In this document: positions 1 through 64,000 of the stretch, piece after piece
How the letters are laid out: every line of letters begins with the position of its first letter
Position numbering within the stretch: the stretch's first letter is position 1
NCBI RefSeq assembly: GCF_009938015.1
Contig: NZ_AP021884.1
Coordinates: 620,001 to 684,000 of the forward strand
Origin: Sulfuriferula plumbiphila
Lineage (GTDB): Bacteria > Pseudomonadota > Gammaproteobacteria > Burkholderiales > Sulfuriferulaceae
Direction: 5' to 3'
DNA length: 64,000 nt
Made by a program: the position numbers and the translations under genes
The notes under the pieces: generated by a model
Seen by the model: the letters and a program-made list of their open reading frames with translations, nothing else
Database searches by the model: none
Told to the model about the DNA's origin: nothing

Positions 1-1551
1 GCCCAGCTCCTGTTGGGCCAGCAGGTCCGGCAGCAGGCTCATGTGAAACGTGGAGGGGGTATCCAGGCGCGCCTGAATCACCCGGCCGCTGTCCAGGATC
101 AGGTTCAGACGCGCTTCGCCGCGTGGTGTTTCCACCGTGGCCTGCCCTTCACCCGAAGCTGCCCCGCTATCGACAGACGCTGGTTCCTTCAATACGCCCG
201 CCGACTGGATGAGCGCGAGACTTTGCCGCATTTCCTCCAGCCGGATGCGCAGACGGTCGAGGGCATCCCCGCCTTTCCGGCGCATCACCCGGAATGACAG
301 CGCGTTATAGGTTTCATCGGTAGTGCGTGCATCGGACCACATGCCCGCAGCCCGCGCCACCGGTCCCCGCAGGCCAGGGGCCGACGCAACGGGGCCGATT
401 CCGGAAAGCCGGGAGCGCAGCAGTGGGGTGCGTGCCAGCCGGCCCGCCAGTGCATGCACGGCCGGGCGCAGGCGCATGATCCCGGGCAGATCGGCCCGCA
501 GGCATTCCAGCTGCATCCGGGCCGCGTGCCGTTCGAGCCACGCAAAACCGGTCTGGCGGCCCAGTTGCGCCAGCCAGCCCAGATGGCTGGCGATGCGCTC
601 GCGCTCCAGCGCCACGACGCGTCCGCGCAGTATTTCCTGGTCGGGCGTGCGTCCGGTTGCGGCCTCCAGCGCGCGGCAGGCGAGCAGGCGGTAGGCCACT
701 GGCGTGAGGGGATCCATCGCGCCAAGGTGGTCAACGAAGCGGGTTGCCTCCATCCCGGTTGCCGGCAGCGACCCTGCCCCACCGACCAGCGACTGTGCAT
801 GCGCCTTCGCGACGGCGTCCCCGTCGAGCGTCAGGGTCAGCAGCAGGCCACCAGGCAGGCCGGGGAACAAGGGGCCGAACGGCACCTCGATCCAGTCCAT
901 CGGCAGGCCATCCGGACTGCGTGGCAGATCCTTCGTGACTTCGACCATGGACATGAACCCCATCTCGCTGTGATCCCTATCCGCATGATCCATGCCCACA
1001 TGATCATGGCCAGAATCGCCGGCCGGTACGCTTTCACGGGGGACCAGGGCCATGCCACACTTGGGACAGGAACCCGGCATGTCCTGCACAACCTCCGGGT
1101 GCATGGGGCAGGTGTACTCGATGCGGGCTTCCAGCATCGGCGCATTGAAATCGGCGGGATCGGCCTGGAAGGCACCCTGAGCCAGCAGCTTTCGTAGCTG
1201 GGCCACACCATTGAGAAGATGCTGCTGAGTCGGCGCTGCGGTCAAGTCGGCTTTGGGCAGAGACGCGAGTTCACCGCAGCCCAGCGCAAAGATCGCGCGC
1301 GGACGCATCATCTGTGCGTACAGAACGGCCGCGGCGGCTCCCAGTTCAGGGGGGACGGGGCCGACCAGCAGCAATATATTGGCATGACGCGGTGTGACGA
1401 CGATCCGCAGACCGGCTGCACCGGGATCCAGGCCTCTGGCGTGTGCCACTTCCAACCCCGGCACAACGAGTGCGCGCAAATCCCGCGCCATGCCCGTGGC
1501 CACCAGGCGGTGCAGCCATGTTGGTTTACCCCGCCGGGCGCCGGAAATCAT
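1..1551 (-). CDS. NuoB-like / heavy-metal-binding / NuoD-like fusion protein (C-terminus off window)
   Basis: The frame is open for 517 codons from ATG at 1551 to the left edge. Residues about 45-125 resemble NuoB (TPRHANILLLVGP; then MMRPRAIFALGCG), but only Cys92 could match an N2-cluster ligand: there is no tandem Cys pair, and the PGCPP region reads TAAPTQ. Residues 146-171 form a heavy-metal-binding domain of the CopA/CusB type (YTCPMHPEV, then CPKCGMALVP), followed by a His-rich stretch to about 195. From about 222 the protein resembles NuoD or group 4 hydrogenase large subunits (FGPLFPGLPGG, LDGDAVAKA, ERERIASHLGWL). The NuoD motif GPQHPxxHG is here GPLFPGLPGG, so both histidines are missing. 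No NuoC domain separates the parts. It starts one base after the NuoA-like stop, so the two are surely co-transcribed. Homology and fusion are seen in the sequence; a non-redox or metal-linked role is inference. Confidence 0.8.
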   Translation of the reverse strand, partial: MISGARRGKPTWLHRLVATGMARDLRALVVPGLEVAHARGLDPGAAGLRIVVTPRHANILLLVGPVPPELGAAAAVLYAQMMRPRAIFALGCGELASLPKADLTAAPTQQHLLNGVAQLRKLLAQGAFQADPADFNAPMLEARIEYTCPMHPEVVQDMPGSCPKCGMALVPRESVPAGDSGHDHVGMDHADRDHSEMGFMSMVEVTKDLPRSPDGLPMDWIEVPFGPLFPGLPGGLLLTLTLDGDAVAKAHAQSLVGGAGSLPATGMEATRFVDHLGAMDPLTPVAYRLLACRALEAATGRTPDQEILRGRVVALERERIASHLGWLAQLGRQTGFAWLERHAARMQLECLRADLPGIMRLRPAVHALAGRLARTPLLRSRLSGIGPVASAPGLRGPVARAAGMWSDARTTDETYNALSFRVMRRKGGDALDRLRIRLEEMRQSLALIQSAGVLKEPASVDSGAASGEGQATVETPRGEARLNLILDSGRVIQARLDTPSTFHMSLLPDLLAQQELG

Positions 1552-1552
1552 C

Positions 1553-1915
1553 TTATTGCCTGCGCAGTGCACCCTGACTCCAGCCGTACAGCAGGCCGAG
1601 AAAGAGGATGGCCAGGAAAACGCCCATATCCAGCAGGGCGACCAGTCCTTCCTGCCTGTATACCACCGCCCACGGGTACATGTAGGCCATTTCCATGTCG
1701 AAGGCCAGGAACAGCAGTGTATAGCCATAATAACGTGCGTGGTAGCGCACCCAGACAGGATTTCTCGAAAGTTTGCCTGCCGTGGCAGGTACGTTCTTGC
1801 CCGGTTCCTGTTGCGTGCGGCCAATAGCGCGGGTCAGGGCAAAGAGGCACAGAACCAGTCCGATCACACCGCTGGTTAGGCCCAGCAGCAAGCCGTACTG
1901 TTGCAATGTACCCAT
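1553..1915 (-). CDS. NuoA-like complex I membrane subunit
   Basis: A 120-residue protein with three membrane segments (about 6-28, 63-83 and 92-113). It matches NuoA in the diagnostic region: YTLLFLAFDMEMAYMYPWAV, then a LLYGW-type ending, including the conserved acidic residues in helix 2. The loop after helix 1 normally carries the YECG motif (the ND3 Cys loop at the quinone site); here it reads QEPGKNVPATAGKLSRNP with no cysteine. I chose ATG 1915 because GAGGGG lies just upstream and NuoA proteins start close to helix 1; an in-frame ATG at 1993 would add 26 unrelated residues. It is the first gene of the minus-strand operon that continues into the NuoB/NuoD-like fusion one base later. Being beside a decayed integrase and a tRNA suggests it is not the main nuo operon. 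Its role is presumably proton or ion translocation in a complex-I-like assembly (inference). Confidence 0.8.
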   Translation of the reverse strand: MGTLQQYGLLLGLTSGVIGLVLCLFALTRAIGRTQQEPGKNVPATAGKLSRNPVWVRYHARYYGYTLLFLAFDMEMAYMYPWAVVYRQEGLVALLDMGVFLAILFLGLLYGWSQGALRRQ

Positions 1916-2717
1916 TTCACCCCTCGTTAAATTATCGAAGTTGCTGGTCAGCCCGATGGCTGGATCGTATTGAACGCAGCCCGGTTTGTCCACCGGTTTG
2001 AACCTAAAAACCGTAGTTGACCGCTCATTTCCCTCATGAGAGCCGCATGAATACTGAGTATTCCGCCTTCGTTCGCATTCACCTTCTGGGTGACATCGCT
2101 ACGCACCCGCCGGTACGTCCGGTCGCGCGCCTGCCTTTGTCGCGCCTCGTTGCTTTGCGGCAGCCACACGCCCAGACGCACCATCGGGCGCGTCCCACTG
2201 CGGTTTCTAGGTTGAAATAGCGGCGCTGTTTGTATAGGACTTGGCGTGGATGGCGAAGTAGGTCTCTGCCCGTGTGTAACGTGGAGCAAGGCACCGGTAT
2301 CGGCACCCTGGCTCAGGGATGGGGCAGGTGGACATCACAAATTGCTGGCCTTGTGTGTGGCTATGGGCAATCCTCGCGCTGAGGTTTGCAGCGCCGACCT
2401 GTTTGCACATCACCGGGCAGCACGAATAGAAGCGGAGTCACGGCCAATACTATGAATCATGAATTGGCTTGCTTGAGAGCAGTATTCAATGAGCTGATAA
2501 AGTCAGATCTGTGCCTATTGCGTCTGAGCTCGAACCGGAAATACATGAACACCACAGAAAACACTGTGATAAAGCCTAACGATGGCTATGAAATACGCAC
2601 GCTAGGCACCAGAGCAGCTTCAGGAATCTAAAACTTTGAATCCGCTGGCTGCGTTGAACTTTCGTTGAACCTTTAAGGGGGATCAACATGGTTTTGCACT
2701 CGCAAAACCGCTATTTA
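1916..2717. other. Decayed intergenic region between NuoA-like gene and tRNA
   Basis: About 800 bases with no intact gene I can support. Short open frames on both strands show no recognisable domains except the integrase scrap at 2437-2508. Base composition shifts from GC-rich (to about 2300) to visibly AT-richer (about 2440-2640). A palindrome, GAATAC-TGA-GTATTC, lies at 2049-2063, about 135 bases upstream of the NuoA-like start, and could be an operator. A stem-loop at 2690-2709 (GGTTTTGC/GCAAAACC, loop ACTC) follows the tRNA gene on its own strand but lacks a T tract, so it is at best a processing or weak termination signal. Confidence 0.5.
2437..2508 (+). pseudogene. Phage integrase (tyrosine recombinase) fragment
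   Basis: Translation gives a segment with NHELACLRAVFNELIKSD. This is typical of the SAM-like core-binding domain of P2-type phage integrases, which read roughly T-x-N-x-E-x-x-x-L-x-A-V-F-N-E-L-x-R-L. The similarity covers only about 24 residues; the frame continues to a stop at 2631 without the catalytic Arg/His/Tyr region. It lies about 210 bases beyond the 3' end of the CAU tRNA, where integrative elements commonly insert. I read it as the scrap of an old integrase. Confidence 0.5.
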
Positions 2718-2794
<77 letters not shown>

Positions 2795-2875
2795 GAAAAC
2801 GAGGCGAACTATACCATCGGCTGCAATGCTGCGCTACGCCACAAGGCGCCGAGGCGGCCCCGGTGTTGCGGACGT

Positions 2876-4762
2876 TCAGGAATTGCCGCTGTTGTCGATG
2901 AAGCTCTTGAGACGGTCAGAGCGCGATGGGTGGCGCAGTTTGCGCAGCGCTTTGGCTTCGATCTGGCGGATACGCTCACGGGTTACGTCGAACTGTTTGC
3001 CGACTTCCTCCAGGGTGTGGTCGGTATTCATCTCGATGCCGAAACGCATGCGCAGCACTTTGGCTTCGCGTTGCGTCAGGCCATCGAGAATATCCTTGGT
3101 CACTTCCTGCAGGCTGCCGTAAACGGCGGCGTCTATCGGCGCCAGCGTGGCGGTGTCTTCTATGAAATCGCCCAGATGGGAATCCTCGTCGTCGCCGATA
3201 GGGGTTTCCATGGAAATAGGCTCTTTGGAGATTTTGAGTATCTTGCGGATTTTCTCCTCGGTCATTTCCATTTTTTCGGCCAGCAATTCCGGGTCGGGTT
3301 CCTTGCCGGTTTCCTGAAGAATCTGACGCGAGATACGGTTCATCTTGTTGATGGTCTCGATCATGTGCACCGGAATACGAATGGTGCGTGCCTGATCCGC
3401 GATGGAGCGGGTGATGGCCTGACGGATCCACCAGGTGGCGTAGGTCGAGAACTTGTAGCCGCGCCGGTATTCGAATTTGTCCACGGCTTTCATCAGGCCG
3501 ATGTTGCCTTCCTGGATCAGGTCGAGGAATTGCAGGCCACGGTTGGTGTATTTTTTTGCAATGGAAATCACCAGGCGCAGGTTGGCCTCGATCATTTCAC
3601 GTTTGGCGCGGCGCGCGCGCGCTTCGCCAGTGGACATCTGGCGATTGATTTCCTTCAAGTCCTTGATCGGGATGCCCACTTTTTCCTGCAGGGCAATCAG
3701 GCGTTGCTGACGTTCGACGATAGTGTGCTGGTAGCGTGTCAAATCCTCTGAGTAGGCCTTTTTCGAATTGATTTCCTTGGTAACCCAGTCCAGATTGCTT
3801 TCGTTGCCTGGAAACACCTTGATGAAGTGGGCGCGGGGCATACCTGATTTGTTCACCGCGAATTCCATGATGTCACGCTCGTGGCTGCGGACTTCTTCCA
3901 CCAGATTGCGCAAGCCTTCGCATAGCGCCTCGACTTGCTTGGCAGAAAAGCGGATATTCATTAGCTCAGCGGAGAGCTCTTCCTGCAGTTGCAGATACTG
4001 CGGGCTGCCGAAGCCGTTTTTCTTCAACGTGGCCTGTATCCGCTTGAATACCTTGCGGATGACTTCAAAGTGCGCCATGGCGTCGATCTTGAGCTGAGCG
4101 AGATTGGCTGCAGCCAGCGCGCTACCGTCATCTTCCTCGGCATCTTCGTCGAGCTCTTCTTCGAGTTCGCTGATGTCAACCTCGGGCTCGCTGGCGATCG
4201 CTTCGAGTTCTTCTGCTACGACACCATCCACGAAATCGTCAATGCGAATTTCCTCACGCTCAACCTTGTCCACCAGTGTCAGGATTTCCTGAATCGTGGT
4301 GGGACAGGCGGAGATGGCCTGAATCATGTGTTTCAAGCCGTCTTCAATGCGTTTGGCAATTTCGATTTCGCCTTCACGCGTGAGCAGTTCCACCGAGCCC
4401 ATTTCGCGCATGTACATGCGCACCGGGTCAGTGGTGCGGCCGAACTCGGAATCCACGGTAGATAACGCAGCCTCGGCCTCGGCCACCACGTCCTCATCGG
4501 CGACTGCCGGGGCGGCGTCGGACATCAACAGGGTCTCGGCATCAGGGGCTTCGTCATAGACCTGGATGCCCATGTCATTGATCATGCTGATGACGCCTTC
4601 GATCTGTTCGGCATCCAGCATGTCATCTGGCAAATGGTCGTTGATCTCGGCGTAGGTCAGGTAGCCCCGCTCCTTGCCGAGCACAATCAGATTCTTCAGG
4701 CGTGTGCGTCGGGCTTCGACATCTACCGTTTTCACCTCGCCTTTTTCGTGATCGTTTGCCAT
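2876..4762 (-). CDS. rpoD: RNA polymerase sigma factor RpoD (sigma-70)
   Basis: The primary sigma factor, which directs RNA polymerase to housekeeping promoters. The 628-residue product starts [10 protein letters not shown] at ATG 4762; an upstream in-frame extension to 4894 would run into dnaG and is not conserved. Region 1.1 is at about 1-80; region 1.2 contains [11 protein letters not shown]; an acidic linker with [13 protein letters not shown] belongs to the non-conserved insert. Region 2 has [20 protein letters not shown] and the -10 recognition helix [17 protein letters not shown]. Region 4 ends with [20 protein letters not shown], the -35 helix. Length and motifs are standard for Betaproteobacteria. 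It is the last gene of rpsU-yqeY-dnaG-rpoD, 70 bases after dnaG. The Shine-Dalgarno sequence (AAGAC) is weak. Confidence 0.98.
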
Positions 4763-4832
4763 ATGTCTTGGTCCAGTAAAATTTGGTGCATCAAAAAAAC
4801 TGACAATTATACCTTTGTTCGAGCCTGATCGC

Positions 4833-6566
4833 TCATTTTTCCACCTGCTGTCTGGCATTAACCAATTGTCGCAACGCTGCTTTTTCGGTTTCACTCAGTG
4901 CGCTGACGGGCTTGTCGGTTACACGCGCACCCCGCTGTTTGTCGAGTTGCATGCGTGCCTGATAACAGGCGTCAGCAAATTCGGCGCTGATGTCGAGATC
5001 GGCTGCCCAGCCCATTATTTCCGCGCTGGCGCGCTGCAGGATGGACGCCAAAGCGTTATCGCGAAAATGGTCTATCACGCTCGCAGTGCCTAAATTGGGA
5101 TGAACGCGCAGCAATTCAACCACAGCGCGTAGCGCGTCTGCATCCGGGTCAGTTGGGGCAATCAAACTGGCGTCAAGTTCCCGTGCCAGGCTGGGCATAA
5201 ACAGAATCGCACGCAGCAGCCAGTGCCAAATGGAAGCGGGTGCCTGGCGTGGGGCACGGACAGGTGCACGCGCCGGGTTGAATTGCCGGGATTTGATCTG
5301 CCACAAGCTGTCGAGTTCGGACAGCTGCAGATTTGCCAGTTCGGCGCAACGTTTGCGCAGCAGGAGTGCCAGGGCGGGTGCGCGTATCTGGCTTAACAGG
5401 GGGTGCGCAGCCTGCAAAAAGGCACTGCGTCCTTCGCTGCTGGCCAGGTCATGCTGGGCTGCCAGCTCCTTGAACAGATAGGCAGATAGCGGTACCACCT
5501 CGCCGCCCAGCAGCGCTTCGAAAGCGCCTTTGCCAAATGCGCGAATATAGCTGTCCGGGTCGTGTTCCGGCGCCAGAAACAAAAACCCGACACGACTGCC
5601 ATCGCTCAGTATGGCCAGGCTGTTTTCCAATGCGCGCCAGGCGGCGTGCCGTCCGGCGGCGTCGCCATCAAAGCAGAACACGAGCTCATCAGTGTGGCGC
5701 AGCAGTTTTTGCACGTGCGCCGCGGTGGTGGCGGTGCCCAGGGTGGCGACGGCGTACTCCACCCCATGCTGCGCCAGTGCCACCACGTCCATATAGCCTT
5801 CCACCACAATCACGCGTCCCGCATCGCGGATTGCGCGGCGTGCCTGGAACAGGCCATACAGCTCGTTACCTTTCTGGAATAGCGGCGTTTCCGGTGAATT
5901 CAGGTACTTGGGTTCAGCTGCGTCGAGCACGCGGCCGCCATAGCCGATGACATCCCCGCGTTGCCCGACAATCGGGAACATGATGCGGTCGCGAAAACGG
6001 TCATAACGCTGCCCGGCGTCGTTAACGATGACCAGCCCGGCTTCGGCCAGCGCCGGATCGGCATACTGGTCGAACACCGCTGCGAGATTCTGCCAGCCGG
6101 CTGGGGCATAGCCAAGGCCAAAGCGGGCGGCGATTTCGCCCGTCAAGCCGCGTTTCTTGAGGTAGTCAATTGCGTGCGGTGTTTGTTTGAGTTGCTGGCG
6201 ATAGAACTGTGCGGCGCGCTGCATGATTTCGACCAGGCTGGCGGCCTGCCTGGCGCGTTCCGGGTTGGCGGCAGGCCCCTCCGGCACGCTTATGCCCATT
6301 TGGCCGGCCAGTTCCCTGATGGCGTCCACATAGCCCAGCCCGGCGTATTCCATCAAAAAACCAATGGCGCTGCCGTGGGCGCCACAGCCAAAGCAATGAT
6401 AGAACTGCTTGGTGGGCGAGACGGTGAAAGAAGGGGATTTTTCGTTATGAAACGGGCAACACGCCTGATAGTTGGCGCCGGCTTTTTTCAGCGGCACACG
6501 GCGGTCTATCACCTCCACGATATCCACGCGGTTCAGCAGCGTCTGGATAAAATCCTGCGGGATCAT
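4833..6566 (-). CDS. dnaG: DNA primase DnaG
   Basis: Synthesises RNA primers for lagging-strand replication. The 577-residue product has the N-terminal CHC2 zinc finger (Cys37, His40, Cys58, Cys61). The TOPRIM catalytic core follows, with [11 protein letters not shown] carrying the catalytic Glu and CFDGDAAGR carrying the metal-binding acidic pair, and then the C-terminal DnaB-interaction region. The start [20 protein letters not shown] is the canonical DnaG beginning. It is the third gene of the rpsU-yqeY-dnaG-rpoD operon, 49 bases after yqeY. Length and domain order are ordinary. Confidence 0.97.
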
Positions 6567-6615
6567 CTTGTTCCCTCGGGGTGGTGACGTAACAACGCCG
6601 CTACGCGGCGGACAA

Positions 6616-7062
6616 TCAGCCCGCCAGCTTGGCTTTGATGTGGATGGAAACTTGCGCCATGTCTGCGCGCCCGGCGAGTTGTGTTTTTAGAAGCGCCATC
6701 ACCTTGCCCATATCCTTGATGCCGGCAGCGCCGGTATTCGTAATGGCCTGGATGATCAGGCTATCTATTTCTTCAGCGGATGCGGCTTGAGGCATGTAAG
6801 CTTGCAACACGCCGCTTTCGAATTTTTCGATGTCCGCCAGCTCCTGGCGTCCGGCAGCCTCAAACTGGGTAATCGAATCGCGGCGCTGCTTGAGCATTTT
6901 GTCGATCACGGCGATGATTTGTGCATCATCCAGTTCGATACGCTCATCCACCTCGCGTTGTTTGATCGCGGCGAGCAATAACCGAATTGCCCCCAGGCGT
7001 GCCGCATCCTTGGCGCGCATGGCGGTTTTCATGTCTTCGGTGATGCGTGCTTTGAGACTCAT
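6616..7062 (-). CDS. yqeY: GatB/YqeY domain protein
   Basis: A 148-residue stand-alone YqeY protein, starting MSLKARITEDMKTAMRAKD. The family is a helical bundle related to the C-terminal tRNA-binding domain of the amidotransferase subunit GatB. Conserved stretches seen are IRLLLAAIKQREVDER and QAYMPQ. The family's exact role is unknown; binding to tRNA or tRNA-dependent enzymes is suggested by the GatB relation. It sits between rpsU and dnaG, its usual place in proteobacteria. Confidence 0.93.
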   Translation of the reverse strand: MSLKARITEDMKTAMRAKDAARLGAIRLLLAAIKQREVDERIELDDAQIIAVIDKMLKQRRDSITQFEAAGRQELADIEKFESGVLQAYMPQAASAEEIDSLIIQAITNTGAAGIKDMGKVMALLKTQLAGRADMAQVSIHIKAKLAG

Positions 7063-7100
7063 AAGCTTATTACCGGCTGGAACAGCGCCCGGTTTGATGA

Positions 7101-7313
7101 TTAATACATCTTGGGTGGCAGGGTCTGGCTGCGGATGCGTTTGAAGTGACGCTTGACTGCGGCGGCCAGCTTGCGCTTGCGCTCGGCAGTGGGCTTTTCG
7201 TAAAACTCGCGTGCGCGCAGTTCGGTCAACAGACCGGTTTTCTCAACAGTGCGCTTGAAACGACGCATGGCAACTTCAAAAGGCTCGTTTTCCTTGACGC
7301 GAATGTTCGGCAT
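7101..7313 (-). CDS. rpsU: 30S ribosomal protein S21
   Basis: Small-subunit ribosomal protein involved in translation initiation. The 70-residue product begins [20 protein letters not shown] and ends with a basic tail ([16 protein letters not shown]), matching the S21 family. A GGAG ribosome-binding site precedes the ATG. It is the first gene of the macromolecular-synthesis operon, driven by the promoter at 7347-7374 and followed by yqeY 38 bases later. Confidence 0.98.
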
Positions 7314-7346
7314 GAAATCTTGTCTCCAGGGACGGAAAAAACCTCA

Positions 7347-7374
7347 ATTATAACTGAAAAAGCGTTTTTTTCAA
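7347..7374 (-). promoter_or_regulatory. Sigma-70 promoter of the rpsU-yqeY-dnaG-rpoD operon
   Basis: On the minus strand, TTGAAA (7374-7369) and a perfect TATAAT (7352-7347) are separated by 16 bases. Transcription would start near 7340, giving a leader of about 27 bases before the rpsU ATG at 7313. The position in the divergent rpsU/tsaD gap supports it. Confidence 0.85.
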
Positions 7375-7419
7375 GGCTATGCATTGCCCTGTCCGTGTGG
7401 CGCGATTAAACTCCTGCCC

Positions 7420-8457
7420 ATGCTTATTCTGGGAATCGAATCTTCCTGCGACGAAACCGGTATCGCCCTATACGACACCGGGCGCGGACTACTGGCGCAC
7501 GCACTTCATTCCCAGGTTGCCATGCACGCCGAATATGGCGGTGTGGTGCCCGAGCTCGCCTCACGCGACCATATCCGGCGTGCGCTACCGCTGACCCGCC
7601 AGGTACTGGCACAGGCAGGGTGCACGTTGGCCGACATTGACGCGATTGCCTATACCGAAGGTCCCGGTCTGGCTGGCGCGCTGCTGGTAGGTGCCGGCAT
7701 CGCCCATGCGCTGGGCGTGGCGCTGGGGGTGCCGGTGCTGGGGGTACATCACCTCGAGGGGCATTTGCTCTCGGCGCTGATTTCCGATACGCCGCCGCAA
7801 TTTCCGTTTGTGGCGCTGCTGGTATCGGGCGGGCATACGCAATTGATGCAGGTCGACAGCGTGGGGCGTTACACCACGCTGGGCGATACCCTGGATGACG
7901 CTGCGGGCGAGGCGTTCGACAAGACCGCACAACTGCTTGGTTTGGGCTATCCGGGCGGGGCGGCGTTATCGACGCTGGCGCAGACCGGCGACCCGCAGCG
8001 CTTCAAGCTGCCGCGTCCGATGTTACATTCGGGCGACCTCAATTTCAGTTTCAGCGGTTTGAAAACCGCGGTGCTCACACTCACGCAAAAACATCCCGGT
8101 CCCGCTGACCGCGCCGACATCGCTGCTGCGTTTCAGCTTGCCATGGCCGAGGTGCTGACGGCCAAATCGCTGGCGGCGCTCAAACAAACCCGATCCAGGC
8201 GGCTGGTGGTAGCCGGTGGCGTGGGTGCCAACCGGCAGTTGCGCGAGGCCTTGAACGCAGGCGTTAGCAAACTGGGCGGTGCGGTATTTTTCCCGCGCCT
8301 GGAGTTTTGTACCGATAACGGCGCGATGATTGCCTTTGCCGGCGCGATGCGCCTGGTGCATGGCGGGCGTGCCGCAGGGGTGTTTACGGTACGGCCACGC
8401 TGGGACTTGCAGGAAATCCCGGCACCCCATAATCATCCGGGCACCGTCATGGCTTAA
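7420..8457 (+). CDS. tsaD: tRNA N6-threonylcarbamoyladenosine transferase TsaD
   Basis: Transfers the threonylcarbamoyl group to A37 of ANN-decoding tRNAs, with TsaB and TsaE. The 345-residue product starts [14 protein letters not shown], the family signature. Metal-binding histidines appear in [15 protein letters not shown], nucleotide-binding glycines in [11 protein letters not shown] and [13 protein letters not shown], and a late acidic site in [13 protein letters not shown] chose ATG 7420 over 7384 because the family begins directly with this motif. It is divergent from rpsU, its conserved neighbour in proteobacteria. Its 3' end overlaps the convergent membrane-protein gene by 11 bases. 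Confidence 0.97.
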
Positions 8458-9247
8458 GATGCGGTGCCATGCCGTGCACCCAGCCAAGCAACAGCTTGCC
8501 GCCCGGCAGTTGCGCCAGCACCTCCGGGAACAAAACCAGGCCGAACAACAGCGCCAGCACGCAGATCAATAACAGGGTGGAAAACACGCTCTGCGGGCGT
8601 AACACCCCCCAGTAGCGCATGGCGAGGAACATGACATCCTTGCGATGCTCTGACATGCGCCGCCAGCGCAATGCCAGCCGCACCACCAAATACACCGCAT
8701 AGCCGCCGGTGAGCGCGGCGAACACAATGCGGAACACGCCAAACAAATCAATGCTGCCTGCCACAAAGTGCTGGTACAGCCACGACACAAACCCCACCAG
8801 GATGGAAGCGCTTACCGCAATGAGCACATTGAAAAACAGTCGCCGCCGCTCGCGCGACAAATCCTGCTGGCGCTGGATGAAAAAGCTGTCCACTTCCAGC
8901 TTAAAGTATTCCACCTTGTCCTGTACCAGCGCAGAAATTTCGCGTTTGGCCACCGCCATGCGTTCATCCAGAACAGCGCCCAGACGATCAGCAGCATAGT
9001 CCACCAGCTCGCGCACGTCGTCCTTGGTGAACTGGCGCTGGTTGTGCAATTCGGCAGAAATCTTGTCGAGCTTGGCGTCGATTTCCTGGCTGGCGCCCAC
9101 GACCACGTCGCGTAATTCCGCACCGACGCTGGCTGCGCCTTCCTTGACCACGCTGCCCAGTTTGTCGCCCGCCAACTCGATGCTGTCTTTCGAGACCTGG
9201 GCCAGGCTCTCGCGCGCGTAGTTGATTTCTTTTTCAAACCAGGCCAT
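8447..9247 (-). CDS. Hypothetical membrane protein with long N-terminal helical region
   Basis: A 266-residue protein of no recognised family. Residues 1-130 are charged and predicted helical with heptad-like spacing ([19 protein letters not shown]; later [20 protein letters not shown]), apolipoprotein- or coiled-coil-like, with no signal peptide. Three hydrophobic segments follow (about 138-160, 168-195 and 220-247). The topology suggests a cytoplasmic rod anchored in the inner membrane. The gene lies 12 bases after plsY on the same strand, so co-transcription is likely. Its stop overlaps the end of tsaD by 11 bases in convergent orientation. Function unknown; an envelope role by association with plsY would be a guess. 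Confidence 0.8.
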
Positions 9248-9259
9248 GTCTGTCCCGGT

Positions 9260-9877
9260 TTATTCGGAAGAGGTGTCCGCCGGTTTGGCGAAGCGCCCTT
9301 CTTCACCCGCCAGCAGGCGGCGGATATTGGTGCGGTGACGCCAAAAAATCAGCGCACTGATGATGCATAACGCGACCACAGGCAGGGCGCCACCGATTAA
9401 ATAGGTACCGAGTACTGGCGCCAGTGTGGCCGCAGTGAGTGCGGCCAGTGACGAGATGCGGGTGAGGACAAACACGACAAGCCAGCTGGCCAGCGTTGCC
9501 AAACCCAGCCACGGCGAAATCGCGAGCAGTATACCCAGCGCGGTGGCCACGCCCTTGCCCCCCTTGAAGCCGAAAAACAGCGGATATAAATGTCCGAGGA
9601 ACACGGCGACCGCAGCGCCGTAAGTTGCGGCAATTTCCACGCCGTATTGGCTGCCAAAATAACGCGCCAGATACACCGCCAGCCAGCCTTTGGCCATGTC
9701 GCCGACGAGGGTCAGCAGCGCCGCTGATTTGCGCCCGGTGCGCAGCATGTTGGTCGCACCCGGATTGCCCGAGCCATGCTTGCGCGGGTCAGGCAGGCCG
9801 AATAGGCGGCTGACGATAACCGCGAAGGACAGCGAGCCGATCAGGTAAGCCGATACGATGAAAAATGAAATGAACAT
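9260..9877 (-). CDS. plsY: Acyl-phosphate:glycerol-3-phosphate acyltransferase PlsY
   Basis: Transfers an acyl group from acyl-phosphate to glycerol-3-phosphate, the first step of phosphatidic acid synthesis, in the inner membrane. The 205-residue protein has about five membrane segments. Catalytic motifs are visible: [25 protein letters not shown] and [14 protein letters not shown]. It starts [17 protein letters not shown]. It is divergent from folB, an arrangement common in beta- and gammaproteobacteria. It lacks the family's minimal C-terminus and carries a short charged tail. Confidence 0.95.
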
Positions 9878-9925
9878 CAGGGATTCCGCTTAAGATATAG
9901 GATTTTCGCGCTTTGACAACTACGC

Positions 9926-10312
9926 ATGGATATTCTGTTTCTCAAGGATTTCAGAGTCGAGCTCATTATCGGTATTTACGAGTGGGAACGCAAAGTACCC
10001 CAGCCGGTATTGCTCGACCTGGAAATCGGCCTGCCCAATAGTCGTGCCGGTGAAACCGACAATGTGGCAGATACCATTGACTATGGCCAGGTTGCCGCGC
10101 GTATCAGGGCGGCCTGTGCCGCACTGCGCCCAGCCCTGGTAGAGGCGCTGGCAGAGCATGTTGCACAATTGATACGCAATGAATTTGGCGCGCCCTGGGT
10201 CAGGGTCACCGTGACCAAGCTCGCCATCGTGCGCGGCGTCAAGGCGCTGGGCATCACCATCGAGCGCGGTCAGCGCGGATGCGTAATGAGTCATATGCAG
10301 CCAGCGCGCTGA
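9926..10312 (+). CDS. folB: Dihydroneopterin aldolase FolB
   Basis: Cleaves 7,8-dihydroneopterin to 6-hydroxymethyl-dihydropterin in folate synthesis. The 128-residue product begins MDILFLKDFRVELIIGIYEW, with the conserved Glu/Tyr of the active site near YEWER. A conserved lysine lies in VTVTKLAIVRGVKALGITIE. Length is normal for FolB. It is divergent from plsY, and its stop lies one base from the end of the convergent xerD gene. Confidence 0.95.
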   Translation: MDILFLKDFRVELIIGIYEWERKVPQPVLLDLEIGLPNSRAGETDNVADTIDYGQVAARIRAACAALRPALVEALAEHVAQLIRNEFGAPWVRVTVTKLAIVRGVKALGITIERGQRGCVMSHMQPAR

Positions 10313-10313
10313 A

Positions 10314-11213
10314 TTAGCCGCGCGGATGATGCCTGGCGTGCAGCTGTTTCAGGCGCTCGCGTGCGACGTGCGTGTAAATTTGCGTGGTCGAAATATCCGC
10401 ATGGCCGAGGAGCATCTGTACCACGCGCAAATCCGCGCCGTGGTTGAGCAGATGCGTGGCGAAGGCATGACGCAAAACGTGGGGCGAGGGCAGGCGCGCC
10501 AGCCCGGCCTGCTGCGCGCGGCGCTTGATGAGATACCAGAATGCCTGGCGCGTCATGGCCGTGCCGCGCCGGGTGACAAACAGCGCATCGCTGATCGTGC
10601 CTGCCAGTATCTGCGGGCGTGCGCCAGTCAGATAGCGCGCCAGCCAGAGCAGTGCCTCTTCACCCAGCGGTACCATGCGCTCCTTGCCGCCTTTGCCCAT
10701 CACGCTTAGCACGCCCATGTCCAGACTCACATTTGCCACTCTCAGTGTCACCAGTTCGGAGACGCGCAGGCCGCTGGCGTAGAGGATTTCCAGCATGGCC
10801 TTGTCGCGTAGCCCGAGTGGCTGTGATGTGTCGGGTGCGTTCAACAGCATATCCACGTCGGCCTCCGACAAGCTCTTGGGTAATGAGCGCGGCAGCTTGG
10901 GGGTATCGATTTTCAGTGTCGGGTCCAGCACGATACGGCCATCGCGCAGCGCCAGCCGATAGAAGCGTTTCAGTGCGGAGAGCAGGCGCGCAGTGCTGCG
11001 CGGGCTGGTTTTACGCGAAAAACGGTATTGCAGATAGGCCTCGATATCCGCCTGGCCAGCGTCCAGCAACAGCGTGCTGCGCAGTGCCTCCAGCCAGGCC
11101 GAGAACTGCGTCAGGTCGCGCCGGTAGCTTTGCAGCGTGTTGGGGGAGAGTCCATCCTCCAGCCACAGCAGGTCGCAAAAGCTGTCAAGCGCCTGCTGCG
11201 ATACCGGATTCAT
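10314..11213 (-). CDS. xerD: Tyrosine recombinase XerD
   Basis: Resolves chromosome dimers at dif with XerC. The 299-residue product has the SAM-like core-binding N-terminus (LWLEDGLSPNTLQSYRRDL). The catalytic set is complete: Arg in ASGLRVSELVTL, Lys in VMGKGGKERMVPLG, and HVLRHAFATHLL, then LLGHADISTTQIYTHV with the nucleophilic Tyr. I chose ATG 11213 (MNPVSQQALD) because the longer frame to 11336 is just antisense coding of ogt. It overlaps the 3' end of ogt by 29 bases on the same strand. Confidence 0.95.
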   Translation of the reverse strand: MNPVSQQALDSFCDLLWLEDGLSPNTLQSYRRDLTQFSAWLEALRSTLLLDAGQADIEAYLQYRFSRKTSPRSTARLLSALKRFYRLALRDGRIVLDPTLKIDTPKLPRSLPKSLSEADVDMLLNAPDTSQPLGLRDKAMLEILYASGLRVSELVTLRVANVSLDMGVLSVMGKGGKERMVPLGEEALLWLARYLTGARPQILAGTISDALFVTRRGTAMTRQAFWYLIKRRAQQAGLARLPSPHVLRHAFATHLLNHGADLRVVQMLLGHADISTTQIYTHVARERLKQLHARHHPRG

Positions 11214-11682
11214 GGTTGAGTAGCCAGTCCTTGTAAGCCAGCGGCGCCCCGCTTGCGGCGTGCATGAAGCCGCCGCGCCCGTTTGCTGCCACCACCCGGT
11301 GGCAGGGGATAATGATGGGCAGCGGATTGGCGCCACAGGCCTGACCCACCGCGCGCGGACTCGAATCCAGCCAACGCGCGAGCTGCCCGTAAGTGGTGGT
11401 ATGGCCGGGCGGGATCGCAGTCAGCGCGCGCCATACCCTGACTTGATGCGCTGTGCCAAGGATTGCCAGCGGCAGGTCAAAGCTGCTGCCGGGGTTATCA
11501 AAATAGTGATTCAAGGCAGCGGCGACGCGGCGTGACAGCGGTGAGTCGGGGGCTTGCAAAGGGTAATCCGCAGGCAAAAAATCGATGCCGTGAAGTTTTT
11601 CATTGGCCACACTCATGCCGACACAGCCGAATGGCGTGGGCAGCACGGCCTGATAAGGTGATTGAATCGTGCGGCTTTTCAT
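11185..11682 (-). CDS. ogt: Methylated-DNA--protein-cysteine methyltransferase
   Basis: Repairs O6-methylguanine by irreversible transfer of the methyl group to its own cysteine. The 165-residue protein carries the active-site motif PIIIPCHRVV near residue 130. It also has the preceding helix-turn-helix region (IPPGHTTTYGQLARWLDSSP) and the ending GFMHAASGAPLAYKDWLLNHE. This is the stand-alone Ogt form without an Ada regulatory domain. Its 3' end overlaps xerD, suggesting translational coupling. Confidence 0.94.
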   Translation of the reverse strand: MKSRTIQSPYQAVLPTPFGCVGMSVANEKLHGIDFLPADYPLQAPDSPLSRRVAAALNHYFDNPGSSFDLPLAILGTAHQVRVWRALTAIPPGHTTTYGQLARWLDSSPRAVGQACGANPLPIIIPCHRVVAANGRGGFMHAASGAPLAYKDWLLNHESGIAAGA

Positions 11683-11717
11683 TGCTGGATTCTAGCGCCA
11701 AATCGCACATTGCCAAC

Positions 11718-11752
11718 AAAAAATGGCAAGTCGCAAGACTTGCCATTTTTTT
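11718..11752 (-). terminator. Rho-independent terminator (rpsP operon, possibly bidirectional)
   Basis: A perfect 12-bp stem AAATGGCAAGTC/GACTTGCCATTT around the loop GCAA, with A/T runs on both sides. It lies 18 bases beyond the rplS stop and therefore ends the rpsP-rimM-trmD-rplS transcript. The run of A on the other side means it could also stop rightward read-through. Confidence 0.92.
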
Positions 11753-11770
11753 GCAACAGCACAGCGTTGA

Positions 11771-12154
11771 TCAGGCTGCCGCTTGTGCCTTGCGCTTGCT
11801 GGTCGGCAGCTTTTCCTTGATGCGCGCGGATTTTCCGGAACGCTCACGCAGGTAGTACAGTTTGGCGCGGCGCACATCGCCACGGCGCTTGACTTCAATC
11901 GCGGCGACCAGCGGCGAGTAGGTCTGGAAAGTGCGCTCCACGCCTTCGCCGGCGGAAATTTTGCGCACGATGAAAGAAGAATTGAGGCCGCGGTTGCGTT
12001 TGGCAATGACGATGCCCTCGTAAGCCTGCAGACGCTCGCGCGTGCCTTCCTTCACCTTGACCTGCACTACGACAGTGTCGCCGGGTGCGAAATCGGGGAT
12101 GGTCTTGCCCAGACGGGCGATTTCTTCTTGTTCCAGTTGCTGGATCAGGTTCAT
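11771..12154 (-). CDS. rplS: 50S ribosomal protein L19
   Basis: Large-subunit protein at the interface with the 30S subunit. The 127-residue product starts [17 protein letters not shown] and contains [16 protein letters not shown] and ERTFQTYSP, typical of L19. I chose ATG 12154, preceded by AGGAG, over an upstream in-frame ATG at 12223 that gives unrelated residues. It is the last gene of rpsP-rimM-trmD-rplS, directly before a strong terminator. Confidence 0.97.
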
Positions 12155-12232
12155 TGCGTTTCTCCTAGTCAAAAAAGTTTGAGCCTTGGGCTCAGCCGGG
12201 TGGAGCAGGCCGCCGCCTGACACGCGGGTTTT

Positions 12233-13009
12233 TTATTGCGTACTGTTGCCAGCCGCTTGCGCTTCCTGCCTGAATTCTTCAAGCAGGGAAATCTCGGTTG
12301 GGTTCATGCCCCGTTGTTCCAGCAGATCCGGACGTTGCTGCCAGGTCGCGCCGAGCGCCTGTTTCAAGCGCCAGCGCGTAATGCTGGCGTGATTGCCGCC
12401 CATCAACACTGCCGGTACCGGCATGCCCCGATAAATCTCGGGGCGGGTGTAGTGCGGACAATCCAGCAGGCCGTTGACAAACGAATCCTGCACCGCTGAT
12501 TCCGCATCGCCCAGCACACCGGGCAGTTGCCGCACCACGCTATCGATCACCACCATCGCCGCCAGTTCGCCGCCGGACAGCACATAATCGCCGATGGAAA
12601 CCGACTCGTGCACACGGCTATCCAGCAGCCGCTGGTCTACGCCCTCGTAGCGTCCGGCCAATAAAATCAGGCCGGGACGTGCCGCCAGTTCCATTACCCG
12701 TGCGTGATCCAGCGTGCGTCCCTGCGGCGACAGATAAATCACCCGGGGGATTGCCACCCCGGCTGCACGCTGGCGTGCTTCGGCGGCGTCGAGTGCCGCA
12801 TCCAGCGGCGCTGCCAGCATCACCATGCCGGGGCCGCCGCCGTAGGGGCGGTCGTCCACGGTACGGTAGTTGTTCTCGGTGAAATCACGCGGATTCCACA
12901 GATGCAAACTGGCCTGGCCGCGCTCGAAAGCGCGACTGCTGATGCCGTACCCGCTCAGCACAGCAAACATCGGCGGGAACAGCGTCACCACGTCGATCTG
13001 CAGTGCCAT
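12233..13009 (-). CDS. trmD: tRNA (guanine-N1)-methyltransferase TrmD
   Basis: Methylates G37 of tRNAs reading CUN, CCN and CGG codons, preventing +1 frameshifts. The 258-residue SPOUT enzyme begins [15 protein letters not shown]. It has the AdoMet trefoil-knot motifs [27 protein letters not shown] and [14 protein letters not shown], and the target-binding region [16 protein letters not shown]. It starts on the A shared with the rimM stop (TGATG). Confidence 0.97.
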
Positions 13010-13488
13010 CAGTAGTCGGTTTCCCAGTCCACTTGCAGCGTCCCGGCCGCGAGGTCGACCGTTTTCACAATCTGGCCGACAAACGGAATCAGCCGTTCGC
13101 GCTCGCCGCTGACCACCAGCACGTCATGCGCGCCGGACTCCAGCAATTCCGTGACCTTGCCGAATGCGACGCCCTGGGCATTGGTGACATCCAGACCAAT
13201 CAAATCCGACCAGTAGTATTCATTTTCCGGTGCCGGTGGCAGCGTTTCGCGGGGTACGGCGATTTCGCTGCCCTTCAGTGCCAGCGCGGCATCACGGTCA
13301 GCGATGCCTTCCAGTTCAGCGACCAGTGTTTTGGTGTGCAGGTGCGCGTTTAAAATACGGACTGCGCGCCAGTTGCCAGCACGGCCGATCTGCCATTCGG
13401 GATAATCTGCGAGTGTGTCTACCGACTCGCTGAAGGTCTGGATCTTGACCCAGCCCTTGATGCCATAGGGCGCAGCGATGCGCCCCAT
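13009..13488 (-). CDS. rimM: Ribosome maturation factor RimM
   Basis: Helps 30S head assembly by binding S19. The 159-residue product starts [19 protein letters not shown], with the N-terminal RimM fold, and ends with the PRC-barrel ([30 protein letters not shown]). I chose ATG 13488. The frame stays open to 13542, but that extension overlaps rpsP and is unlike RimM; a GTG at 13494 (VVMGRIAA) is an equally possible start. It lies between rpsP and trmD, as in most proteobacteria. Confidence 0.93.
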
Positions 13489-13498
13489 TACCACCAGA

Positions 13499-13753
13499 TT
13501 ATCCAGCGACTTTGGCGCTTTCACGTTTGACCAGCTTGGCAACGGCGTCAGACACTTGTGCGCCCTGGGACTGCCAATGGGTCACACGATCCAGGCTCAG
13601 ACGCAGACCTTCGGTGCCTTCTTTGGCAACCGGATTGTAGAAGCCGACGCGCTCGATAAAGCGGCCATCACGGCGATTGCGCGAATCGGCCACCACCACG
13701 TTATAAAAGGGGCGATTTTTGGCGCCGCCACGGGCAAGACGAATAATAACCAT
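13499..13753 (-). CDS. rpsP: 30S ribosomal protein S16
   Basis: Small-subunit assembly protein. The 84-residue product begins [20 protein letters not shown] and contains [14 protein letters not shown], unmistakable S16 motifs. It is the first gene of the rpsP-rimM-trmD-rplS operon, driven by the promoter at 13792-13821. Confidence 0.98.
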
Positions 13754-13791
13754 CGTGAGTGCCTAACCAGTTGAAATTAAAAAAGAGCGTG

Positions 13792-13821
13792 ATTATACGA
13801 GGAAAATTGCCGCGCTGACAA
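13792..13821 (-). promoter_or_regulatory. Sigma-70 promoter of the rpsP operon
   Basis: On the minus strand, TTGTCA (13821-13816) and TATAAT (13797-13792) are separated by 18 bases. It lies between the ffh stop and the rpsP ATG, with an expected start near 13785 and a leader of about 30 bases. Confidence 0.8.
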
Positions 13822-13837
13822 GTTGCGTCTGCAAGCG

Positions 13838-15181
13838 CTACATTCCCGGCAGCATGCCTTTCATGCCGCGCATCATTTTGGCGAGCCCGCCTTTGGACAT
13901 CATTTTCATCATTTTTTGTGCTTGCTCGAACTGCTTGAGCAGGCGGTTGACTTCCTGCACCTGGACTCCCGCACCGGCAGCGATGCGGCGTTTGCGCGCG
14001 GCTTTGAGCAGCTCGGGCTTGCGGCGCTCGGCCGGGGTCATGGAATTGATGATGCCCTCGACGCGATTCATGGCTTTTTCGTCGGCGCCTGCCGGCAGGG
14101 CCGCGCCCGCTGCGCCCGGCAGTTTGTCCATCATGGCCGAGAGACCGCCCATTTTGCGCATCTGGGTGATCTGTGCCTTGAAGTCTTCGAGATCGAAATT
14201 CTTGCCGGATTTGACCTTGTCGGCGAGTTTCTTGGCTTCGGCGTGATCCACGCCGCGCTGGGCTTCCTCGATCAGCGACAGCACGTCGCCCATGCCCAGC
14301 ACGCGCGAGGCCATGCGCTCGGGGTGGAACGCTTCCAGCCCGGTGAGTTTTTCACCGACACCGACAAACTTGATCGGCTTGCCGGTGATGTGGCGCACCG
14401 ACAGCGCTGCGCCACCGCGTGAGTCACCGTCCAGCTTGGTTAGGATGACGCCGGTGAGCGGCAGCGTGTCGTTGAAGGCGCGCGCGGTGTTGACGGCGTC
14501 CTGACCCTGCATGGCATCTACCACGAACAGGGTTTCGATGGGCTTGACGGCGCCATGCAGCGCGCGGATTTCGTCCATCATGGCCTGGTCGATGCCGAGT
14601 CGTCCGGCGGTGTCGACGATAAGCACGTCGTGAAAATGTTTTCTGGCGTAATCGTGCGCGGCCAACGCGATGTCCACCGGCTTTTGTGCGCTGCTGGAAG
14701 GAAAGCAATCCACACCGAGTTGCCCGGCCAGGGTTTTAAGCTGCTCGATGGCGGCGGGGCGATAGACGTCACAGCTCACCAGCAGGACTTTTTTCTTCAT
14801 CTGCTCCTTGAGCAGCCTGGCCAGCTTGCCGCTGCTGGTGGTCTTGCCCGAGCCTTGCAGCCCCGCCATCAGGATCACGGCGGGCGGCGTGGTGGCCAGG
14901 TTCAGCGCGGCGTTATGCTCGCCCATGAGGCGGGTGAGCTCGTCGTGTACCACGCCAATCAGGGCCTGGCCGGGAGTCAGGCTTTGCAGCACTTCCACGC
15001 CCAGCGCCTTGTCCCTGACCTGGGCGATGAAGTCCTTGACTACAGGCAGGGCGACGTCGGCTTCCAGCAGCGCCATACGCACTTCGCGCAGCGCATCCTG
15101 GATGTTGGTTTCGGTGAGCCGGGCCTGGCCACGCAGGTTTTTGATGACGGAAGATAGACGGGAAGTCAGATTATCAAGCAT
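13838..15181 (-). CDS. ffh: Signal recognition particle protein Ffh
   Basis: GTPase that binds signal sequences and 4.5S RNA and targets ribosomes to FtsY at the membrane. The 447-residue product starts MLDNLTSRLSSVIKNLRGQ (N domain). The G domain has MAGLQGSGKTTSSGKLA, LIVDTAGRLGID and TKLDGDSRGGAAL. The Met-rich M domain ends in QKMMKMMSKGGLAKMMRGMK. ATG 15181 was chosen because the N domain begins there. It is divergent from the CcsA-like gene, a pairing conserved in proteobacteria. Confidence 0.97.
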   Translation of the reverse strand: MLDNLTSRLSSVIKNLRGQARLTETNIQDALREVRMALLEADVALPVVKDFIAQVRDKALGVEVLQSLTPGQALIGVVHDELTRLMGEHNAALNLATTPPAVILMAGLQGSGKTTSSGKLARLLKEQMKKKVLLVSCDVYRPAAIEQLKTLAGQLGVDCFPSSSAQKPVDIALAAHDYARKHFHDVLIVDTAGRLGIDQAMMDEIRALHGAVKPIETLFVVDAMQGQDAVNTARAFNDTLPLTGVILTKLDGDSRGGAALSVRHITGKPIKFVGVGEKLTGLEAFHPERMASRVLGMGDVLSLIEEAQRGVDHAEAKKLADKVKSGKNFDLEDFKAQITQMRKMGGLSAMMDKLPGAAGAALPAGADEKAMNRVEGIINSMTPAERRKPELLKAARKRRIAAGAGVQVQEVNRLLKQFEQAQKMMKMMSKGGLAKMMRGMKGMLPGM

Positions 15182-15255
15182 GGGGTGTGTTCCGGTGGCG
15201 GCCAAAGCGGCGCTGTTGGTGTAGACTAATGCTGTTTTTTTCTATTCTAACCCAG

Positions 15256-16062
15256 ATGAACCTTGCCTTGTTCTATCCACTGGTCAGCTTGTTATACGCC
15301 TTGGTAGGCTGGCATTTCTGGCGTACCCGCTGGCGCAGCGTGCAGCCCGGCGCGGCATGGGAAAAAATGCTGCCCCTGCCCGCGCTGGCACTGCATTTGC
15401 TGCTATTGGTCGACACCGTGGCAAATCCGGCCGGGCTCAATCTGGGAGTGGGCAATGCGCTGTCTGCCATCATCTGGCTGGCAGGACTGATTTACTGGCT
15501 GGGCAGTTTCCGCTATCGGCTCGAGGTTTTGCAGGCACCGCTGGCGCTGCTGGCAGCAGTGGCAGTGCTTACCCCGCTGGCGTTGCCCGCGACGCATGTG
15601 TTGGGCAATACCGAACTGCTGGCGTTCCGGGTGCATTTGATCATTGCCTTGCTGGCTTACAGTCTGTTCACCATCGCCGCGCTTCATGCCGCGTTGATGG
15701 CAGTCGTGGAAAAGCGTCTGCACAACGTCAACCAGCCGGGGGTGGTCGCCAATCTGCCGCCTTTGCTAACGCTGGAGAGCCTGCTGTTTCGCATCATCGG
15801 CGTGGGTTTTGTGTTGTTGACCTTGACTCTGGTGAGCGGGATGCTGTTTTCGGAAGAGCTGTTTCACGAGCCGCTGCAGTTCAACCACAAAACCATATTT
15901 GCCATTCTGTCGTGGCTGGTATTTGCCGCGCTGTTGAGCGGCCGCCGCCTGTGGGGCTGGCGCGGGCGCATCGCCATCCGCTGGACGCTGGCAGGTTTTG
16001 TGATGCTGGTGCTGGCTTATATTGGCAGCAAGTTTGTGCTGGAAATCCTGTTGCACCGTTAA
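15256..16062 (+). CDS. CcsA-like cytochrome c assembly inner-membrane protein (YpjD family)
   Basis: A 268-residue protein with about eight membrane segments, related to the CcsA/CcmC haem-handling family and usually annotated as YpjD. Its role in haem delivery for cytochrome c is inferred from the family, not proven. The product starts MNLALFYPLVSLLYALVGWH. Histidines plausible for haem contact are in FRVHLIIALLAYSLFTIAAL and ELFHEPLQFNHKTIFAILSW, but the full WWD motif is not evident. It is divergent from ffh and followed 70 bases later by a CorC-like gene, the usual ffh/ypjD/corC-like neighbourhood. Confidence 0.88.
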   Translation: MNLALFYPLVSLLYALVGWHFWRTRWRSVQPGAAWEKMLPLPALALHLLLLVDTVANPAGLNLGVGNALSAIIWLAGLIYWLGSFRYRLEVLQAPLALLAAVAVLTPLALPATHVLGNTELLAFRVHLIIALLAYSLFTIAALHAALMAVVEKRLHNVNQPGVVANLPPLLTLESLLFRIIGVGFVLLTLTLVSGMLFSEELFHEPLQFNHKTIFAILSWLVFAALLSGRRLWGWRGRIAIRWTLAGFVMLVLAYIGSKFVLEILLHR

Positions 16063-16132
16063 TTTTCCATGACTTGACAGCCGCCGTCCAGCATCTAAAC
16101 TTTGCCTATCCCTTTTTTGATTCACACCCCGC

Positions 16133-17422
16133 TTGAACGACATACCGATTAGTGCGCTCCTGGCAGCGCTGGTAGTCCTGCTGCTTATCTCAGCATTTTT
16201 TTCCACCTCCGAGACCAGCATGATGGCGATCAACCGCTATCGGCTGCGTCACCTGGTCCGGCATGGCCACCGTGGTGCAATGCGCACAGCCCGCTTGCTG
16301 GCCAATACCGACAAGCTGCTGGGGGTGATTTTGCTCGGCAATAACCTGATCAATGCGGCGGCCGCCACGCTGGTCACGGTGATTACCATCCGTGTATTCG
16401 GTCAGGGTGAACTGGCGCTGGGTATGGCGACACTGGCGGTGACCTTCGTCATCCTGGTGTTCAGCGAAGTGACACCCAAGGTGATTGGCGCAACCTATCC
16501 GGAAAAAATAGCCTTTGCCGCCAGCTTTGTGCTGACGCCGCTGCTCAAGTTGGCCTATCCGGTGGTGTGGTTTATAAACCTGTTTGTGCAGGGCTTGTTG
16601 CGCTTGCTGCGACTGCGGCCATCCGGGGAAAATCAGGACAGTGTTCTGGGTATCGAAGAACTGCGTACCCTGGTGCTGGAATCGGGGAAACTGCTGCCTT
16701 CGGCCCATCGCGGCATATTGCTTAATCTGCTGGATCTGGAAGAAATCAGCGTGGACGATTTGATGACTCCGCGCAGCCAGATGGAGGCGATCGACATCGA
16801 GGCCGAAGCAGACACTTTGTTGCGCCAGTTGTCCACCAGCCACCATACCCGGTTGCCGCTGTATCGCGGACATCTGGACGATATTGTCGGCATGTTGCAC
16901 GTGCGCGATGCAGCGTATCACATGCGTAGTGGCGAGCTCGATGCCGAGGCACTGATGCAGAGCCGCCAGGAGGCGTATTTCATTCCGTCAGGTACGCCAC
17001 TGTTTACCCAATTGCGCCATTTTCAGGAAAACCAGCGCCGCGTCGGGCTGGTGGTGGACGAATACGGTGAACTGATGGGGCTGGTTACACTGGAAGATAT
17101 TCTCGAAGAAATCGTCGGCGAATTCACCACCCAGGCGCCCGCGCAACTGTCGGGCTTTATCATTCAGCCGGACGGCAGCTGGCTGGTGGAAGGTGCCAGT
17201 CAGGTACGTAGTATCAACCGCAAGCTGGGGCTGCACCTGCCGCTGGAGGGCCCGAAAACCCTCAACGGTCTGGTGCTGGAACACCTGGAAGATATCCCCG
17301 AGCCGGGTACCACCCTGAAGATTGCGGGTTACGCAGTCGAAATTGTTCAGGTACAGGAACGCGCGGTCAAAGTGGCGCGCATCTTCCCGATTGCGGGCAA
17401 CGTCGATACGGCAAATGGCTAG
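16133..17422 (+). CDS. CNNM/CorC-family transporter (DUF21-CBS-CorC_HlyC)
   Basis: A 429-residue inner-membrane protein of the HlyC/CorC (YfjD-like) family, linked to magnesium or cobalt efflux. The DUF21 region at about 1-185 has several membrane helices and SAFFSTSETSMMAINRYRLR. A paired CBS module spans about 200-335 (DDLMTPRSQMEAIDIEAE; LVVDEYGELMGLVTLEDILE). The C-terminal CorC_HlyC domain follows (about 345-425). The start is TTG 16133, needed to keep the first membrane helix (ISALLAALVVLLLISAFF). It is read in the same direction as the CcsA-like gene before it. Confidence 0.9.
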   Translation: MNDIPISALLAALVVLLLISAFFSTSETSMMAINRYRLRHLVRHGHRGAMRTARLLANTDKLLGVILLGNNLINAAAATLVTVITIRVFGQGELALGMATLAVTFVILVFSEVTPKVIGATYPEKIAFAASFVLTPLLKLAYPVVWFINLFVQGLLRLLRLRPSGENQDSVLGIEELRTLVLESGKLLPSAHRGILLNLLDLEEISVDDLMTPRSQMEAIDIEAEADTLLRQLSTSHHTRLPLYRGHLDDIVGMLHVRDAAYHMRSGELDAEALMQSRQEAYFIPSGTPLFTQLRHFQENQRRVGLVVDEYGELMGLVTLEDILEEIVGEFTTQAPAQLSGFIIQPDGSWLVEGASQVRSINRKLGLHLPLEGPKTLNGLVLEHLEDIPEPGTTLKIAGYAVEIVQVQERAVKVARIFPIAGNVDTANG

Positions 17423-17509
17423 TCGGTATTCTTTACAAATCAGGGTCGGCAGCGCACTATTTGGCAAACTGCATTAACTGACCTTGTCATTTTCTCGAGA
17501 TATTAAAGT

Positions 17510-19225
17510 ATGGCTGCTACCATTGCTAATGCCGGCCTGACCGGTTTGGCGCGCGCGCTGGTTCACGAAAAATGGCTCTCCGAGCCGGAGGCGGAGGCAT
17601 TGGCCAAGCAGGCTGCGAGCATGGGCGAGGGGTTCGTCACCCAACTGATCAACGTCAAAAAAATCAAGCCAGTGCAAATTGCCGAATTCGCTGCTGCGCA
17701 ATTTGGTTTCCCGTATTTTGATCTGATGGCACTTGACCTTGAGGTCTTGCCGAAAAGCCTGCTTGATCCCAAGCTGGTGCAAAAACGTCGTGTGCTTGCC
17801 CTCTATCAGCGCGGCAACCGGCTGTCGGTTGCAGTATCTGATCCTACCAATCTGCTGGCCATTGACGAGGTCAAGTTCCAGACCAACCTCGGCGTGGATA
17901 TTGTGGTGGTGGAGGATGACAAGCTCGGCAAGCTGATCGAGCAGTTCAGCGAGGGTAGTGCCAGCGTACTGGACAGCCTCGATAGTGAAGATATCGATCT
18001 GGAGTTTGCCGACGACGATGCGCTGGCCAAAGTGGACGAAGCGGCCAGTACGGATATTGACGATGCGCCCATCGTCCGTTACCTGCAAAAAATCCTGCTG
18101 GATGCGATCAACACCGGCGTATCCGATATTCACTTTGAGCCATTCGAAAAATTTTATCGCATCCGTTATCGCCTGGACGGACAGCTTTATGAAGTAGCCC
18201 AGCCACCGATAGCTATCAAGGAGAAAATCTCTTCGCGCATCAAGGTGATCTCCAAACTCGATATTGCCGAAAAACGTGTGCCGCAGGACGGGCGCATGAA
18301 GCTGGTGCTGTCCAAGAACCGCGCCATCGATTTCCGGGTGAGTTCGCTGCCCACGCTGTATGGCGAAAAAATCGTGATGCGAATTCTCGACCCGGCCAGT
18401 GCACAGCTCGGTATCGATGCGCTGGGCTACGACCCGGATCAAAGAGAGTTGTTGCTCAATGCCGTGCAGCGCCCCTATGGCATGGTACTGGTAACCGGCC
18501 CCACCGGTAGTGGTAAAACCGTGTCGCTCTACACCTGCCTGAATATCCTCAACAAGCCGGGGGTCAACATCTCCACGGCTGAAGATCCGGCGGAAATCAA
18601 CCTGCCCGGCATCAATCAAGTCAACGTCAACGACAAGGCCGGACTGACCTTCGCTGCCGCGCTGCGTGCCTTCCTGCGCCAGGATCCGGACATCATCATG
18701 GTGGGCGAGATTCGCGACCTGGAGACCGCGGATATTTCCATCAAGGCCGCGCAAACCGGGCATATGGTGCTCTCCACCCTGCACACCAACGATGCGCCTT
18801 CCACGCTCACGCGCCTGATGAATATGGGCGTAGCGCCGTTCAATATTGCCTCCAGTGTGATCATGATTACCGCTCAGCGTCTGGCGCGGCGACTGTGCAG
18901 CTGCAAGCAGCCGGCTATCATTCCCAGGGAAGCGCTGCTGCGCGCCGGCTTCAGGGAGGAAGACCTGGACGGTAGTTGGCAGCCATATCGTGCGGTGGGC
19001 TGCGAGCTATGCAAAAATACCGGCTACAAGGGGCGGGTAGGCATCTACCAGGTAATGCCGATTACTGAAGAGATGACCCGCATCATCATGAAAAACGGCA
19101 ACGCCATCGATATTGCAGACCAGGCGCGGCGTGAGGGTGTGCGCGATTTGCGTCAGGCCGGATTGCTCAAGGTCAAAGCCGGAATGACTTCGCTGGAAGA
19201 AGTTGAAGCCGTAACCAATGAATAG
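17510..19225 (+). CDS. pilB: Type IV pilus assembly ATPase PilB
   Basis: Cytoplasmic hexameric ATPase that powers pilus extension. The 571-residue protein has an N-terminal MshE/GspE N-type domain (about 1-160). The Walker A motif is LVTGPTGSGKTVSLYTC near 325-341, and the Asp and Walker B boxes are in IIMVGEIRDLETADI. His boxes follow in QTGHMVLSTLHTNDAPSTL. A late zinc site has RRLCSCK and CELCKNTGYKGR, with all four cysteines present. It starts MAATIANAGLTGLARALVHE. It leads the pilB-pilC-pilD-coaE-zapD group. Confidence 0.97.
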   Translation: MAATIANAGLTGLARALVHEKWLSEPEAEALAKQAASMGEGFVTQLINVKKIKPVQIAEFAAAQFGFPYFDLMALDLEVLPKSLLDPKLVQKRRVLALYQRGNRLSVAVSDPTNLLAIDEVKFQTNLGVDIVVVEDDKLGKLIEQFSEGSASVLDSLDSEDIDLEFADDDALAKVDEAASTDIDDAPIVRYLQKILLDAINTGVSDIHFEPFEKFYRIRYRLDGQLYEVAQPPIAIKEKISSRIKVISKLDIAEKRVPQDGRMKLVLSKNRAIDFRVSSLPTLYGEKIVMRILDPASAQLGIDALGYDPDQRELLLNAVQRPYGMVLVTGPTGSGKTVSLYTCLNILNKPGVNISTAEDPAEINLPGINQVNVNDKAGLTFAAALRAFLRQDPDIIMVGEIRDLETADISIKAAQTGHMVLSTLHTNDAPSTLTRLMNMGVAPFNIASSVIMITAQRLARRLCSCKQPAIIPREALLRAGFREEDLDGSWQPYRAVGCELCKNTGYKGRVGIYQVMPITEEMTRIIMKNGNAIDIADQARREGVRDLRQAGLLKVKAGMTSLEEVEAVTNE

Positions 19226-19473
19226 ATAAATAAAGTTAGGGCGTAACGGGTCGTTAAAGGCTTAACCCGGATAATTCCATAATAAATTGGCGCGTCTTTG
19301 CCTGATATGAAAACCTTGTTCAGCCGGCGCATGAATCACCGCCCATGTCTGCACAGGATTCCGTATTGAATATTTTATTGCGTGCCCATTCTAAGTTTTA
19401 ATCAGTCACGCGAATTTATGACATTTCCAGATATGAATCTGAATTTATCCCTAGCTGGTACGCGGAGCCCGAT

Positions 19474-20703
19474 ATGGCAGTAGCAAGAACAACAGCAACG
19501 CTCAAAAAAGACATTCCGTTCGTGTGGGAGGGGGTGGACAAAAAAGGCAAAAAAGTCAAAGGTGAGATGAACGCCGGCGGCGAGGCTGTGGTCAATGCAA
19601 CCCTGCGCCGCCAGGGTATTACCGTCACCAAGGTAAAAAAACAGAGCAGTTTCGGGCGCAGCAAGAAAATCACTGAAAAAGATGTGGCGCTGTTCACACG
19701 CCAGCTTGCCACGATGATGAAATCGGGCGTGCCGCTGCTGCAATCGTTTGATATTGTGTCGCGCGGGCATGCCAATCCTGCCGTGCAAAAGCTCCTGATT
19801 GACATCAAAAGCAATATTGAAACCGGCAGCAGCATGAGCCAGGCATTTGCCAAACATCCCTTGTATTTTGACCAGCTCTACATCAATCTGGTGAACGCGG
19901 GTGAACAGGCCGGCATTCTGGACAGCGTGCTCGACCGGTTGGCTACTTACAAGGAAAAAATCCTCGCCATCAAAGGCAAGATCAAGTCTGCGTTGTTTTA
20001 TCCGTCGGCTGTGCTGGTGGTGGCATTCATCATCACCGCAGTCATCATGCTGTTCGTGATTCCCGCGTTTAAAGAGCTGTTCAGCAGTTTTGGTGCCGAC
20101 CTGCCGGCACCCACTCTGGTCATGATGAAAATATCCGATATTTTCGTGGCCTACTGGTGGTTGATATTTGGTGTGATAGGCGGCGGGTTCTGGTTCTTCT
20201 TCTATACCTGGAAGCGTTCCAGAAAAATGCAGGCAGTGATGGATCGAGCCATGCTCAAACTACCCATTTTCGGTCCGTTGATTGAGAAAGCAGCCATCGC
20301 GCGCTGGACGCGCACCCTGTCCACCATGTTCGCAGCGGGTGTGCCGCTGGTGGACGCATTGACTTCGGTTGCAGGCGCAGCGGGCAATCATGTGTTTTAT
20401 GAAGCGACGCAAAAGATTCGGGCCGAAGTGAGCACCGGTACCAGCCTGACCGTGGCCATGCAGAACAGCGGCATTTTCCCCAACATGGTGCAGCAGATGG
20501 TGTCTATTGGCGAAGAATCCGGCGCGCTCGATTCGATGCTGGGCAAGGTGGCAGATTTCTTCGAACGTGAGGTGGACGATGCGGTGGACTCCCTCTCCAG
20601 CCTGATGGAGCCGATCATCATGGTGGTATTGGGCACGCTGATTGGCGGCATGGTAATTGCCATGTATTTGCCTATTTTCAAAATGGGCAGCGTGGTCGGT
20701 TAA
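19474..20703 (+). CDS. pilC: Type IV pilus inner-membrane platform protein PilC
   Basis: Polytopic platform protein that couples PilB to pilin assembly. The 409-residue product has the N-terminal cytoplasmic PilC motif (FVWEGVDKKGKKVKGEM) and two T2SSF domains (about 75-200 and 275-400). Three membrane helices include FYPSAVLVVAFIITAVIMLF and the C-terminal IIMVVLGTLIGGMVIAMYLP. A 248-base gap after pilB is longer than usual for this pair; TTGAAT at 19366 with a weak -10 (TTCTAA, 19389) could give pilC its own promoter, but this is uncertain. Confidence 0.97.
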   Translation: MAVARTTATLKKDIPFVWEGVDKKGKKVKGEMNAGGEAVVNATLRRQGITVTKVKKQSSFGRSKKITEKDVALFTRQLATMMKSGVPLLQSFDIVSRGHANPAVQKLLIDIKSNIETGSSMSQAFAKHPLYFDQLYINLVNAGEQAGILDSVLDRLATYKEKILAIKGKIKSALFYPSAVLVVAFIITAVIMLFVIPAFKELFSSFGADLPAPTLVMMKISDIFVAYWWLIFGVIGGGFWFFFYTWKRSRKMQAVMDRAMLKLPIFGPLIEKAAIARWTRTLSTMFAAGVPLVDALTSVAGAAGNHVFYEATQKIRAEVSTGTSLTVAMQNSGIFPNMVQQMVSIGEESGALDSMLGKVADFFEREVDDAVDSLSSLMEPIIMVVLGTLIGGMVIAMYLPIFKMGSVVG

Positions 20704-20736
20704 CTCCGGGCTTCGCCATTCCAGGAGCCGATAATC

Positions 20737-21606
20737 ATGTCCTTGTCCTTCACCGCGCTGCTGGGCGCTGCTGACCCGCAGCTGTTTGCCATGCTGTGTG
20801 GCGTACTCGGTCTGCTGGTCGGCAGCTTTCTGAATGTCGTCATCCACCGCCTGCCAAAAATCATGGAGCGGGACTGGGGTGTCCAGTGTGCTGCGCTGAG
20901 GGGAGAAGATGCGCCGTCGGCCGCCGCATACAATCTGATGGTACCGCGTTCTGCCTGCCCGAGTTGCGGCCACCTGATTGGCGCGCTGGAAAACATCCCG
21001 GTGCTGAGTTATGTCTGGCTGCGTGGCAAGTGCGCTGGCTGCAGCGCGCATATCAGCCTGCGTTACCCGCTGGTGGAATTGCTTACCGGGCTGCTGTCCG
21101 CGTTTGCCGCCTGGCATTTCGGTTTTGGCTGGGCGGCAGCGGGTGCTTTGCTGCTGGTATGGGCACTGGTCGCGCTGACCTTTATTGATTTCGATACTCA
21201 GCTCCTGCCGGACGATATCACGCTGCCGCTGTTGTGGCTGGGGCTGCTGTTCAATCTCGGTAGTGTATTCGTGCCGCTGGACCAGGCGGTAGTCGGGGCA
21301 ATGATGGGCTATATGGTGCTATGGAGTATTTACTGGCTATTCAAGCTGGTCACCGGCAAAGAGGGCATGGGCTATGGCGATTTCAAATTGCTCGCCGCCA
21401 TCGGTGCCTGGCTGGGCTGGAAAATGCTGCCTCTGGTTATCCTGTTGTCATCCTTTATCGGAGCCCTTGTCGGCATTGTGCTGATCGTTCTGGCGCAGCG
21501 TGGGCGTTCGGTGCCGATTCCGTTCGGCCCTTATCTGGCGGGCGGCGGACTGGTTGCCCTGTTTTGGGGGCAGCCCATCCTGCAGGCCTACCTGGCCGGG
21601 TTTTAA
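20737..21606 (+). CDS. pilD: Prepilin peptidase / N-methyltransferase PilD
   Basis: Cleaves and N-methylates type IV prepilins (and type II secretion pseudopilins). The 289-residue membrane protein has the N-terminal DiS_P_DiS zinc site (CPSCGHLIGALENIP, then KCAGC). Catalytic aspartates are in FIDFDTQLLPDD and GYGDFKLLAAIGAW (the GxGD motif). It starts MSLSFTALLGAADPQLFAML. It lies 33 bases after pilC and 2 bases before coaE. Confidence 0.97.
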   Translation: MSLSFTALLGAADPQLFAMLCGVLGLLVGSFLNVVIHRLPKIMERDWGVQCAALRGEDAPSAAAYNLMVPRSACPSCGHLIGALENIPVLSYVWLRGKCAGCSAHISLRYPLVELLTGLLSAFAAWHFGFGWAAAGALLLVWALVALTFIDFDTQLLPDDITLPLLWLGLLFNLGSVFVPLDQAVVGAMMGYMVLWSIYWLFKLVTGKEGMGYGDFKLLAAIGAWLGWKMLPLVILLSSFIGALVGIVLIVLAQRGRSVPIPFGPYLAGGGLVALFWGQPILQAYLAGF

Positions 21607-21608
21607 GC

Positions 21609-22211
21609 ATGGGTTTGTGCGTGGGATTGACCGGCGGCATTGGGTCCGGCAAAACCAGTGTGAGTCGGTTATTTGCTGAACTTGGCGCCGGCGTGGTGGA
21701 TACCGATGAGATTTCGCATGAACTGACTGCCCCGGATGGTGCGGCGATGGCGGCAATCAGACTTGCATTCGGCGATCAGTTTGTCACTGCCGACGGCGCC
21801 CTCAATCGGGCTGCGATGCGTGCGCTGATATTCGCCGACAGCACTGCCAAAGCACAGCTTGAAGCTATTCTCCACCCCATGATTCAGGCTCGTGCGTTGA
21901 TGGCCATAGCGCAATCAAGCGCGCCGTATACAGTGCTGGTGGTGCCGCTGCTGCTGGAAACAGGCAACTACCAGGGGAGGGCCAAGCGGGTACTGGTGGT
22001 GGACTGCGACGAGCGATTGCAAATCGCACGCACCATGCAGCGCGCCGCACTGACCGAGGAGCAGGTGCGTGCCATCATGGCCAGCCAGCTGCCGCGCAAG
22101 GTGCGACTGGCAGGAGCGGACGACATTATTGTCAATAATGGTGGCCTGGATGATTTGTGCCAGCAGGTCCAGACACTGCATCAAGCCTATCTTGCACTTG
22201 CGAAAAGCTGA
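21609..22211 (+). CDS. coaE: Dephospho-CoA kinase
   Basis: Phosphorylates dephospho-CoA in the last step of CoA synthesis. The 200-residue product starts MGLCVGLTGGIGSGKTSVSR, with the P-loop at the N-terminus. It contains the family motifs VVDTDEISHELTAPDG and PLLLETG; VVDCDERLQIARTMQR ends the lid region. ATG 21609 is two bases after the pilD stop, so coupling is likely. The frame is open further upstream, but those codons overlap pilD. Confidence 0.95.
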   Translation: MGLCVGLTGGIGSGKTSVSRLFAELGAGVVDTDEISHELTAPDGAAMAAIRLAFGDQFVTADGALNRAAMRALIFADSTAKAQLEAILHPMIQARALMAIAQSSAPYTVLVVPLLLETGNYQGRAKRVLVVDCDERLQIARTMQRAALTEEQVRAIMASQLPRKVRLAGADDIIVNNGGLDDLCQQVQTLHQAYLALAKS

Positions 22212-22261
22212 GCGAGCGTTCTCATCCTTCGCCTGAATAATGTTTGCCAACTCAATCTTTA

Positions 22262-22363
22262 TCAGTCAGAATCGGCCCAGTCAAACACTTCAATGACACG
22301 GGTTGGCGTGTACTGATCCCCTCGTTCATAGCTAAGAGGCGTGCAGGTTGTGAGTCTTTCCAT
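22262..22363 (-). CDS. Candidate small ORF, antisense in the coaE-zapD gap
   Basis: A 33-codon frame beginning MERLTTCTPLSYERGDQY and ending EVFDWADSD, with a purine-rich AAAGGAAGG immediately before the ATG. The Shine-Dalgarno spacing is shorter than ideal. I recognise no family. It faces against the operon in the 182-base space between coaE and zapD. It may be a remnant or chance. Confidence 0.25.
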   Translation of the reverse strand: MERLTTCTPLSYERGDQYTPTRVIEVFDWADSD

Positions 22364-22393
22364 CCTTCCTTTTGATTTTTTCCGGATGCAGCG

Positions 22394-23146
22394 GTGATCT
22401 GTTACGAATATCCCCTGAGCGAGCGTGTGCGTACCCTGCTGCGGCTGGAGGATATGTTTGACAAGGTGCGCTATTTCGCCGCCCAGGAAGACAGTCAGCA
22501 ACACCACGCGGCACTGCTGGCGCTGTTTGAAATTCTCGAAGTGGCCAGTCGCGCCGATCTCAAATCCGATCTGCTCCAGGAGCTTGAACGCCAGCGCCAG
22601 GGGCTGGAGCTATTGCGCAGCAATCCTGCAATTTCCGAGCAGCGGCTAAACCAGGTACTGGCCGAGATCGCCCGCTGCATGGCTAATATCCACGGCATTC
22701 CCGGCAAGCTTGGCCAGCACCTGCGCGACAACGAATGGCTGATGGCGATCAAACAGCGCACCAATATTCCCGGTGGTGCCTGCGAGTTTGACCTGCCAGC
22801 GTATCACTACTGGCTGCACCTGCCCGTGGTACGCCGTCAGGATGAGATCGGTGAATGGCTCACCCCGATGTTGCCGATTTATGATGGTTTGAGCGTGGTG
22901 CTCAAACTGCTGCGCGAGAGTGGCAAGCCTACCCATCATATTGCTTTCGCCGGTGCCTATCAGCAAATGCTGGCGGGTAAGAGCGCGCAGATGTTGCGCA
23001 TCAATCTGCGTCGCGAGCTGCCTTGCGCACCAGAAATCAGCGCGAATAAATATGCACTCAATATTCGCTTCATGTCGCTAGGCAAAGGCCGTCCACGCTT
23101 GTGCGAGAGCGATATCGAGTTTGAACTGACGTTTTGTAATCTGTAG
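22394..23146 (+). CDS. zapD: Cell division protein ZapD
   Basis: Cross-links FtsZ filaments at the division ring. The 250-residue product begins ICYEYPLSERVRTLLRLED, the family's signature N-terminus, and continues with a helical domain and a beta-rich C-terminal domain ending ESDIEFELTFCNL. The start is GTG 22394. The coaE-zapD order is conserved in beta- and gammaproteobacteria; yacG, normally the next gene, is displaced here by about 2 kb of inserted DNA. Confidence 0.96.
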   Translation: MICYEYPLSERVRTLLRLEDMFDKVRYFAAQEDSQQHHAALLALFEILEVASRADLKSDLLQELERQRQGLELLRSNPAISEQRLNQVLAEIARCMANIHGIPGKLGQHLRDNEWLMAIKQRTNIPGGACEFDLPAYHYWLHLPVVRRQDEIGEWLTPMLPIYDGLSVVLKLLRESGKPTHHIAFAGAYQQMLAGKSAQMLRINLRRELPCAPEISANKYALNIRFMSLGKGRPRLCESDIEFELTFCNL

Positions 23147-23190
23147 GGCTGTTTCCTACCGTCTCACGGCGTATCACAAACACCCTTAAA

Positions 23191-23214
23191 AGCCCCGCCA
23201 ATGCGGGGTTTTTT
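23191..23214 (+). terminator. Rho-independent terminator after zapD
   Basis: Stem CCCCGC/GCGGGG with loop CAAT at 23193-23208, followed by six T. It lies 45 bases beyond the zapD stop. Because yacG normally belongs to this operon, the terminator probably separates it from its original promoter. Confidence 0.85.
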
Positions 23215-23254
23215 GTTTCTTGCCGTGTCATGCGCTATCCTCGCATCAGGGGTT

Positions 23255-23289
23255 TTGTGTGTAGCTAGACTGATTCTAGCTACACACAA
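23255..23289. repeat. Perfect 15-bp inverted repeat upstream of integrase remnant
   Basis: Arms TTGTGTGTAGCTAGA and TCTAGCTACACACAA around the 5-base spacer CTGAT, 10 bases upstream of the integrase start codon. It could be the integrase operator or part of the attachment site of the lost element. GTAGCT also recurs in the direct repeats at 25030-25051 at the other end of the inserted region. Confidence 0.85.
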
Positions 23290-23299
23290 GGGGGCGATC

Positions 23300-23473
23300 A
23301 TGGCCGGCAAGCTGACAGACGTACACATCAAGAACTGGGTGAAGGCGGGGGAGGCCGTGGCGAAGTCGGACGGGGACGGCCTGACCTTCAAGCTATCGGC
23401 ATCGGGCACGGCGTCATGGACTTTGCGCTACCGTTTCAGCGGCAAGCATCGGGAGATGACCCTCAGGCGATAG
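23300..23473 (+). pseudogene. P4-type integrase N-terminal fragment (DUF4102)
   Basis: 57 codons from ATG 23300, starting MAGKLTDVHIKNWVKAGEAV and continuing SDGDGLTFKLSASGTASW, then TLRYRFSGKHREMTL. This is the arm-binding N-terminal domain of P4-type tyrosine integrases, where LxVxxxGxKxWxxRYR is typical. The frame hits TAG at 23471-23473, where the family normally continues with GRYPxxSLAxAR. All catalytic regions are absent. The break coincides with sequence that reads as the end of a different gene, so a deletion joined two genes here. Confidence 0.8.
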
Positions 23474-23511
23474 CAACCGCACTGGCGCGCGTTAAGGAGC
23501 TGGAACCATGA
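23458..23511 (+). pseudogene. Possible tail of a RelE/HigB-like toxin gene
   Basis: In the frame one base off the integrase fragment, the sequence reads DPQAIATALARVKELEP and then stops with TGA inside an ATGA overlap with the HTH gene start (23508). This resembles the C-terminal helix of phage-type RelE/HigB toxins that precede an HTH antitoxin. Only 17 codons are left, so the family assignment is tentative; the overlap supports former coupling. Confidence 0.4.
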
Positions 23512-23792
23512 AAACCTTGTCCGAAGTCAAAACCGCGCTGCTACAGGACAGCGCAACCCTAAGAGCCTATGACGCAATGGAGGCTGAATTTTCGGTGGCG
23601 CATGAACTGATAGCGGCGCGCATTCATGCCGGGTTGACGCAATCCGAAGTTGCCCTGCGCATGGGCACCACGCAATCGGTTATCGCCCGCATGGAGAGCG
23701 GGCGAACCCTGCCTTCACTGCGCACCCTGGCGCGCTATGCTCATGCTGTGGGTTACCGCGCATCGGTGAAGCTGACACCCGCTGCCGCGTAA
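23508..23792 (+). CDS. XRE-family HTH protein, probably an orphan HigA-like antitoxin
   Basis: A 94-residue protein. Residues about 35-85 form a Cro/CI helix-turn-helix (ARIHAGLTQSEVALRMGTTQ, then SVIARMESGRTLPSLRTLAR). The N-terminal part, with KTLSEVKTALLQDSATLRAY, matches the leader often seen in HigA-type antitoxins. A good GGAG lies upstream. The upstream toxin gene seems to have been deleted down to its last codons. It may therefore be an orphan antitoxin or DNA-binding regulator left by deletion of a mobile element. Confidence 0.85.
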   Translation: MKTLSEVKTALLQDSATLRAYDAMEAEFSVAHELIAARIHAGLTQSEVALRMGTTQSVIARMESGRTLPSLRTLARYAHAVGYRASVKLTPAAA

Positions 23793-23828
23793 GCGTTGAG
23801 CCGCATCAAGACTTAGAGGGGGTGTGCT

Positions 23829-23957
23829 ATGACGGAGCTATTAAGGTTTGAGCAATTTCTGGATAGAGCTATCCATGAATATCTAAGCCGCGCTCCAAAA
23901 TCGGATGTGGCAGGTAGCGTTCGTCAAGCTGGTGTAAATTTCTCCCCGGCAGGTTGA
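23829..23957 (+). CDS. Small hypothetical protein (42 aa)
   Basis: A short frame starting MTELLRFEQFLDRAIHEYLS with a strong AGAGGGGG ribosome-binding site 8 bases before the ATG. It lies 36 bases after the HTH gene on the same strand, so it may belong to the same transcript. No domain is recognised. The second half (about VAGSVRQAGVNFSPAG) looks non-globular, so truncation is possible. Confidence 0.45.
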   Translation: MTELLRFEQFLDRAIHEYLSRAPKSDVAGSVRQAGVNFSPAG

Positions 23958-24006
23958 GTAATTTCTACGCTGCCGCCGGCAAGCTCGCTGCCTCGGCACT
24001 CACATC

Positions 24007-24291
24007 GTGGATGTCCGTCATCGAATGCTGCGGCAAGCTGCCTTGATACATGGCTGGCAACCGTGGACGCACAGCACAGGTGCGCGCACACCCGAAGGCA
24101 AGGCGGTATCCAGTCGTAACGCTTTCAGGTTCACCATTCGCAAGGCTTGGCTGTTTGGCCGTTGGCTTTGTATCGAATCCAGAAAATGCCGGGCAGGGCT
24201 GCCGTACGCATCCGTTGAAGAACTAAACAACCACCGGCTAAAGCCGGTGGGTTTGAGTGGCGGACTGAAAGTCCGGATACGCGTCGCCTGA
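24007..24291 (+). pseudogene. Fragment of a conserved small protein, interrupted near the IS200-like element
   Basis: Residues near the start read ALIHGWQPWTHSTGARTPEG followed by KAVSSRNAFR. This matches a short conserved pattern (W-K-P-W-x-x-STG-x-x-TPEGKA-x-SS-x-NA) that I know from small proteins of unknown function in proteobacterial and cyanobacterial mobile regions. The usual glycine-rich ending is missing, and the frame runs on into the end hairpins of the IS200-like element. I take it as a broken gene; the first codons are uncertain (GTG 24007 or ATG 24025). Confidence 0.5.
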
Positions 24292-24800
24292 ACGACGCGT
24301 CTTAATCGGGTTCCATTTTGAAATCATCGTTCGGTCTCGGCTCAAAGTGATGTTCCAAATACTGCTCTATCATTTCTTCCGTCATCTGGCCTACCGTGGC
24401 ACAGAAGTACCCTCTTGCCCAGAAATGCCGACCCCAATATTTCTTTTTCAGGTGCGGAAACTCTTCGAACAGCTTGCTCGATGTGCGCCCCTTGATCCGC
24501 CTCATGATTTCGCTCGGCGCCATGGTCGGCGGACAACTGCCCAGTATGTGCACGTGATCCTTGCTCACCACACCCTTTACTATCCTGATCTCAAAGGCTT
24601 CGCAGGTCTCTCTCACCAGTTCTCGAACTCGCTCCGCAACCTCTCCGCTCAGCACTTTGTAGCGGTACTTCGTTACCCATACAAAGTGGTACTCTATTTG
24701 AAATACCGTATGACTGCCGTATCTGTATTCCACGCCGCACCTCCTTTCGTGCAGCCTATTCTCGCAGCTAAAGCTGACCGGCTAAAGCCGGTGGTTTAAA
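24226..24800 (-). mobile_element. IS200-type insertion sequence (single tnpA, palindromic ends)
   Basis: One Y1 transposase gene flanked by near-identical hairpins: CCACCGGC-TAAA-GCCGGTGG at 24231-24250 and ACCGGC-TAAA-GCCGGT at 24777-24792. Additional stems lie just inside each end: CAGC/GCTG (24765-24776) on the right, and CGGACT/AGTCCG plus ACGCGTCG/CGACGCGT (24260-24299) on the left. No terminal inverted repeats or target duplication are seen, as expected for the IS200/IS605 family. Exact ends are estimates. Confidence 0.8.
24302..24733 (-). CDS. tnpA: IS200/IS605-family transposase TnpA
   Basis: Single-strand transposase of the HUH type. The 143-residue product has the HUH pair in SKDHVHILGSCPP and the nucleophilic Tyr in EEMIEQYLEHHFEP. 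It starts MEYRYGSHTVFQIEYHFVWV and continues with VTKYRYKVL, typical of TnpA. Length is normal and the frame intact, so it may be active. The element carries no tnpB. The IS200-type N-terminus argues against a REP-associated RAYT protein, although the end hairpins look REP-like. Confidence 0.93.
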   Translation of the reverse strand: MEYRYGSHTVFQIEYHFVWVTKYRYKVLSGEVAERVRELVRETCEAFEIRIVKGVVSKDHVHILGSCPPTMAPSEIMRRIKGRTSSKLFEEFPHLKKKYWGRHFWARGYFCATVGQMTEEMIEQYLEHHFEPRPNDDFKMEPD

Positions 24801-25029
24801 CCTTATGATTGATAATTAATTTTATGGAAGCCAAGCGCGGTTATGCTGACAAAGGGAAAAGCTAAATATTCCGACCAGTACGCGCGCGCGTGGTTTTGAC
24901 TGCTGGGCGCGTTCTCAAAACCCCCCATGGAAGGATTATCGAAACGCCACCCCATGAAAGCGAAATTTATCGGCAATCCGTGAGTCACTGGCAGCAATCT
25001 TGGTTAAAATTGACCCCAGCGGGCATGGC

Positions 25030-25051
25030 GTGGGTAGCTAGGTGGGTAGCT
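25030..25051 (+). repeat. Direct repeat pair GTGGGTAGCT at the far end of the insertion
   Basis: Two exact copies of GTGGGTAGCT (25030-25039 and 25042-25051) separated by AG. GTGGGTA-type repeats are common beside P4-type integrase genes and attachment sites. Together with the inverted repeat at 23255-23289, which also contains GTAGCT, they may mark the two ends of the former element (inference). Confidence 0.55.
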
Positions 25052-25124
25052 GGCGCGATGCTCAAATACATAGACCCGCATGGATAGGGGATTGCAAGCC
25101 ATGTTAAAGATTACGTTTTAATCT

Positions 25125-25319
25125 GTGAAAAAGCCAGTTACCGTCACCTGTCCGACTTGCGGCGCCCTGGTGGAATGGACAGCGCAAAACAAATTTAGGC
25201 CATTTTGCTCGGAACGCTGTCGCTTGATCGATTTAGGGCAATGGGCTGCTGAGGGCTATCGCATCCCCGACACCGGCAAGCGCGAGTCAGAAAATACCGA
25301 TCTCGATAACGAAGGCTAG
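25125..25319 (+). CDS. yacG: DNA gyrase inhibitor / zinc-binding protein YacG
   Basis: A 64-residue zinc protein that in E. coli binds GyrB and inhibits gyrase. The four-Cys site is complete: [12 protein letters not shown] and [16 protein letters not shown]. It ends with an acidic tail. It starts at GTG 25125 with no clear Shine-Dalgarno sequence (the preceding bases are AT-rich: TTACGTTTTAATCT). Normally it follows zapD directly; here about 2 kb of foreign DNA and a terminator intervene. The stop overlaps that of convergent rpiA in CTAG. Confidence 0.92.
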
Positions 25320-25981
25320 CCCGCCTGCATGGTTTTGACCCCGTCGGCGGTGCCCAGCAGCAGTATATCGGCAGGGCGTTGGGCAAACAGACCGTTGGTG
25401 ACCACGCCAACGATCTGGTTGATTTGTTTTTCCAGCTCCACCGGGTTGGTGATGGCAAGATTGTGCACATCCAGAATCACATTGCCGTTGTCGGTGGTGA
25501 AGCCTGTGCGCAGCACGGGTTGACCGCCCAGTTTGACTAGCTCGCGCGCCACATGGCTCTGTGCCATGGGAATGACTTCGACAGGCAGCGGAAACTTGCC
25601 GAGCACCTCCACCAGTTTGGAGTCATCCGCCAGGCAGATGAATTTTTTGCTGCACGCAGCGACGATTTTTTCGCGGGTAAGCGCACCGCCACCGCCCTTG
25701 ATCATGTGCATGTGACGCGTGATTTCGTCGGCACCGTCCACATAAATTTCCAGTTCGCCCACGCTGTTCAGATCGAGTACCTGAATACCATGGTTTTTCA
25801 GGCGCTGTGCAGTGGCTTCGGAGCTTGCCACCGCGGCTTCGAAACGGCCTCTGATTGTGGCCAGTTCATCAATAAAAAAATTGGCGGTGGAACCCGTTCC
25901 CACGCCGATAATTCCTTGTGGAACATAATCAATCGCGGCACGCGCGACAGCCTGTTTCAGCTCATCCTGCTTCATTGTCAT
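25316..25981 (-). CDS. rpiA: Ribose-5-phosphate isomerase A
   Basis: Interconverts ribose 5-phosphate and ribulose 5-phosphate in the pentose phosphate pathway. The 221-residue product contains [27 protein letters not shown] (with catalytic aspartates) and [14 protein letters not shown] (with the catalytic Glu), all RpiA signatures. I chose ATG 25981 with GAGG upstream; the next Met (25975) is possible, and a longer frame to 26038 is not conserved. It is convergent with yacG. Confidence 0.96.
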
Positions 25982-26091
25982 TATGCAATCCTCATTTATA
26001 ACAAAACCCGCAGGATAGCCACAATCCGCTTTTTTCACAAACGTCCCAAAGCCTGCTAATCTTGGGCGCTGTCCTTGTCCAAAGCTGCATC

Positions 26092-27618
26092 ATGTCAACC
26101 GCACACGCACCCAACGATTACCTGGTTCGCATCCTCACCTCCCGTGTCTACGACGTTGCCATCGAGTCCCCGCTCGAGCGCGCGCCCAATCTGTCGGCGC
26201 GCATGGGTAACCAGCTATGGTTGAAGCGTGAGGATTTGCAGTCAGTATTTTCGTTCAAGCTGCGCGGGGCTTACAACAAGATTTCCGGTTTGTCCAGACA
26301 GGCGCTGGTGGCGGGAGTGATTACTGCATCTGCCGGCAACCATGCCCAGGGCGTCGCGCTGGCTGCGCAGAAGCTGGGCTGCCGCGCCACCATCGTCATG
26401 CCGCTGCCCACGCCGCAGATCAAGGTCAGCGCGGTCAGGGCGCGCGGCGCCGAGGTGGTCTTGCATGGCGATTCCTACGATGAGGCTTATGCGCATGCGC
26501 GTGCGCTGGCACAGGAAAGCGGCGCCACCTATGTGCACGCCTACGATGACCCGGACGTGATTGCCGGACAGGGTACGGTTGCCATGGAAATCCTGCGCCA
26601 GCACGGCGGCCACATTGACGCAGTGTTTGTGCCGGTAGGTGGTGGCGGCTTGATAGCAGGGGTGGCCGTGTATATCAAGACGCTCAAACCGGAGATCAAG
26701 GTGATCGGCGTGGAGCCAGAAGACGCCGATGCCATGGCGTGCTCGCTGGAACAGCATGAACGGGTATTGCTGAGCCAGGTAGGACTGTTTGCTGACGGCG
26801 TGGCGGTGAAGCAGGTGGGTAAGGAAACCTTTCGCCTGGCCAGCCAGTATGTGGATGAAGTCATCCGTGTGGACAATGACGCCATCTGCGCGGCGATCAA
26901 GGATGTATTCGAGGATACCCGTTCCATCCTGGAGCCGTCCGGTGCATTAAGCATAGCCGGCGCCAAGCTGTGGTGCACGCGCGAAGCCGTCACTGACAAA
27001 ACCGTGGTGGCGATTGCCAGCGGTGCCAACATGAATTTCGAGCGTCTGCGTTATATTTCCGAGCGTGCCGAACTGGGCGAGCAGCGCGAGGCCGTGCTGG
27101 CGGTAACCATTCCCGAGACACCCGGCAGCTTCAAGGCATTTTGCACGTTGCTGGGTGCGCGCAATATTACCGAATTCAACTACCGTTACTCGGATAACAG
27201 CGACGCCCACGTATTTGCCGGCGTGCAGGTGGCCAGCCGCGACGAGGCTACGCAACTGGTTGCCATGCTCAAGGACAACGGTCTTGTTGCAGTGGATTTG
27301 ACGGACAACGAAATGGCCAAGCTGCATGTGCGCCATCTGGTTGGCGGCCACGCGCCGCAGGTTGAATACGAGCGGGTGTTTCGTTTCGAATTCCCGGAAC
27401 GCCCCGGCGCACTGATGCGTTTTCTCAACAGCATTGGCCACCACTGGAACATCAGCCTGTTCCACTACCGCAATCATGGGGCTGATTATGGCCGCGTGCT
27501 GGTGGGCATCCAGGTGCCGCCGGAAGATCATGCGAGTTTTCAGGCATCGCTGGATCAGGTGGGTTATCGCTACTGGGACGAAAGCCAGAATCCTGCTTAT
27601 ACGCTGTTTCTGAGTTAA
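26092..27618 (+). CDS. ilvA: Threonine ammonia-lyase, biosynthetic
   Basis: Deaminates threonine to 2-oxobutanoate, the first step of isoleucine synthesis. The 508-residue protein has the PLP domain with the Schiff-base lysine in SVFSFKLRGAYNK, the phosphate-binding VPVGGGGLIAGVAVYIK and SAGNHAQGVALAA. Two C-terminal ACT-like regulatory domains follow (about 330-505), as in the feedback-inhibited biosynthetic enzyme. I chose ATG 26092 (MSTAHAPNDYLVRIL) over 26062. It lies 4 bases before slt, read the same way. Confidence 0.97.
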   Translation: MSTAHAPNDYLVRILTSRVYDVAIESPLERAPNLSARMGNQLWLKREDLQSVFSFKLRGAYNKISGLSRQALVAGVITASAGNHAQGVALAAQKLGCRATIVMPLPTPQIKVSAVRARGAEVVLHGDSYDEAYAHARALAQESGATYVHAYDDPDVIAGQGTVAMEILRQHGGHIDAVFVPVGGGGLIAGVAVYIKTLKPEIKVIGVEPEDADAMACSLEQHERVLLSQVGLFADGVAVKQVGKETFRLASQYVDEVIRVDNDAICAAIKDVFEDTRSILEPSGALSIAGAKLWCTREAVTDKTVVAIASGANMNFERLRYISERAELGEQREAVLAVTIPETPGSFKAFCTLLGARNITEFNYRYSDNSDAHVFAGVQVASRDEATQLVAMLKDNGLVAVDLTDNEMAKLHVRHLVGGHAPQVEYERVFRFEFPERPGALMRFLNSIGHHWNISLFHYRNHGADYGRVLVGIQVPPEDHASFQASLDQVGYRYWDESQNPAYTLFLS

Positions 27619-27622
27619 ACCT

Positions 27623-29617
27623 GTGGAGAATAGGGTCAAATATCTGTTGCGCCCGGGCGCAGGTTTGCGCGCAGCGCTGGCCGTTGCGGTGCTTTGCCTG
27701 GGGCTGCTGCCGCTGCCTGGATATGCGGACGACAATGCCGATTTCCTGGCTGCGCGCGAAGCCTTTCGCACCGGCAAAACCCAATTGCTACCCGGGTACG
27801 CTGAGCGCCTCAAAGGTTCTATCCTGCTGCCTTACATTCAATACTGGGCGTTATCGGCACGCCTGAAAGACGCGAGCGCAGACGAAATTCGCGATTTCAT
27901 GGCGCGCAATACCGACAGCGTGCTGTCTGACAGGCTGCGTGGCGATTGGCTGCGGCTGCTTGGGAAAAATCAGGACTGGACAACTTTTCTGGCCGAATAC
28001 CCCTTGCTGGTCAAATCCGACGTGAGTCTGCAGTGTTATGCCATACGTGGCCGCATCGCGCAGGGCGAGACGCTGGCGCTGAAGGATGGCGTGGCGCTGT
28101 GGTTCACCGGCAAGGACCTGCCAGAGGCGTGCACACCATTGTTCGAAAAACTGATCGCCGACCAGCTGATCAGCCATGAAGACATCTGGCAGCGCTTCCG
28201 TCTGGCGCTTGAATCCGGCAACCCGGGTGTGGCGAAATCGGTGCTTGCCTATTTTCCCAAACAGCAGCAACCGGATGCGCGGCTGGTGGATACGGTGACC
28301 GCCAGGCCTGAGCGGCTGCTGGGCAAGCCCAATCTGGACCTGGATAGCCGTGTCGAGCGCGAACTGGCGATCTATGCAATTGCGCGTCTGGCCCGCAGCG
28401 ATGCACGCAATGCGGCGCAGCTCTGGGAAGCGATCCGTGCCGATTTTTCCGTGTCCGATCAGCGCTATGTATGGGGGCAGTTGGGGCTGTATGGCGCACG
28501 CCAGCATCTCCGCGACGCGTTGGGCTGGTTTGACCGTGCCGGCGTCGACGGCATGAATGATGACCTGCTGGCATGGAAGGCACGCGAGGCACTGCGAGTG
28601 GGTAACTGGAGTGTGGTGCAGGCGGCCATTCTGCAAATGAGCGATAGCGCCCGCGCTGAACCGGCGTGGCGTTACTGGCTGGCGCGCGCCTACAAGCTGC
28701 ACAACAAGCTGTTTCAGGCCAATGCATTATTGGCATCGCTATCGCGCGAGCACAATTTCTATGGACTGCTGGCGGAAGAAGAGCTGGGTGCCGCACTGGG
28801 TGCGCAAACAATTAATTTTAAAGTCGGCAGTGATGAAGTCGCGGCGATGGGGCGCGTACCGGCGATTGCCCGGGCGCTCGCCCTGTACAGGCTGGATTTG
28901 CGTACCGATGCCAATCATGAATGGATCTGGGCAACGCGCAATTTTGATGACCGGCGCCTGCTCGCCGCTGCCGAGCTGGCGCGGCAGAACGACTGGTATG
29001 ACCGCGCCATCAATACCGCCGATCGCACCCAGCAGCTGCACGACTTTGACCTGCGCTTTTTGGCACCCTATCGGGACATTGCCCACAAATACGCCAAAGA
29101 ATATAGGCTGGACGAGGCCTGGGTATACGGTCTGATGCGCCAGGAGAGCCGCTTTGTGTCGCGTGCCAAGTCCGGAGTGGGCGCTTCCGGCCTGATGCAG
29201 GTGATGCCGGCGACGGCACGCTGGATCGCCAGCAAACTGGGTATCCGCCATTTTCAGGCGGACAGCATCCACGGACTGGATACCAACATGCAGTTTGGCA
29301 TGTACTACCTGAAAACCATTCAGCAAAGCCTGGATGGCTCTCTGGTGCTGGCGACCGCGGCCTACAATGCGGGGCCCGGCAGAGCACGACGCTGGTGCGG
29401 CGGGCAGGCGCTGGAGGGCGCGATTTATGCGGAGAGCATTCCTTTTGGCGAAACCCGCGATTACGTCAAGAAAGTCATGGCCAATGCCATCTATTACGCG
29501 CGCAGTTTCGGTCAGCCGGGACAGTCGCTCAAGGCGCGGCTGGGTAGCATAGCCGGGGTGGCAGTCCCACCGCTGTGCGGCGGAGCGGATGAAAATGCTC
29601 CGGCCTGCGACAACTGA
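27623..29617 (+). CDS. slt: Soluble lytic murein transglycosylase (Slt70 family)
   Basis: Periplasmic enzyme that cleaves the glycan backbone of peptidoglycan, forming 1,6-anhydro ends. The 664-residue product starts at GTG 27623. A signal peptide (VLCLGLLPLPGYA) ends near residue 36. A long helical superhelix follows, and then the C-terminal SLT domain with catalytic Glu in GLMRQESRFVSRAKSGVGAS, then GLMQVMPATA and ATAAYNAGPGRARRW. Only 4 bases separate it from ilvA, so it is probably co-transcribed. A GC-rich imperfect stem with TTTTA at 29621-29645 may terminate it. Confidence 0.96.
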   Translation: MENRVKYLLRPGAGLRAALAVAVLCLGLLPLPGYADDNADFLAAREAFRTGKTQLLPGYAERLKGSILLPYIQYWALSARLKDASADEIRDFMARNTDSVLSDRLRGDWLRLLGKNQDWTTFLAEYPLLVKSDVSLQCYAIRGRIAQGETLALKDGVALWFTGKDLPEACTPLFEKLIADQLISHEDIWQRFRLALESGNPGVAKSVLAYFPKQQQPDARLVDTVTARPERLLGKPNLDLDSRVERELAIYAIARLARSDARNAAQLWEAIRADFSVSDQRYVWGQLGLYGARQHLRDALGWFDRAGVDGMNDDLLAWKAREALRVGNWSVVQAAILQMSDSARAEPAWRYWLARAYKLHNKLFQANALLASLSREHNFYGLLAEEELGAALGAQTINFKVGSDEVAAMGRVPAIARALALYRLDLRTDANHEWIWATRNFDDRRLLAAAELARQNDWYDRAINTADRTQQLHDFDLRFLAPYRDIAHKYAKEYRLDEAWVYGLMRQESRFVSRAKSGVGASGLMQVMPATARWIASKLGIRHFQADSIHGLDTNMQFGMYYLKTIQQSLDGSLVLATAAYNAGPGRARRWCGGQALEGAIYAESIPFGETRDYVKKVMANAIYYARSFGQPGQSLKARLGSIAGVAVPPLCGGADENAPACDN

Positions 29618-29688
29618 CCCGCTCCGCAGCGAGCGCGGGTTTTAGGTTAAAATCCACAGCTTTGTAAGATTTCTCTTCAGGAACAGGC

Positions 29689-30726
29689 ATGAAATTCAAT
29701 AATATCTGTGTGTTGGGCGGCAGCGGGTTTGTCGGAGCCAATATTGTGCGCATGCTGGCCGCGCAAGGACGCAGTGTGCGCGTACTCACGCGTAACCGCG
29801 AGCGCGCCAAAGACCTGATCGTATTGCCTGGCGTGGATGTGATCGACGCAGATATCCACGACCCGGCGCAACTCAAGCAGCATTTTCATGGCATGGATGC
29901 GATCATCAATCTGGTCGGCATCCTGCACGAGACTCATCCGGGACGCATCGACAAACCCGCCGCGCGGCGGGGTGATTTTCAGCATGTGCACATCGAGCTG
30001 CCGCGCAAGCTTATCCATGCCTGCACCGAAAACGGCATCCAGCGTCTGTTGCACATGAGCGCACTGGGCGCTTCCGGCACCTCCCGCAGCGCCTATCAGC
30101 GCTCCAAGGGGATAGGTGAGGCGCTGGTGCGCGAAGCCGGTATGGCGCATTCGGATAATGAACGCTGGTACCTGGATGGCCCCAAGTTCGTGCGGGGTGC
30201 CAGGCTCTACACCACGATTTTTCGGCCTTCGGTGATCTTTGGCCGGGGTGACAGTTTCCTCACCCTGTTTGCCGGGCTGGCGCAGACTTTTCCGATCATC
30301 CCGCTGGCCAATGCCCACGCCCGTTTTCAGCCGGTATGGGTGGAGGATGTGGCGCGCGCGTATGTCAATGCGCTGGACGACACCGCCAGCTTCGGCCAGA
30401 CCTATGACTTGTGCGGTCCCAAGGTCTACACCCTGGAGGAACTGGTGGAATTGGCCGGGCAGACGGTAGGCGCACATCCGCGCATCATTGCGCTGTGCGA
30501 CAGGATGTCGTACTTGCAGGCATGGGCGATGGAATTCAAGCCGGGCAAAAAAATCATGACGCGCGACAATTACTACGCCATGCAAGTGGACAACATCTGC
30601 AGCGGTGAATTCCCGCCGCCCTCGGGCTACAAGCCCGCTGCGCTGGAGGCCGTCGCTGCCGAGTACCTCGACGACAGCCACCCGCGCGGGCGTTATCAGG
30701 CGTTCCGCAATCGCGCCGGGCGCTGA
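29689..30726 (+). CDS. NDUFA9-like NAD(P)-binding protein (atypical short-chain dehydrogenase)
   Basis: A 345-residue Rossmann protein with the N-terminal dinucleotide site VLGGSGFVGANIVRMLAAQG and the later NLVGILHE and HMSALGAS strands. A YxxxK-like remnant appears in SAYQRSKGIGEALVRE. The family is widespread in proteobacteria as the complex I NDUFA9-subunit-like or NAD-dependent epimerase/dehydratase group. Its bacterial function is not established; in mitochondria the homologue is an accessory subunit of complex I. It precedes cca by 8 bases. A link to the complex-I-like operon at the left edge would be speculation. Confidence 0.9.
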   Translation: MKFNNICVLGGSGFVGANIVRMLAAQGRSVRVLTRNRERAKDLIVLPGVDVIDADIHDPAQLKQHFHGMDAIINLVGILHETHPGRIDKPAARRGDFQHVHIELPRKLIHACTENGIQRLLHMSALGASGTSRSAYQRSKGIGEALVREAGMAHSDNERWYLDGPKFVRGARLYTTIFRPSVIFGRGDSFLTLFAGLAQTFPIIPLANAHARFQPVWVEDVARAYVNALDDTASFGQTYDLCGPKVYTLEELVELAGQTVGAHPRIIALCDRMSYLQAWAMEFKPGKKIMTRDNYYAMQVDNICSGEFPPPSGYKPAALEAVAAEYLDDSHPRGRYQAFRNRAGR

Positions 30727-30734
30727 CCGCTGTC

Positions 30735-31973
30735 ATGCAGATCTACGCGGTCGGCGGCGCAGTACGGGATGAATTGCTCGGCCTGCCCGTCCAAGACCGT
30801 GATTATGTGGTGGTGGGCAGTACGCCCGAGGCCATGGCACGGTTGGGTTACCAGCCGGTAGGCCGCGATTTTCCGGTATTCTTGCACCCCGTCACGCATG
30901 ATGAATACGCGCTTGCCCGCACCGAGCGCAAGACGACCCGAGGTTATAAAGGATTCGAGGTCAGCGCCGCACCCGCGGTCACGCTGGAGCAGGATCTCGC
31001 CCGGCGCGACCTCACCATCAACGCCATCGCCAAGGCCGAGTCCGGCGAATTGGTCGATCCTTACGGCGGTTGCCGCGATATTGAGGCACGCGTATTGCGC
31101 CATGTCAGCGCTGCATTTGTTGAAGACCCGGTCAGGGTTTTGCGCGTGGCGCGTTTCATGGCACGTTTTACCGATTTTTCCGTCGCGCCCGAAACCATGG
31201 CGTTGATGCGCGAGATGGTCAGCAGCGGCGAAGTCGATCACCTGGTACCGGAGCGCGTCTGGCAGGAACTGGCGCGCGGCCTGATGGAAGCGCAGCCGTC
31301 GCGCATGTTCGAGACGCTGCGCGCCTGCGCTGCCCTGGCGCGGATCATGCCTGAAGTCGATCGGCTGTTCGGTGTGCCGCAACCGCCGCAATACCATCCC
31401 GAAATCGATACCGGTATCCACGTGATGCTGGTGGTGGACTACGCTGCTGCCCAGCATTACAGCCTGGCAGTGCGCTTTGCCGCGCTTACCCATGACCTGG
31501 GCAAGGGCACCACACCGCCCGGGGAATGGCCGCGCCATCACGGCCACGAGGCGCGCAGTGTGGGACTGGTCAAGACGCTATGCCAACGCGTCCGTGTGCC
31601 TAACGGGTGTCGTGATCTGGCGCTGATCACCGCTCGCTATCACGGCGACGCGCACCGCGCGTTACAATTGCGCCCTGCCACCATCCTCAACATGCTGGAA
31701 GCCACCGACGCCTTGCGCCGGCCGGAGCGCTTTGCGCAATTTCTGCAAGCCTGTGAGTGCGACGCACGCGGCCGGCCGGGTTTTGAAACCTGCGCCTATC
31801 CAGCGGCGGACCACCTGCGTACAGCACTGGCGGCGGCGCAGGGTGTGGATGCCGGAGCGATTGCGCGTAGCGGTGAAACGAACGATGTCGGGGAGCGAAT
31901 CCGCGCCGCGCGTCTGCAGGCAATTCGTCATGCGCTGGGCGCGGCGCAGGACGACGATGCCCCGCAATCCTAG
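30735..31973 (+). CDS. cca: Multifunctional CCA-adding enzyme
   Basis: Adds or repairs the 3' CCA of tRNAs. The 412-residue protein begins MQIYAVGGAVRDELLGLPVQ, with the class II nucleotidyltransferase Asp pair in DRDYVVVG. It continues with DLARRDLTINAIAK, the template-like EDPVRVLRVARF, and an HD phosphohydrolase domain in the second half (AALTHDLGKGTTP). The HD domain marks the gammaproteobacterial/betaproteobacterial long form with phosphatase activity. It lies 8 bases after the NDUFA9-like gene. Confidence 0.96.
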   Translation: MQIYAVGGAVRDELLGLPVQDRDYVVVGSTPEAMARLGYQPVGRDFPVFLHPVTHDEYALARTERKTTRGYKGFEVSAAPAVTLEQDLARRDLTINAIAKAESGELVDPYGGCRDIEARVLRHVSAAFVEDPVRVLRVARFMARFTDFSVAPETMALMREMVSSGEVDHLVPERVWQELARGLMEAQPSRMFETLRACAALARIMPEVDRLFGVPQPPQYHPEIDTGIHVMLVVDYAAAQHYSLAVRFAALTHDLGKGTTPPGEWPRHHGHEARSVGLVKTLCQRVRVPNGCRDLALITARYHGDAHRALQLRPATILNMLEATDALRRPERFAQFLQACECDARGRPGFETCAYPAADHLRTALAAAQGVDAGAIARSGETNDVGERIRAARLQAIRHALGAAQDDDAPQS

Positions 31974-32010
31974 CAAACTGTGTGAGAGTATCGCGCCGCC
32001 AGTGATGTGA

Positions 32011-32541
32011 TTACCAGTTGTTGCCCTGGTTTTGCGCCACTGTCGCGCTCACGTTGAGATTGAGCGTGTTGCCTGGGTCGTAGGGCAGCGTAGTGGTAAA
32101 ATCGCGGCCGCGATAGCGGTACACCACGTTGTAGCCGGATACCACCTGACGATAGTTGTTCTGCACCCGGCAACGCTCCACCTGGCGTGGCTGGTAACCA
32201 TAGCTGTCACGGTTGCTGATGTTGTCGCCCACCATGGCGCCGGTAACCGCGCCGACTGCCGCAGCGGCAGTGCGTCCGTTCCCTTGACCCACCGTGTTGC
32301 CGAGCAAGCCACCTACCAGGCCGCCGAGTATGGCGCCCCCATATGAGCGGCCTTCACTGCGGTATTCACCACCGACAGTTTCTGTCCAGCACTCGCGATG
32401 CGGCTCGTTTACCTGCTCATAGATCGGGGTGGATGAGATCACTTGCGCGCGGTCGGTAAAACTCATTCCCGGATCGGCCAGCGCAACCGTGGAAGTGGCT
32501 GCCAGCAGCAGGGCAGATACAATGATTTTTTGGGTATGCAT
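32011..32541 (-). CDS. Glycine-zipper 2TM envelope protein
   Basis: A 176-residue exported protein. A signal peptide (IIVSALLLAATSTVALA) is cleaved near residue 22. The glycine zipper at about 68-106 (SYGGAILGGLVGGLLGNTVG, later AAVGAVTGAMVGD) resembles Rickettsia 17-kDa antigen and SlyB-like proteins, and the C-terminal half is rich in Tyr/Gln/Arg. There is no lipobox cysteine. The start at ATG 32541 has AGGAG upstream. It follows the Arg/Gly-rich small gene by 43 bases on the same strand and is divergent from the two-component genes, suggesting an envelope-stress module. Function unknown. Confidence 0.88.
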   Translation of the reverse strand: MHTQKIIVSALLLAATSTVALADPGMSFTDRAQVISSTPIYEQVNEPHRECWTETVGGEYRSEGRSYGGAILGGLVGGLLGNTVGQGNGRTAAAAVGAVTGAMVGDNISNRDSYGYQPRQVERCRVQNNYRQVVSGYNVVYRYRGRDFTTTLPYDPGNTLNLNVSATVAQNQGNNW

Positions 32542-32584
32542 GATTTTTCTCCTGGTATGCAATTGTGATTCACCCTGACTGAGG

Positions 32585-32908
32585 TCAGTTTTGCTGGCGA
32601 TCCCGGCCATCGTTCGCCGGCCGCTCGCCGCGTTCCTGGCGGCGTTCAAAACCATAGCCAAAACCGCCCTGGCGCTCATCGCGGCGTACCTCATTCTGTT
32701 GCCTGCGGTTGTCGCCGTCACCGCGCTGTCCAGCACGATCCCGGCCATTACCGCGAGATTCGGTATCCCCGTCGCGGCTCGCCAGCAAGAGTGGCGTGGC
32801 ATGATCCAGAGCCGGGCCGAGGTAGAAGGCGGGTGCAGCAAATGCCGGTGCAACCCCGCCCAGACCAAGCCCGAGGGAAACGACAGGAATCAGGTTGCGT
32901 ATCTTCAT
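32585..32908 (-). CDS. Small exported Arg/Gly/Asp-rich protein
   Basis: A 107-residue protein with a signal peptide (LIPVVSLGLGLGGVAPAFA) and a mature part dominated by Arg, Gly, Asp and Gln (RRQQNEVRRDERQGGFGYG), predicted to be disordered. AAGGAG precedes the ATG. No family is recognised. It is the first gene of the pair with the glycine-zipper gene and lies opposite the response regulator gene, with a palindrome between. Composition alone does not reveal a function. Confidence 0.75.
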   Translation of the reverse strand: MKIRNLIPVVSLGLGLGGVAPAFAAPAFYLGPALDHATPLLLASRDGDTESRGNGRDRAGQRGDGDNRRQQNEVRRDERQGGFGYGFERRQERGERPANDGRDRQQN

Positions 32909-32926
32909 GGTTTACTCCTTGTCTGT

Positions 32927-32945
32927 GATCCGGTTTTTCCGGATC
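32927..32945. promoter_or_regulatory. Palindrome in the divergent promoter region
   Basis: GATCCGG-TTTTT-CCGGATC forms a perfect 7-bp inverted repeat 18 bases upstream of the small exported protein's start and 113 bases before the response regulator. It is a candidate operator or leader hairpin; the regulator it might serve is unknown. Confidence 0.5.
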
Positions 32946-33057
32946 CACGATTGCATAATGGATGATAGTGTTTGCAAAAGCGTTTCCAATCAGCATAAAA
33001 CTGTAACAGTGTGTAACCGTGTGGCGAAACCTGCCGCGACAGTTGTATATTGGCGGC

Positions 33058-33774
33058 ATGGAAAATACCCAGGAACACATTCTGGTAGTGGACGACGACG
33101 CCGGGCTGCGCGCGCTGCTGGAGCAATATCTTACCGGCCAGGGCTATACGGTAACGTGTGCTGCAGATGGCGGCAAAATGGACGAGGCATTAACCCGGAT
33201 AAGCCCCGATCTGGTTATCCTCGACCTGATGTTGCCCGGCGAAGATGGACTGTCGATTGCGCGTCGTCTGCGCGCCAGCACGGCGTTGCCCATCATCATG
33301 CTGTCAGCGCGGGGCGAGGATATTGATCGTATCGTCGGGCTGGAGGTGGGCGCGGACGATTACCTGCCCAAGCCGTTCAACCCGCGCGAGTTGCTGGCGC
33401 GTATTCGTGCGGTGTTGCGCCGCAGGCAGGCGACACTCGGCGCGGCTGCAGCGCCCAACAACGTTGCCCGTTTTGGCCCATTCAGCCTGGATCTGGACGC
33501 CCAGCGCCTGTTGCGCGACAGCGAAGAAATACCGATTACCACAGCCGAATTCGCCATTCTGCGTATTTTTGTCGAGCATCCCAACCGGGTGCTGACCCGT
33601 GATGGTTTGATGGACATGATCAAAGGCTACGAGCGTGACCCGTTCGACCGCAGCATCGATGTACGCGTCACCCGTCTGCGGCGCAAGATCGAGCCCGACC
33701 CTGCCAATCCGGTGTTCATCCGCACGGTGTGGGGACAGGGTTATTTGTTTGCGCCGAAAGGCGCGGCTGCATGA
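33058..33774 (+). CDS. OmpR-family response regulator
   Basis: A 238-residue regulator. The receiver domain has the acidic pair in LVVDDDAG, phosphoacceptor Asp56 in LVILDLMLPGEDG, and Lys105 in DDYLPKPFNPRELL. The C-terminal winged helix has the OmpR/PhoB DNA-binding features (TTAEFAILRIFVEHPNRVLT; VRVTRLRRKIEPDP). I chose ATG 33058 (MENTQEHILVVDDD). It closely resembles OmpR-type partners of EnvZ-like kinases and overlaps the kinase gene by ATGA. It is divergent from the two small envelope-protein genes, likely targets by position. Confidence 0.95.
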   Translation: MENTQEHILVVDDDAGLRALLEQYLTGQGYTVTCAADGGKMDEALTRISPDLVILDLMLPGEDGLSIARRLRASTALPIIMLSARGEDIDRIVGLEVGADDYLPKPFNPRELLARIRAVLRRRQATLGAAAAPNNVARFGPFSLDLDAQRLLRDSEEIPITTAEFAILRIFVEHPNRVLTRDGLMDMIKGYERDPFDRSIDVRVTRLRRKIEPDPANPVFIRTVWGQGYLFAPKGAAA

Positions 33775-35099
33775 GGTTGTGGCCGGCTTCGCTATTTGGA
33801 CGCACCGCCGCGATCCTCGGGCTGGCCTTTCTGGTCTTTCAGATAGCCGCACTGGCGGTGGTGGCGGTCACTATCCTCAAGCCGATGGCGTTGCGTTCTG
33901 CCGATGATCTGGCTGCGTTGATGGTGTTGTCGGTACAGACCTGGGTGGAATTGCCACCGGAAACCCGGCCTTATTTCGAGCATGAGCTCGCCGTGCATCA
34001 CCATTTGCTCATCAAGCGCGTGGATGCGCCCCTGGCAGCGCGTGCCGACAGTTTTCTCAATAGTCGCTATATCGAACAATCGCTCACCCGGCGTACCGGG
34101 CAGGATATTGTGCTCAAGGCCGGCGAAAACGGCTGGGTGTGGGCAGAAATGCGCATGGGCGGACATCTCATCCGCATCGGTTTCGAACAGGAACGCTACG
34201 GCGTGCAACCCCCGCTGGCTGCGGTCGGGCTGGTCAGCCTGGGCGCGCTGCTGACCTGGCTGACCGCCATCATCATGGTGCGACGCATCAGCCGTACTCT
34301 GGTGCGGCTGGGTGCGGCGGCGGGCGAGGTGGGACAAGGGCAGGTGCCGCAGCCGCTGCCGGAATCCGGCTCCACCGAGCTGGCTTCGCTGACCCGCGCC
34401 TTCAACCGCATGGCCAATGAGGTGCAGGCTTTGCTTGCCAATCGCACCACCTTGCTGGCCGGTATCTCACATGACTTGCGCACGCCCATCGCGCGCATGC
34501 GACTGGCGCTGGCCATGTTGCCGCAGGACGCTGATGCGCAGCTGATCGGGCAAATCGAGCACGACCTGGAAGAAATGAACCGCCTGATCGGCGGCTTCCT
34601 TGAGCTGTCGCGCGGCTTGCAGGCAGAGCCGGTGCAGTTGCTCGACCTGAATGTGCTGCTCGATGAACTGGCCGGGGACGCCCGCCGTGGCGGGGGTATG
34701 GTGGAGTGGTCGGCGCAGAACATCTGCATGGCTGCCGTGGGGCCCCACGCTCTGCGCCGGGTGGTGTCGAATCTGATCGAGAACGCGCTGCGCTATGGCG
34801 ATCACCAGCCGGTCACGCTGGAATGCGTATGCACTGCCGGCGCTGCGCAAATCCGCGTGATGGATCGTGGCCCGGGCATTCCGCCAGACCAGATCGAGGC
34901 GGTGTTCCGGCCGTTCCACCGGCTGGAAACATCGCGCAACAAGGCTACCGGTGGCAGCGGGCTAGGGCTGGCAATAGCCCGGCAACTGGCCCAAGCCAAT
35001 CACTGGCAACTGCAACTGCTGCCGCGCGCGGGCGGCGGCCTGGTTGCCGAGGTGCGTATCCCGCTCCGCCCCCCCGCTGCCACATCGGAGCGGGCATAA
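33771..35099 (+). CDS. EnvZ-like sensor histidine kinase
   Basis: A 442-residue inner-membrane kinase. TM1 is at about 12-36 and TM2 at about 148-170, with a periplasmic domain of about 110 residues containing His-rich HELAVHHHLL. A HAMP domain follows, then the H box GISHDLRTPIARMRLALAM with His234. The N box is NLIENALRYG, and the G boxes are DRGPGIPPDQIEAVFRPFHR and GGSGLGLAIARQLA. It is co-translated with the response regulator through ATGA. The architecture matches EnvZ, with osmotic or envelope sensing probable but unproven. Confidence 0.95.
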   Translation: MRLWPASLFGRTAAILGLAFLVFQIAALAVVAVTILKPMALRSADDLAALMVLSVQTWVELPPETRPYFEHELAVHHHLLIKRVDAPLAARADSFLNSRYIEQSLTRRTGQDIVLKAGENGWVWAEMRMGGHLIRIGFEQERYGVQPPLAAVGLVSLGALLTWLTAIIMVRRISRTLVRLGAAAGEVGQGQVPQPLPESGSTELASLTRAFNRMANEVQALLANRTTLLAGISHDLRTPIARMRLALAMLPQDADAQLIGQIEHDLEEMNRLIGGFLELSRGLQAEPVQLLDLNVLLDELAGDARRGGGMVEWSAQNICMAAVGPHALRRVVSNLIENALRYGDHQPVTLECVCTAGAAQIRVMDRGPGIPPDQIEAVFRPFHRLETSRNKATGGSGLGLAIARQLAQANHWQLQLLPRAGGGLVAEVRIPLRPPAATSERA

Positions 35100-35127
35100 A
35101 AAAAGCCCCCGTGCGAGCACGGGGGCC
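35098..35127 (-). terminator. Rho-independent terminator for leftward transcription
   Basis: Stem GCCCCCGTGC/GCACGGGGGC at 35105-35126 with seven T following on the minus strand (A run at 35098-35104). The T run is only on the minus side, so it ends the transcript of the small leftward gene at 35171-35323. The A run overlaps the stop codon of the kinase gene. Confidence 0.85.
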
Positions 35128-35170
35128 GAAGTCTGCACACGATACTCTGTGGCAGAGAGGGTGCGTCGTC

Positions 35171-35323
35171 CTACCAGGGACGCTGCTTGAGTATTTTCAC
35201 TTCCAGAAACAGCAAGCTCACGCACACCATCAGAGTGCGATTGGTCTTGGCCTTGAAAAAATCGAACAGCGCCTGGGTAGGAGCAAATTCAATGGTGATT
35301 GTGTCGGATAGCTGCAGATTCAT
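35171..35323 (-). CDS. Small hypothetical protein (50 aa)
   Basis: A 50-residue frame starting MNLQLSDTITIEFAPTQALF, with a hydrophobic stretch (TLMVCVSLLFLEVKIL) near the C-terminus that could be a membrane segment. Support comes from an AAGG ribosome-binding site about 8 bases upstream and a strong terminator 44 bases beyond the stop on the same strand. No family is recognised. It lies alone between the kinase gene and glyQ, facing the kinase. I consider it a real short gene of unknown role. Confidence 0.6.
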   Translation of the reverse strand: MNLQLSDTITIEFAPTQALFDFFKAKTNRTLMVCVSLLFLEVKILKQRPW

Positions 35324-35548
35324 GCTGGTTACCTTTTGCAGATATCTGCAATCGTCATGCCTGCTGATGCTTGCTTGCGAGATGCCCTGTCCATGCGGAT
35401 CTATGTGTTCGTGGCGGGGTTGGCCAGGCGGTTATTGCGTGGAACTGTGGACACTCCTGTCGTGTTTTCGACAGCCTGCAACCGGCACCAGCGCAATTTG
35501 GCTGCAAACACAGTAAAATCGCGCTTTTATTAACCAAGCGCGTGTCTC

Positions 35549-36424
35549 ATGCTGACTTTTCAGGAAATCATTTTCACGCTCCAGCAATACTGGGCGAAAC
35601 AGGGCTGTGTGTTGCTACAGCCTTACGATATGGAAATGGGCGCCGGTACTTTCCACACGGCCACCTTTCTGCGCGCCCTGGGACCGGAACCGTGGAAAGC
35701 GGCGTTTGTGCAGCCCTCGCGCCGTCCCAAAGACGGCCGGTATGGTGAAAATCCTAACCGCCTGCAGCATTACTACCAGTTTCAGGTGGTATTAAAGCCG
35801 AGCCCTGACAATATCCAGGAACTGTATCTCGACAGTCTGCGCGCGCTCGGTGTGGATACCGGCATCCACGACATCCGTTTCGTCGAGGATGACTGGGAAT
35901 CGCCCACCCTCGGCGCCTGGGGGTTGGGCTGGGAGGTGTGGCTGAACGGCATGGAGGTCACCCAGTTTACCTATTTCCAGGAAGTGGGCGGGCTGAAGTG
36001 CAAGCCGGTTCTGGGGGAAATCACTTATGGTCTGGAACGGCTGGCCATGTATCTGCAAGGCGTGGAAAACGTTTATGACCTGACCTGGACGCCGGGCGTG
36101 ACTTATGGCGACGTGTACCATCAGAATGAAGTCGAGCAGTCCAAATACAACTTCGAGCATTCCAATGCGCAATGGCTGTTCCAGCAATTTAATGACTTTG
36201 AGCGCGAAGCCGCACGCCTGATGGATGTTGGGCTGGCGCTACCGGGCTTCGAGATGGTGATGAAGTGCTCACATACCTTCAATCTGCTTGACGCCCGTGG
36301 TGCGATTTCGGTGACCGAACGTGCCGCCTACATTGGCCGCGTGCGCACCCTGTCGCGCAAAGTGGCGCAGGCTTACCATGACTCCCGCGCAGCCCTGGAC
36401 TTTCCGATGCTGGCCAGGAATTGA
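35549..36424 (+). CDS. glyQ: Glycyl-tRNA synthetase alpha subunit
   Basis: The alpha subunit of the tetrameric bacterial GlyRS, carrying the class II active site. The 291-residue product begins [20 protein letters not shown], has [19 protein letters not shown] and [20 protein letters not shown]-type motif 2 residues, and ends in an ordinary C-terminus. It is followed by glyS after one base. The alpha2-beta2 enzyme is usual in Proteobacteria. Confidence 0.97.
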
Positions 36425-36425
36425 A

Positions 36426-38492
36426 ATGATGACCGATACACTGCTGATCGAACTGCTCACCGAAGAGCTGCCCCCCAAATCCCTCAACAAGCTGTCTGAC
36501 GCGTTCGCCAGCGGTATTTTCAATAGCCTCAAGGCACAAGGTTTTGTTGCTGGCGATGCCGGATTTAAAGCCTATGCCACGCCGCGCCGACTGGCGGTGG
36601 TGATCCCCCATGTCGTCGCCATCCAACCCGAGCGCGAAGTCGAGCGTAAAGGCCCGACGCTGGCGGCGGGCATGCAAAATGGCCAGCCAACACCGGCTTT
36701 GCTGGGTTTTGCCCGCTCCTGTGGCGTGGAGGTGAACGCGCTCGCCACCGCCAATGATGGCAGGCAGGAATGCTACGTGTTCCGCAGCACCAAAGCGGGC
36801 GCAGCGCTGGCGCAGCATCTGGCGGGGATGGTGGCAGAGACGCTGAAAAAACTGCCGGTCGCCAGGCTCATGCGCTGGGGCGATTCTGATGTGGAGTTCG
36901 TGCGTCCGGTGCATGGACTGGTCATGCTGCACGGCGATCAGCTTGTGCCCGGTGAAGTGCTGGGGCTGGCCAGCGGCAAGTCCACACTGGGACACCGTTT
37001 CCTTTCCACTGGCGTGGTGGGCATTGCCCACGCCAGCGACTACGCCGCCACGCTGATGCAAGTCGGTCATGTGATGGCGGGTTACGCCGAACGTCGCGCC
37101 GCCATCCGCGCCCAGCTTGCAGCACTTGCCGGCGACGCTCAGGTGCTATGGGACGAGGCGCTGCTGGACGAAGTGACCGCGCTGGTCGAATATCCCATGG
37201 TTTACGCGGGCACATATAGCGCAGATTTCCTCGCCGTGCCGCAGGAGTGCCTGATACTGTCGATGAAGCAGAATCAGAAATATTTTCCGCTGGCCGACCA
37301 CAACGGCAAGCTGCTGCCGCGTTTCCTGGTGGTGTCCAACCTGAAAACTGACGACCCCAGCCATATCATCCACGGCAACCAGCGGGTGCTGCGTGCACGC
37401 CTATCCGACGCCAAATTCTTTTTCGACCAGGATAGAAAAATCCGCCTGGACGCGCGCGTGGAAAAACTCGCTCAGGTGGTGTACCACAACAAACTCGGCT
37501 CCCAGTTACAGCGCGTCGAACGCATCCAGAAGCTGGCTGGCAGCATCGCGCGCCTATTGCACGCGGATGACGCCGCCGTCCAGCGCGCCGCGTATCTCGC
37601 CAAGGCCGACCTGCTCACCGACATGGTGGGCGAATTCCCTGAACTGCAAGGCGTGATGGGCGCCTATTATGCCCGCTACGACGGCGAGTCAGACATCGTG
37701 GCCAGCGCGATCGCCGCCCATTACCAGCCGCGCTTTGCCGGTGACGCCATCCCCGCCGGCAAGGTCGCCGCGAGTGTGGCACTGGCCGACAAACTCGACA
37801 CGCTGATTGGCATCTTCGGTATTGGCTTGATCCCCACCGGCGACAAAGACCCCTTTGGCCTGCGTCGCGCGGCGCTGGGCATACTGCGCATTCTGGTGGA
37901 AGCCCAACTGCCGCTGGAACTGCCCCAGTTGCTGGAACAGTCTCGCGCCACTTTCCCCGACGGGGTGGTCGCCGACAGCGTGGCGGTGGATGTGTACACT
38001 TTCATGCTGGAGCGCATGCGTGGTTACCTGAAAGAAAAAGGCTATCAGGCCGGTGAAATCGAAGCCGTGCTGGCAGGCAATCCCGCCCGCATGGATTTGA
38101 TCCTGGCGCGCATTGAGGCCGTGCAGGCCTTCCGCAAGCTGCCGGAGGCTGCGGCACTTGCCGCTGCCAACAAACGCATCCGCAATATCCTGAAAAAGAC
38201 CGCCGCCCCCGACGGCGCGGCGGATATCGCCCTGATGCAGGAAGCTGCGGAAAAAGCGCTGTTCGCCACCATCAACCAGCTGATCCCGGTGGTGGAATCC
38301 TATGCCGCCAACGGCGACTACGCTGACGCGCTGACCACGCTCGCCAGTGCCCGCATCGGGGTGGATCGTTTTTTCGACGAAGTGATGGTAATGGCCGATG
38401 AACCGCTGATTCGCAACAACCGCCTGGCGCTGCTAAGCGCACTTGGCAGGTTGATGAACCGGGTAGCCGATATTTCCGCCTTGTCCTCCTGA
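36426..38492 (+). CDS. glyS: Glycyl-tRNA synthetase beta subunit
   Basis: The beta subunit recognises tRNA-Gly. The 688-residue product starts MMTDTLLIELLTEELPPKSL, the family's N-terminus, and has the B3/B4-like editing homology and a C-terminal anticodon-binding DALR-like domain with AAANKRIRNILKK. I chose ATG 36426, one base after the glyQ stop; the longer frame to 36321 overlaps glyQ. It is co-translated with glyQ. Confidence 0.97.
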   Translation: MMTDTLLIELLTEELPPKSLNKLSDAFASGIFNSLKAQGFVAGDAGFKAYATPRRLAVVIPHVVAIQPEREVERKGPTLAAGMQNGQPTPALLGFARSCGVEVNALATANDGRQECYVFRSTKAGAALAQHLAGMVAETLKKLPVARLMRWGDSDVEFVRPVHGLVMLHGDQLVPGEVLGLASGKSTLGHRFLSTGVVGIAHASDYAATLMQVGHVMAGYAERRAAIRAQLAALAGDAQVLWDEALLDEVTALVEYPMVYAGTYSADFLAVPQECLILSMKQNQKYFPLADHNGKLLPRFLVVSNLKTDDPSHIIHGNQRVLRARLSDAKFFFDQDRKIRLDARVEKLAQVVYHNKLGSQLQRVERIQKLAGSIARLLHADDAAVQRAAYLAKADLLTDMVGEFPELQGVMGAYYARYDGESDIVASAIAAHYQPRFAGDAIPAGKVAASVALADKLDTLIGIFGIGLIPTGDKDPFGLRRAALGILRILVEAQLPLELPQLLEQSRATFPDGVVADSVAVDVYTFMLERMRGYLKEKGYQAGEIEAVLAGNPARMDLILARIEAVQAFRKLPEAAALAAANKRIRNILKKTAAPDGAADIALMQEAAEKALFATINQLIPVVESYAANGDYADALTTLASARIGVDRFFDEVMVMADEPLIRNNRLALLSALGRLMNRVADISALSS

Positions 38493-38846
38493 CGTTTCTA
38501 TTTTAGTGTAGTAAGGCCACCACTACTTTGGCACCCAGATGCCGTTTTAGGAAGCGGGCGTCCATTCCATTACGGGGGGCACGGGGAAAGCCAACGAATT
38601 TGCAATTCAAATCATCCCACCCAGTGGGTGATGTGAGAAAATCATGCAGTACCATGATTCGAAATGCATGCCACGTGCTCAGTGGTTAACTGAATAAGAA
38701 GGGCTGCCCCTGCTCGGTCCACGTAAATGTCGGATGGAGCGTAAAAATCATTACTGTGTTGAGGTGAAATTCATGTTGCCGGTTTTTCAATCAGACCCAT
38801 TCCGGTGCCGGACCTCATACAGCGGTATGGTCATTACGGGCAAGGT
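38493..38846. other. Intergenic region between glyS and the globin-coupled sensor
   Basis: About 350 bases with no gene I can support. Its composition is more AT-rich than the flanks. A short palindrome CACCC-AGT-GGGTG lies near 38610, but no T-rich tail follows. A 61-codon frame at 38734-38919 overlaps the convergent gene and has no recognisable domain or good ribosome-binding site. Confidence 0.5.
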
Positions 38847-41800
38847 CTATTCGGGCGCGGCGCCAGTCCTGAGCCATTTTTGCGCAAAGATTTCCGCCGT
38901 TTCAGGGTGGCCGAAGTAATATCCCTGCGCTTCATCGCAACCCAGTGCCAGCAAGGTTTCCGCCTGCTCCGCTTGTTCTGCACCTTCGGCAAGCGCCTTG
39001 AGGCCGAGGCTGTGTGCCATGCCAATGATGGTGGCGACGATGGTGTAATCGTTGCGATCTTGCAGCATGTCGCGCACAAACGACATGTCGATCTTGAGCT
39101 TGTCCGCCGGCAAGCGTTTGAGATAGGTAAGCGATGAGTAGCCGGTACCGAAATCATCGATCGCGAGTGCAAACCCCGCCGTTTTCAGGGCCTCCATGAC
39201 CACGATCGCCTGCTCCACATTCCGCATCAGGCTGCTTTCGGTGAGTTCCAGTTCAAGACAGGCGGGCGTTAAGCCTGCCGCGCGCACGATCGCCTGAAGC
39301 TTGCCGGCAATTCCGGCCTCTTCAAGCTGCTGGGCGGCAAGGTTGACGGCGAGCCGGCCGGGGAAATTCAGACCAGCCTCCTGCCAGTCTTTCATCTGGC
39401 GGCAAGCCTTCCCTGCCAGCCACTTCCCTAGCGCCCCTATCATGCCGCGCTCCTCGGCAATCGAGATGAATTCTGCCGGACTCACCCAGCCCCGTTCGGG
39501 ATCGTTCCAGCGCAATAAAGCCTCGGCGCCGATCAGGGTGCCTGTTTTGAGATTCACCTGGGGCTGGTAATGCAGTTCCAAGTTCCCGGCGTTCAGGGCG
39601 CGGCTTAAATTTTTGGCAAGCTGCATACGTTCGGCCAATCCCACGCTCATCTCCGGCTGATAGAAGCGATGGCCGCCCCCGAATGCCTTGGCGCGATACA
39701 TGGCGATGTCGGCCCGCTTGAGCAGGTCCTCGATGGTTGCGCCATCCTCGGGATGGAAGGCGATGCCGATGCTCACCCCGAGGGTAAAAGTCTGCCCCTT
39801 TGCCGCAATGGGCTCGGCAAGTGCCTGTTGCAACCGTTTGGCGATGAGGGTCGCAGCCGCCTGGTCGGCTTCCTCGGCGATGACGACGAACTCGTCGCCG
39901 CCCAGGCGCGCCAGGGTTTCTTCCCCTCGCGTAGTGGCCTGAAAGCGCCGGGCGACTTCGATCAGGACCTGGTCGCCGACATTGTGCCCCTGGGTATCGT
40001 TGATCTCCTTGAAGCGGTTAAGATCCATAAACAGGATCGCTACCCGCTGCCCATGCCGTTGGGCGACGGCCAGAACCTGTTTCAGGCGATCCATGAACAG
40101 CGTCCGGTTGGGCAGGCCGGTCAGGGGGTCGTAAAAGGCGAGCTGTTCGATATGGGCGACATGGGCCTTCTGTTCGGTGATATCAACCGAGCTGCCCACA
40201 TAGTGGGTGATCTCCCCCTGCACACCGCGCACAGCGGAAATGGACAAGCGTTTTGGATAAAACTCCCCGGTTTTTTTTCGTTCCCATGCATCCCCTTGCC
40301 AGCGGCCGGTTGCTTGAATGCTTTCCCACATGGCGCGATAGAAGGCCGCATCGTGCCGCCCGGATTGCAGGATGCGTGGGGTCTGACCGATCACTTCTTC
40401 GGGCGCATAGCCTGTTGTCTGGGTGAAAGCGTGGTTCACACTGAGGATGCGCTGCTCGGCGTCCGTGATCACCACAGCCTCGGTGCCTTGCTCGAATACC
40501 ACGGCAGCCAGGCGCAGGTTCTCCTGCTGCCGGGCGCGCTCGATTACAACGGCGGCGAGCCTGGCCCCTTGGCGAATGAGCTTGAGCTCTTCCGGGGTCG
40601 GTGTGCGCGGCTCACGGTAGTATAGGGAAAAGGTGCCAAGCACCTTGTTGTCGGCGGACAGGATGGGTTCGGACCAGCAGGCGCGCAGTCCGGCGCGGAT
40701 GGCCAGTTCGCGGTAGGGGGCCCAGTAAGGGTGGGTGAGCGCGTCCTCGATGATCACGGTGCGGGCGGTGTGCGCGGCCGTCCCGCAAGACCCGATATCC
40801 TCGCCGATCTCGAGGCCGTCGATGGCGCGGTTATAGAACTCGGGCAGGCTGGGCGCTGCGCCGTGCATCAGGTGTTTGCGGTCGGGGGAAAGCAGCTGGA
40901 TCGAGCAGGATGCCCCCGCACACTGCTGCTCGGCAAACGCGGCAAAGCCTTCCAGTACTTCGCCAAGAGGCGCATCCGCGGTGAACAAGTCGAGCGTCTG
41001 CGTGTAGTGCTGCTGCCATTCCTCTGCCCGTTTGTATTCAGTGATGTCCTCCACGGCTACCAGCAGGCGGTTTTCTGCTGCCAGACGGATTCCGGTGATG
41101 GTGAGGCGCAAGCGTTTTTCACCCAGCGCGACGTCAATGCCGTGCAATGCCGTGCCGCTCGCCAGGACAGCTTGCGCCTGCTGGTGCAGATCGGACAGCG
41201 GCAGGATATGTTCGAGTTCGCGCCCGGAAATGTCTTCTCCGTTCTTCAGTCCGGATATTTCGCGGAAGGAGAGGTTGACGCTCTGCACCTTGAGGGCTTG
41301 GTCCAGGACCAGCAGTCCGACAGGAAGGCTCGCAATGATGTCCTCGGCGTAGCGCTTGAGGCCGAGAATGGCGTGCCGGTCGGCCTGGATATAGGTATCG
41401 AAGGCAAGCCCCATATCCAGGAACACGCTCTTCTGCAGCGCGCGGTACGTGGCGAGAAACTTGTCCGGGCTGTCGCCAAGCAGGCGCCATAGCTCGGGTA
41501 ACAGCCCGATGAGATACTTGCTGTAGGCGCCGATGTACCACTTGGGTTCGAGACCGATGCGCTGATGGACGCCGCCTGCGCGCAGGCGGCGGAGAATGCG
41601 TTCGGGGCCGTAGTCGCCCGCGCTCAGGCTGTCGAAGTAGGCCGTCTGAGCCCGCTTCAGACGCTTGAGGGATTGGGGGTCCGGGATGCAACGGCGGGTT
41701 TCCTCGAACTTGATGCAATGGGCGTAAAAGTCGTCCACGAACCGCCGTGACACATCTTGCAGGCGCGCGTGCATCTGCGTGAGCAGGCTGGCATCGGTTT

Positions 41801-41897
41801 CGTCGAACTCCAGGAATGCCTGGCGGCGGGCAATCTCTTGCGCGTCGATCCCGACCGACCGGGCCAGAGCAGCGAGGGCCTCGTCCGGGAGATTCAT
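38847..41897 (-). CDS. Globin-coupled PAS-GAF-PAS-GGDEF-EAL c-di-GMP enzyme
   Basis: A 1016-residue cytoplasmic sensor enzyme. Residues about 1-165 form a protoglobin with the candidate proximal His111 in GGVHQRIGLEPKWYIGAYSK, so a haem-bound O2 or NO signal is likely. PAS1 is at about 185-290, GAF at 305-455 and PAS2 at 460-580. The GGDEF domain has an intact LARLGGDEF at 662-670; the inhibitory site is RGEE rather than RxxD. The EAL domain has EALLRW (792-797), ELELTESSLMRN and IDDFGTGYSSLTYLK, so both activities look possible. AAGGAG precedes ATG 41897. No partner gene is adjacent. A small ORF with an (AAGC)5 repeat lies directly upstream. Confidence 0.93.
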   Translation of the reverse strand: MNLPDEALAALARSVGIDAQEIARRQAFLEFDETDASLLTQMHARLQDVSRRFVDDFYAHCIKFEETRRCIPDPQSLKRLKRAQTAYFDSLSAGDYGPERILRRLRAGGVHQRIGLEPKWYIGAYSKYLIGLLPELWRLLGDSPDKFLATYRALQKSVFLDMGLAFDTYIQADRHAILGLKRYAEDIIASLPVGLLVLDQALKVQSVNLSFREISGLKNGEDISGRELEHILPLSDLHQQAQAVLASGTALHGIDVALGEKRLRLTITGIRLAAENRLLVAVEDITEYKRAEEWQQHYTQTLDLFTADAPLGEVLEGFAAFAEQQCAGASCSIQLLSPDRKHLMHGAAPSLPEFYNRAIDGLEIGEDIGSCGTAAHTARTVIIEDALTHPYWAPYRELAIRAGLRACWSEPILSADNKVLGTFSLYYREPRTPTPEELKLIRQGARLAAVVIERARQQENLRLAAVVFEQGTEAVVITDAEQRILSVNHAFTQTTGYAPEEVIGQTPRILQSGRHDAAFYRAMWESIQATGRWQGDAWERKKTGEFYPKRLSISAVRGVQGEITHYVGSSVDITEQKAHVAHIEQLAFYDPLTGLPNRTLFMDRLKQVLAVAQRHGQRVAILFMDLNRFKEINDTQGHNVGDQVLIEVARRFQATTRGEETLARLGGDEFVVIAEEADQAAATLIAKRLQQALAEPIAAKGQTFTLGVSIGIAFHPEDGATIEDLLKRADIAMYRAKAFGGGHRFYQPEMSVGLAERMQLAKNLSRALNAGNLELHYQPQVNLKTGTLIGAEALLRWNDPERGWVSPAEFISIAEERGMIGALGKWLAGKACRQMKDWQEAGLNFPGRLAVNLAAQQLEEAGIAGKLQAIVRAAGLTPACLELELTESSLMRNVEQAIVVMEALKTAGFALAIDDFGTGYSSLTYLKRLPADKLKIDMSFVRDMLQDRNDYTIVATIIGMAHSLGLKALAEGAEQAEQAETLLALGCDEAQGYYFGHPETAEIFAQKWLRTGAAPE

Positions 41898-41939
41898 GGC
41901 CCGGCTCCTTCTATGGGGCCAGCGGCGGCGTGGAGGACG

Positions 41940-42014
41940 TCAGGCTTGCTTGCTTGCTTGCTTGCGCAAGATTTCTTCCATCTTGGCTTTCCAGGTTGCG
42001 GAGGTTTTGTTCAT
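41940..42014 (-). CDS. Candidate 24-codon leader ORF ending in a tetranucleotide repeat
   Basis: The frame reads MNKTSATWKAKMEEILRKQA and ends SKQA, its last codons lying inside the (AAGC)5 repeat. Its stop is 42 bases upstream of the globin-coupled sensor start on the same strand. The Shine-Dalgarno sequence is weak. A change in repeat number would shift the stop and could alter ribosome loading on the next gene, but translation is unproven. Confidence 0.3.
   Translation of the reverse strand: MNKTSATWKAKMEEILRKQASKQA
41944..41965 (-). repeat. Tetranucleotide repeat (AAGC)5 on the minus strand
   Basis: Five full copies of GCTT on the plus strand (AAGC on the minus) plus GC, 47 bases upstream of the ATG of the c-di-GMP enzyme. 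Such repeats are prone to slippage and often act as phase-variation switches; here it lies in the leader rather than in the large gene. Confidence 0.85.
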
Positions 42015-42675
42015 TCTTGATGCTCTGTCCCGACGTGCATGCACGCCGGGCGGTGTGCATGGCATATCGGCGGATTGCGTATTTCCCTTATTCAGAGTCC
42101 ATGCGATAGCCCGGCGGCGCGCCAAACGTCCTGCAACACATCCTGCGCCGCGACAACCGGGTGCAGTGTTCCCGCCCAAGGATGGCAACGATGGCCGCGT
42201 GCGTCAGCAGTCTGGCAATACCCATTCAATAATCATGGTTTTTACTTTTATCACATGATCCACAAAATGGCAATAAATCTGCCGCGGCTTGGGAAATAAT
42301 TCACTTAACAGTACTGCTTTCCTGTTTGGCAGCGTGATCGACAGCCCGCGGACCAACCGGGAAATGCGGTCCGGATCCGCGCCCCTGCGCTGCCAGTTCC
42401 GCCACGGGAGCCGGGGCGGGATATCAGGCGGTTCCCCCTCCTTGATCGCACCGGTACGCGCGCGTGGCTGTTGCAGTGGTAGAGAAACATCCGGCCTGAG
42501 CCACAAGACGGCCGAAAGCCTGCCGCGGAACTCCAGAAAGCGGGCGAGCCCGATTTTACCGGCAGTGTGGCATCCATCTGGTTGTTATGGTGTTGCCAGT
42601 GATAGGGTGCCCCAGGGGACGGATCCAATCCGCAGGCGCACCAGGCAATACCCGCCCCGCAAGGGCAATGAAACG
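42015..42675. other. Decayed DNA upstream of the globin-coupled sensor
   Basis: About 660 bases without a supported gene. Open frames on both strands (for example plus 42289-42846 and minus 42204-42506) are biased in Arg/Pro/Ser, lack recognisable domains and have poor start signals. The IS3 transposase scrap borders this stretch on the right, so it may be an eroded insertion or island. Confidence 0.45.
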
Positions 42676-42813
42676 TTAATCCAGGTGATGACTCACAGCA
42701 TTGCGGAGGTACACCGATTCCCGGGTGATCTCATTTACCGTGCTGACCCCTCGTATCGCTTCAAGCGCCACCCTGGCCTTGTACTGACGGCTGAAATTCT
42801 TGCGCTTCTTCAC
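42676..42813 (-). pseudogene. IS3-family transposase OrfA fragment
   Basis: A 45-codon frame from GTG 42813, preceded by AAAAGGAGCAGGGGG, reads KKRKNFSRQYKARVALEAIR followed by GVSTVNEI. This is the N-terminal helix-turn-helix start of IS3-type OrfA (typical: FSxEFKAKVALEAxxGxxTVxEIA). After about 30 residues the similarity stops and a stop codon follows at 42676. No OrfB or intact ends are present nearby. Confidence 0.7.
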
Positions 42814-42882
42814 ATTCACCCCCTGCTCCTTTTAACAGCAGGCTAGCAACTTGAATAACTGTCCGGAAATCGGGGTTCACCA

Positions 42883-42910
42883 ATACCGTACACGCGATAC
42901 CGTATACGCA
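42883..42910. repeat. Tandem 14-bp repeat upstream of gmhB
   Basis: ATACCGTACACGCG followed directly by ATACCGTATACGCA (12 of 14 bases shared), 44 bases before the gmhB start. A third partial match (TGTACGCC) follows. Spacing and position suggest a possible regulator-binding array. Confidence 0.6.
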
Positions 42911-42953
42911 TGTACGCCTAAATTGCGGCTTTCCGGGGTATACTCTTTACCCC

Positions 42954-43490
42954 ATGAAACTCATCATTCTCGATCGTGACGGCGTCATCAATATGGATTC
43001 CGATCACTTCATCAAAACTCCGGATGAATGGAAACCCATCCCCGGCAGTCTGGAGGCGATTGCGCGCCTCAACCAGGCCGGTTACCGCGTGGCTGTGGCA
43101 ACCAATCAGTCGGGCGTGGGGCGCGGTCTGTTTGACATGGCCATGCTCAACACCATCCATACCAAGATGCACAAGGCGCTGGCGCAGGCAGGTGGGCGGA
43201 TCGATGCGCTGTTTTATTGTCCGCATGCGGCCGACGTGAAATGCGCGTGCCGCAAACCATTGCCGGGCATGTTTCTGGAGATGGCTGCGCGTTTCAATGT
43301 GCAACTGTCAGCCATACCCGCAGTGGGCGACAGCTTGCGTGACCTGCAGGCCGCCGCCGCAGTCGGCGCCGCACCCATGCTGGTCAAAACCGGCAAGGGT
43401 ACGGCCACGTTAAATGCGGGTAACCTGCCCGAAGGCACCCTGGTTTTCACTGATCTGGCCGAAGTGGTTACCCACCTTCTTGCGCAATGA
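42954..43490 (+). CDS. gmhB: D-glycero-beta-D-manno-heptose-1,7-bisphosphate 7-phosphatase
   Basis: HAD phosphatase that removes the C7 phosphate in ADP-heptose synthesis for LPS inner core. The 178-residue product starts MKLIILDRDGVINMDSD, with the catalytic DxD. It also has ATNQSGVGRG, the zinc loop CPHAADVKCACRKPLPGM, and late VGDSLRDLQAAAAVG. It overlaps the acyltransferase gene by ATGA. The upstream tandem repeat may control it. Confidence 0.96.
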   Translation: MKLIILDRDGVINMDSDHFIKTPDEWKPIPGSLEAIARLNQAGYRVAVATNQSGVGRGLFDMAMLNTIHTKMHKALAQAGGRIDALFYCPHAADVKCACRKPLPGMFLEMAARFNVQLSAIPAVGDSLRDLQAAAAVGAAPMLVKTGKGTATLNAGNLPEGTLVFTDLAEVVTHLLAQ

Positions 43491-44206
43491 TTGTTCTGCT
43501 TCTGCGTTCGGCGCTATTTGCCGTTTTGCAAACTCTGTTGACCATAGTGTTTTCTCTCGTTGCGCTGCTTACGTTTCCCTTTTCCGCGCGCATTCGCTAC
43601 CGCACCATTACCTTGTGGAACCGCATTGTGGTGTGGCTGGCCGAAGTCGTATGCGGCATCCGCTATCGGGTGATCGGTCTGGAAAACCTGCCCAACACGC
43701 CAGCGGTGGTGATGGCCAAACACCAGTCCGCATGGGAGACCATTGCGCTGCCGGTGCTGCTGCCGCCGATGGCCTTGGTGATCAAGCGCGAATTGCTGTG
43801 GGTGCCGTTTTTCGGCTGGGGCATGGCGATGCTGTCACCGATTGCCATCAACCGCGCAGAAGGACGCGCTGCGCTCAAGCAAATCGTGGAGCAGGGGCGC
43901 GTGCGCCTGGCCGAGGGTTTTGGCGTGATGATTTTCCCGGAGGGAACACGCATGGCGCCAGGCGAAATCGGGCGATACGGCATAGGCGGCGCCTGGCTGG
44001 CCAGCCATGTGAATGCGCTGGTGGTGCCGGTGGCGCACAATGCAGGTGAACTCTGGCCGAAAAATTCCTTTCTCAAGCACCCCGGCCTGATTACGCTGAG
44101 CATTGGTCCAGTGATAGATGCAGCCGGTATGAAGCCAGACGCCCTTAACGAGCAGGTGAAAGCCTGGATAGAGACTGAAATGAAGCAACTGCAACGCCAT
44201 GCCTGA
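43487..44206 (+). CDS. plsC: 1-acyl-sn-glycerol-3-phosphate acyltransferase
   Basis: Acylates lysophosphatidic acid to phosphatidic acid in the inner membrane. The 239-residue product has an N-terminal membrane segment (FAVLQTLLTIVFSLVALLTF). The catalytic His motif is AKHQSAWET, an HX4E version of the usual HX4D, and FPEGTRMAPGE follows. It overlaps gmhB by 4 bases and the metalloprotease gene by 8, so the three genes form a tight operon. Confidence 0.93.
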   Translation: MIVLLLRSALFAVLQTLLTIVFSLVALLTFPFSARIRYRTITLWNRIVVWLAEVVCGIRYRVIGLENLPNTPAVVMAKHQSAWETIALPVLLPPMALVIKRELLWVPFFGWGMAMLSPIAINRAEGRAALKQIVEQGRVRLAEGFGVMIFPEGTRMAPGEIGRYGIGGAWLASHVNALVVPVAHNAGELWPKNSFLKHPGLITLSIGPVIDAAGMKPDALNEQVKAWIETEMKQLQRHA

Positions 44207-44915
44207 ACGGCGCCGCAGCAGCGAAACGCGCAGCGTCAGCCTCAATGGCGAAAAGCTTGGCTACACCCTGAAACGCAGCAACGCACGTCGCACGCTGGCG
44301 CTCACCATCAATGCCAGCGGGCTGTCGGTCAGCGCACCCTGGCGCTTGCCGCTCACCGAGGTGGAGCGTTTCATCGCCCACAAGGCGGATTGGGTGCGCG
44401 CCAAACTCGACGCCGCCAAACCCGTCCCGGCGCCGGTTATCGACTGGCGTGACGGAATGCTGCTGCCCTATCTGGGCGGCCAACTGCACTTGTGTCTCCT
44501 CCCTCAGGGCGGCATGGCAGCGGTGACAGGCCAGCAACTTGGGTTGCCGGTAAAGACCGGCGCCTCTGTGCAGGCAGCCGTGCTGGCCTGGTACCGGCAT
44601 GTCGCCCTGATTCACTTTCAAGCGCGTTTGCGACTGTTCTTGCCGTTGTTGCGCCGTTCTCCCAGCAATTTGCTGGTCAGCAATGCGCGTACGCGCTGGG
44701 GGAGTTGTACGCGTGCGGGTGTGGTGCGGCTCAACTGGCGCCTGGTTCAGGCAGCTGACCCGCAGATTGATTATGTGCTGGCGCATGAGTTGGCGCACCT
44801 CGCGCATCTCGACCACTCTCCGGCATTCTGGCGCGAGGTGGCTCGACTCTATCCGGATTTTGCCGCTGCGCGCAGCGTGTTGCATGAGCATGGACAGCAC
44901 TATCACCGCTTTTGA
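44199..44915 (+). CDS. YgjP/M48-like zinc metallopeptidase (DUF45)
   Basis: A 238-residue cytoplasmic protein of the YgjP family, a minimal zinc metalloprotease fold of unknown substrate. The zinc motif is seen in VLAHELAHLAHLDHSPAFW (HELAH plus a later His), after NARTRWGSCTRAGVVRLNWR. It overlaps the end of plsC by 8 bases, and this gmhB-plsC-ygjP-like order is common in Betaproteobacteria. Function in cells is not established. Confidence 0.9.
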   Translation: MPERRRSSETRSVSLNGEKLGYTLKRSNARRTLALTINASGLSVSAPWRLPLTEVERFIAHKADWVRAKLDAAKPVPAPVIDWRDGMLLPYLGGQLHLCLLPQGGMAAVTGQQLGLPVKTGASVQAAVLAWYRHVALIHFQARLRLFLPLLRRSPSNLLVSNARTRWGSCTRAGVVRLNWRLVQAADPQIDYVLAHELAHLAHLDHSPAFWREVARLYPDFAAARSVLHEHGQHYHRF

Positions 44916-44984
44916 CGACGGCAGCGGTCATGCAACTTAATTTCCTCTACAATCTCTAAAGACTTATCTCAACCTGGAGCAATC

Positions 44985-46706
44985 ATGCGCCCGACACCCC
45001 TTTATCTTGCTGCCATGGGCCTGTGCCTGACGTTTGGTGCGCAGCCGCTGGCCTTGGCGGCGCAGACAGCGCCCGCCAGGGCGGCAAAGCTGAAAACGCA
45101 AGCTGCGCTTCCCAAAGTGGAACTGACCAGTCAGTTGCTGTATGAGTTTCTGGTGGCAGAAATCGCTGGCCAGCGCGGTGATCTGGGGGTTGCCAGCGCA
45201 GCTTATCTTGATCTCGCCAAAACCACGCGCGATCCGCGTATTGCCAAGCGTGCGACTGAAGTGGCGATGTATGCGCACCAGGCCGCCGCCGCGCGCGCTG
45301 CCGCCAGCCTGTGGCTGGATGTGCAACCGGATTCGCTCAATGCGCAAAAATCCCTGGCGGCAGTGCTGGTGAGTGATGGCAAGCTCGACGAGGCGCGGCC
45401 GCACCTGGAAAAACTCATTGCAGCCGGGGGAGACAACGCGGGCGCCGGTTTTATGCACCTGGATACCCTGCTGGCGCGCCAGAAGGACAAACAAGCCGCG
45501 CTGGAGCTGGTCAAAAGCCTGGCCGCGCCCTATCCCGATCTGGCAGAAGCGCATTTCGCCATCGCCCAGGCAGCGGCGAACGCCACCCGCTACGACGAGG
45601 CGCTGAATGAAATTAAAGCAGCGGCCAAGCTCAAGCCGGGCTGGGAGCTGGCAGCGCTGTTCCAGTTTCAGCTGGTTGGGCGTGAAACCAAAACGGATGG
45701 CGTTGCGTTTCTGCGGGGGTTCCTCAAACAGTACCCCGATGCCAAAGAGGTGCGCCTGATTTACGCGCGCCAACTGGTCAGCCTGAGCCAGTATGCCGCG
45801 GCGCGGGATGAGTTTCGGCGACTCGAAAAGGAGGTGCCTGGCAACCCTGAGATAGGTATGGCCATTGGACTGTTGTCGCTGCAGCTGAATGACCTTGATG
45901 GCGCCGAGAGCGCATTCAAGGGCGTGTTGCAAACGGGCTATGCTGATGCGGGTGCGGCGCAGATCTATCTGGGCCAGGTGGCCGAGATACGCAAACAATA
46001 CGACCAGGCCGCCAACTGGTATCAGTCGGTCGCTCCCGGTACACACTATATCCCGGCGCAAATCCGCTATGCCGGACTGTTGGCGAAACAGGGCAAGGTG
46101 GACGAGGCGCGCGCTTATTTGCGCAATCTGAAGGTGGATGGCGAGGCTGACAAAATCCTGCTGATTGAGGCGGAAGCGCAGTTGCTGCGTGAAGCCAGGG
46201 ACTACAATGGCGTGTACGAATTGCTGAGTCGCGCGCTGGCGACCAGGCCGGATTCGCCCGAGCTGTTGTACGACCATGCGATGGCCGCCGAGCGCGTCAA
46301 CAAGCTTGACATACTGGAAAAAGACCTGCGCCATCTGATCCAGATCAAGCCGGATTATGCACAGGCCTACAATGCCTTGGGCTATACCCTGGCCGATCGC
46401 ACCAATCGACTCGCCGAGGCAGTGCAACTCCTGCAGCATGCCCTGAAACTTGCCCCCAACGATGCTTTCATTCTCGATAGCATGGGCTGGGCGCAGTACC
46501 GCCAGGGCAATCTGGGCAAATCGCTGGACTATCTGCAGCGTGCATTTGCCCTGCGCAAAGACCCGGAAATTGCGGCACACCTGGGCGAAGTGCTGTGGGT
46601 CAAGGGCAATCGCGATGAGGCGCGCAAACTGTGGCAGACCGCACTGGACGGCAATCCGCAAAACCAGGCCTTGCTGGGCGTGATGCAAAAGTTTAATAAG
46701 CCGTGA
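44985..46706 (+). CDS. Exported tetratricopeptide-repeat protein
   Basis: A 573-residue protein with a signal peptide (YLAAMGLCLTFGAQPLALAA) and many TPR-like helical pairs, clearest at the C-terminus (YAQAYNALGYTLADRTNRLA, then DSMGWAQYRQGNLGKSLDYL). TPR arrays scaffold protein contacts, so this is probably a periplasmic adaptor or assembly factor. It precedes lolB with a 4-base overlap, as in many Betaproteobacteria; no direct link of function to lipoprotein sorting is shown by the sequence. Confidence 0.9.
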   Translation: MRPTPLYLAAMGLCLTFGAQPLALAAQTAPARAAKLKTQAALPKVELTSQLLYEFLVAEIAGQRGDLGVASAAYLDLAKTTRDPRIAKRATEVAMYAHQAAAARAAASLWLDVQPDSLNAQKSLAAVLVSDGKLDEARPHLEKLIAAGGDNAGAGFMHLDTLLARQKDKQAALELVKSLAAPYPDLAEAHFAIAQAAANATRYDEALNEIKAAAKLKPGWELAALFQFQLVGRETKTDGVAFLRGFLKQYPDAKEVRLIYARQLVSLSQYAAARDEFRRLEKEVPGNPEIGMAIGLLSLQLNDLDGAESAFKGVLQTGYADAGAAQIYLGQVAEIRKQYDQAANWYQSVAPGTHYIPAQIRYAGLLAKQGKVDEARAYLRNLKVDGEADKILLIEAEAQLLREARDYNGVYELLSRALATRPDSPELLYDHAMAAERVNKLDILEKDLRHLIQIKPDYAQAYNALGYTLADRTNRLAEAVQLLQHALKLAPNDAFILDSMGWAQYRQGNLGKSLDYLQRAFALRKDPEIAAHLGEVLWVKGNRDEARKLWQTALDGNPQNQALLGVMQKFNKP

Positions 46707-47305
46707 CCCTGCGCTGGATTAATCACTGCTGGCGCATGCCCGCCAGCATTTTTTTTGTGCTTGGTCTGTTTGGCTGCGCTGCTTTACCCCCTGCGGCGGT
46801 AGCGCCTGTGGCAAGTCAGGCGCCCCGTGTATTCGATCTCGCCGGCCGGATTGCGGTGAAGTATCGCGACCAGTCATCCTCCGGCAGTCTGCGCTGGCGG
46901 CATCGGCCAGACCAGGACGACATTACTTTGCTGTCACCACTGGGTCAGACGGTCACGCAAATTACCCGTGGTGCGGACGGCGTGACGCTGATTGATCAGG
47001 CGCACAAAATCCACCGTGCCGCCGACACGGAAACCCTCACTCAGGAATTGCTGGGATGGCGTTTGCCGCTCTCCGGGCTGGGCTATTGGGTGGTGGGGCA
47101 GCCGGCCCCGTCACTACCGTATCAAGCCGAACGTGATGCACAACAACGCCCCACGCAGCTCGTGCAGGATGGCTGGCGGGTGAATTACAGTACCTGGCAA
47201 ACTGTCGATGGGCAGGGCTTGCCGCGCACAATGACGCTGCAACGTGATGATCTGGAAATCCGTTTGGTGATGGACCAGTGGACGTTGAAAGCCGGCGCGC
47301 AATGA
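46703..47305 (+). CDS. lolB: Outer membrane lipoprotein receptor LolB
   Basis: Accepts lipoproteins from LolA and inserts them in the outer membrane. The 200-residue product has a signal peptide with a lipobox (FFVLGLFGCAAL, lipid attachment at the Cys near residue 25), then FDLAGRIAVKYRDQSSSGSL and LLSPLGQTVTQI, typical of LolB. It overlaps the TPR gene upstream and ispE downstream by 4 bases each. Confidence 0.94.
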   Translation: MTLRWINHCWRMPASIFFVLGLFGCAALPPAAVAPVASQAPRVFDLAGRIAVKYRDQSSSGSLRWRHRPDQDDITLLSPLGQTVTQITRGADGVTLIDQAHKIHRAADTETLTQELLGWRLPLSGLGYWVVGQPAPSLPYQAERDAQQRPTQLVQDGWRVNYSTWQTVDGQGLPRTMTLQRDDLEIRLVMDQWTLKAGAQ

Positions 47306-48171
47306 CCACCCTGGTATGCCCCGCACCCGCCAAATTAAACCTGTTCCTGCACGTGGTAGGGCGGCGTGCAGATGGCTACCACCTGTTGCAGACGCTGTTT
47401 CGCATGATAGATTATGGCGATACCCTGCACCTCATGCTGCGTGAAGATGGGCGCATCGTGCGTCAGCAGCCGCTGGCGGGGGTGGCAGAGGAAAATGACC
47501 TGTGCATGCGTGCAGCGCAACTGTTGCAGGCTGAGATAGGTTGCATGCTGGGTGTGGGTATCCGGCTGGAAAAACGCCTGCCCATGGGCGCTGGGCTGGG
47601 CGGCGGCAGCTCGGATGCGGCCAGCGTGCTGCTTGGCCTCAACCGGCTGTGGGGACTGGGCCTGTCGCGCGCCCGGCTGCAGGAACTGGCGCTAAAACTG
47701 GGAGCGGATGTGCCGGTGTTTGTATTCGGCCAGACCGCATTTGCCGAGGGAATCGGCGAGGCGCTGCAAGCCGTGGCGCTTGCGCCAGCCTGGTATGTGG
47801 TGCTGACGCCCGCGCTGAGTGTTTCGACAGCGGCAATATTTGCACATCCGGATTTGACAAGAGACAGCGAAATCATCAGAATAGCCGACTTTTCCGAAGC
47901 CAGTCAGTTTGCTATGCGGAACGACCTGCAAGCCGTGGTTTGCCGTGATTATCCAGAAGTGGCGCGACATCTGGCGTGGCTTTCTCAGCATGGTGAGGCG
48001 CGCATGAGCGGATCGGGTGCCAGTGTGTTTGCAGCGTTTGATACTGCCGCTGCCGCGCAGCGCGTGCTGGCACAACTTCCGCCGGATATGCGCGGTTTCG
48101 TGGCGGCTGGTTTGGATATGCACCCGCTTTATGATTATGCGGGTGACAGTGAAGTAGCACAGAGCAAGTAA
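47302..48171 (+). CDS. ispE: 4-diphosphocytidyl-2-C-methyl-D-erythritol kinase
   Basis: GHMP kinase of the MEP isoprenoid pathway. The 289-residue product starts MTTLVCPAPAKLNLFLHVVG and contains the ATP motif PMGAGLGGGSSDAASVLLGL and the late motif RMSGSGASVFAAF. I chose ATG 47302, which overlaps the lolB stop; the longer frame to 47278 lies inside lolB. It is followed by tRNA-Gln after one base, a conserved arrangement. Confidence 0.96.
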   Translation: MTTLVCPAPAKLNLFLHVVGRRADGYHLLQTLFRMIDYGDTLHLMLREDGRIVRQQPLAGVAEENDLCMRAAQLLQAEIGCMLGVGIRLEKRLPMGAGLGGGSSDAASVLLGLNRLWGLGLSRARLQELALKLGADVPVFVFGQTAFAEGIGEALQAVALAPAWYVVLTPALSVSTAAIFAHPDLTRDSEIIRIADFSEASQFAMRNDLQAVVCRDYPEVARHLAWLSQHGEARMSGSGASVFAAFDTAAAAQRVLAQLPPDMRGFVAAGLDMHPLYDYAGDSEVAQSK

Positions 48172-48172
48172 C

Positions 48173-48247
48173 AGGGGAGTCGCCAAGTGGTAAGGCACCG
48201 GATTTTGATTCCGGCATTCGTAGGTTCGATCCCTACCTCCCCTGCCA
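48173..48247 (+). tRNA. tRNA-Gln (TTG anticodon)
   Basis: A complete cloverleaf with encoded CCA: acceptor AGGGGAG/CTCCCCT, anticodon loop with TTG (ATTTTGAT region), and T-loop TTCGATC. It lies one base after the ispE stop and is followed by a terminator, as usual for the ispE-tRNA-Gln-prs region. Confidence 0.97.
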
Positions 48248-48281
48248 GAATTTTACGGTAGCCCATGCGGGCGCCAGCGAG

Positions 48282-48318
48282 AAGCGTGTAATGGTCGTTA
48301 CACGCTTTAGTTTTTTTT
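48282..48318 (+). terminator. Rho-independent terminator after tRNA-Gln
   Basis: A 10-bp stem AAGCGTGTAA/TTACACGCTT with a six-base loop, followed by TAG and eight T. It ends the lolB-ispE-tRNA-Gln transcript 14 bases before the prs start. Confidence 0.9.
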
Positions 48319-48332
48319 GGGTGGGGTGAGTT

Positions 48333-49283
48333 GTGGCGTACGACAGCATGATGGTGTTTACCGGCAATGCCAATCCCCGGCTGGCCGCAGATGTAGTGCG
48401 CCATCTCAATATTCATCTGGGGCGCGCCACGGTGGCGCGTTTCTCCGATGGCGAGGTGATGGTGGAATTGCTCGAGCATGTGCGCGGCAAGGACGTGTTC
48501 GTGCTGCAGTCCACTTGTGCCCCCACCAATGACAGCCTGATGGAAATCATGGTCATGGTGGATGCCTTGAGGCGTGCTTCGGCAGGGCGTATCACGGCGG
48601 CGATACCGTATTTCGGCTACGCGCGCCAGGATCGCCGTCCCCGTTCGGCGCGCGTGGCGATTACCGCCAAGGTGGTGGCCAACATGCTGGCCGGCGCCGG
48701 TGTGGATCGCCTGCTCACCATGGATCTGCACTCGGATCAGATTCAGGGGTTTTTCGACATTCCTGTTGACAACATCTATGCTTCCCCGATCTTGCTGGGT
48801 GACGTATGGAAGCAGTCGTATCCTGACCTGATCGTGGTGTCGCCCGACGTTGGCGGCGTGGTGCGCGCGCGCGCTTTGGCCAAGCGTCTCGAGTCCGATC
48901 TGGCCATTATCGACAAGCGCCGTCCCAAGCCCAACGTGGCCAAGGTGATGAATATAATCGGCGATGTGCAGGGCCGCACCTGCGTTATCATGGACGACCT
49001 GGTGGATACCGCCAACACCTTGTGCGAAGCGGCGCAGGCGCTGAAAGACAAGGGCGCCAAGCGTGTGCTGGCCTATTGTACCCACCCGGTACTGTCCGGT
49101 ACTGCGGTGCAGCGCATCGAGAATTCTGCGCTGGATGAGCTGGTGGTAACGGACACCATTCCGCTGCGTGATGAGGCTAAAAACTGCAATCGCATCCGTC
49201 AGCTTTCGGTCGCAGAATTGTTGGCGGAAACCATGCGCCGCATCAGCAATGAGGATTCGGTCAGTTCGTTGTTTATGGAATAG
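48333..49283 (+). CDS. prs: Ribose-phosphate pyrophosphokinase
   Basis: Makes PRPP from ribose 5-phosphate and ATP for nucleotide, His and Trp synthesis. The 316-residue product begins at GTG 48333 ([20 protein letters not shown]). It has the flexible-loop and metal-binding regions ([17 protein letters not shown]), [18 protein letters not shown], and the PRPP loop in [20 protein letters not shown]. It is preceded by a terminator, so it should have its own promoter in the short gap or depend on read-through. Confidence 0.97.
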
Positions 49284-49396
49284 TTTTAGTGGTGCACGCT
49301 TGCGTGTGTCACGCCTCCGTAGTCTGGTCGCGGGTGCGGAGTAACCGGACGAAACCGGCACTGAGTCGGTTTAGTCATAATTTACTGGAGTAGATC

Positions 49397-50020
49397 ATGG
49401 AAGTAATCGCTAACACACGTGACGTACAGGGTAAGGGTGCGAGCCGCCGCCTGCGTCGCCAGGGCAAAACACCCGGCGTGGTATATGGTGGCGGCAAGGA
49501 CGCTGTCAATATCGAGCTGGATCACAACGCGCTGTTTCACGCCCTCAAGCGCGAGACCTTCCACGCCTCCATCCTCACCCTGGCTATCGATGGCGCCAGA
49601 GAAGCCGTGCTGCTGCGTGACTACATCATGCACCCGTTCCGGATGGAGGTGCAGCACATTGATTTTCAGCGTGTGGACAAGACCCAGAAAATCCACGTCA
49701 AAGTGCCGCTGCACTTTATCAATGCCGACATTGCACCGGGCGTGAAGCTGGCTGCCGGCGTCGTCACCCACATCATGACCGATCTGGATGTGTCATGCCT
49801 GGCGGACAACCTGCCGGAATTCATTGCGGTGGACCTGGCGGACTTGCAGGCCGGCCACTCCATCCATCTCTCCGAGCTGAAACTGCCCGCAGGTGTGGAA
49901 GCTGTCAGTCACAGGGGTGACGATTCTGCAGTTGTCACCATTGTGGTGCCGCGTGGTGCGGTGGCAGAAGAAGCTGCTGAAACTGCAGTTGCACCTGCAG
50001 CCATGCCCCCGGCTGCCTAA
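49397..50020 (+). CDS. rplY: 50S ribosomal protein L25 (Ctc form)
   Basis: Binds 5S rRNA. The 207-residue long form has the L25 domain ([20 protein letters not shown]) and the C-terminal TL5/Ctc domain, with an Ala/Glu-rich tail ([15 protein letters not shown]). GGAG lies upstream of the ATG. It follows prs and precedes pth, the usual order. Confidence 0.96.
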
Positions 50021-50040
50021 ATCCCGGAACTGCCGGTCCC

Positions 50041-50622
50041 ATGACTGCCCTCCGGCTTATTGTGGGGCTGGGCAATCCCGGACGCGATTACGCGCGTACC
50101 CGGCACAATGCCGGATTCTGGTGGATAGAGCGTTGCGCAGAGGACTTGCGCATTGCGCTTAAACCCGAGGCCCGCTATTTCGGTATCGCCGGACGTGGAA
50201 ATTCTGCGCCCGGCGAAGTTTTTTTGCTGCAGCCGCAGACTTTCATGAACGCGAGCGGCAAGTCGGTCGCGGCGCTGGCGCGTTTTTATAAAATCGAACC
50301 GGCGCAGATTCTGGTGGTGCACGACGAACTGGATCTGGCGCCGGGTGTGGCGCGTCTGAAAATGGGCGGTGGCCACGGCGGCCACAACGGCCTCAAGGAC
50401 ATCGCCGCGCAACTTGGCAGCAGGGATTTCTGGCGGCTGCGCCTGGGTATCGGCCATCCCGGTGAAAAAAGCCAGGTGGTGAACTATGTGTTGAACCCGC
50501 CCCGCCCCGATGAACTTGCGCTGATCGAAGATGCCATTAGCGATGGGCTGCGCGTATTGCCCGACATGCTGCGCGGTGATTTTGCTGTCGCCATGCTTAA
50601 ACTGCACACACAAACCAAATAA
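50041..50622 (+). CDS. pth: Peptidyl-tRNA hydrolase
   Basis: Releases tRNA from prematurely dropped peptidyl-tRNA. The 193-residue product contains [20 protein letters not shown] with the catalytic His, the conserved Asn/Asp in FMNASGKSV and [16 protein letters not shown], and [18 protein letters not shown]. It lies 20 bases after rplY and 3 before ychF. Confidence 0.97.
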
Positions 50623-50625
50623 ATC

Positions 50626-51717
50626 ATGAGCCTCAAATGTGGAATTGTCGGCTTGCCCAATGTGGGCAAGTCCACCCTGTTCAATGCCCTGACGCGCGCC
50701 GGCATTGCCGCCGAGAATTATCCATTCTGCACGATTGAACCGAATACCGGGGTAGTGGAGGTGCCTGACCCGCGTCTGGCCCGCTTGGCCGAGATTGTCA
50801 AGCCTGAACGCGTACTGCCGGCGATCGTCGAATTTGTGGACATTGCCGGGTTGGTGGCAGGTGCCTCGAAGGGCGAGGGTCTGGGCAACCAGTTTCTGGC
50901 CAATATCCGTGAAACCGACGCAATTACCCACGTGGTACGCTGCTTCGAAGATGACAATGTGATTCACGTGGCAGGCAAGGTTGATCCCATTTCCGACATC
51001 GAAACCATCCAGACCGAGCTGGCGCTGGCGGATCTGGGTACGCTGGAAAAAGCTTGCACGCGCTATCAGAAGGCGGCGCGCTCGGGTGACAAGGAGGCGG
51101 CCAAGCTGGTGGTCTTGCTCGATCAGGTGCGCGCCCACCTCGATCAGGGCAAGCCGGTGCATGCCATGCCCCTGGATGCCGAGCAGCAGGACTTGCTCAG
51201 GCCGTTGTGCCTGCTCACTGCCAAGCCGGTACTCTACGCGGCCAATGTGGATGAGCAGGGCTTTGACAACAATCCGTTGCTGGAGCGGGTGCGTGAGTTT
51301 GCCGCGCGCGAGGGCGCACCCGTGGTGGCGGTATGCGCCGCCCTCGAAGCGGAAATGGTGGATATGGATGATGCCGACAGGCAGGCGTTTCTGGCAGACC
51401 TGGGGCAATCAGAGCCGGGTCTGGATCGTCTGATCCGTGCCGCATACCAATTGCTGGGGCTGGAGACGTATTTCACCGCCGGGGTAAAGGAGGTGCGCGC
51501 CTGGACAATTCACAAGGGCAGTACCGCGCCGCAGGCTGCCGGGGTCATTCACACCGATTTCGAACGCGGTTTTATCCGCGCCGAAGTCACCGGGTATGAC
51601 GATTTTATAGCCTGCCAAGGCGAGCAGGGTGCGAAAGAGGCCGGGAAAATGCGCCTGGAAGGCAAGGAATATGTTGTAAAAGACGGCGATGTGATGCATT
51701 TCCGCTTTAACGTTTGA
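50626..51717 (+). CDS. ychF: Redox-regulated ATPase YchF
   Basis: An Obg-family P-loop protein that prefers ATP and contacts the ribosome. The 363-residue product has [20 protein letters not shown] at the N-terminus and [20 protein letters not shown]. The TGS domain ends the protein ([14 protein letters not shown]). Its TGA stop lies inside the TTGACA box of the next promoter. It is typically next to pth. Confidence 0.97.
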
Positions 51718-51742
51718 CAAAAGTAGCGATTATTGGGATAAT
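51714..51742 (+). promoter_or_regulatory. Near-consensus sigma-70 promoter of the tRNA-tuf operon
   Basis: TTGACA (51714-51719), a 17-base spacer, then GATAAT (51737-51742). The expected start is near 51749, about 8 bases before tRNA-Tyr. The -35 box overlaps the ychF stop codon. Its strength fits a stable-RNA and EF-Tu promoter. Confidence 0.9.
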
Positions 51743-51756
51743 TTTCGGCTTGTTTT

Positions 51757-51841
<85 letters not shown>

Positions 51842-51912
51842 GAATCTGGTGGTTTTGATGTTGCGGATCGCACGTGCGGTCATGTCCGGAAAACATCATC
51901 CGGCAAATGTGT

Positions 51913-51986
51913 GCGGGTGTAGCTCAATGGCAGAGCAGAAGTTTTCCAAACTTATGACGAGGGTTCGATTCCCTTCACCCGCTCCA
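51913..51986 (+). tRNA. tRNA-Gly (TCC)
   Basis: 74-nt cloverleaf with encoded CCA; acceptor GCGGGTG/CACCCGC, anticodon TCC in TTTCCAA. Second of the tRNA cluster before tuf. Confidence 0.96.
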
Positions 51987-52022
51987 GTTTAGTGGCTGTC
52001 CGGTTTTATTGGGCACCTCAGA

Positions 52023-52097
<75 letters not shown>

Positions 52098-52146
52098 TAG
52101 TTTTATAGCGTTTGTAGCGATCGTTTACGGCGAGAGGATAGATATC

Positions 52147-53337
52147 ATGGCAAAAGGCAAGTTTGAACGCACCAAGCCGCACGTCAACGTTGGCACCATT
52201 GGTCACGTTGACCACGGCAAGACCACGCTGACGGCGGCGATCAGCACCATTCTGTCGAAGAAATTTGGTGGTGAGGCGAAGAACTACGCAGACATTGACT
52301 CGGCTCCCGAAGAGAAGGCGCGCGGCATCACCATCAACACCGCCCACGTAGAATACGAGACCGAGAAACGCCACTACGCCCACGTCGACTGCCCGGGCCA
52401 TGCCGACTACATCAAGAACATGATTACCGGTGCCGCGCAGATGGACGGGGCCATCCTGGTTGTCTCGGCGGCCGACGGCCCCATGCCGCAGACGCGCGAG
52501 CACATCCTGCTGGCGCGCCAGGTGGGCGTGCCCTACATTGTTGTCTACATGAACAAGGCCGACATGGTGGACGACGCCGAACTGCTCGAGCTGGTTGAAA
52601 TGGAAGTGCGCGAACTGCTCAGCAAATACGACTTTCCGGGCGACGACACCCCGATCATCATCGGCAGTGCGCTCAAAGCGCTGGAAGGCGACCAGTCCGA
52701 CATTGGCGAGCCCTCCATCTTCAAGCTGGCGGCGGCCCTTGACAGCTACATTCCCGATCCCGAGCGCGCCATCGACGGCACCTACCTGATGCCCGTGGAA
52801 GACGTGTTTTCCATTTCCGGTCGGGGTACCGTGGTGACCGGCCGTATAGAGCGCGGCGTCATCAAGGTGGGCGAAGAAGTCGAGATTGTCGGGCTCAAGC
52901 CCACCGTCAAGACCACCTGCACCGGTGTTGAAATGTTCCGCAAGCTGCTCGACCAGGGGCAGGCCGGCGACAACGTTGGGGTCCTGCTGCGCGGCACCAA
53001 GCGCGAAGACGTCGAGCGCGGCCAGGTGCTGGCCAAGCCTGGCTCGATCAACCCGCACACCAAGTTCAGCGCCGAGATCTACGTGCTGAGCAAGGACGAG
53101 GGCGGCCGTCACACCCCGTTCTTCAACGGCTACCGCCCGCAGTTTTTCTTCCGCACCACCGACGTCACCGGTGCGGTGGAGCTGCCGGCCGGCACCGAAA
53201 TGGTGATGCCGGGCGACAACGTATCGGTGACGGTGGCGCTGATTGCGCCGGTGGCGATGGAAGAGGGTCTGCGCTTCGCGATTCGCGAAGGCGGCCGTAC
53301 CGTCGGGGCCGGTGTGGTGGCGAAAATCGTCGAGTAA
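52147..53337 (+). CDS. tuf: Elongation factor Tu
   Basis: GTPase that brings aminoacyl-tRNA to the ribosome. The 396-residue product starts [20 protein letters not shown] and carries [22 protein letters not shown] and [11 protein letters not shown], plus domains 2 and 3. I chose ATG 52147, preceded by GAGAGG; the open frame to 52072 runs into tRNA-Thr. The position between tRNA-Thr and tRNA-Trp is the conserved tufB location; a second tuf copy may lie elsewhere. Confidence 0.98.
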
Positions 53338-53407
53338 AGTAATTGTCCGGTGGCTGGCGGCTGGTGCGGGTTCCGCGCTGTTCGCTGCCAGTCGCCGGCT
53401 GGATTCT

Positions 53408-53483
53408 AGGCCAGTAGCTCAATTGGCAGAGTGTCGGTCTCCAAAACCGAAGGTTGGGGGTTCGAGGCCCTCCTGGCCTGCCA
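53408..53483 (+). tRNA. tRNA-Trp (CCA)
   Basis: 76-nt cloverleaf with encoded CCA; acceptor AGGCCAG/CTGGCCT, anticodon loop CTCCAAA. It lies between tuf and secE, as in most Proteobacteria. Confidence 0.97.
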
Positions 53484-53539
53484 CTATATAACGGGAGCGT
53501 GACCATCTCACAGGTGCTGGTGAGTCTCACAAGGTTCAT

Positions 53540-53890
53540 ATGACCGACAAAATCAAGTTGCTGGCTGCCGTGCTGATGGTTATCGCAGGCATTGCCGGCT
53601 TTTATTATTTAGCCGACAGTCCGGCAGTGGTTCGCCTGGGTGCCATTCTGGCGGGATTTGCGGCGGCGATTGCGATTTTCTGGTTTACCCAGGCGGGACG
53701 GCAGTTCTTCGCGTTCAGCCAGGAGTCGGTGGTCGAGGCGCGCAAGGTGGTCTGGCCGACGCGCAAGGAAACCATTCAGACCACGGGAATTGTATTTGCA
53801 TTTGTTGTGGTGATGGCTTTGTTCCTCTGGCTGGTGGATGCGGGGCTGTTGTGGGCAGTGAAATTGCTGATGGGGCGGAGCGACACATGA
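53540..53890 (+). CDS. secE: Preprotein translocase subunit SecE
   Basis: Clamps SecY in the translocon. The 116-residue long form has three membrane segments (about 6-26, 33-51 and 84-108) and the conserved amphipathic region [19 protein letters not shown]. It overlaps nusG by ATGA. Confidence 0.96.
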
Positions 53891-54420
53891 GTATGCGCTG
53901 GTATGTAGTGCACGCCTATTCCGGGTTTGAGAAAAGTGTTCAGCGTGCGCTCAGGGAGCGCATCGAACGTGCCGGAATGCAGGACAAGTTTGGCGAGATT
54001 CTGGTGCCGGTGGAAGAGGTCATCGAGATGAAGGCCGGCCAGAAGTCGATTTCCGAACGCAAGTTTTTCCCGGGCTATGTCCTGGTGCAGATGGAAATGA
54101 ACGATGAGACCTGGCACCTCATCAAGAATACGCCCAAGGTTACCGGATTCGTCGGCGGTTCTGCGATGAAGCCCACGCCTATCACCGACAAAGAAGTTGA
54201 GGCAATCCTGCACCAGATTCAGGAGGGCGTGGAGAAACCGCGTCCCAAAGTGCTATTCGAGGTGGGCGAAGCAGTGCGCGTGACCGAAGGGCCATTCAAC
54301 GATTTTCACGGCAACGTGGAAGATGTCAATTACGACAAGAGCAAGTTGCGTGTGTCGGTGCTGATCTTCGGTCGCGCTACACCCGTTGAACTGGATTTCA
54401 GCCAGGTGGAAAAAGCCTGA
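53887..54420 (+). CDS. nusG: Transcription termination/antitermination protein NusG
   Basis: Binds RNA polymerase, Rho and S10. The 177-residue product begins [20 protein letters not shown] (NGN domain) and ends with a KOW domain containing [20 protein letters not shown]. It overlaps secE by 4 bases and is followed by a hairpin terminator before rplK. Confidence 0.98.
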
Positions 54421-54432
54421 GGTTTTGAATAA

Positions 54433-54456
54433 TGGCGGTGTGCCGCCAGGTTTTTT
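54433..54456 (+). terminator. Rho-independent terminator or attenuator between nusG and rplK
   Basis: Stem TGGCGG/CCGCCA with loop TGTG, followed by GG and six T, 12 bases after the nusG stop. It separates the secE-nusG and rplKAJL-rpoBC transcripts, at least in part. Confidence 0.75.
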
Positions 54457-54522
54457 GTGTAACGGGGAGGGTGCAAACAGCCGTTTGTGATCCGCTAATA
54501 CCCATTTTCAGGAGTGTGCCAA

Positions 54523-54954
54523 GTGGCAAAAAAAATCGTTGGCTACGTCAAGCTGCAAGTCCCTGCGGGCAAGGCAAACCCCAGTCCGCCCATCGGCCCG
54601 GCGCTGGGTCAGCGCGGTTTGAACATCATGGAATTCTGCAAGGCATTCAATGCCCAGACTCAGGGTATGGAGCCGGGTTTGCCGATTCCTGTGGTGATTA
54701 CCGCCTTTGCAGACAAAAGCTTCACCTTCGTGATGAAGACGCCGCCTGCCACCATCCTGATCAAAAAGGCGGCAGGCATACAAAAGGGCAGTCCGAAACC
54801 GCATACGGACAAGGTGGGCAAGCTGACGCGCGCCCAGGCAGAAGATATTGCCAAGGCAAAAATGCCGGATCTGACTGCCGCTGATATGGACGCGGCGGTG
54901 CGTGTCATTGCAGGTAGCGCCCGCAGCATGGGTATTGAAGTGGAGGGCGTATAA
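54523..54954 (+). CDS. rplK: 50S ribosomal protein L11
   Basis: Part of the GTPase-associated centre. The 143-residue product starts at GTG 54523 ([20 protein letters not shown]) with AGGAG upstream; an earlier GTG at 54514 is less likely. It has [20 protein letters not shown] and the C-terminal 23S-binding domain, and abuts rplA. Confidence 0.97.
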
Positions 54955-55650
54955 ATGGCCAAGTTGTCCAAACGCCAGCAAGCGATCCAGGCCAAAATCG
55001 ATCGCAGCAAAACTTATCCGGTCAACGACGCATTGGGTCTGGTCAAAGAAACCGCCACTGCCAAGTTTGACGAATCCGTGGACGTGGCCATCAATCTCGG
55101 TGTGGATGCGCGCAAATCTGACCAGCTGGTGCGCGGTTCCGTGGTGCTGCCGCGCGGCACCGGTAAAACCGTGCGGGTTGCGGTGTTTGCCCAGGGTGAG
55201 GCCGCAAAGGCTGCGCTGGAAGCCGGTGCTGATATCGTCGGTTTTGATGATCTGGCTGCCGAGATCAAGGCAGGTCGCATGGACTTTGACGTGGTGATTG
55301 CCAGTCCGGACGCCATGCGCGTAGTGGGTCAGCTGGGGCAGGTGCTGGGTCCGCGCGGCCTGATGCCCAACCCTAAAGTGGGTACGGTTACGCCCGACGT
55401 CGCAGGCGCAGTGAAGAACGCGCGCGCCGGTCAGGTGCAATACCGTACCGACAAGGGCGGCATTGTGCAGTGCACCATCGGGCGTGCTTCGTTCGAAGTG
55501 GAAGCGCTGCGCGAGAATCTGGCCGCGCTGCTGGATGCGCTGGCGAAAGCCCGCCCTGCCAATGCCAAGGGCGTGTACATGAAGAAAATTTCTGTGTCCA
55601 GCACCATGGGTGCCGGCGTGCGTGTGGACCACGCCAGCCTGACACAGTAA
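54955..55650 (+). CDS. rplA: 50S ribosomal protein L1
   Basis: Lines the E-site stalk and, in many bacteria, represses its own rplK-rplA mRNA. The 231-residue product starts [20 protein letters not shown] and has [18 protein letters not shown] and [13 protein letters not shown]. It begins directly after the rplK stop. Confidence 0.98.
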
Positions 55651-55959
55651 TTGGTAATAATCCGGGCGTGACCAGCGTTCCGGACAGAACTTTGGGCTGC
55701 TGGTGCGCAAGTGCCGGCAGGTTGTCAAAGACCGTTGGGGTTGGGGTGTAAATGACAGGGAATATTTTCCTGTGAGATATGCCCGATTTAATTTTCAGGA
55801 CGCGTGCGTTATGTCCTGATCCCAACGCAGATGGCGTGCCCCGATACAGGAAAAGCGTTTGTTTGTGGATGTTTCTCCTGATGAAAGGTCGCCGACTCTC
55901 GGCAGCTGTTGGGGTTTCTCCCCTGATGACGGCCGGTGTTTATAGAAGGAGGTAAGACC
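55651..55959 (+). promoter_or_regulatory. rplJ leader (probable L10-L12 autoregulatory region)
   Basis: 309 bases without a gene between rplA and rplJ. In Proteobacteria this leader holds a promoter and the binding site for the L10(L12)4 complex that represses rplJL translation. I see TTGTCA (55722) and TGTAAA (55747) with a 19-base spacer as a possible but weak promoter, several short GC stems, and a strong AGAAGGAGGT ribosome-binding site just before the rplJ start. The L10-binding motif itself was not confirmed. Confidence 0.6.
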
Positions 55960-56481
55960 TTGAGTCTGAATCTAGAGGAAAAGAAGGCAGTTGTAGCCGA
56001 ACTGGGTGCCGAACTGGCAAATGCCCAGACGGTGGTGGTGGCTGAATACCGGGGAATCGGTGTTGTGGGCATGACCGCTTTGCGTGCCAAGGCACGGGCT
56101 AACGGCGTTTACCTGCGGGTATTGAAAAATACCCTGGCGCGTCGTGCGGTTGCCGGAACGCCCTTTGCCGGCTTGTCCGACCATCTGGTCGGGCCGTTGG
56201 CATACGGGATTTCCAAAGATCCGGTAGCCGCTGCAAAAGTGCTTGCGGATTTTGCCAAAGGTAACGACAAAATCGTTGTCAAGGCGGGTGCGATGGCCAA
56301 TTTCGTGATGTCCGCCAAAGATGTCTCGAACCTGGCCAGCATGCCAAGCCGCGACGAGTTGCTGGCGAAACTGATGGGCACCATGCAAGCGCCGATTACC
56401 CAGTTTGTGCGTACGCTTAACGAGGTTCCGACCAAGTTTGTGCGTGGGCTGGCTGCGGTACGCGACAAGCAGGCTGCTTGA
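55960..56481 (+). CDS. rplJ: 50S ribosomal protein L10
   Basis: Base of the L7/L12 stalk. The 173-residue product starts at TTG 55960 ([20 protein letters not shown]), set by the strong AGAAGGAGGT 8-12 bases upstream; an earlier ATG (55936) would put that site inside the gene. It has [20 protein letters not shown] and a C-terminal helix for L12 dimers. Confidence 0.96.
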
Positions 56482-56547
56482 AGCATTGACGGCGCGATAG
56501 GGCGCCGTAATGAACCAATTTAAAACTTTTCAATCAGGAGAAATACC

Positions 56548-56922
56548 ATGGCTTTGTCCAAAGCTGAGATTCTGGATGCCATCGCTGGCATGACTGTGCT
56601 TGATCTGTCCGAACTGATCAAGGAAATGGAAGAAAAATTTGGCGTATCCGCGGCGGCGGCCGCTGTGGCTGTCGCTGCTGCGCCTGCCGCCGCTGCTGCC
56701 GCTGAAGAAAAAACCGAGTTTGATGTGATTCTGACCGGCGCTGGCGAAAACAAAGTGAACACCATCAAGGTGGTGCGCGCGATTACCGGCCTGGGCCTGA
56801 AAGAAGCGAAAGACCTCGTTGACGGCGCCCCCAAGGCTGTTAAGGAAGGTGTTTCCAAGGCAGAAGCCGAATCCGTCCAGAAACAGCTGGTGGAAGCAGG
56901 CGCGACTTGCGAAGTCAAGTAA
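56548..56922 (+). CDS. rplL: 50S ribosomal protein L7/L12
   Basis: Stalk protein that recruits translational GTPases. The 124-residue product has the N-terminal dimer domain ([20 protein letters not shown]), an Ala-rich hinge, and the C-terminal domain with [26 protein letters not shown] precedes the ATG. Confidence 0.98.
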
Positions 56923-56949
56923 TTACGCATCACGCAACACAACTTCTGT

Positions 56950-56975
56950 CATTGGCCGGGGAATCCCGGCCAATG
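56950..56975 (+). other. Stem-loop between rplL and rpoB
   Basis: A perfect 11-bp stem CATTGGCCGGG/CCCGGCCAATG with loop GAAT and no T tract. This resembles the rplL-rpoB attenuator or RNase III processing site of enterobacteria, which lowers rpoBC expression relative to ribosomal proteins. Confidence 0.7.
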
Positions 56976-57070
56976 CAGAATACACAAGACAGGGGCACAA
57001 CATCAATGCGGATTAGGCGCGTGTTGTCTTTTGTCTTTTGTCTTCTGCGCAGGGCCCTCTAGGAGAATCC

Positions 57071-61144
<4,074 letters not shown>

Positions 61145-61215
61145 CGGTGCGTAGCACGCTCGCCGGTAAGAGCCGGCGCCAATCCGCTGCAAGCCACTAA
61201 GCTCTGGAGGAAACT

Positions 61216-64000
<2,785 letters not shown>

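Follow-up and report, generated by a model that had tools for sequence, protein, structure and literature searches.

An apparently redox-stripped complex I lineage with a heavy-metal-binding insert and a probable link to copper

The window analyzed here is a stretch of 64,000 nucleotides from Sulfuriferula plumbiphila (positions 620001–684000 of a complete 3.45-Mb chromosome), at whose left end a complex I-like operon on the minus strand leaves the window. Its gene order is nuoA-[B-D]-H-J-K-L-M-N: A nuoA-like gene (window about 1915..1553; PF00507, E 2.3e-23) is followed by a single open frame of 535 amino acids (window 1551..1 and on to genome position 619944), in which a NuoB-like and a NuoD-like part are joined with no NuoC between them. 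The ATG of this B-D fusion at window position 1551 is separated from the NuoA-like stop by one base, as the initial annotation, made from the sequence alone, had noted; 517 of the 535 codons lie inside the window, and the remainder occupies 57 bases past its left edge. The same annotation had expected an operon extending to the left, and the genome bears this out with genes for H (619947–619051), J (619060–618533), K (618536–618225), L (618228–616408), M (616375–614906), and N (614964–613501), all on the minus strand. The A, D, H, J, K, L, M, and N products each exceed their Pfam cut-offs, whereas B is recognized by a family profile only. NuoC, E, F, G, and I are absent from the operon as read from genome position 613501 to 621993, and neither an ATPase nor an RND domain is found within it. 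The NuoA-like protein keeps the membrane Asp/Glu pair and carries methionines at positions 100, 102, and 105 of the long open reading frame. Elsewhere the host possesses a separate canonical nuo operon (near 1352638–1367071) and two group-4-like clusters; its 49-kDa relatives at 2147318 and 3427129 were considered as a source of the fusion and dropped, the neighbors being group-4-like. The operon is flanked on the left by a cytochrome bd-type oxidase and SlmA and on the right by a tRNA-Met (window 2718–2794) and rpoD, and RND efflux genes together with an ArsR/SmtB-type metalloregulator lie about 10 kb to its left (genome 597248–603683).

The NuoB-like part of the fusion (about residues 1–140; window 1132..1551, minus strand) is devoid of N2-cluster cysteines, and its sequence is degenerate beyond the reach of the Pfam NuoB model: Taken alone it stays under the cut-off with both Pfam NuoB (E 0.24) and NCBIfam NuoB (E 0.0046), while a profile built from the window protein and 31 relatives matches NuoB/NDUFS7 chains from solved complex structures (E 5e-7 to 1e-6). 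The NuoD-like part (residues 199–517 within the window; 1..957, minus strand) matches Complex1_49kDa (PF00346) above the cut-off at E 5.3e-21 and reads GPLFPGLPGG in place of GPQHP, as the initial annotation had observed. These matches confirm the reading of the frame as NuoB-like plus NuoD-like; what that reading overlooked is a heavy-metal-binding domain (HMBD, PF19335; residues 146–171, window 1039..1116, minus strand) between the two parts, found by Pfam at E 1.8e-13 with 50.6 bits against a cut-off of 23.6, and with the domain the link to copper was overlooked too. The HMBD is followed by a His/Met-rich linker that is predicted to be disordered (residues 172–198; window 958..1038, minus strand). 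Cysteines occur at positions 92, 148, 162, 165, 292, 350, and 524, so that the first 125 residues hold a single one, the sole CxxC of the protein (162/165) lies inside the HMBD, and the D part, with 292, 350, and 524 only, has no CxxC pair. An AlphaFold model of the fusion is of fair quality (mean pLDDT 79.7, pTM 0.78), with pLDDT under 50 at residues 176–224. Its top Foldseek match is NdhH (9grx_H, E 1.4e-11); the best 50 of 556 matches are all complex I, NDH, or hydrogenase-type entries, and a separate NuoB match is not found among these 50.

An alignment of the D part, scanned against the GTDB species genomes, returned 119 related stretches, the best 80 of which were kept as loci. These 80 include Marinobacter, Halomonas, Alcanivorax and relatives, Rhodanobacter, Thiogranum, and other gammaproteobacterial MAGs, furthermore Rhodobacterales, other alphaproteobacteria, Neopusillimonas, and one actinobacterium, Rubrobacter taiwanensis; among them, two Rhodanobacter MAGs are closest to the window, with 74 and 73% in the D part. 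All of A, H, J, K, L, M, and N accompany the fusion in 62 of the 80 loci, and in 17 of the remaining 18 the stretch ends before the missing genes would be reached; relative to the subunits of the window, median identities amount to 64–83%. In Marinobacter salarius (L102, 8817–13714) M and N are absent, and this copy may be decaying, because L is short and H is spread over two frames, or it may be a short form, in either case resembling the published cassette of M. atlanticus. In four further loci (L058, L059, L068, and L083) the B-D gene lies in two overlapping frames, a split that may be genuine or stem from faulty assembly. Near the host the picture is sparse: Although 58 of the 61 nearest genomes give a match at E ≤ 0.001 (the best apart from the window gene at 5.4e-13), the 60 near relatives contain no full-length orthologue, their matches being partial HMBD or NuoD-like stretches only, and none appears at E ≤ 1e-14 when the search is widened to the order (398 further genomes, three candidates per genome scored). 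Among 369 sampled genomes of the class, 13 others carry the fusion; this search overlooked a divergent sister copy in one genome (G429), which searches with NuoA, H, and K recovered. GC content is 0.61–0.66 over genome positions 614001–620000 compared to 0.53–0.63 in seven 2-kb blocks to the left. Because of this higher GC content, the adjoining tRNA-Met, and the lack of a relative in the genus, the operon likely reached the host genome by lateral transfer. The tRNA-Met together with the raised GC could mark the insertion site.

We compared the residues required for redox chemistry across these homologues, a check that the initial annotation had proposed, and the losses are shared. Within the first 125 amino acids, all 63 complete fusions contain between zero and three cysteines (0 in 21, 1 in 35, 2 in 5, and 3 in 2 fusions), which is too few for an N2 cluster, in agreement with the missing cysteines reported before. 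Cys92, in contrast, which had been taken as a retained N2 ligand, does not hold up: Its alignment column is cysteine in one of 32 rows, the window itself, and otherwise G (12), A (11), T (6), D (1), or E (1). In the D part, the quinone-site histidine is replaced in 78 of 78 loci, by Phe in 77 and by Ile in one (80 loci were examined, and the pattern missed two). The B-D alignment of 32 rows has many invariant columns. From these sequences we infer that the complex would be non-redox, which lends support to the earlier proposal of a non-redox or differently fuelled ion-moving complex. The insert is shared as well: An HMBD is present in 62 of the 63 complete fusions (the counts leave out 17 of the 80 loci, which are truncated or split or in which the pattern found no start), in one to ten copies each, distributed as none (1 fusion), one (16), two (29), three (7), four (4), five (3), seven (2), and ten (1, L120, as recognized by Pfam). 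The lone HMBD-free fusion (L128, 9305–11026) has an insert of 127 amino acids with 22 histidines, and a tandem His-rich repeat stands where the HMBD would be. It belongs to a Thiogranum MAG that carries two operon copies, the other being L061.

In order to describe the membrane subunits, we used the canonical subunits of 56 genomes of the class for comparison. Of the charged columns that are invariant in canonical subunits, the family retains 18/29 in L, 18/26 in M, 11/19 in N, 3/4 in K, 4/9 in A, 1/1 in J, and 8/23 in H, whose alignment to the best solved NuoH begins at residue 41 vs 67. The residues that we take to constitute the core proton path are all kept in L (Glu132, Lys210, Lys321, and Lys376) and M (Glu138, Lys220, Lys251, and Glu401), and NuoN keeps the three lysines; at its column 156, Leu (59) or Val (11) is found in place of the canonical Glu (27/27). 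With 8/23 columns retained in H while L and M are mostly kept, the quinone-side end appears stripped and the far end largely kept.

Methionine is enriched at the junction of these two ends. In J it makes up 10.9% (n = 77, range 9.5–13.0) compared to 4.1% in canonical NuoJ (2.1–6.5; n = 57 rows from two overlapping genome sets) and in K 8.7% (n = 76, 7.8–11.7) compared to 3.0% (n = 51, 2.0–6.1), and in neither case do the ranges overlap. The content rises little in A (4.5 vs 3.4%) and is unchanged in H (3.4 vs 3.2%, p 0.82), and the family's L, M, and N are poorer in methionine than the host's own canonical L, M, and N, the only subunits with which the methionine content of these three was compared. 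Family-invariant methionines that are absent from canonical subunits number 11 in J, 6 in K, 3 in A, 4 in H, 1 in L, 8 in M, and 4 in N, where the test for L, M, and N used 55, 30, and 27 canonical sequences, respectively. Fisher's test of J+K against L+M+N gives p 1.1e-7, and 3.9e-5 if A+H+J+K are taken instead, values that serve as a guide only since the family rows are related and J+K was picked after the data had been seen. In J, a canonical Tyr is replaced by Met in 78/78 sequences, and three residues past this position Glu68 is present in 78/78, whereas 57/57 canonical sequences have Ala. Methionines stand at −4, +4, and +8 relative to the new glutamate and would share one helix face with it, with the alignment around this Glu being uncertain by one or two residues. 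In K, a methionine precedes the first kept Glu by three residues, and the second kept Glu has one three residues before and one directly after it.

The gene neighborhoods of the family connect it to copper in part of its range. Five copper queries were taken from the loci themselves; four of these are named by Pfam (CopB, multicopper oxidase, P-type ATPase, and cupredoxin), and we call the fifth CusA-like on the basis of its sequence. With these queries, 22 of 44 well-covered loci (at least 19 kb) have a copper gene nearby compared to 1 of 20 control stretches, the thresholds having been chosen by the analyst and the controls being 20-kb stretches from two genomes. Overall, 27 of the 80 loci are positive, mainly relatives of Marinobacter, Halomonas, and Alcanivorax. 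The five queries find no copper gene in the other 22 of the 44 well-covered loci, nor was one found beside the window's own operon, and both results speak against a function in copper handling. Among other neighbors, an amino acid permease is frequent (23 loci), and a membrane protein of about 390 amino acids without a Pfam or NCBIfam match recurs in 12 loci where copper genes are absent (e.g., L070, 7655–8782).

A sister lineage lacks the HMBD. When the G429 fusion, which has no HMBD, served as the query against the 369 genomes, five loci of this kind were recovered in four genomes of three genera, the sixth match being of the HMBD type. A copper gene is present in all five: a CopM-like metallochaperone after nuoN in L231 (84.9 bits, narrowly short of the cut-off of 90), a copper-type ATPase in L289 (411–4099) that directly follows A and B-D at the place expected for H, a multicopper oxidase together with CopB immediately ahead of nuoA in L290 and L291, and a piece of CopB at the contig end in L292. 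L289 lies on a 5.6-kb contig on which A and B-D are all that is visible of the operon; the other four loci have the full gene set. The sister B-D linker is Met-rich instead of containing an HMBD, the D-part histidine is Phe or Met, and the first 150 residues hold zero to two cysteines. Methionine reaches 7.3–9.0% in J and 6.9–9.9% in K, the J glutamate is present in three of four sequences (the fourth being unreadable, X), and the sister NuoJ ends in a His-rich tail (e.g., L290 and L291), which in L231 (8327–8946) is long and His/Met-rich. As this lineage keeps both the copper genes and the refitted J and K, neither depends on the HMBD. In a NuoM tree (19 distinct family rows, one locus, L122, having been entered twice), family and sister group together and apart from canonical NuoM (98/96). 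The tree is mute on the origin of the lineage within complex I, because its 22 canonical rows all come from one class and the outgroups drew a long-branch warning from the program.

The initial annotation knew of no described system with this layout, which is nearly right: One instance had already been noted, namely the complex I-like cassette "NuoADHJKL" that, in the excerpts of Eddie et al. 2021 used here, lies inside a copper operon of Marinobacter atlanticus, shows higher expression together with the copper genes, and was grouped with them because of its location among them (PMC8233155). By this description, with nuo genes between copper-resistance genes, it is the same kind of operon, and M. 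salarius L102, which is related to it, is a family member by sequence. According to the authors, the cassette lacks nuoM and nuoN and its NuoL is short, whereas most relatives analyzed here have both nuoM and nuoN; the excerpted text makes no mention of an HMBD insert (the term occurs zero times), of lost redox residues, or of the methionines (PMC8233155). We found no description beyond this one in the open literature searched, and the main text of a paper on a copper-resistant Marinobacter contains "nadh", "nuo", and "complex i" zero times (PMC11371751).

Compared to respiratory complex I, the family has homologues of A, B, D, H, J, K, L, M, and N as well as what we take to be the core charged residues of L and M, lacks the N2 cysteines, the quinone-site histidine, and C, E, F, G, and I in the operon, and adds the HMBD insert and Met-rich J and K. 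The PFGPxxPGL of the D part resembles MBH alpha (WVKIPFGPIHPGL) and thereby group 4 hydrogenases; however, in contrast to group 4 hydrogenases, MBH, MBS, and Ehr, the D part has no NiFe CxxC pairs, NuoA is present, and the FeS ligands of B are absent. With copper exporters (P1B ATPases, CusB type) the window protein has the HMBD module in common, and the HMBD part of the family profile matches a copper-translocating ATPase chain (8ovl_A), but the operon lacks the ATPase or RND domain of these systems. Mrp antiporters, finally, differ in their subunit set MrpA–G, which is not matched by an operon with A, B-D, and H; we know of no Mrp complex with NuoA, B, or D. According to the parts of Steiner and Sazanov drawn on here, Mrp has no quinone-binding NuoH-like subunit, while the window operon has H, yet the proposed principle is alike, with protons entering via antiporter-like subunits and cations leaving via the J/K-like region (PMC7419157). 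The Na+ path described there passes Glu706 of the J-like part, equivalent to Tyr59 in complex I, then runs between two K-like residues at the place of two essential glutamates in complex I, and also includes Glu137 of MrpD in TM5 (PMC7419157). The first two of these spots are refitted with Met and Glu in the family, which points to cation transport. In the excerpts of PMC9433437, where "HMBD" denotes metal-binding domains in general and not the Pfam family, Cu(I) is likewise proposed to enter CopA ATPases by way of methionine in combination with acidic residues.

We are confident that the operon belongs to a complex I lineage that is real, widespread, stripped of its redox sites, and tied to copper. 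With regard to its function, our preferred but tentative reading is that the complex may be a proton/Cu(I) antiporter, i.e., a complex I descendant unable to reduce quinone and working in copper handling. Somewhat more speculatively, the lineage could have become such an antiporter by conversion of the quinone module into a cytoplasmic copper-loading arm and by refitting of J and K for Cu(I). On the preferred reading, copper would be bound on the cytoplasmic side by the HMBD or the His-rich repeats, would be passed via the former quinone region of B, D, and H into the Met- and Glu-lined path of A, J, and K, and would be driven outward by proton inflow through L, M, and N, as in Mrp with sodium. 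The most likely cargo of such a proton-driven exporter would be Cu(I) or Ag(I), and the outward direction is a guess from the resistance context. Several observations count against Cu(I) export. Charges are also lost outside H (L 11/29, M 8/26, N 8/19, and A 5/9), the lost Glu at column 156 of N weighs against it because this residue lines the cation site in Mrp, and the Marinobacter copies nearest the published cassette, e.g., that of M. salarius, look decayed.

Copper might alternatively be the signal and not the cargo of the complex, which would then exchange H+ for Na+ or K+ like Mrp or serve as a valve for pH or proton force. The insert would act only as its switch under metal stress. The putative core charges kept in L and M, an HMBD copy number that varies freely from 1 to 10 as that of a sensor or buffer could, and the half of the well-covered loci without copper genes in the five-query test would all suit a metal-gated antiporter. 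As it predicts neither the invariant methionines of J and K nor their persistence in the HMBD-less sister lineage, we consider it rather unlikely. These methionines would equally be left unexplained if the redox chemistry of B-D-bound copper drove ions via H, J, K, L, M, and N; moreover, the electron-accepting quinone site is gone in B, D, and H, and we know of no HMBD Cys/His sites that act as electron-transfer centers. Such a pump agrees with the copper context and the metal-binding insert and was suggested for the M. atlanticus cassette in the excerpts of Eddie et al. 2021 (PMC8233155), but against the objections just given we judge it unlikely, more so than metal gating.

That the operon is instead a decaying complex I copy without present function would account for the lost redox ligands as well as for the broken copy of M. 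salarius and the four loci with B-D in two pieces. Decay is hard to reconcile with loci of which 62/80 have all seven other genes at median identities of 64–83%, with the many invariant columns over 32 B-D rows, and with the expression reported for Marinobacter in the excerpted text (PMC8233155), and we regard it as very improbable. As to an assembly or sequencing error in the host genome, for which homologues with all N2 and quinone-site residues would have spoken, it is refuted because the homologues share the same losses; the same architecture recurs in 79 other relatives from many independent assemblies, which leaves error a negligible probability.

It has long been asked of complex I how chemistry at the quinone site is coupled to the movement of ions in J, K, N, M, and L. 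A natural complex in which the ion-moving arm is kept, the redox site is lost, and the junction is refitted constitutes a test case that reveals which components ion movement by itself requires. If copper is moved, the proton/Cu(I) antiporter would be a new kind of metal exporter in marine, hydrocarbon-degrading, and metal-site bacteria, would explain nuo genes inside copper operons, and would be, to our knowledge, the first machine of the complex I superfamily with a transition-metal cargo. The label HMBD is a general one for heavy metals, which counts against the reading as a Cu(I) exporter. In one Onishia locus (L113, 4544–4987), the operon has a MerR-type mercury regulator in its vicinity, suggesting that metals other than copper may matter.
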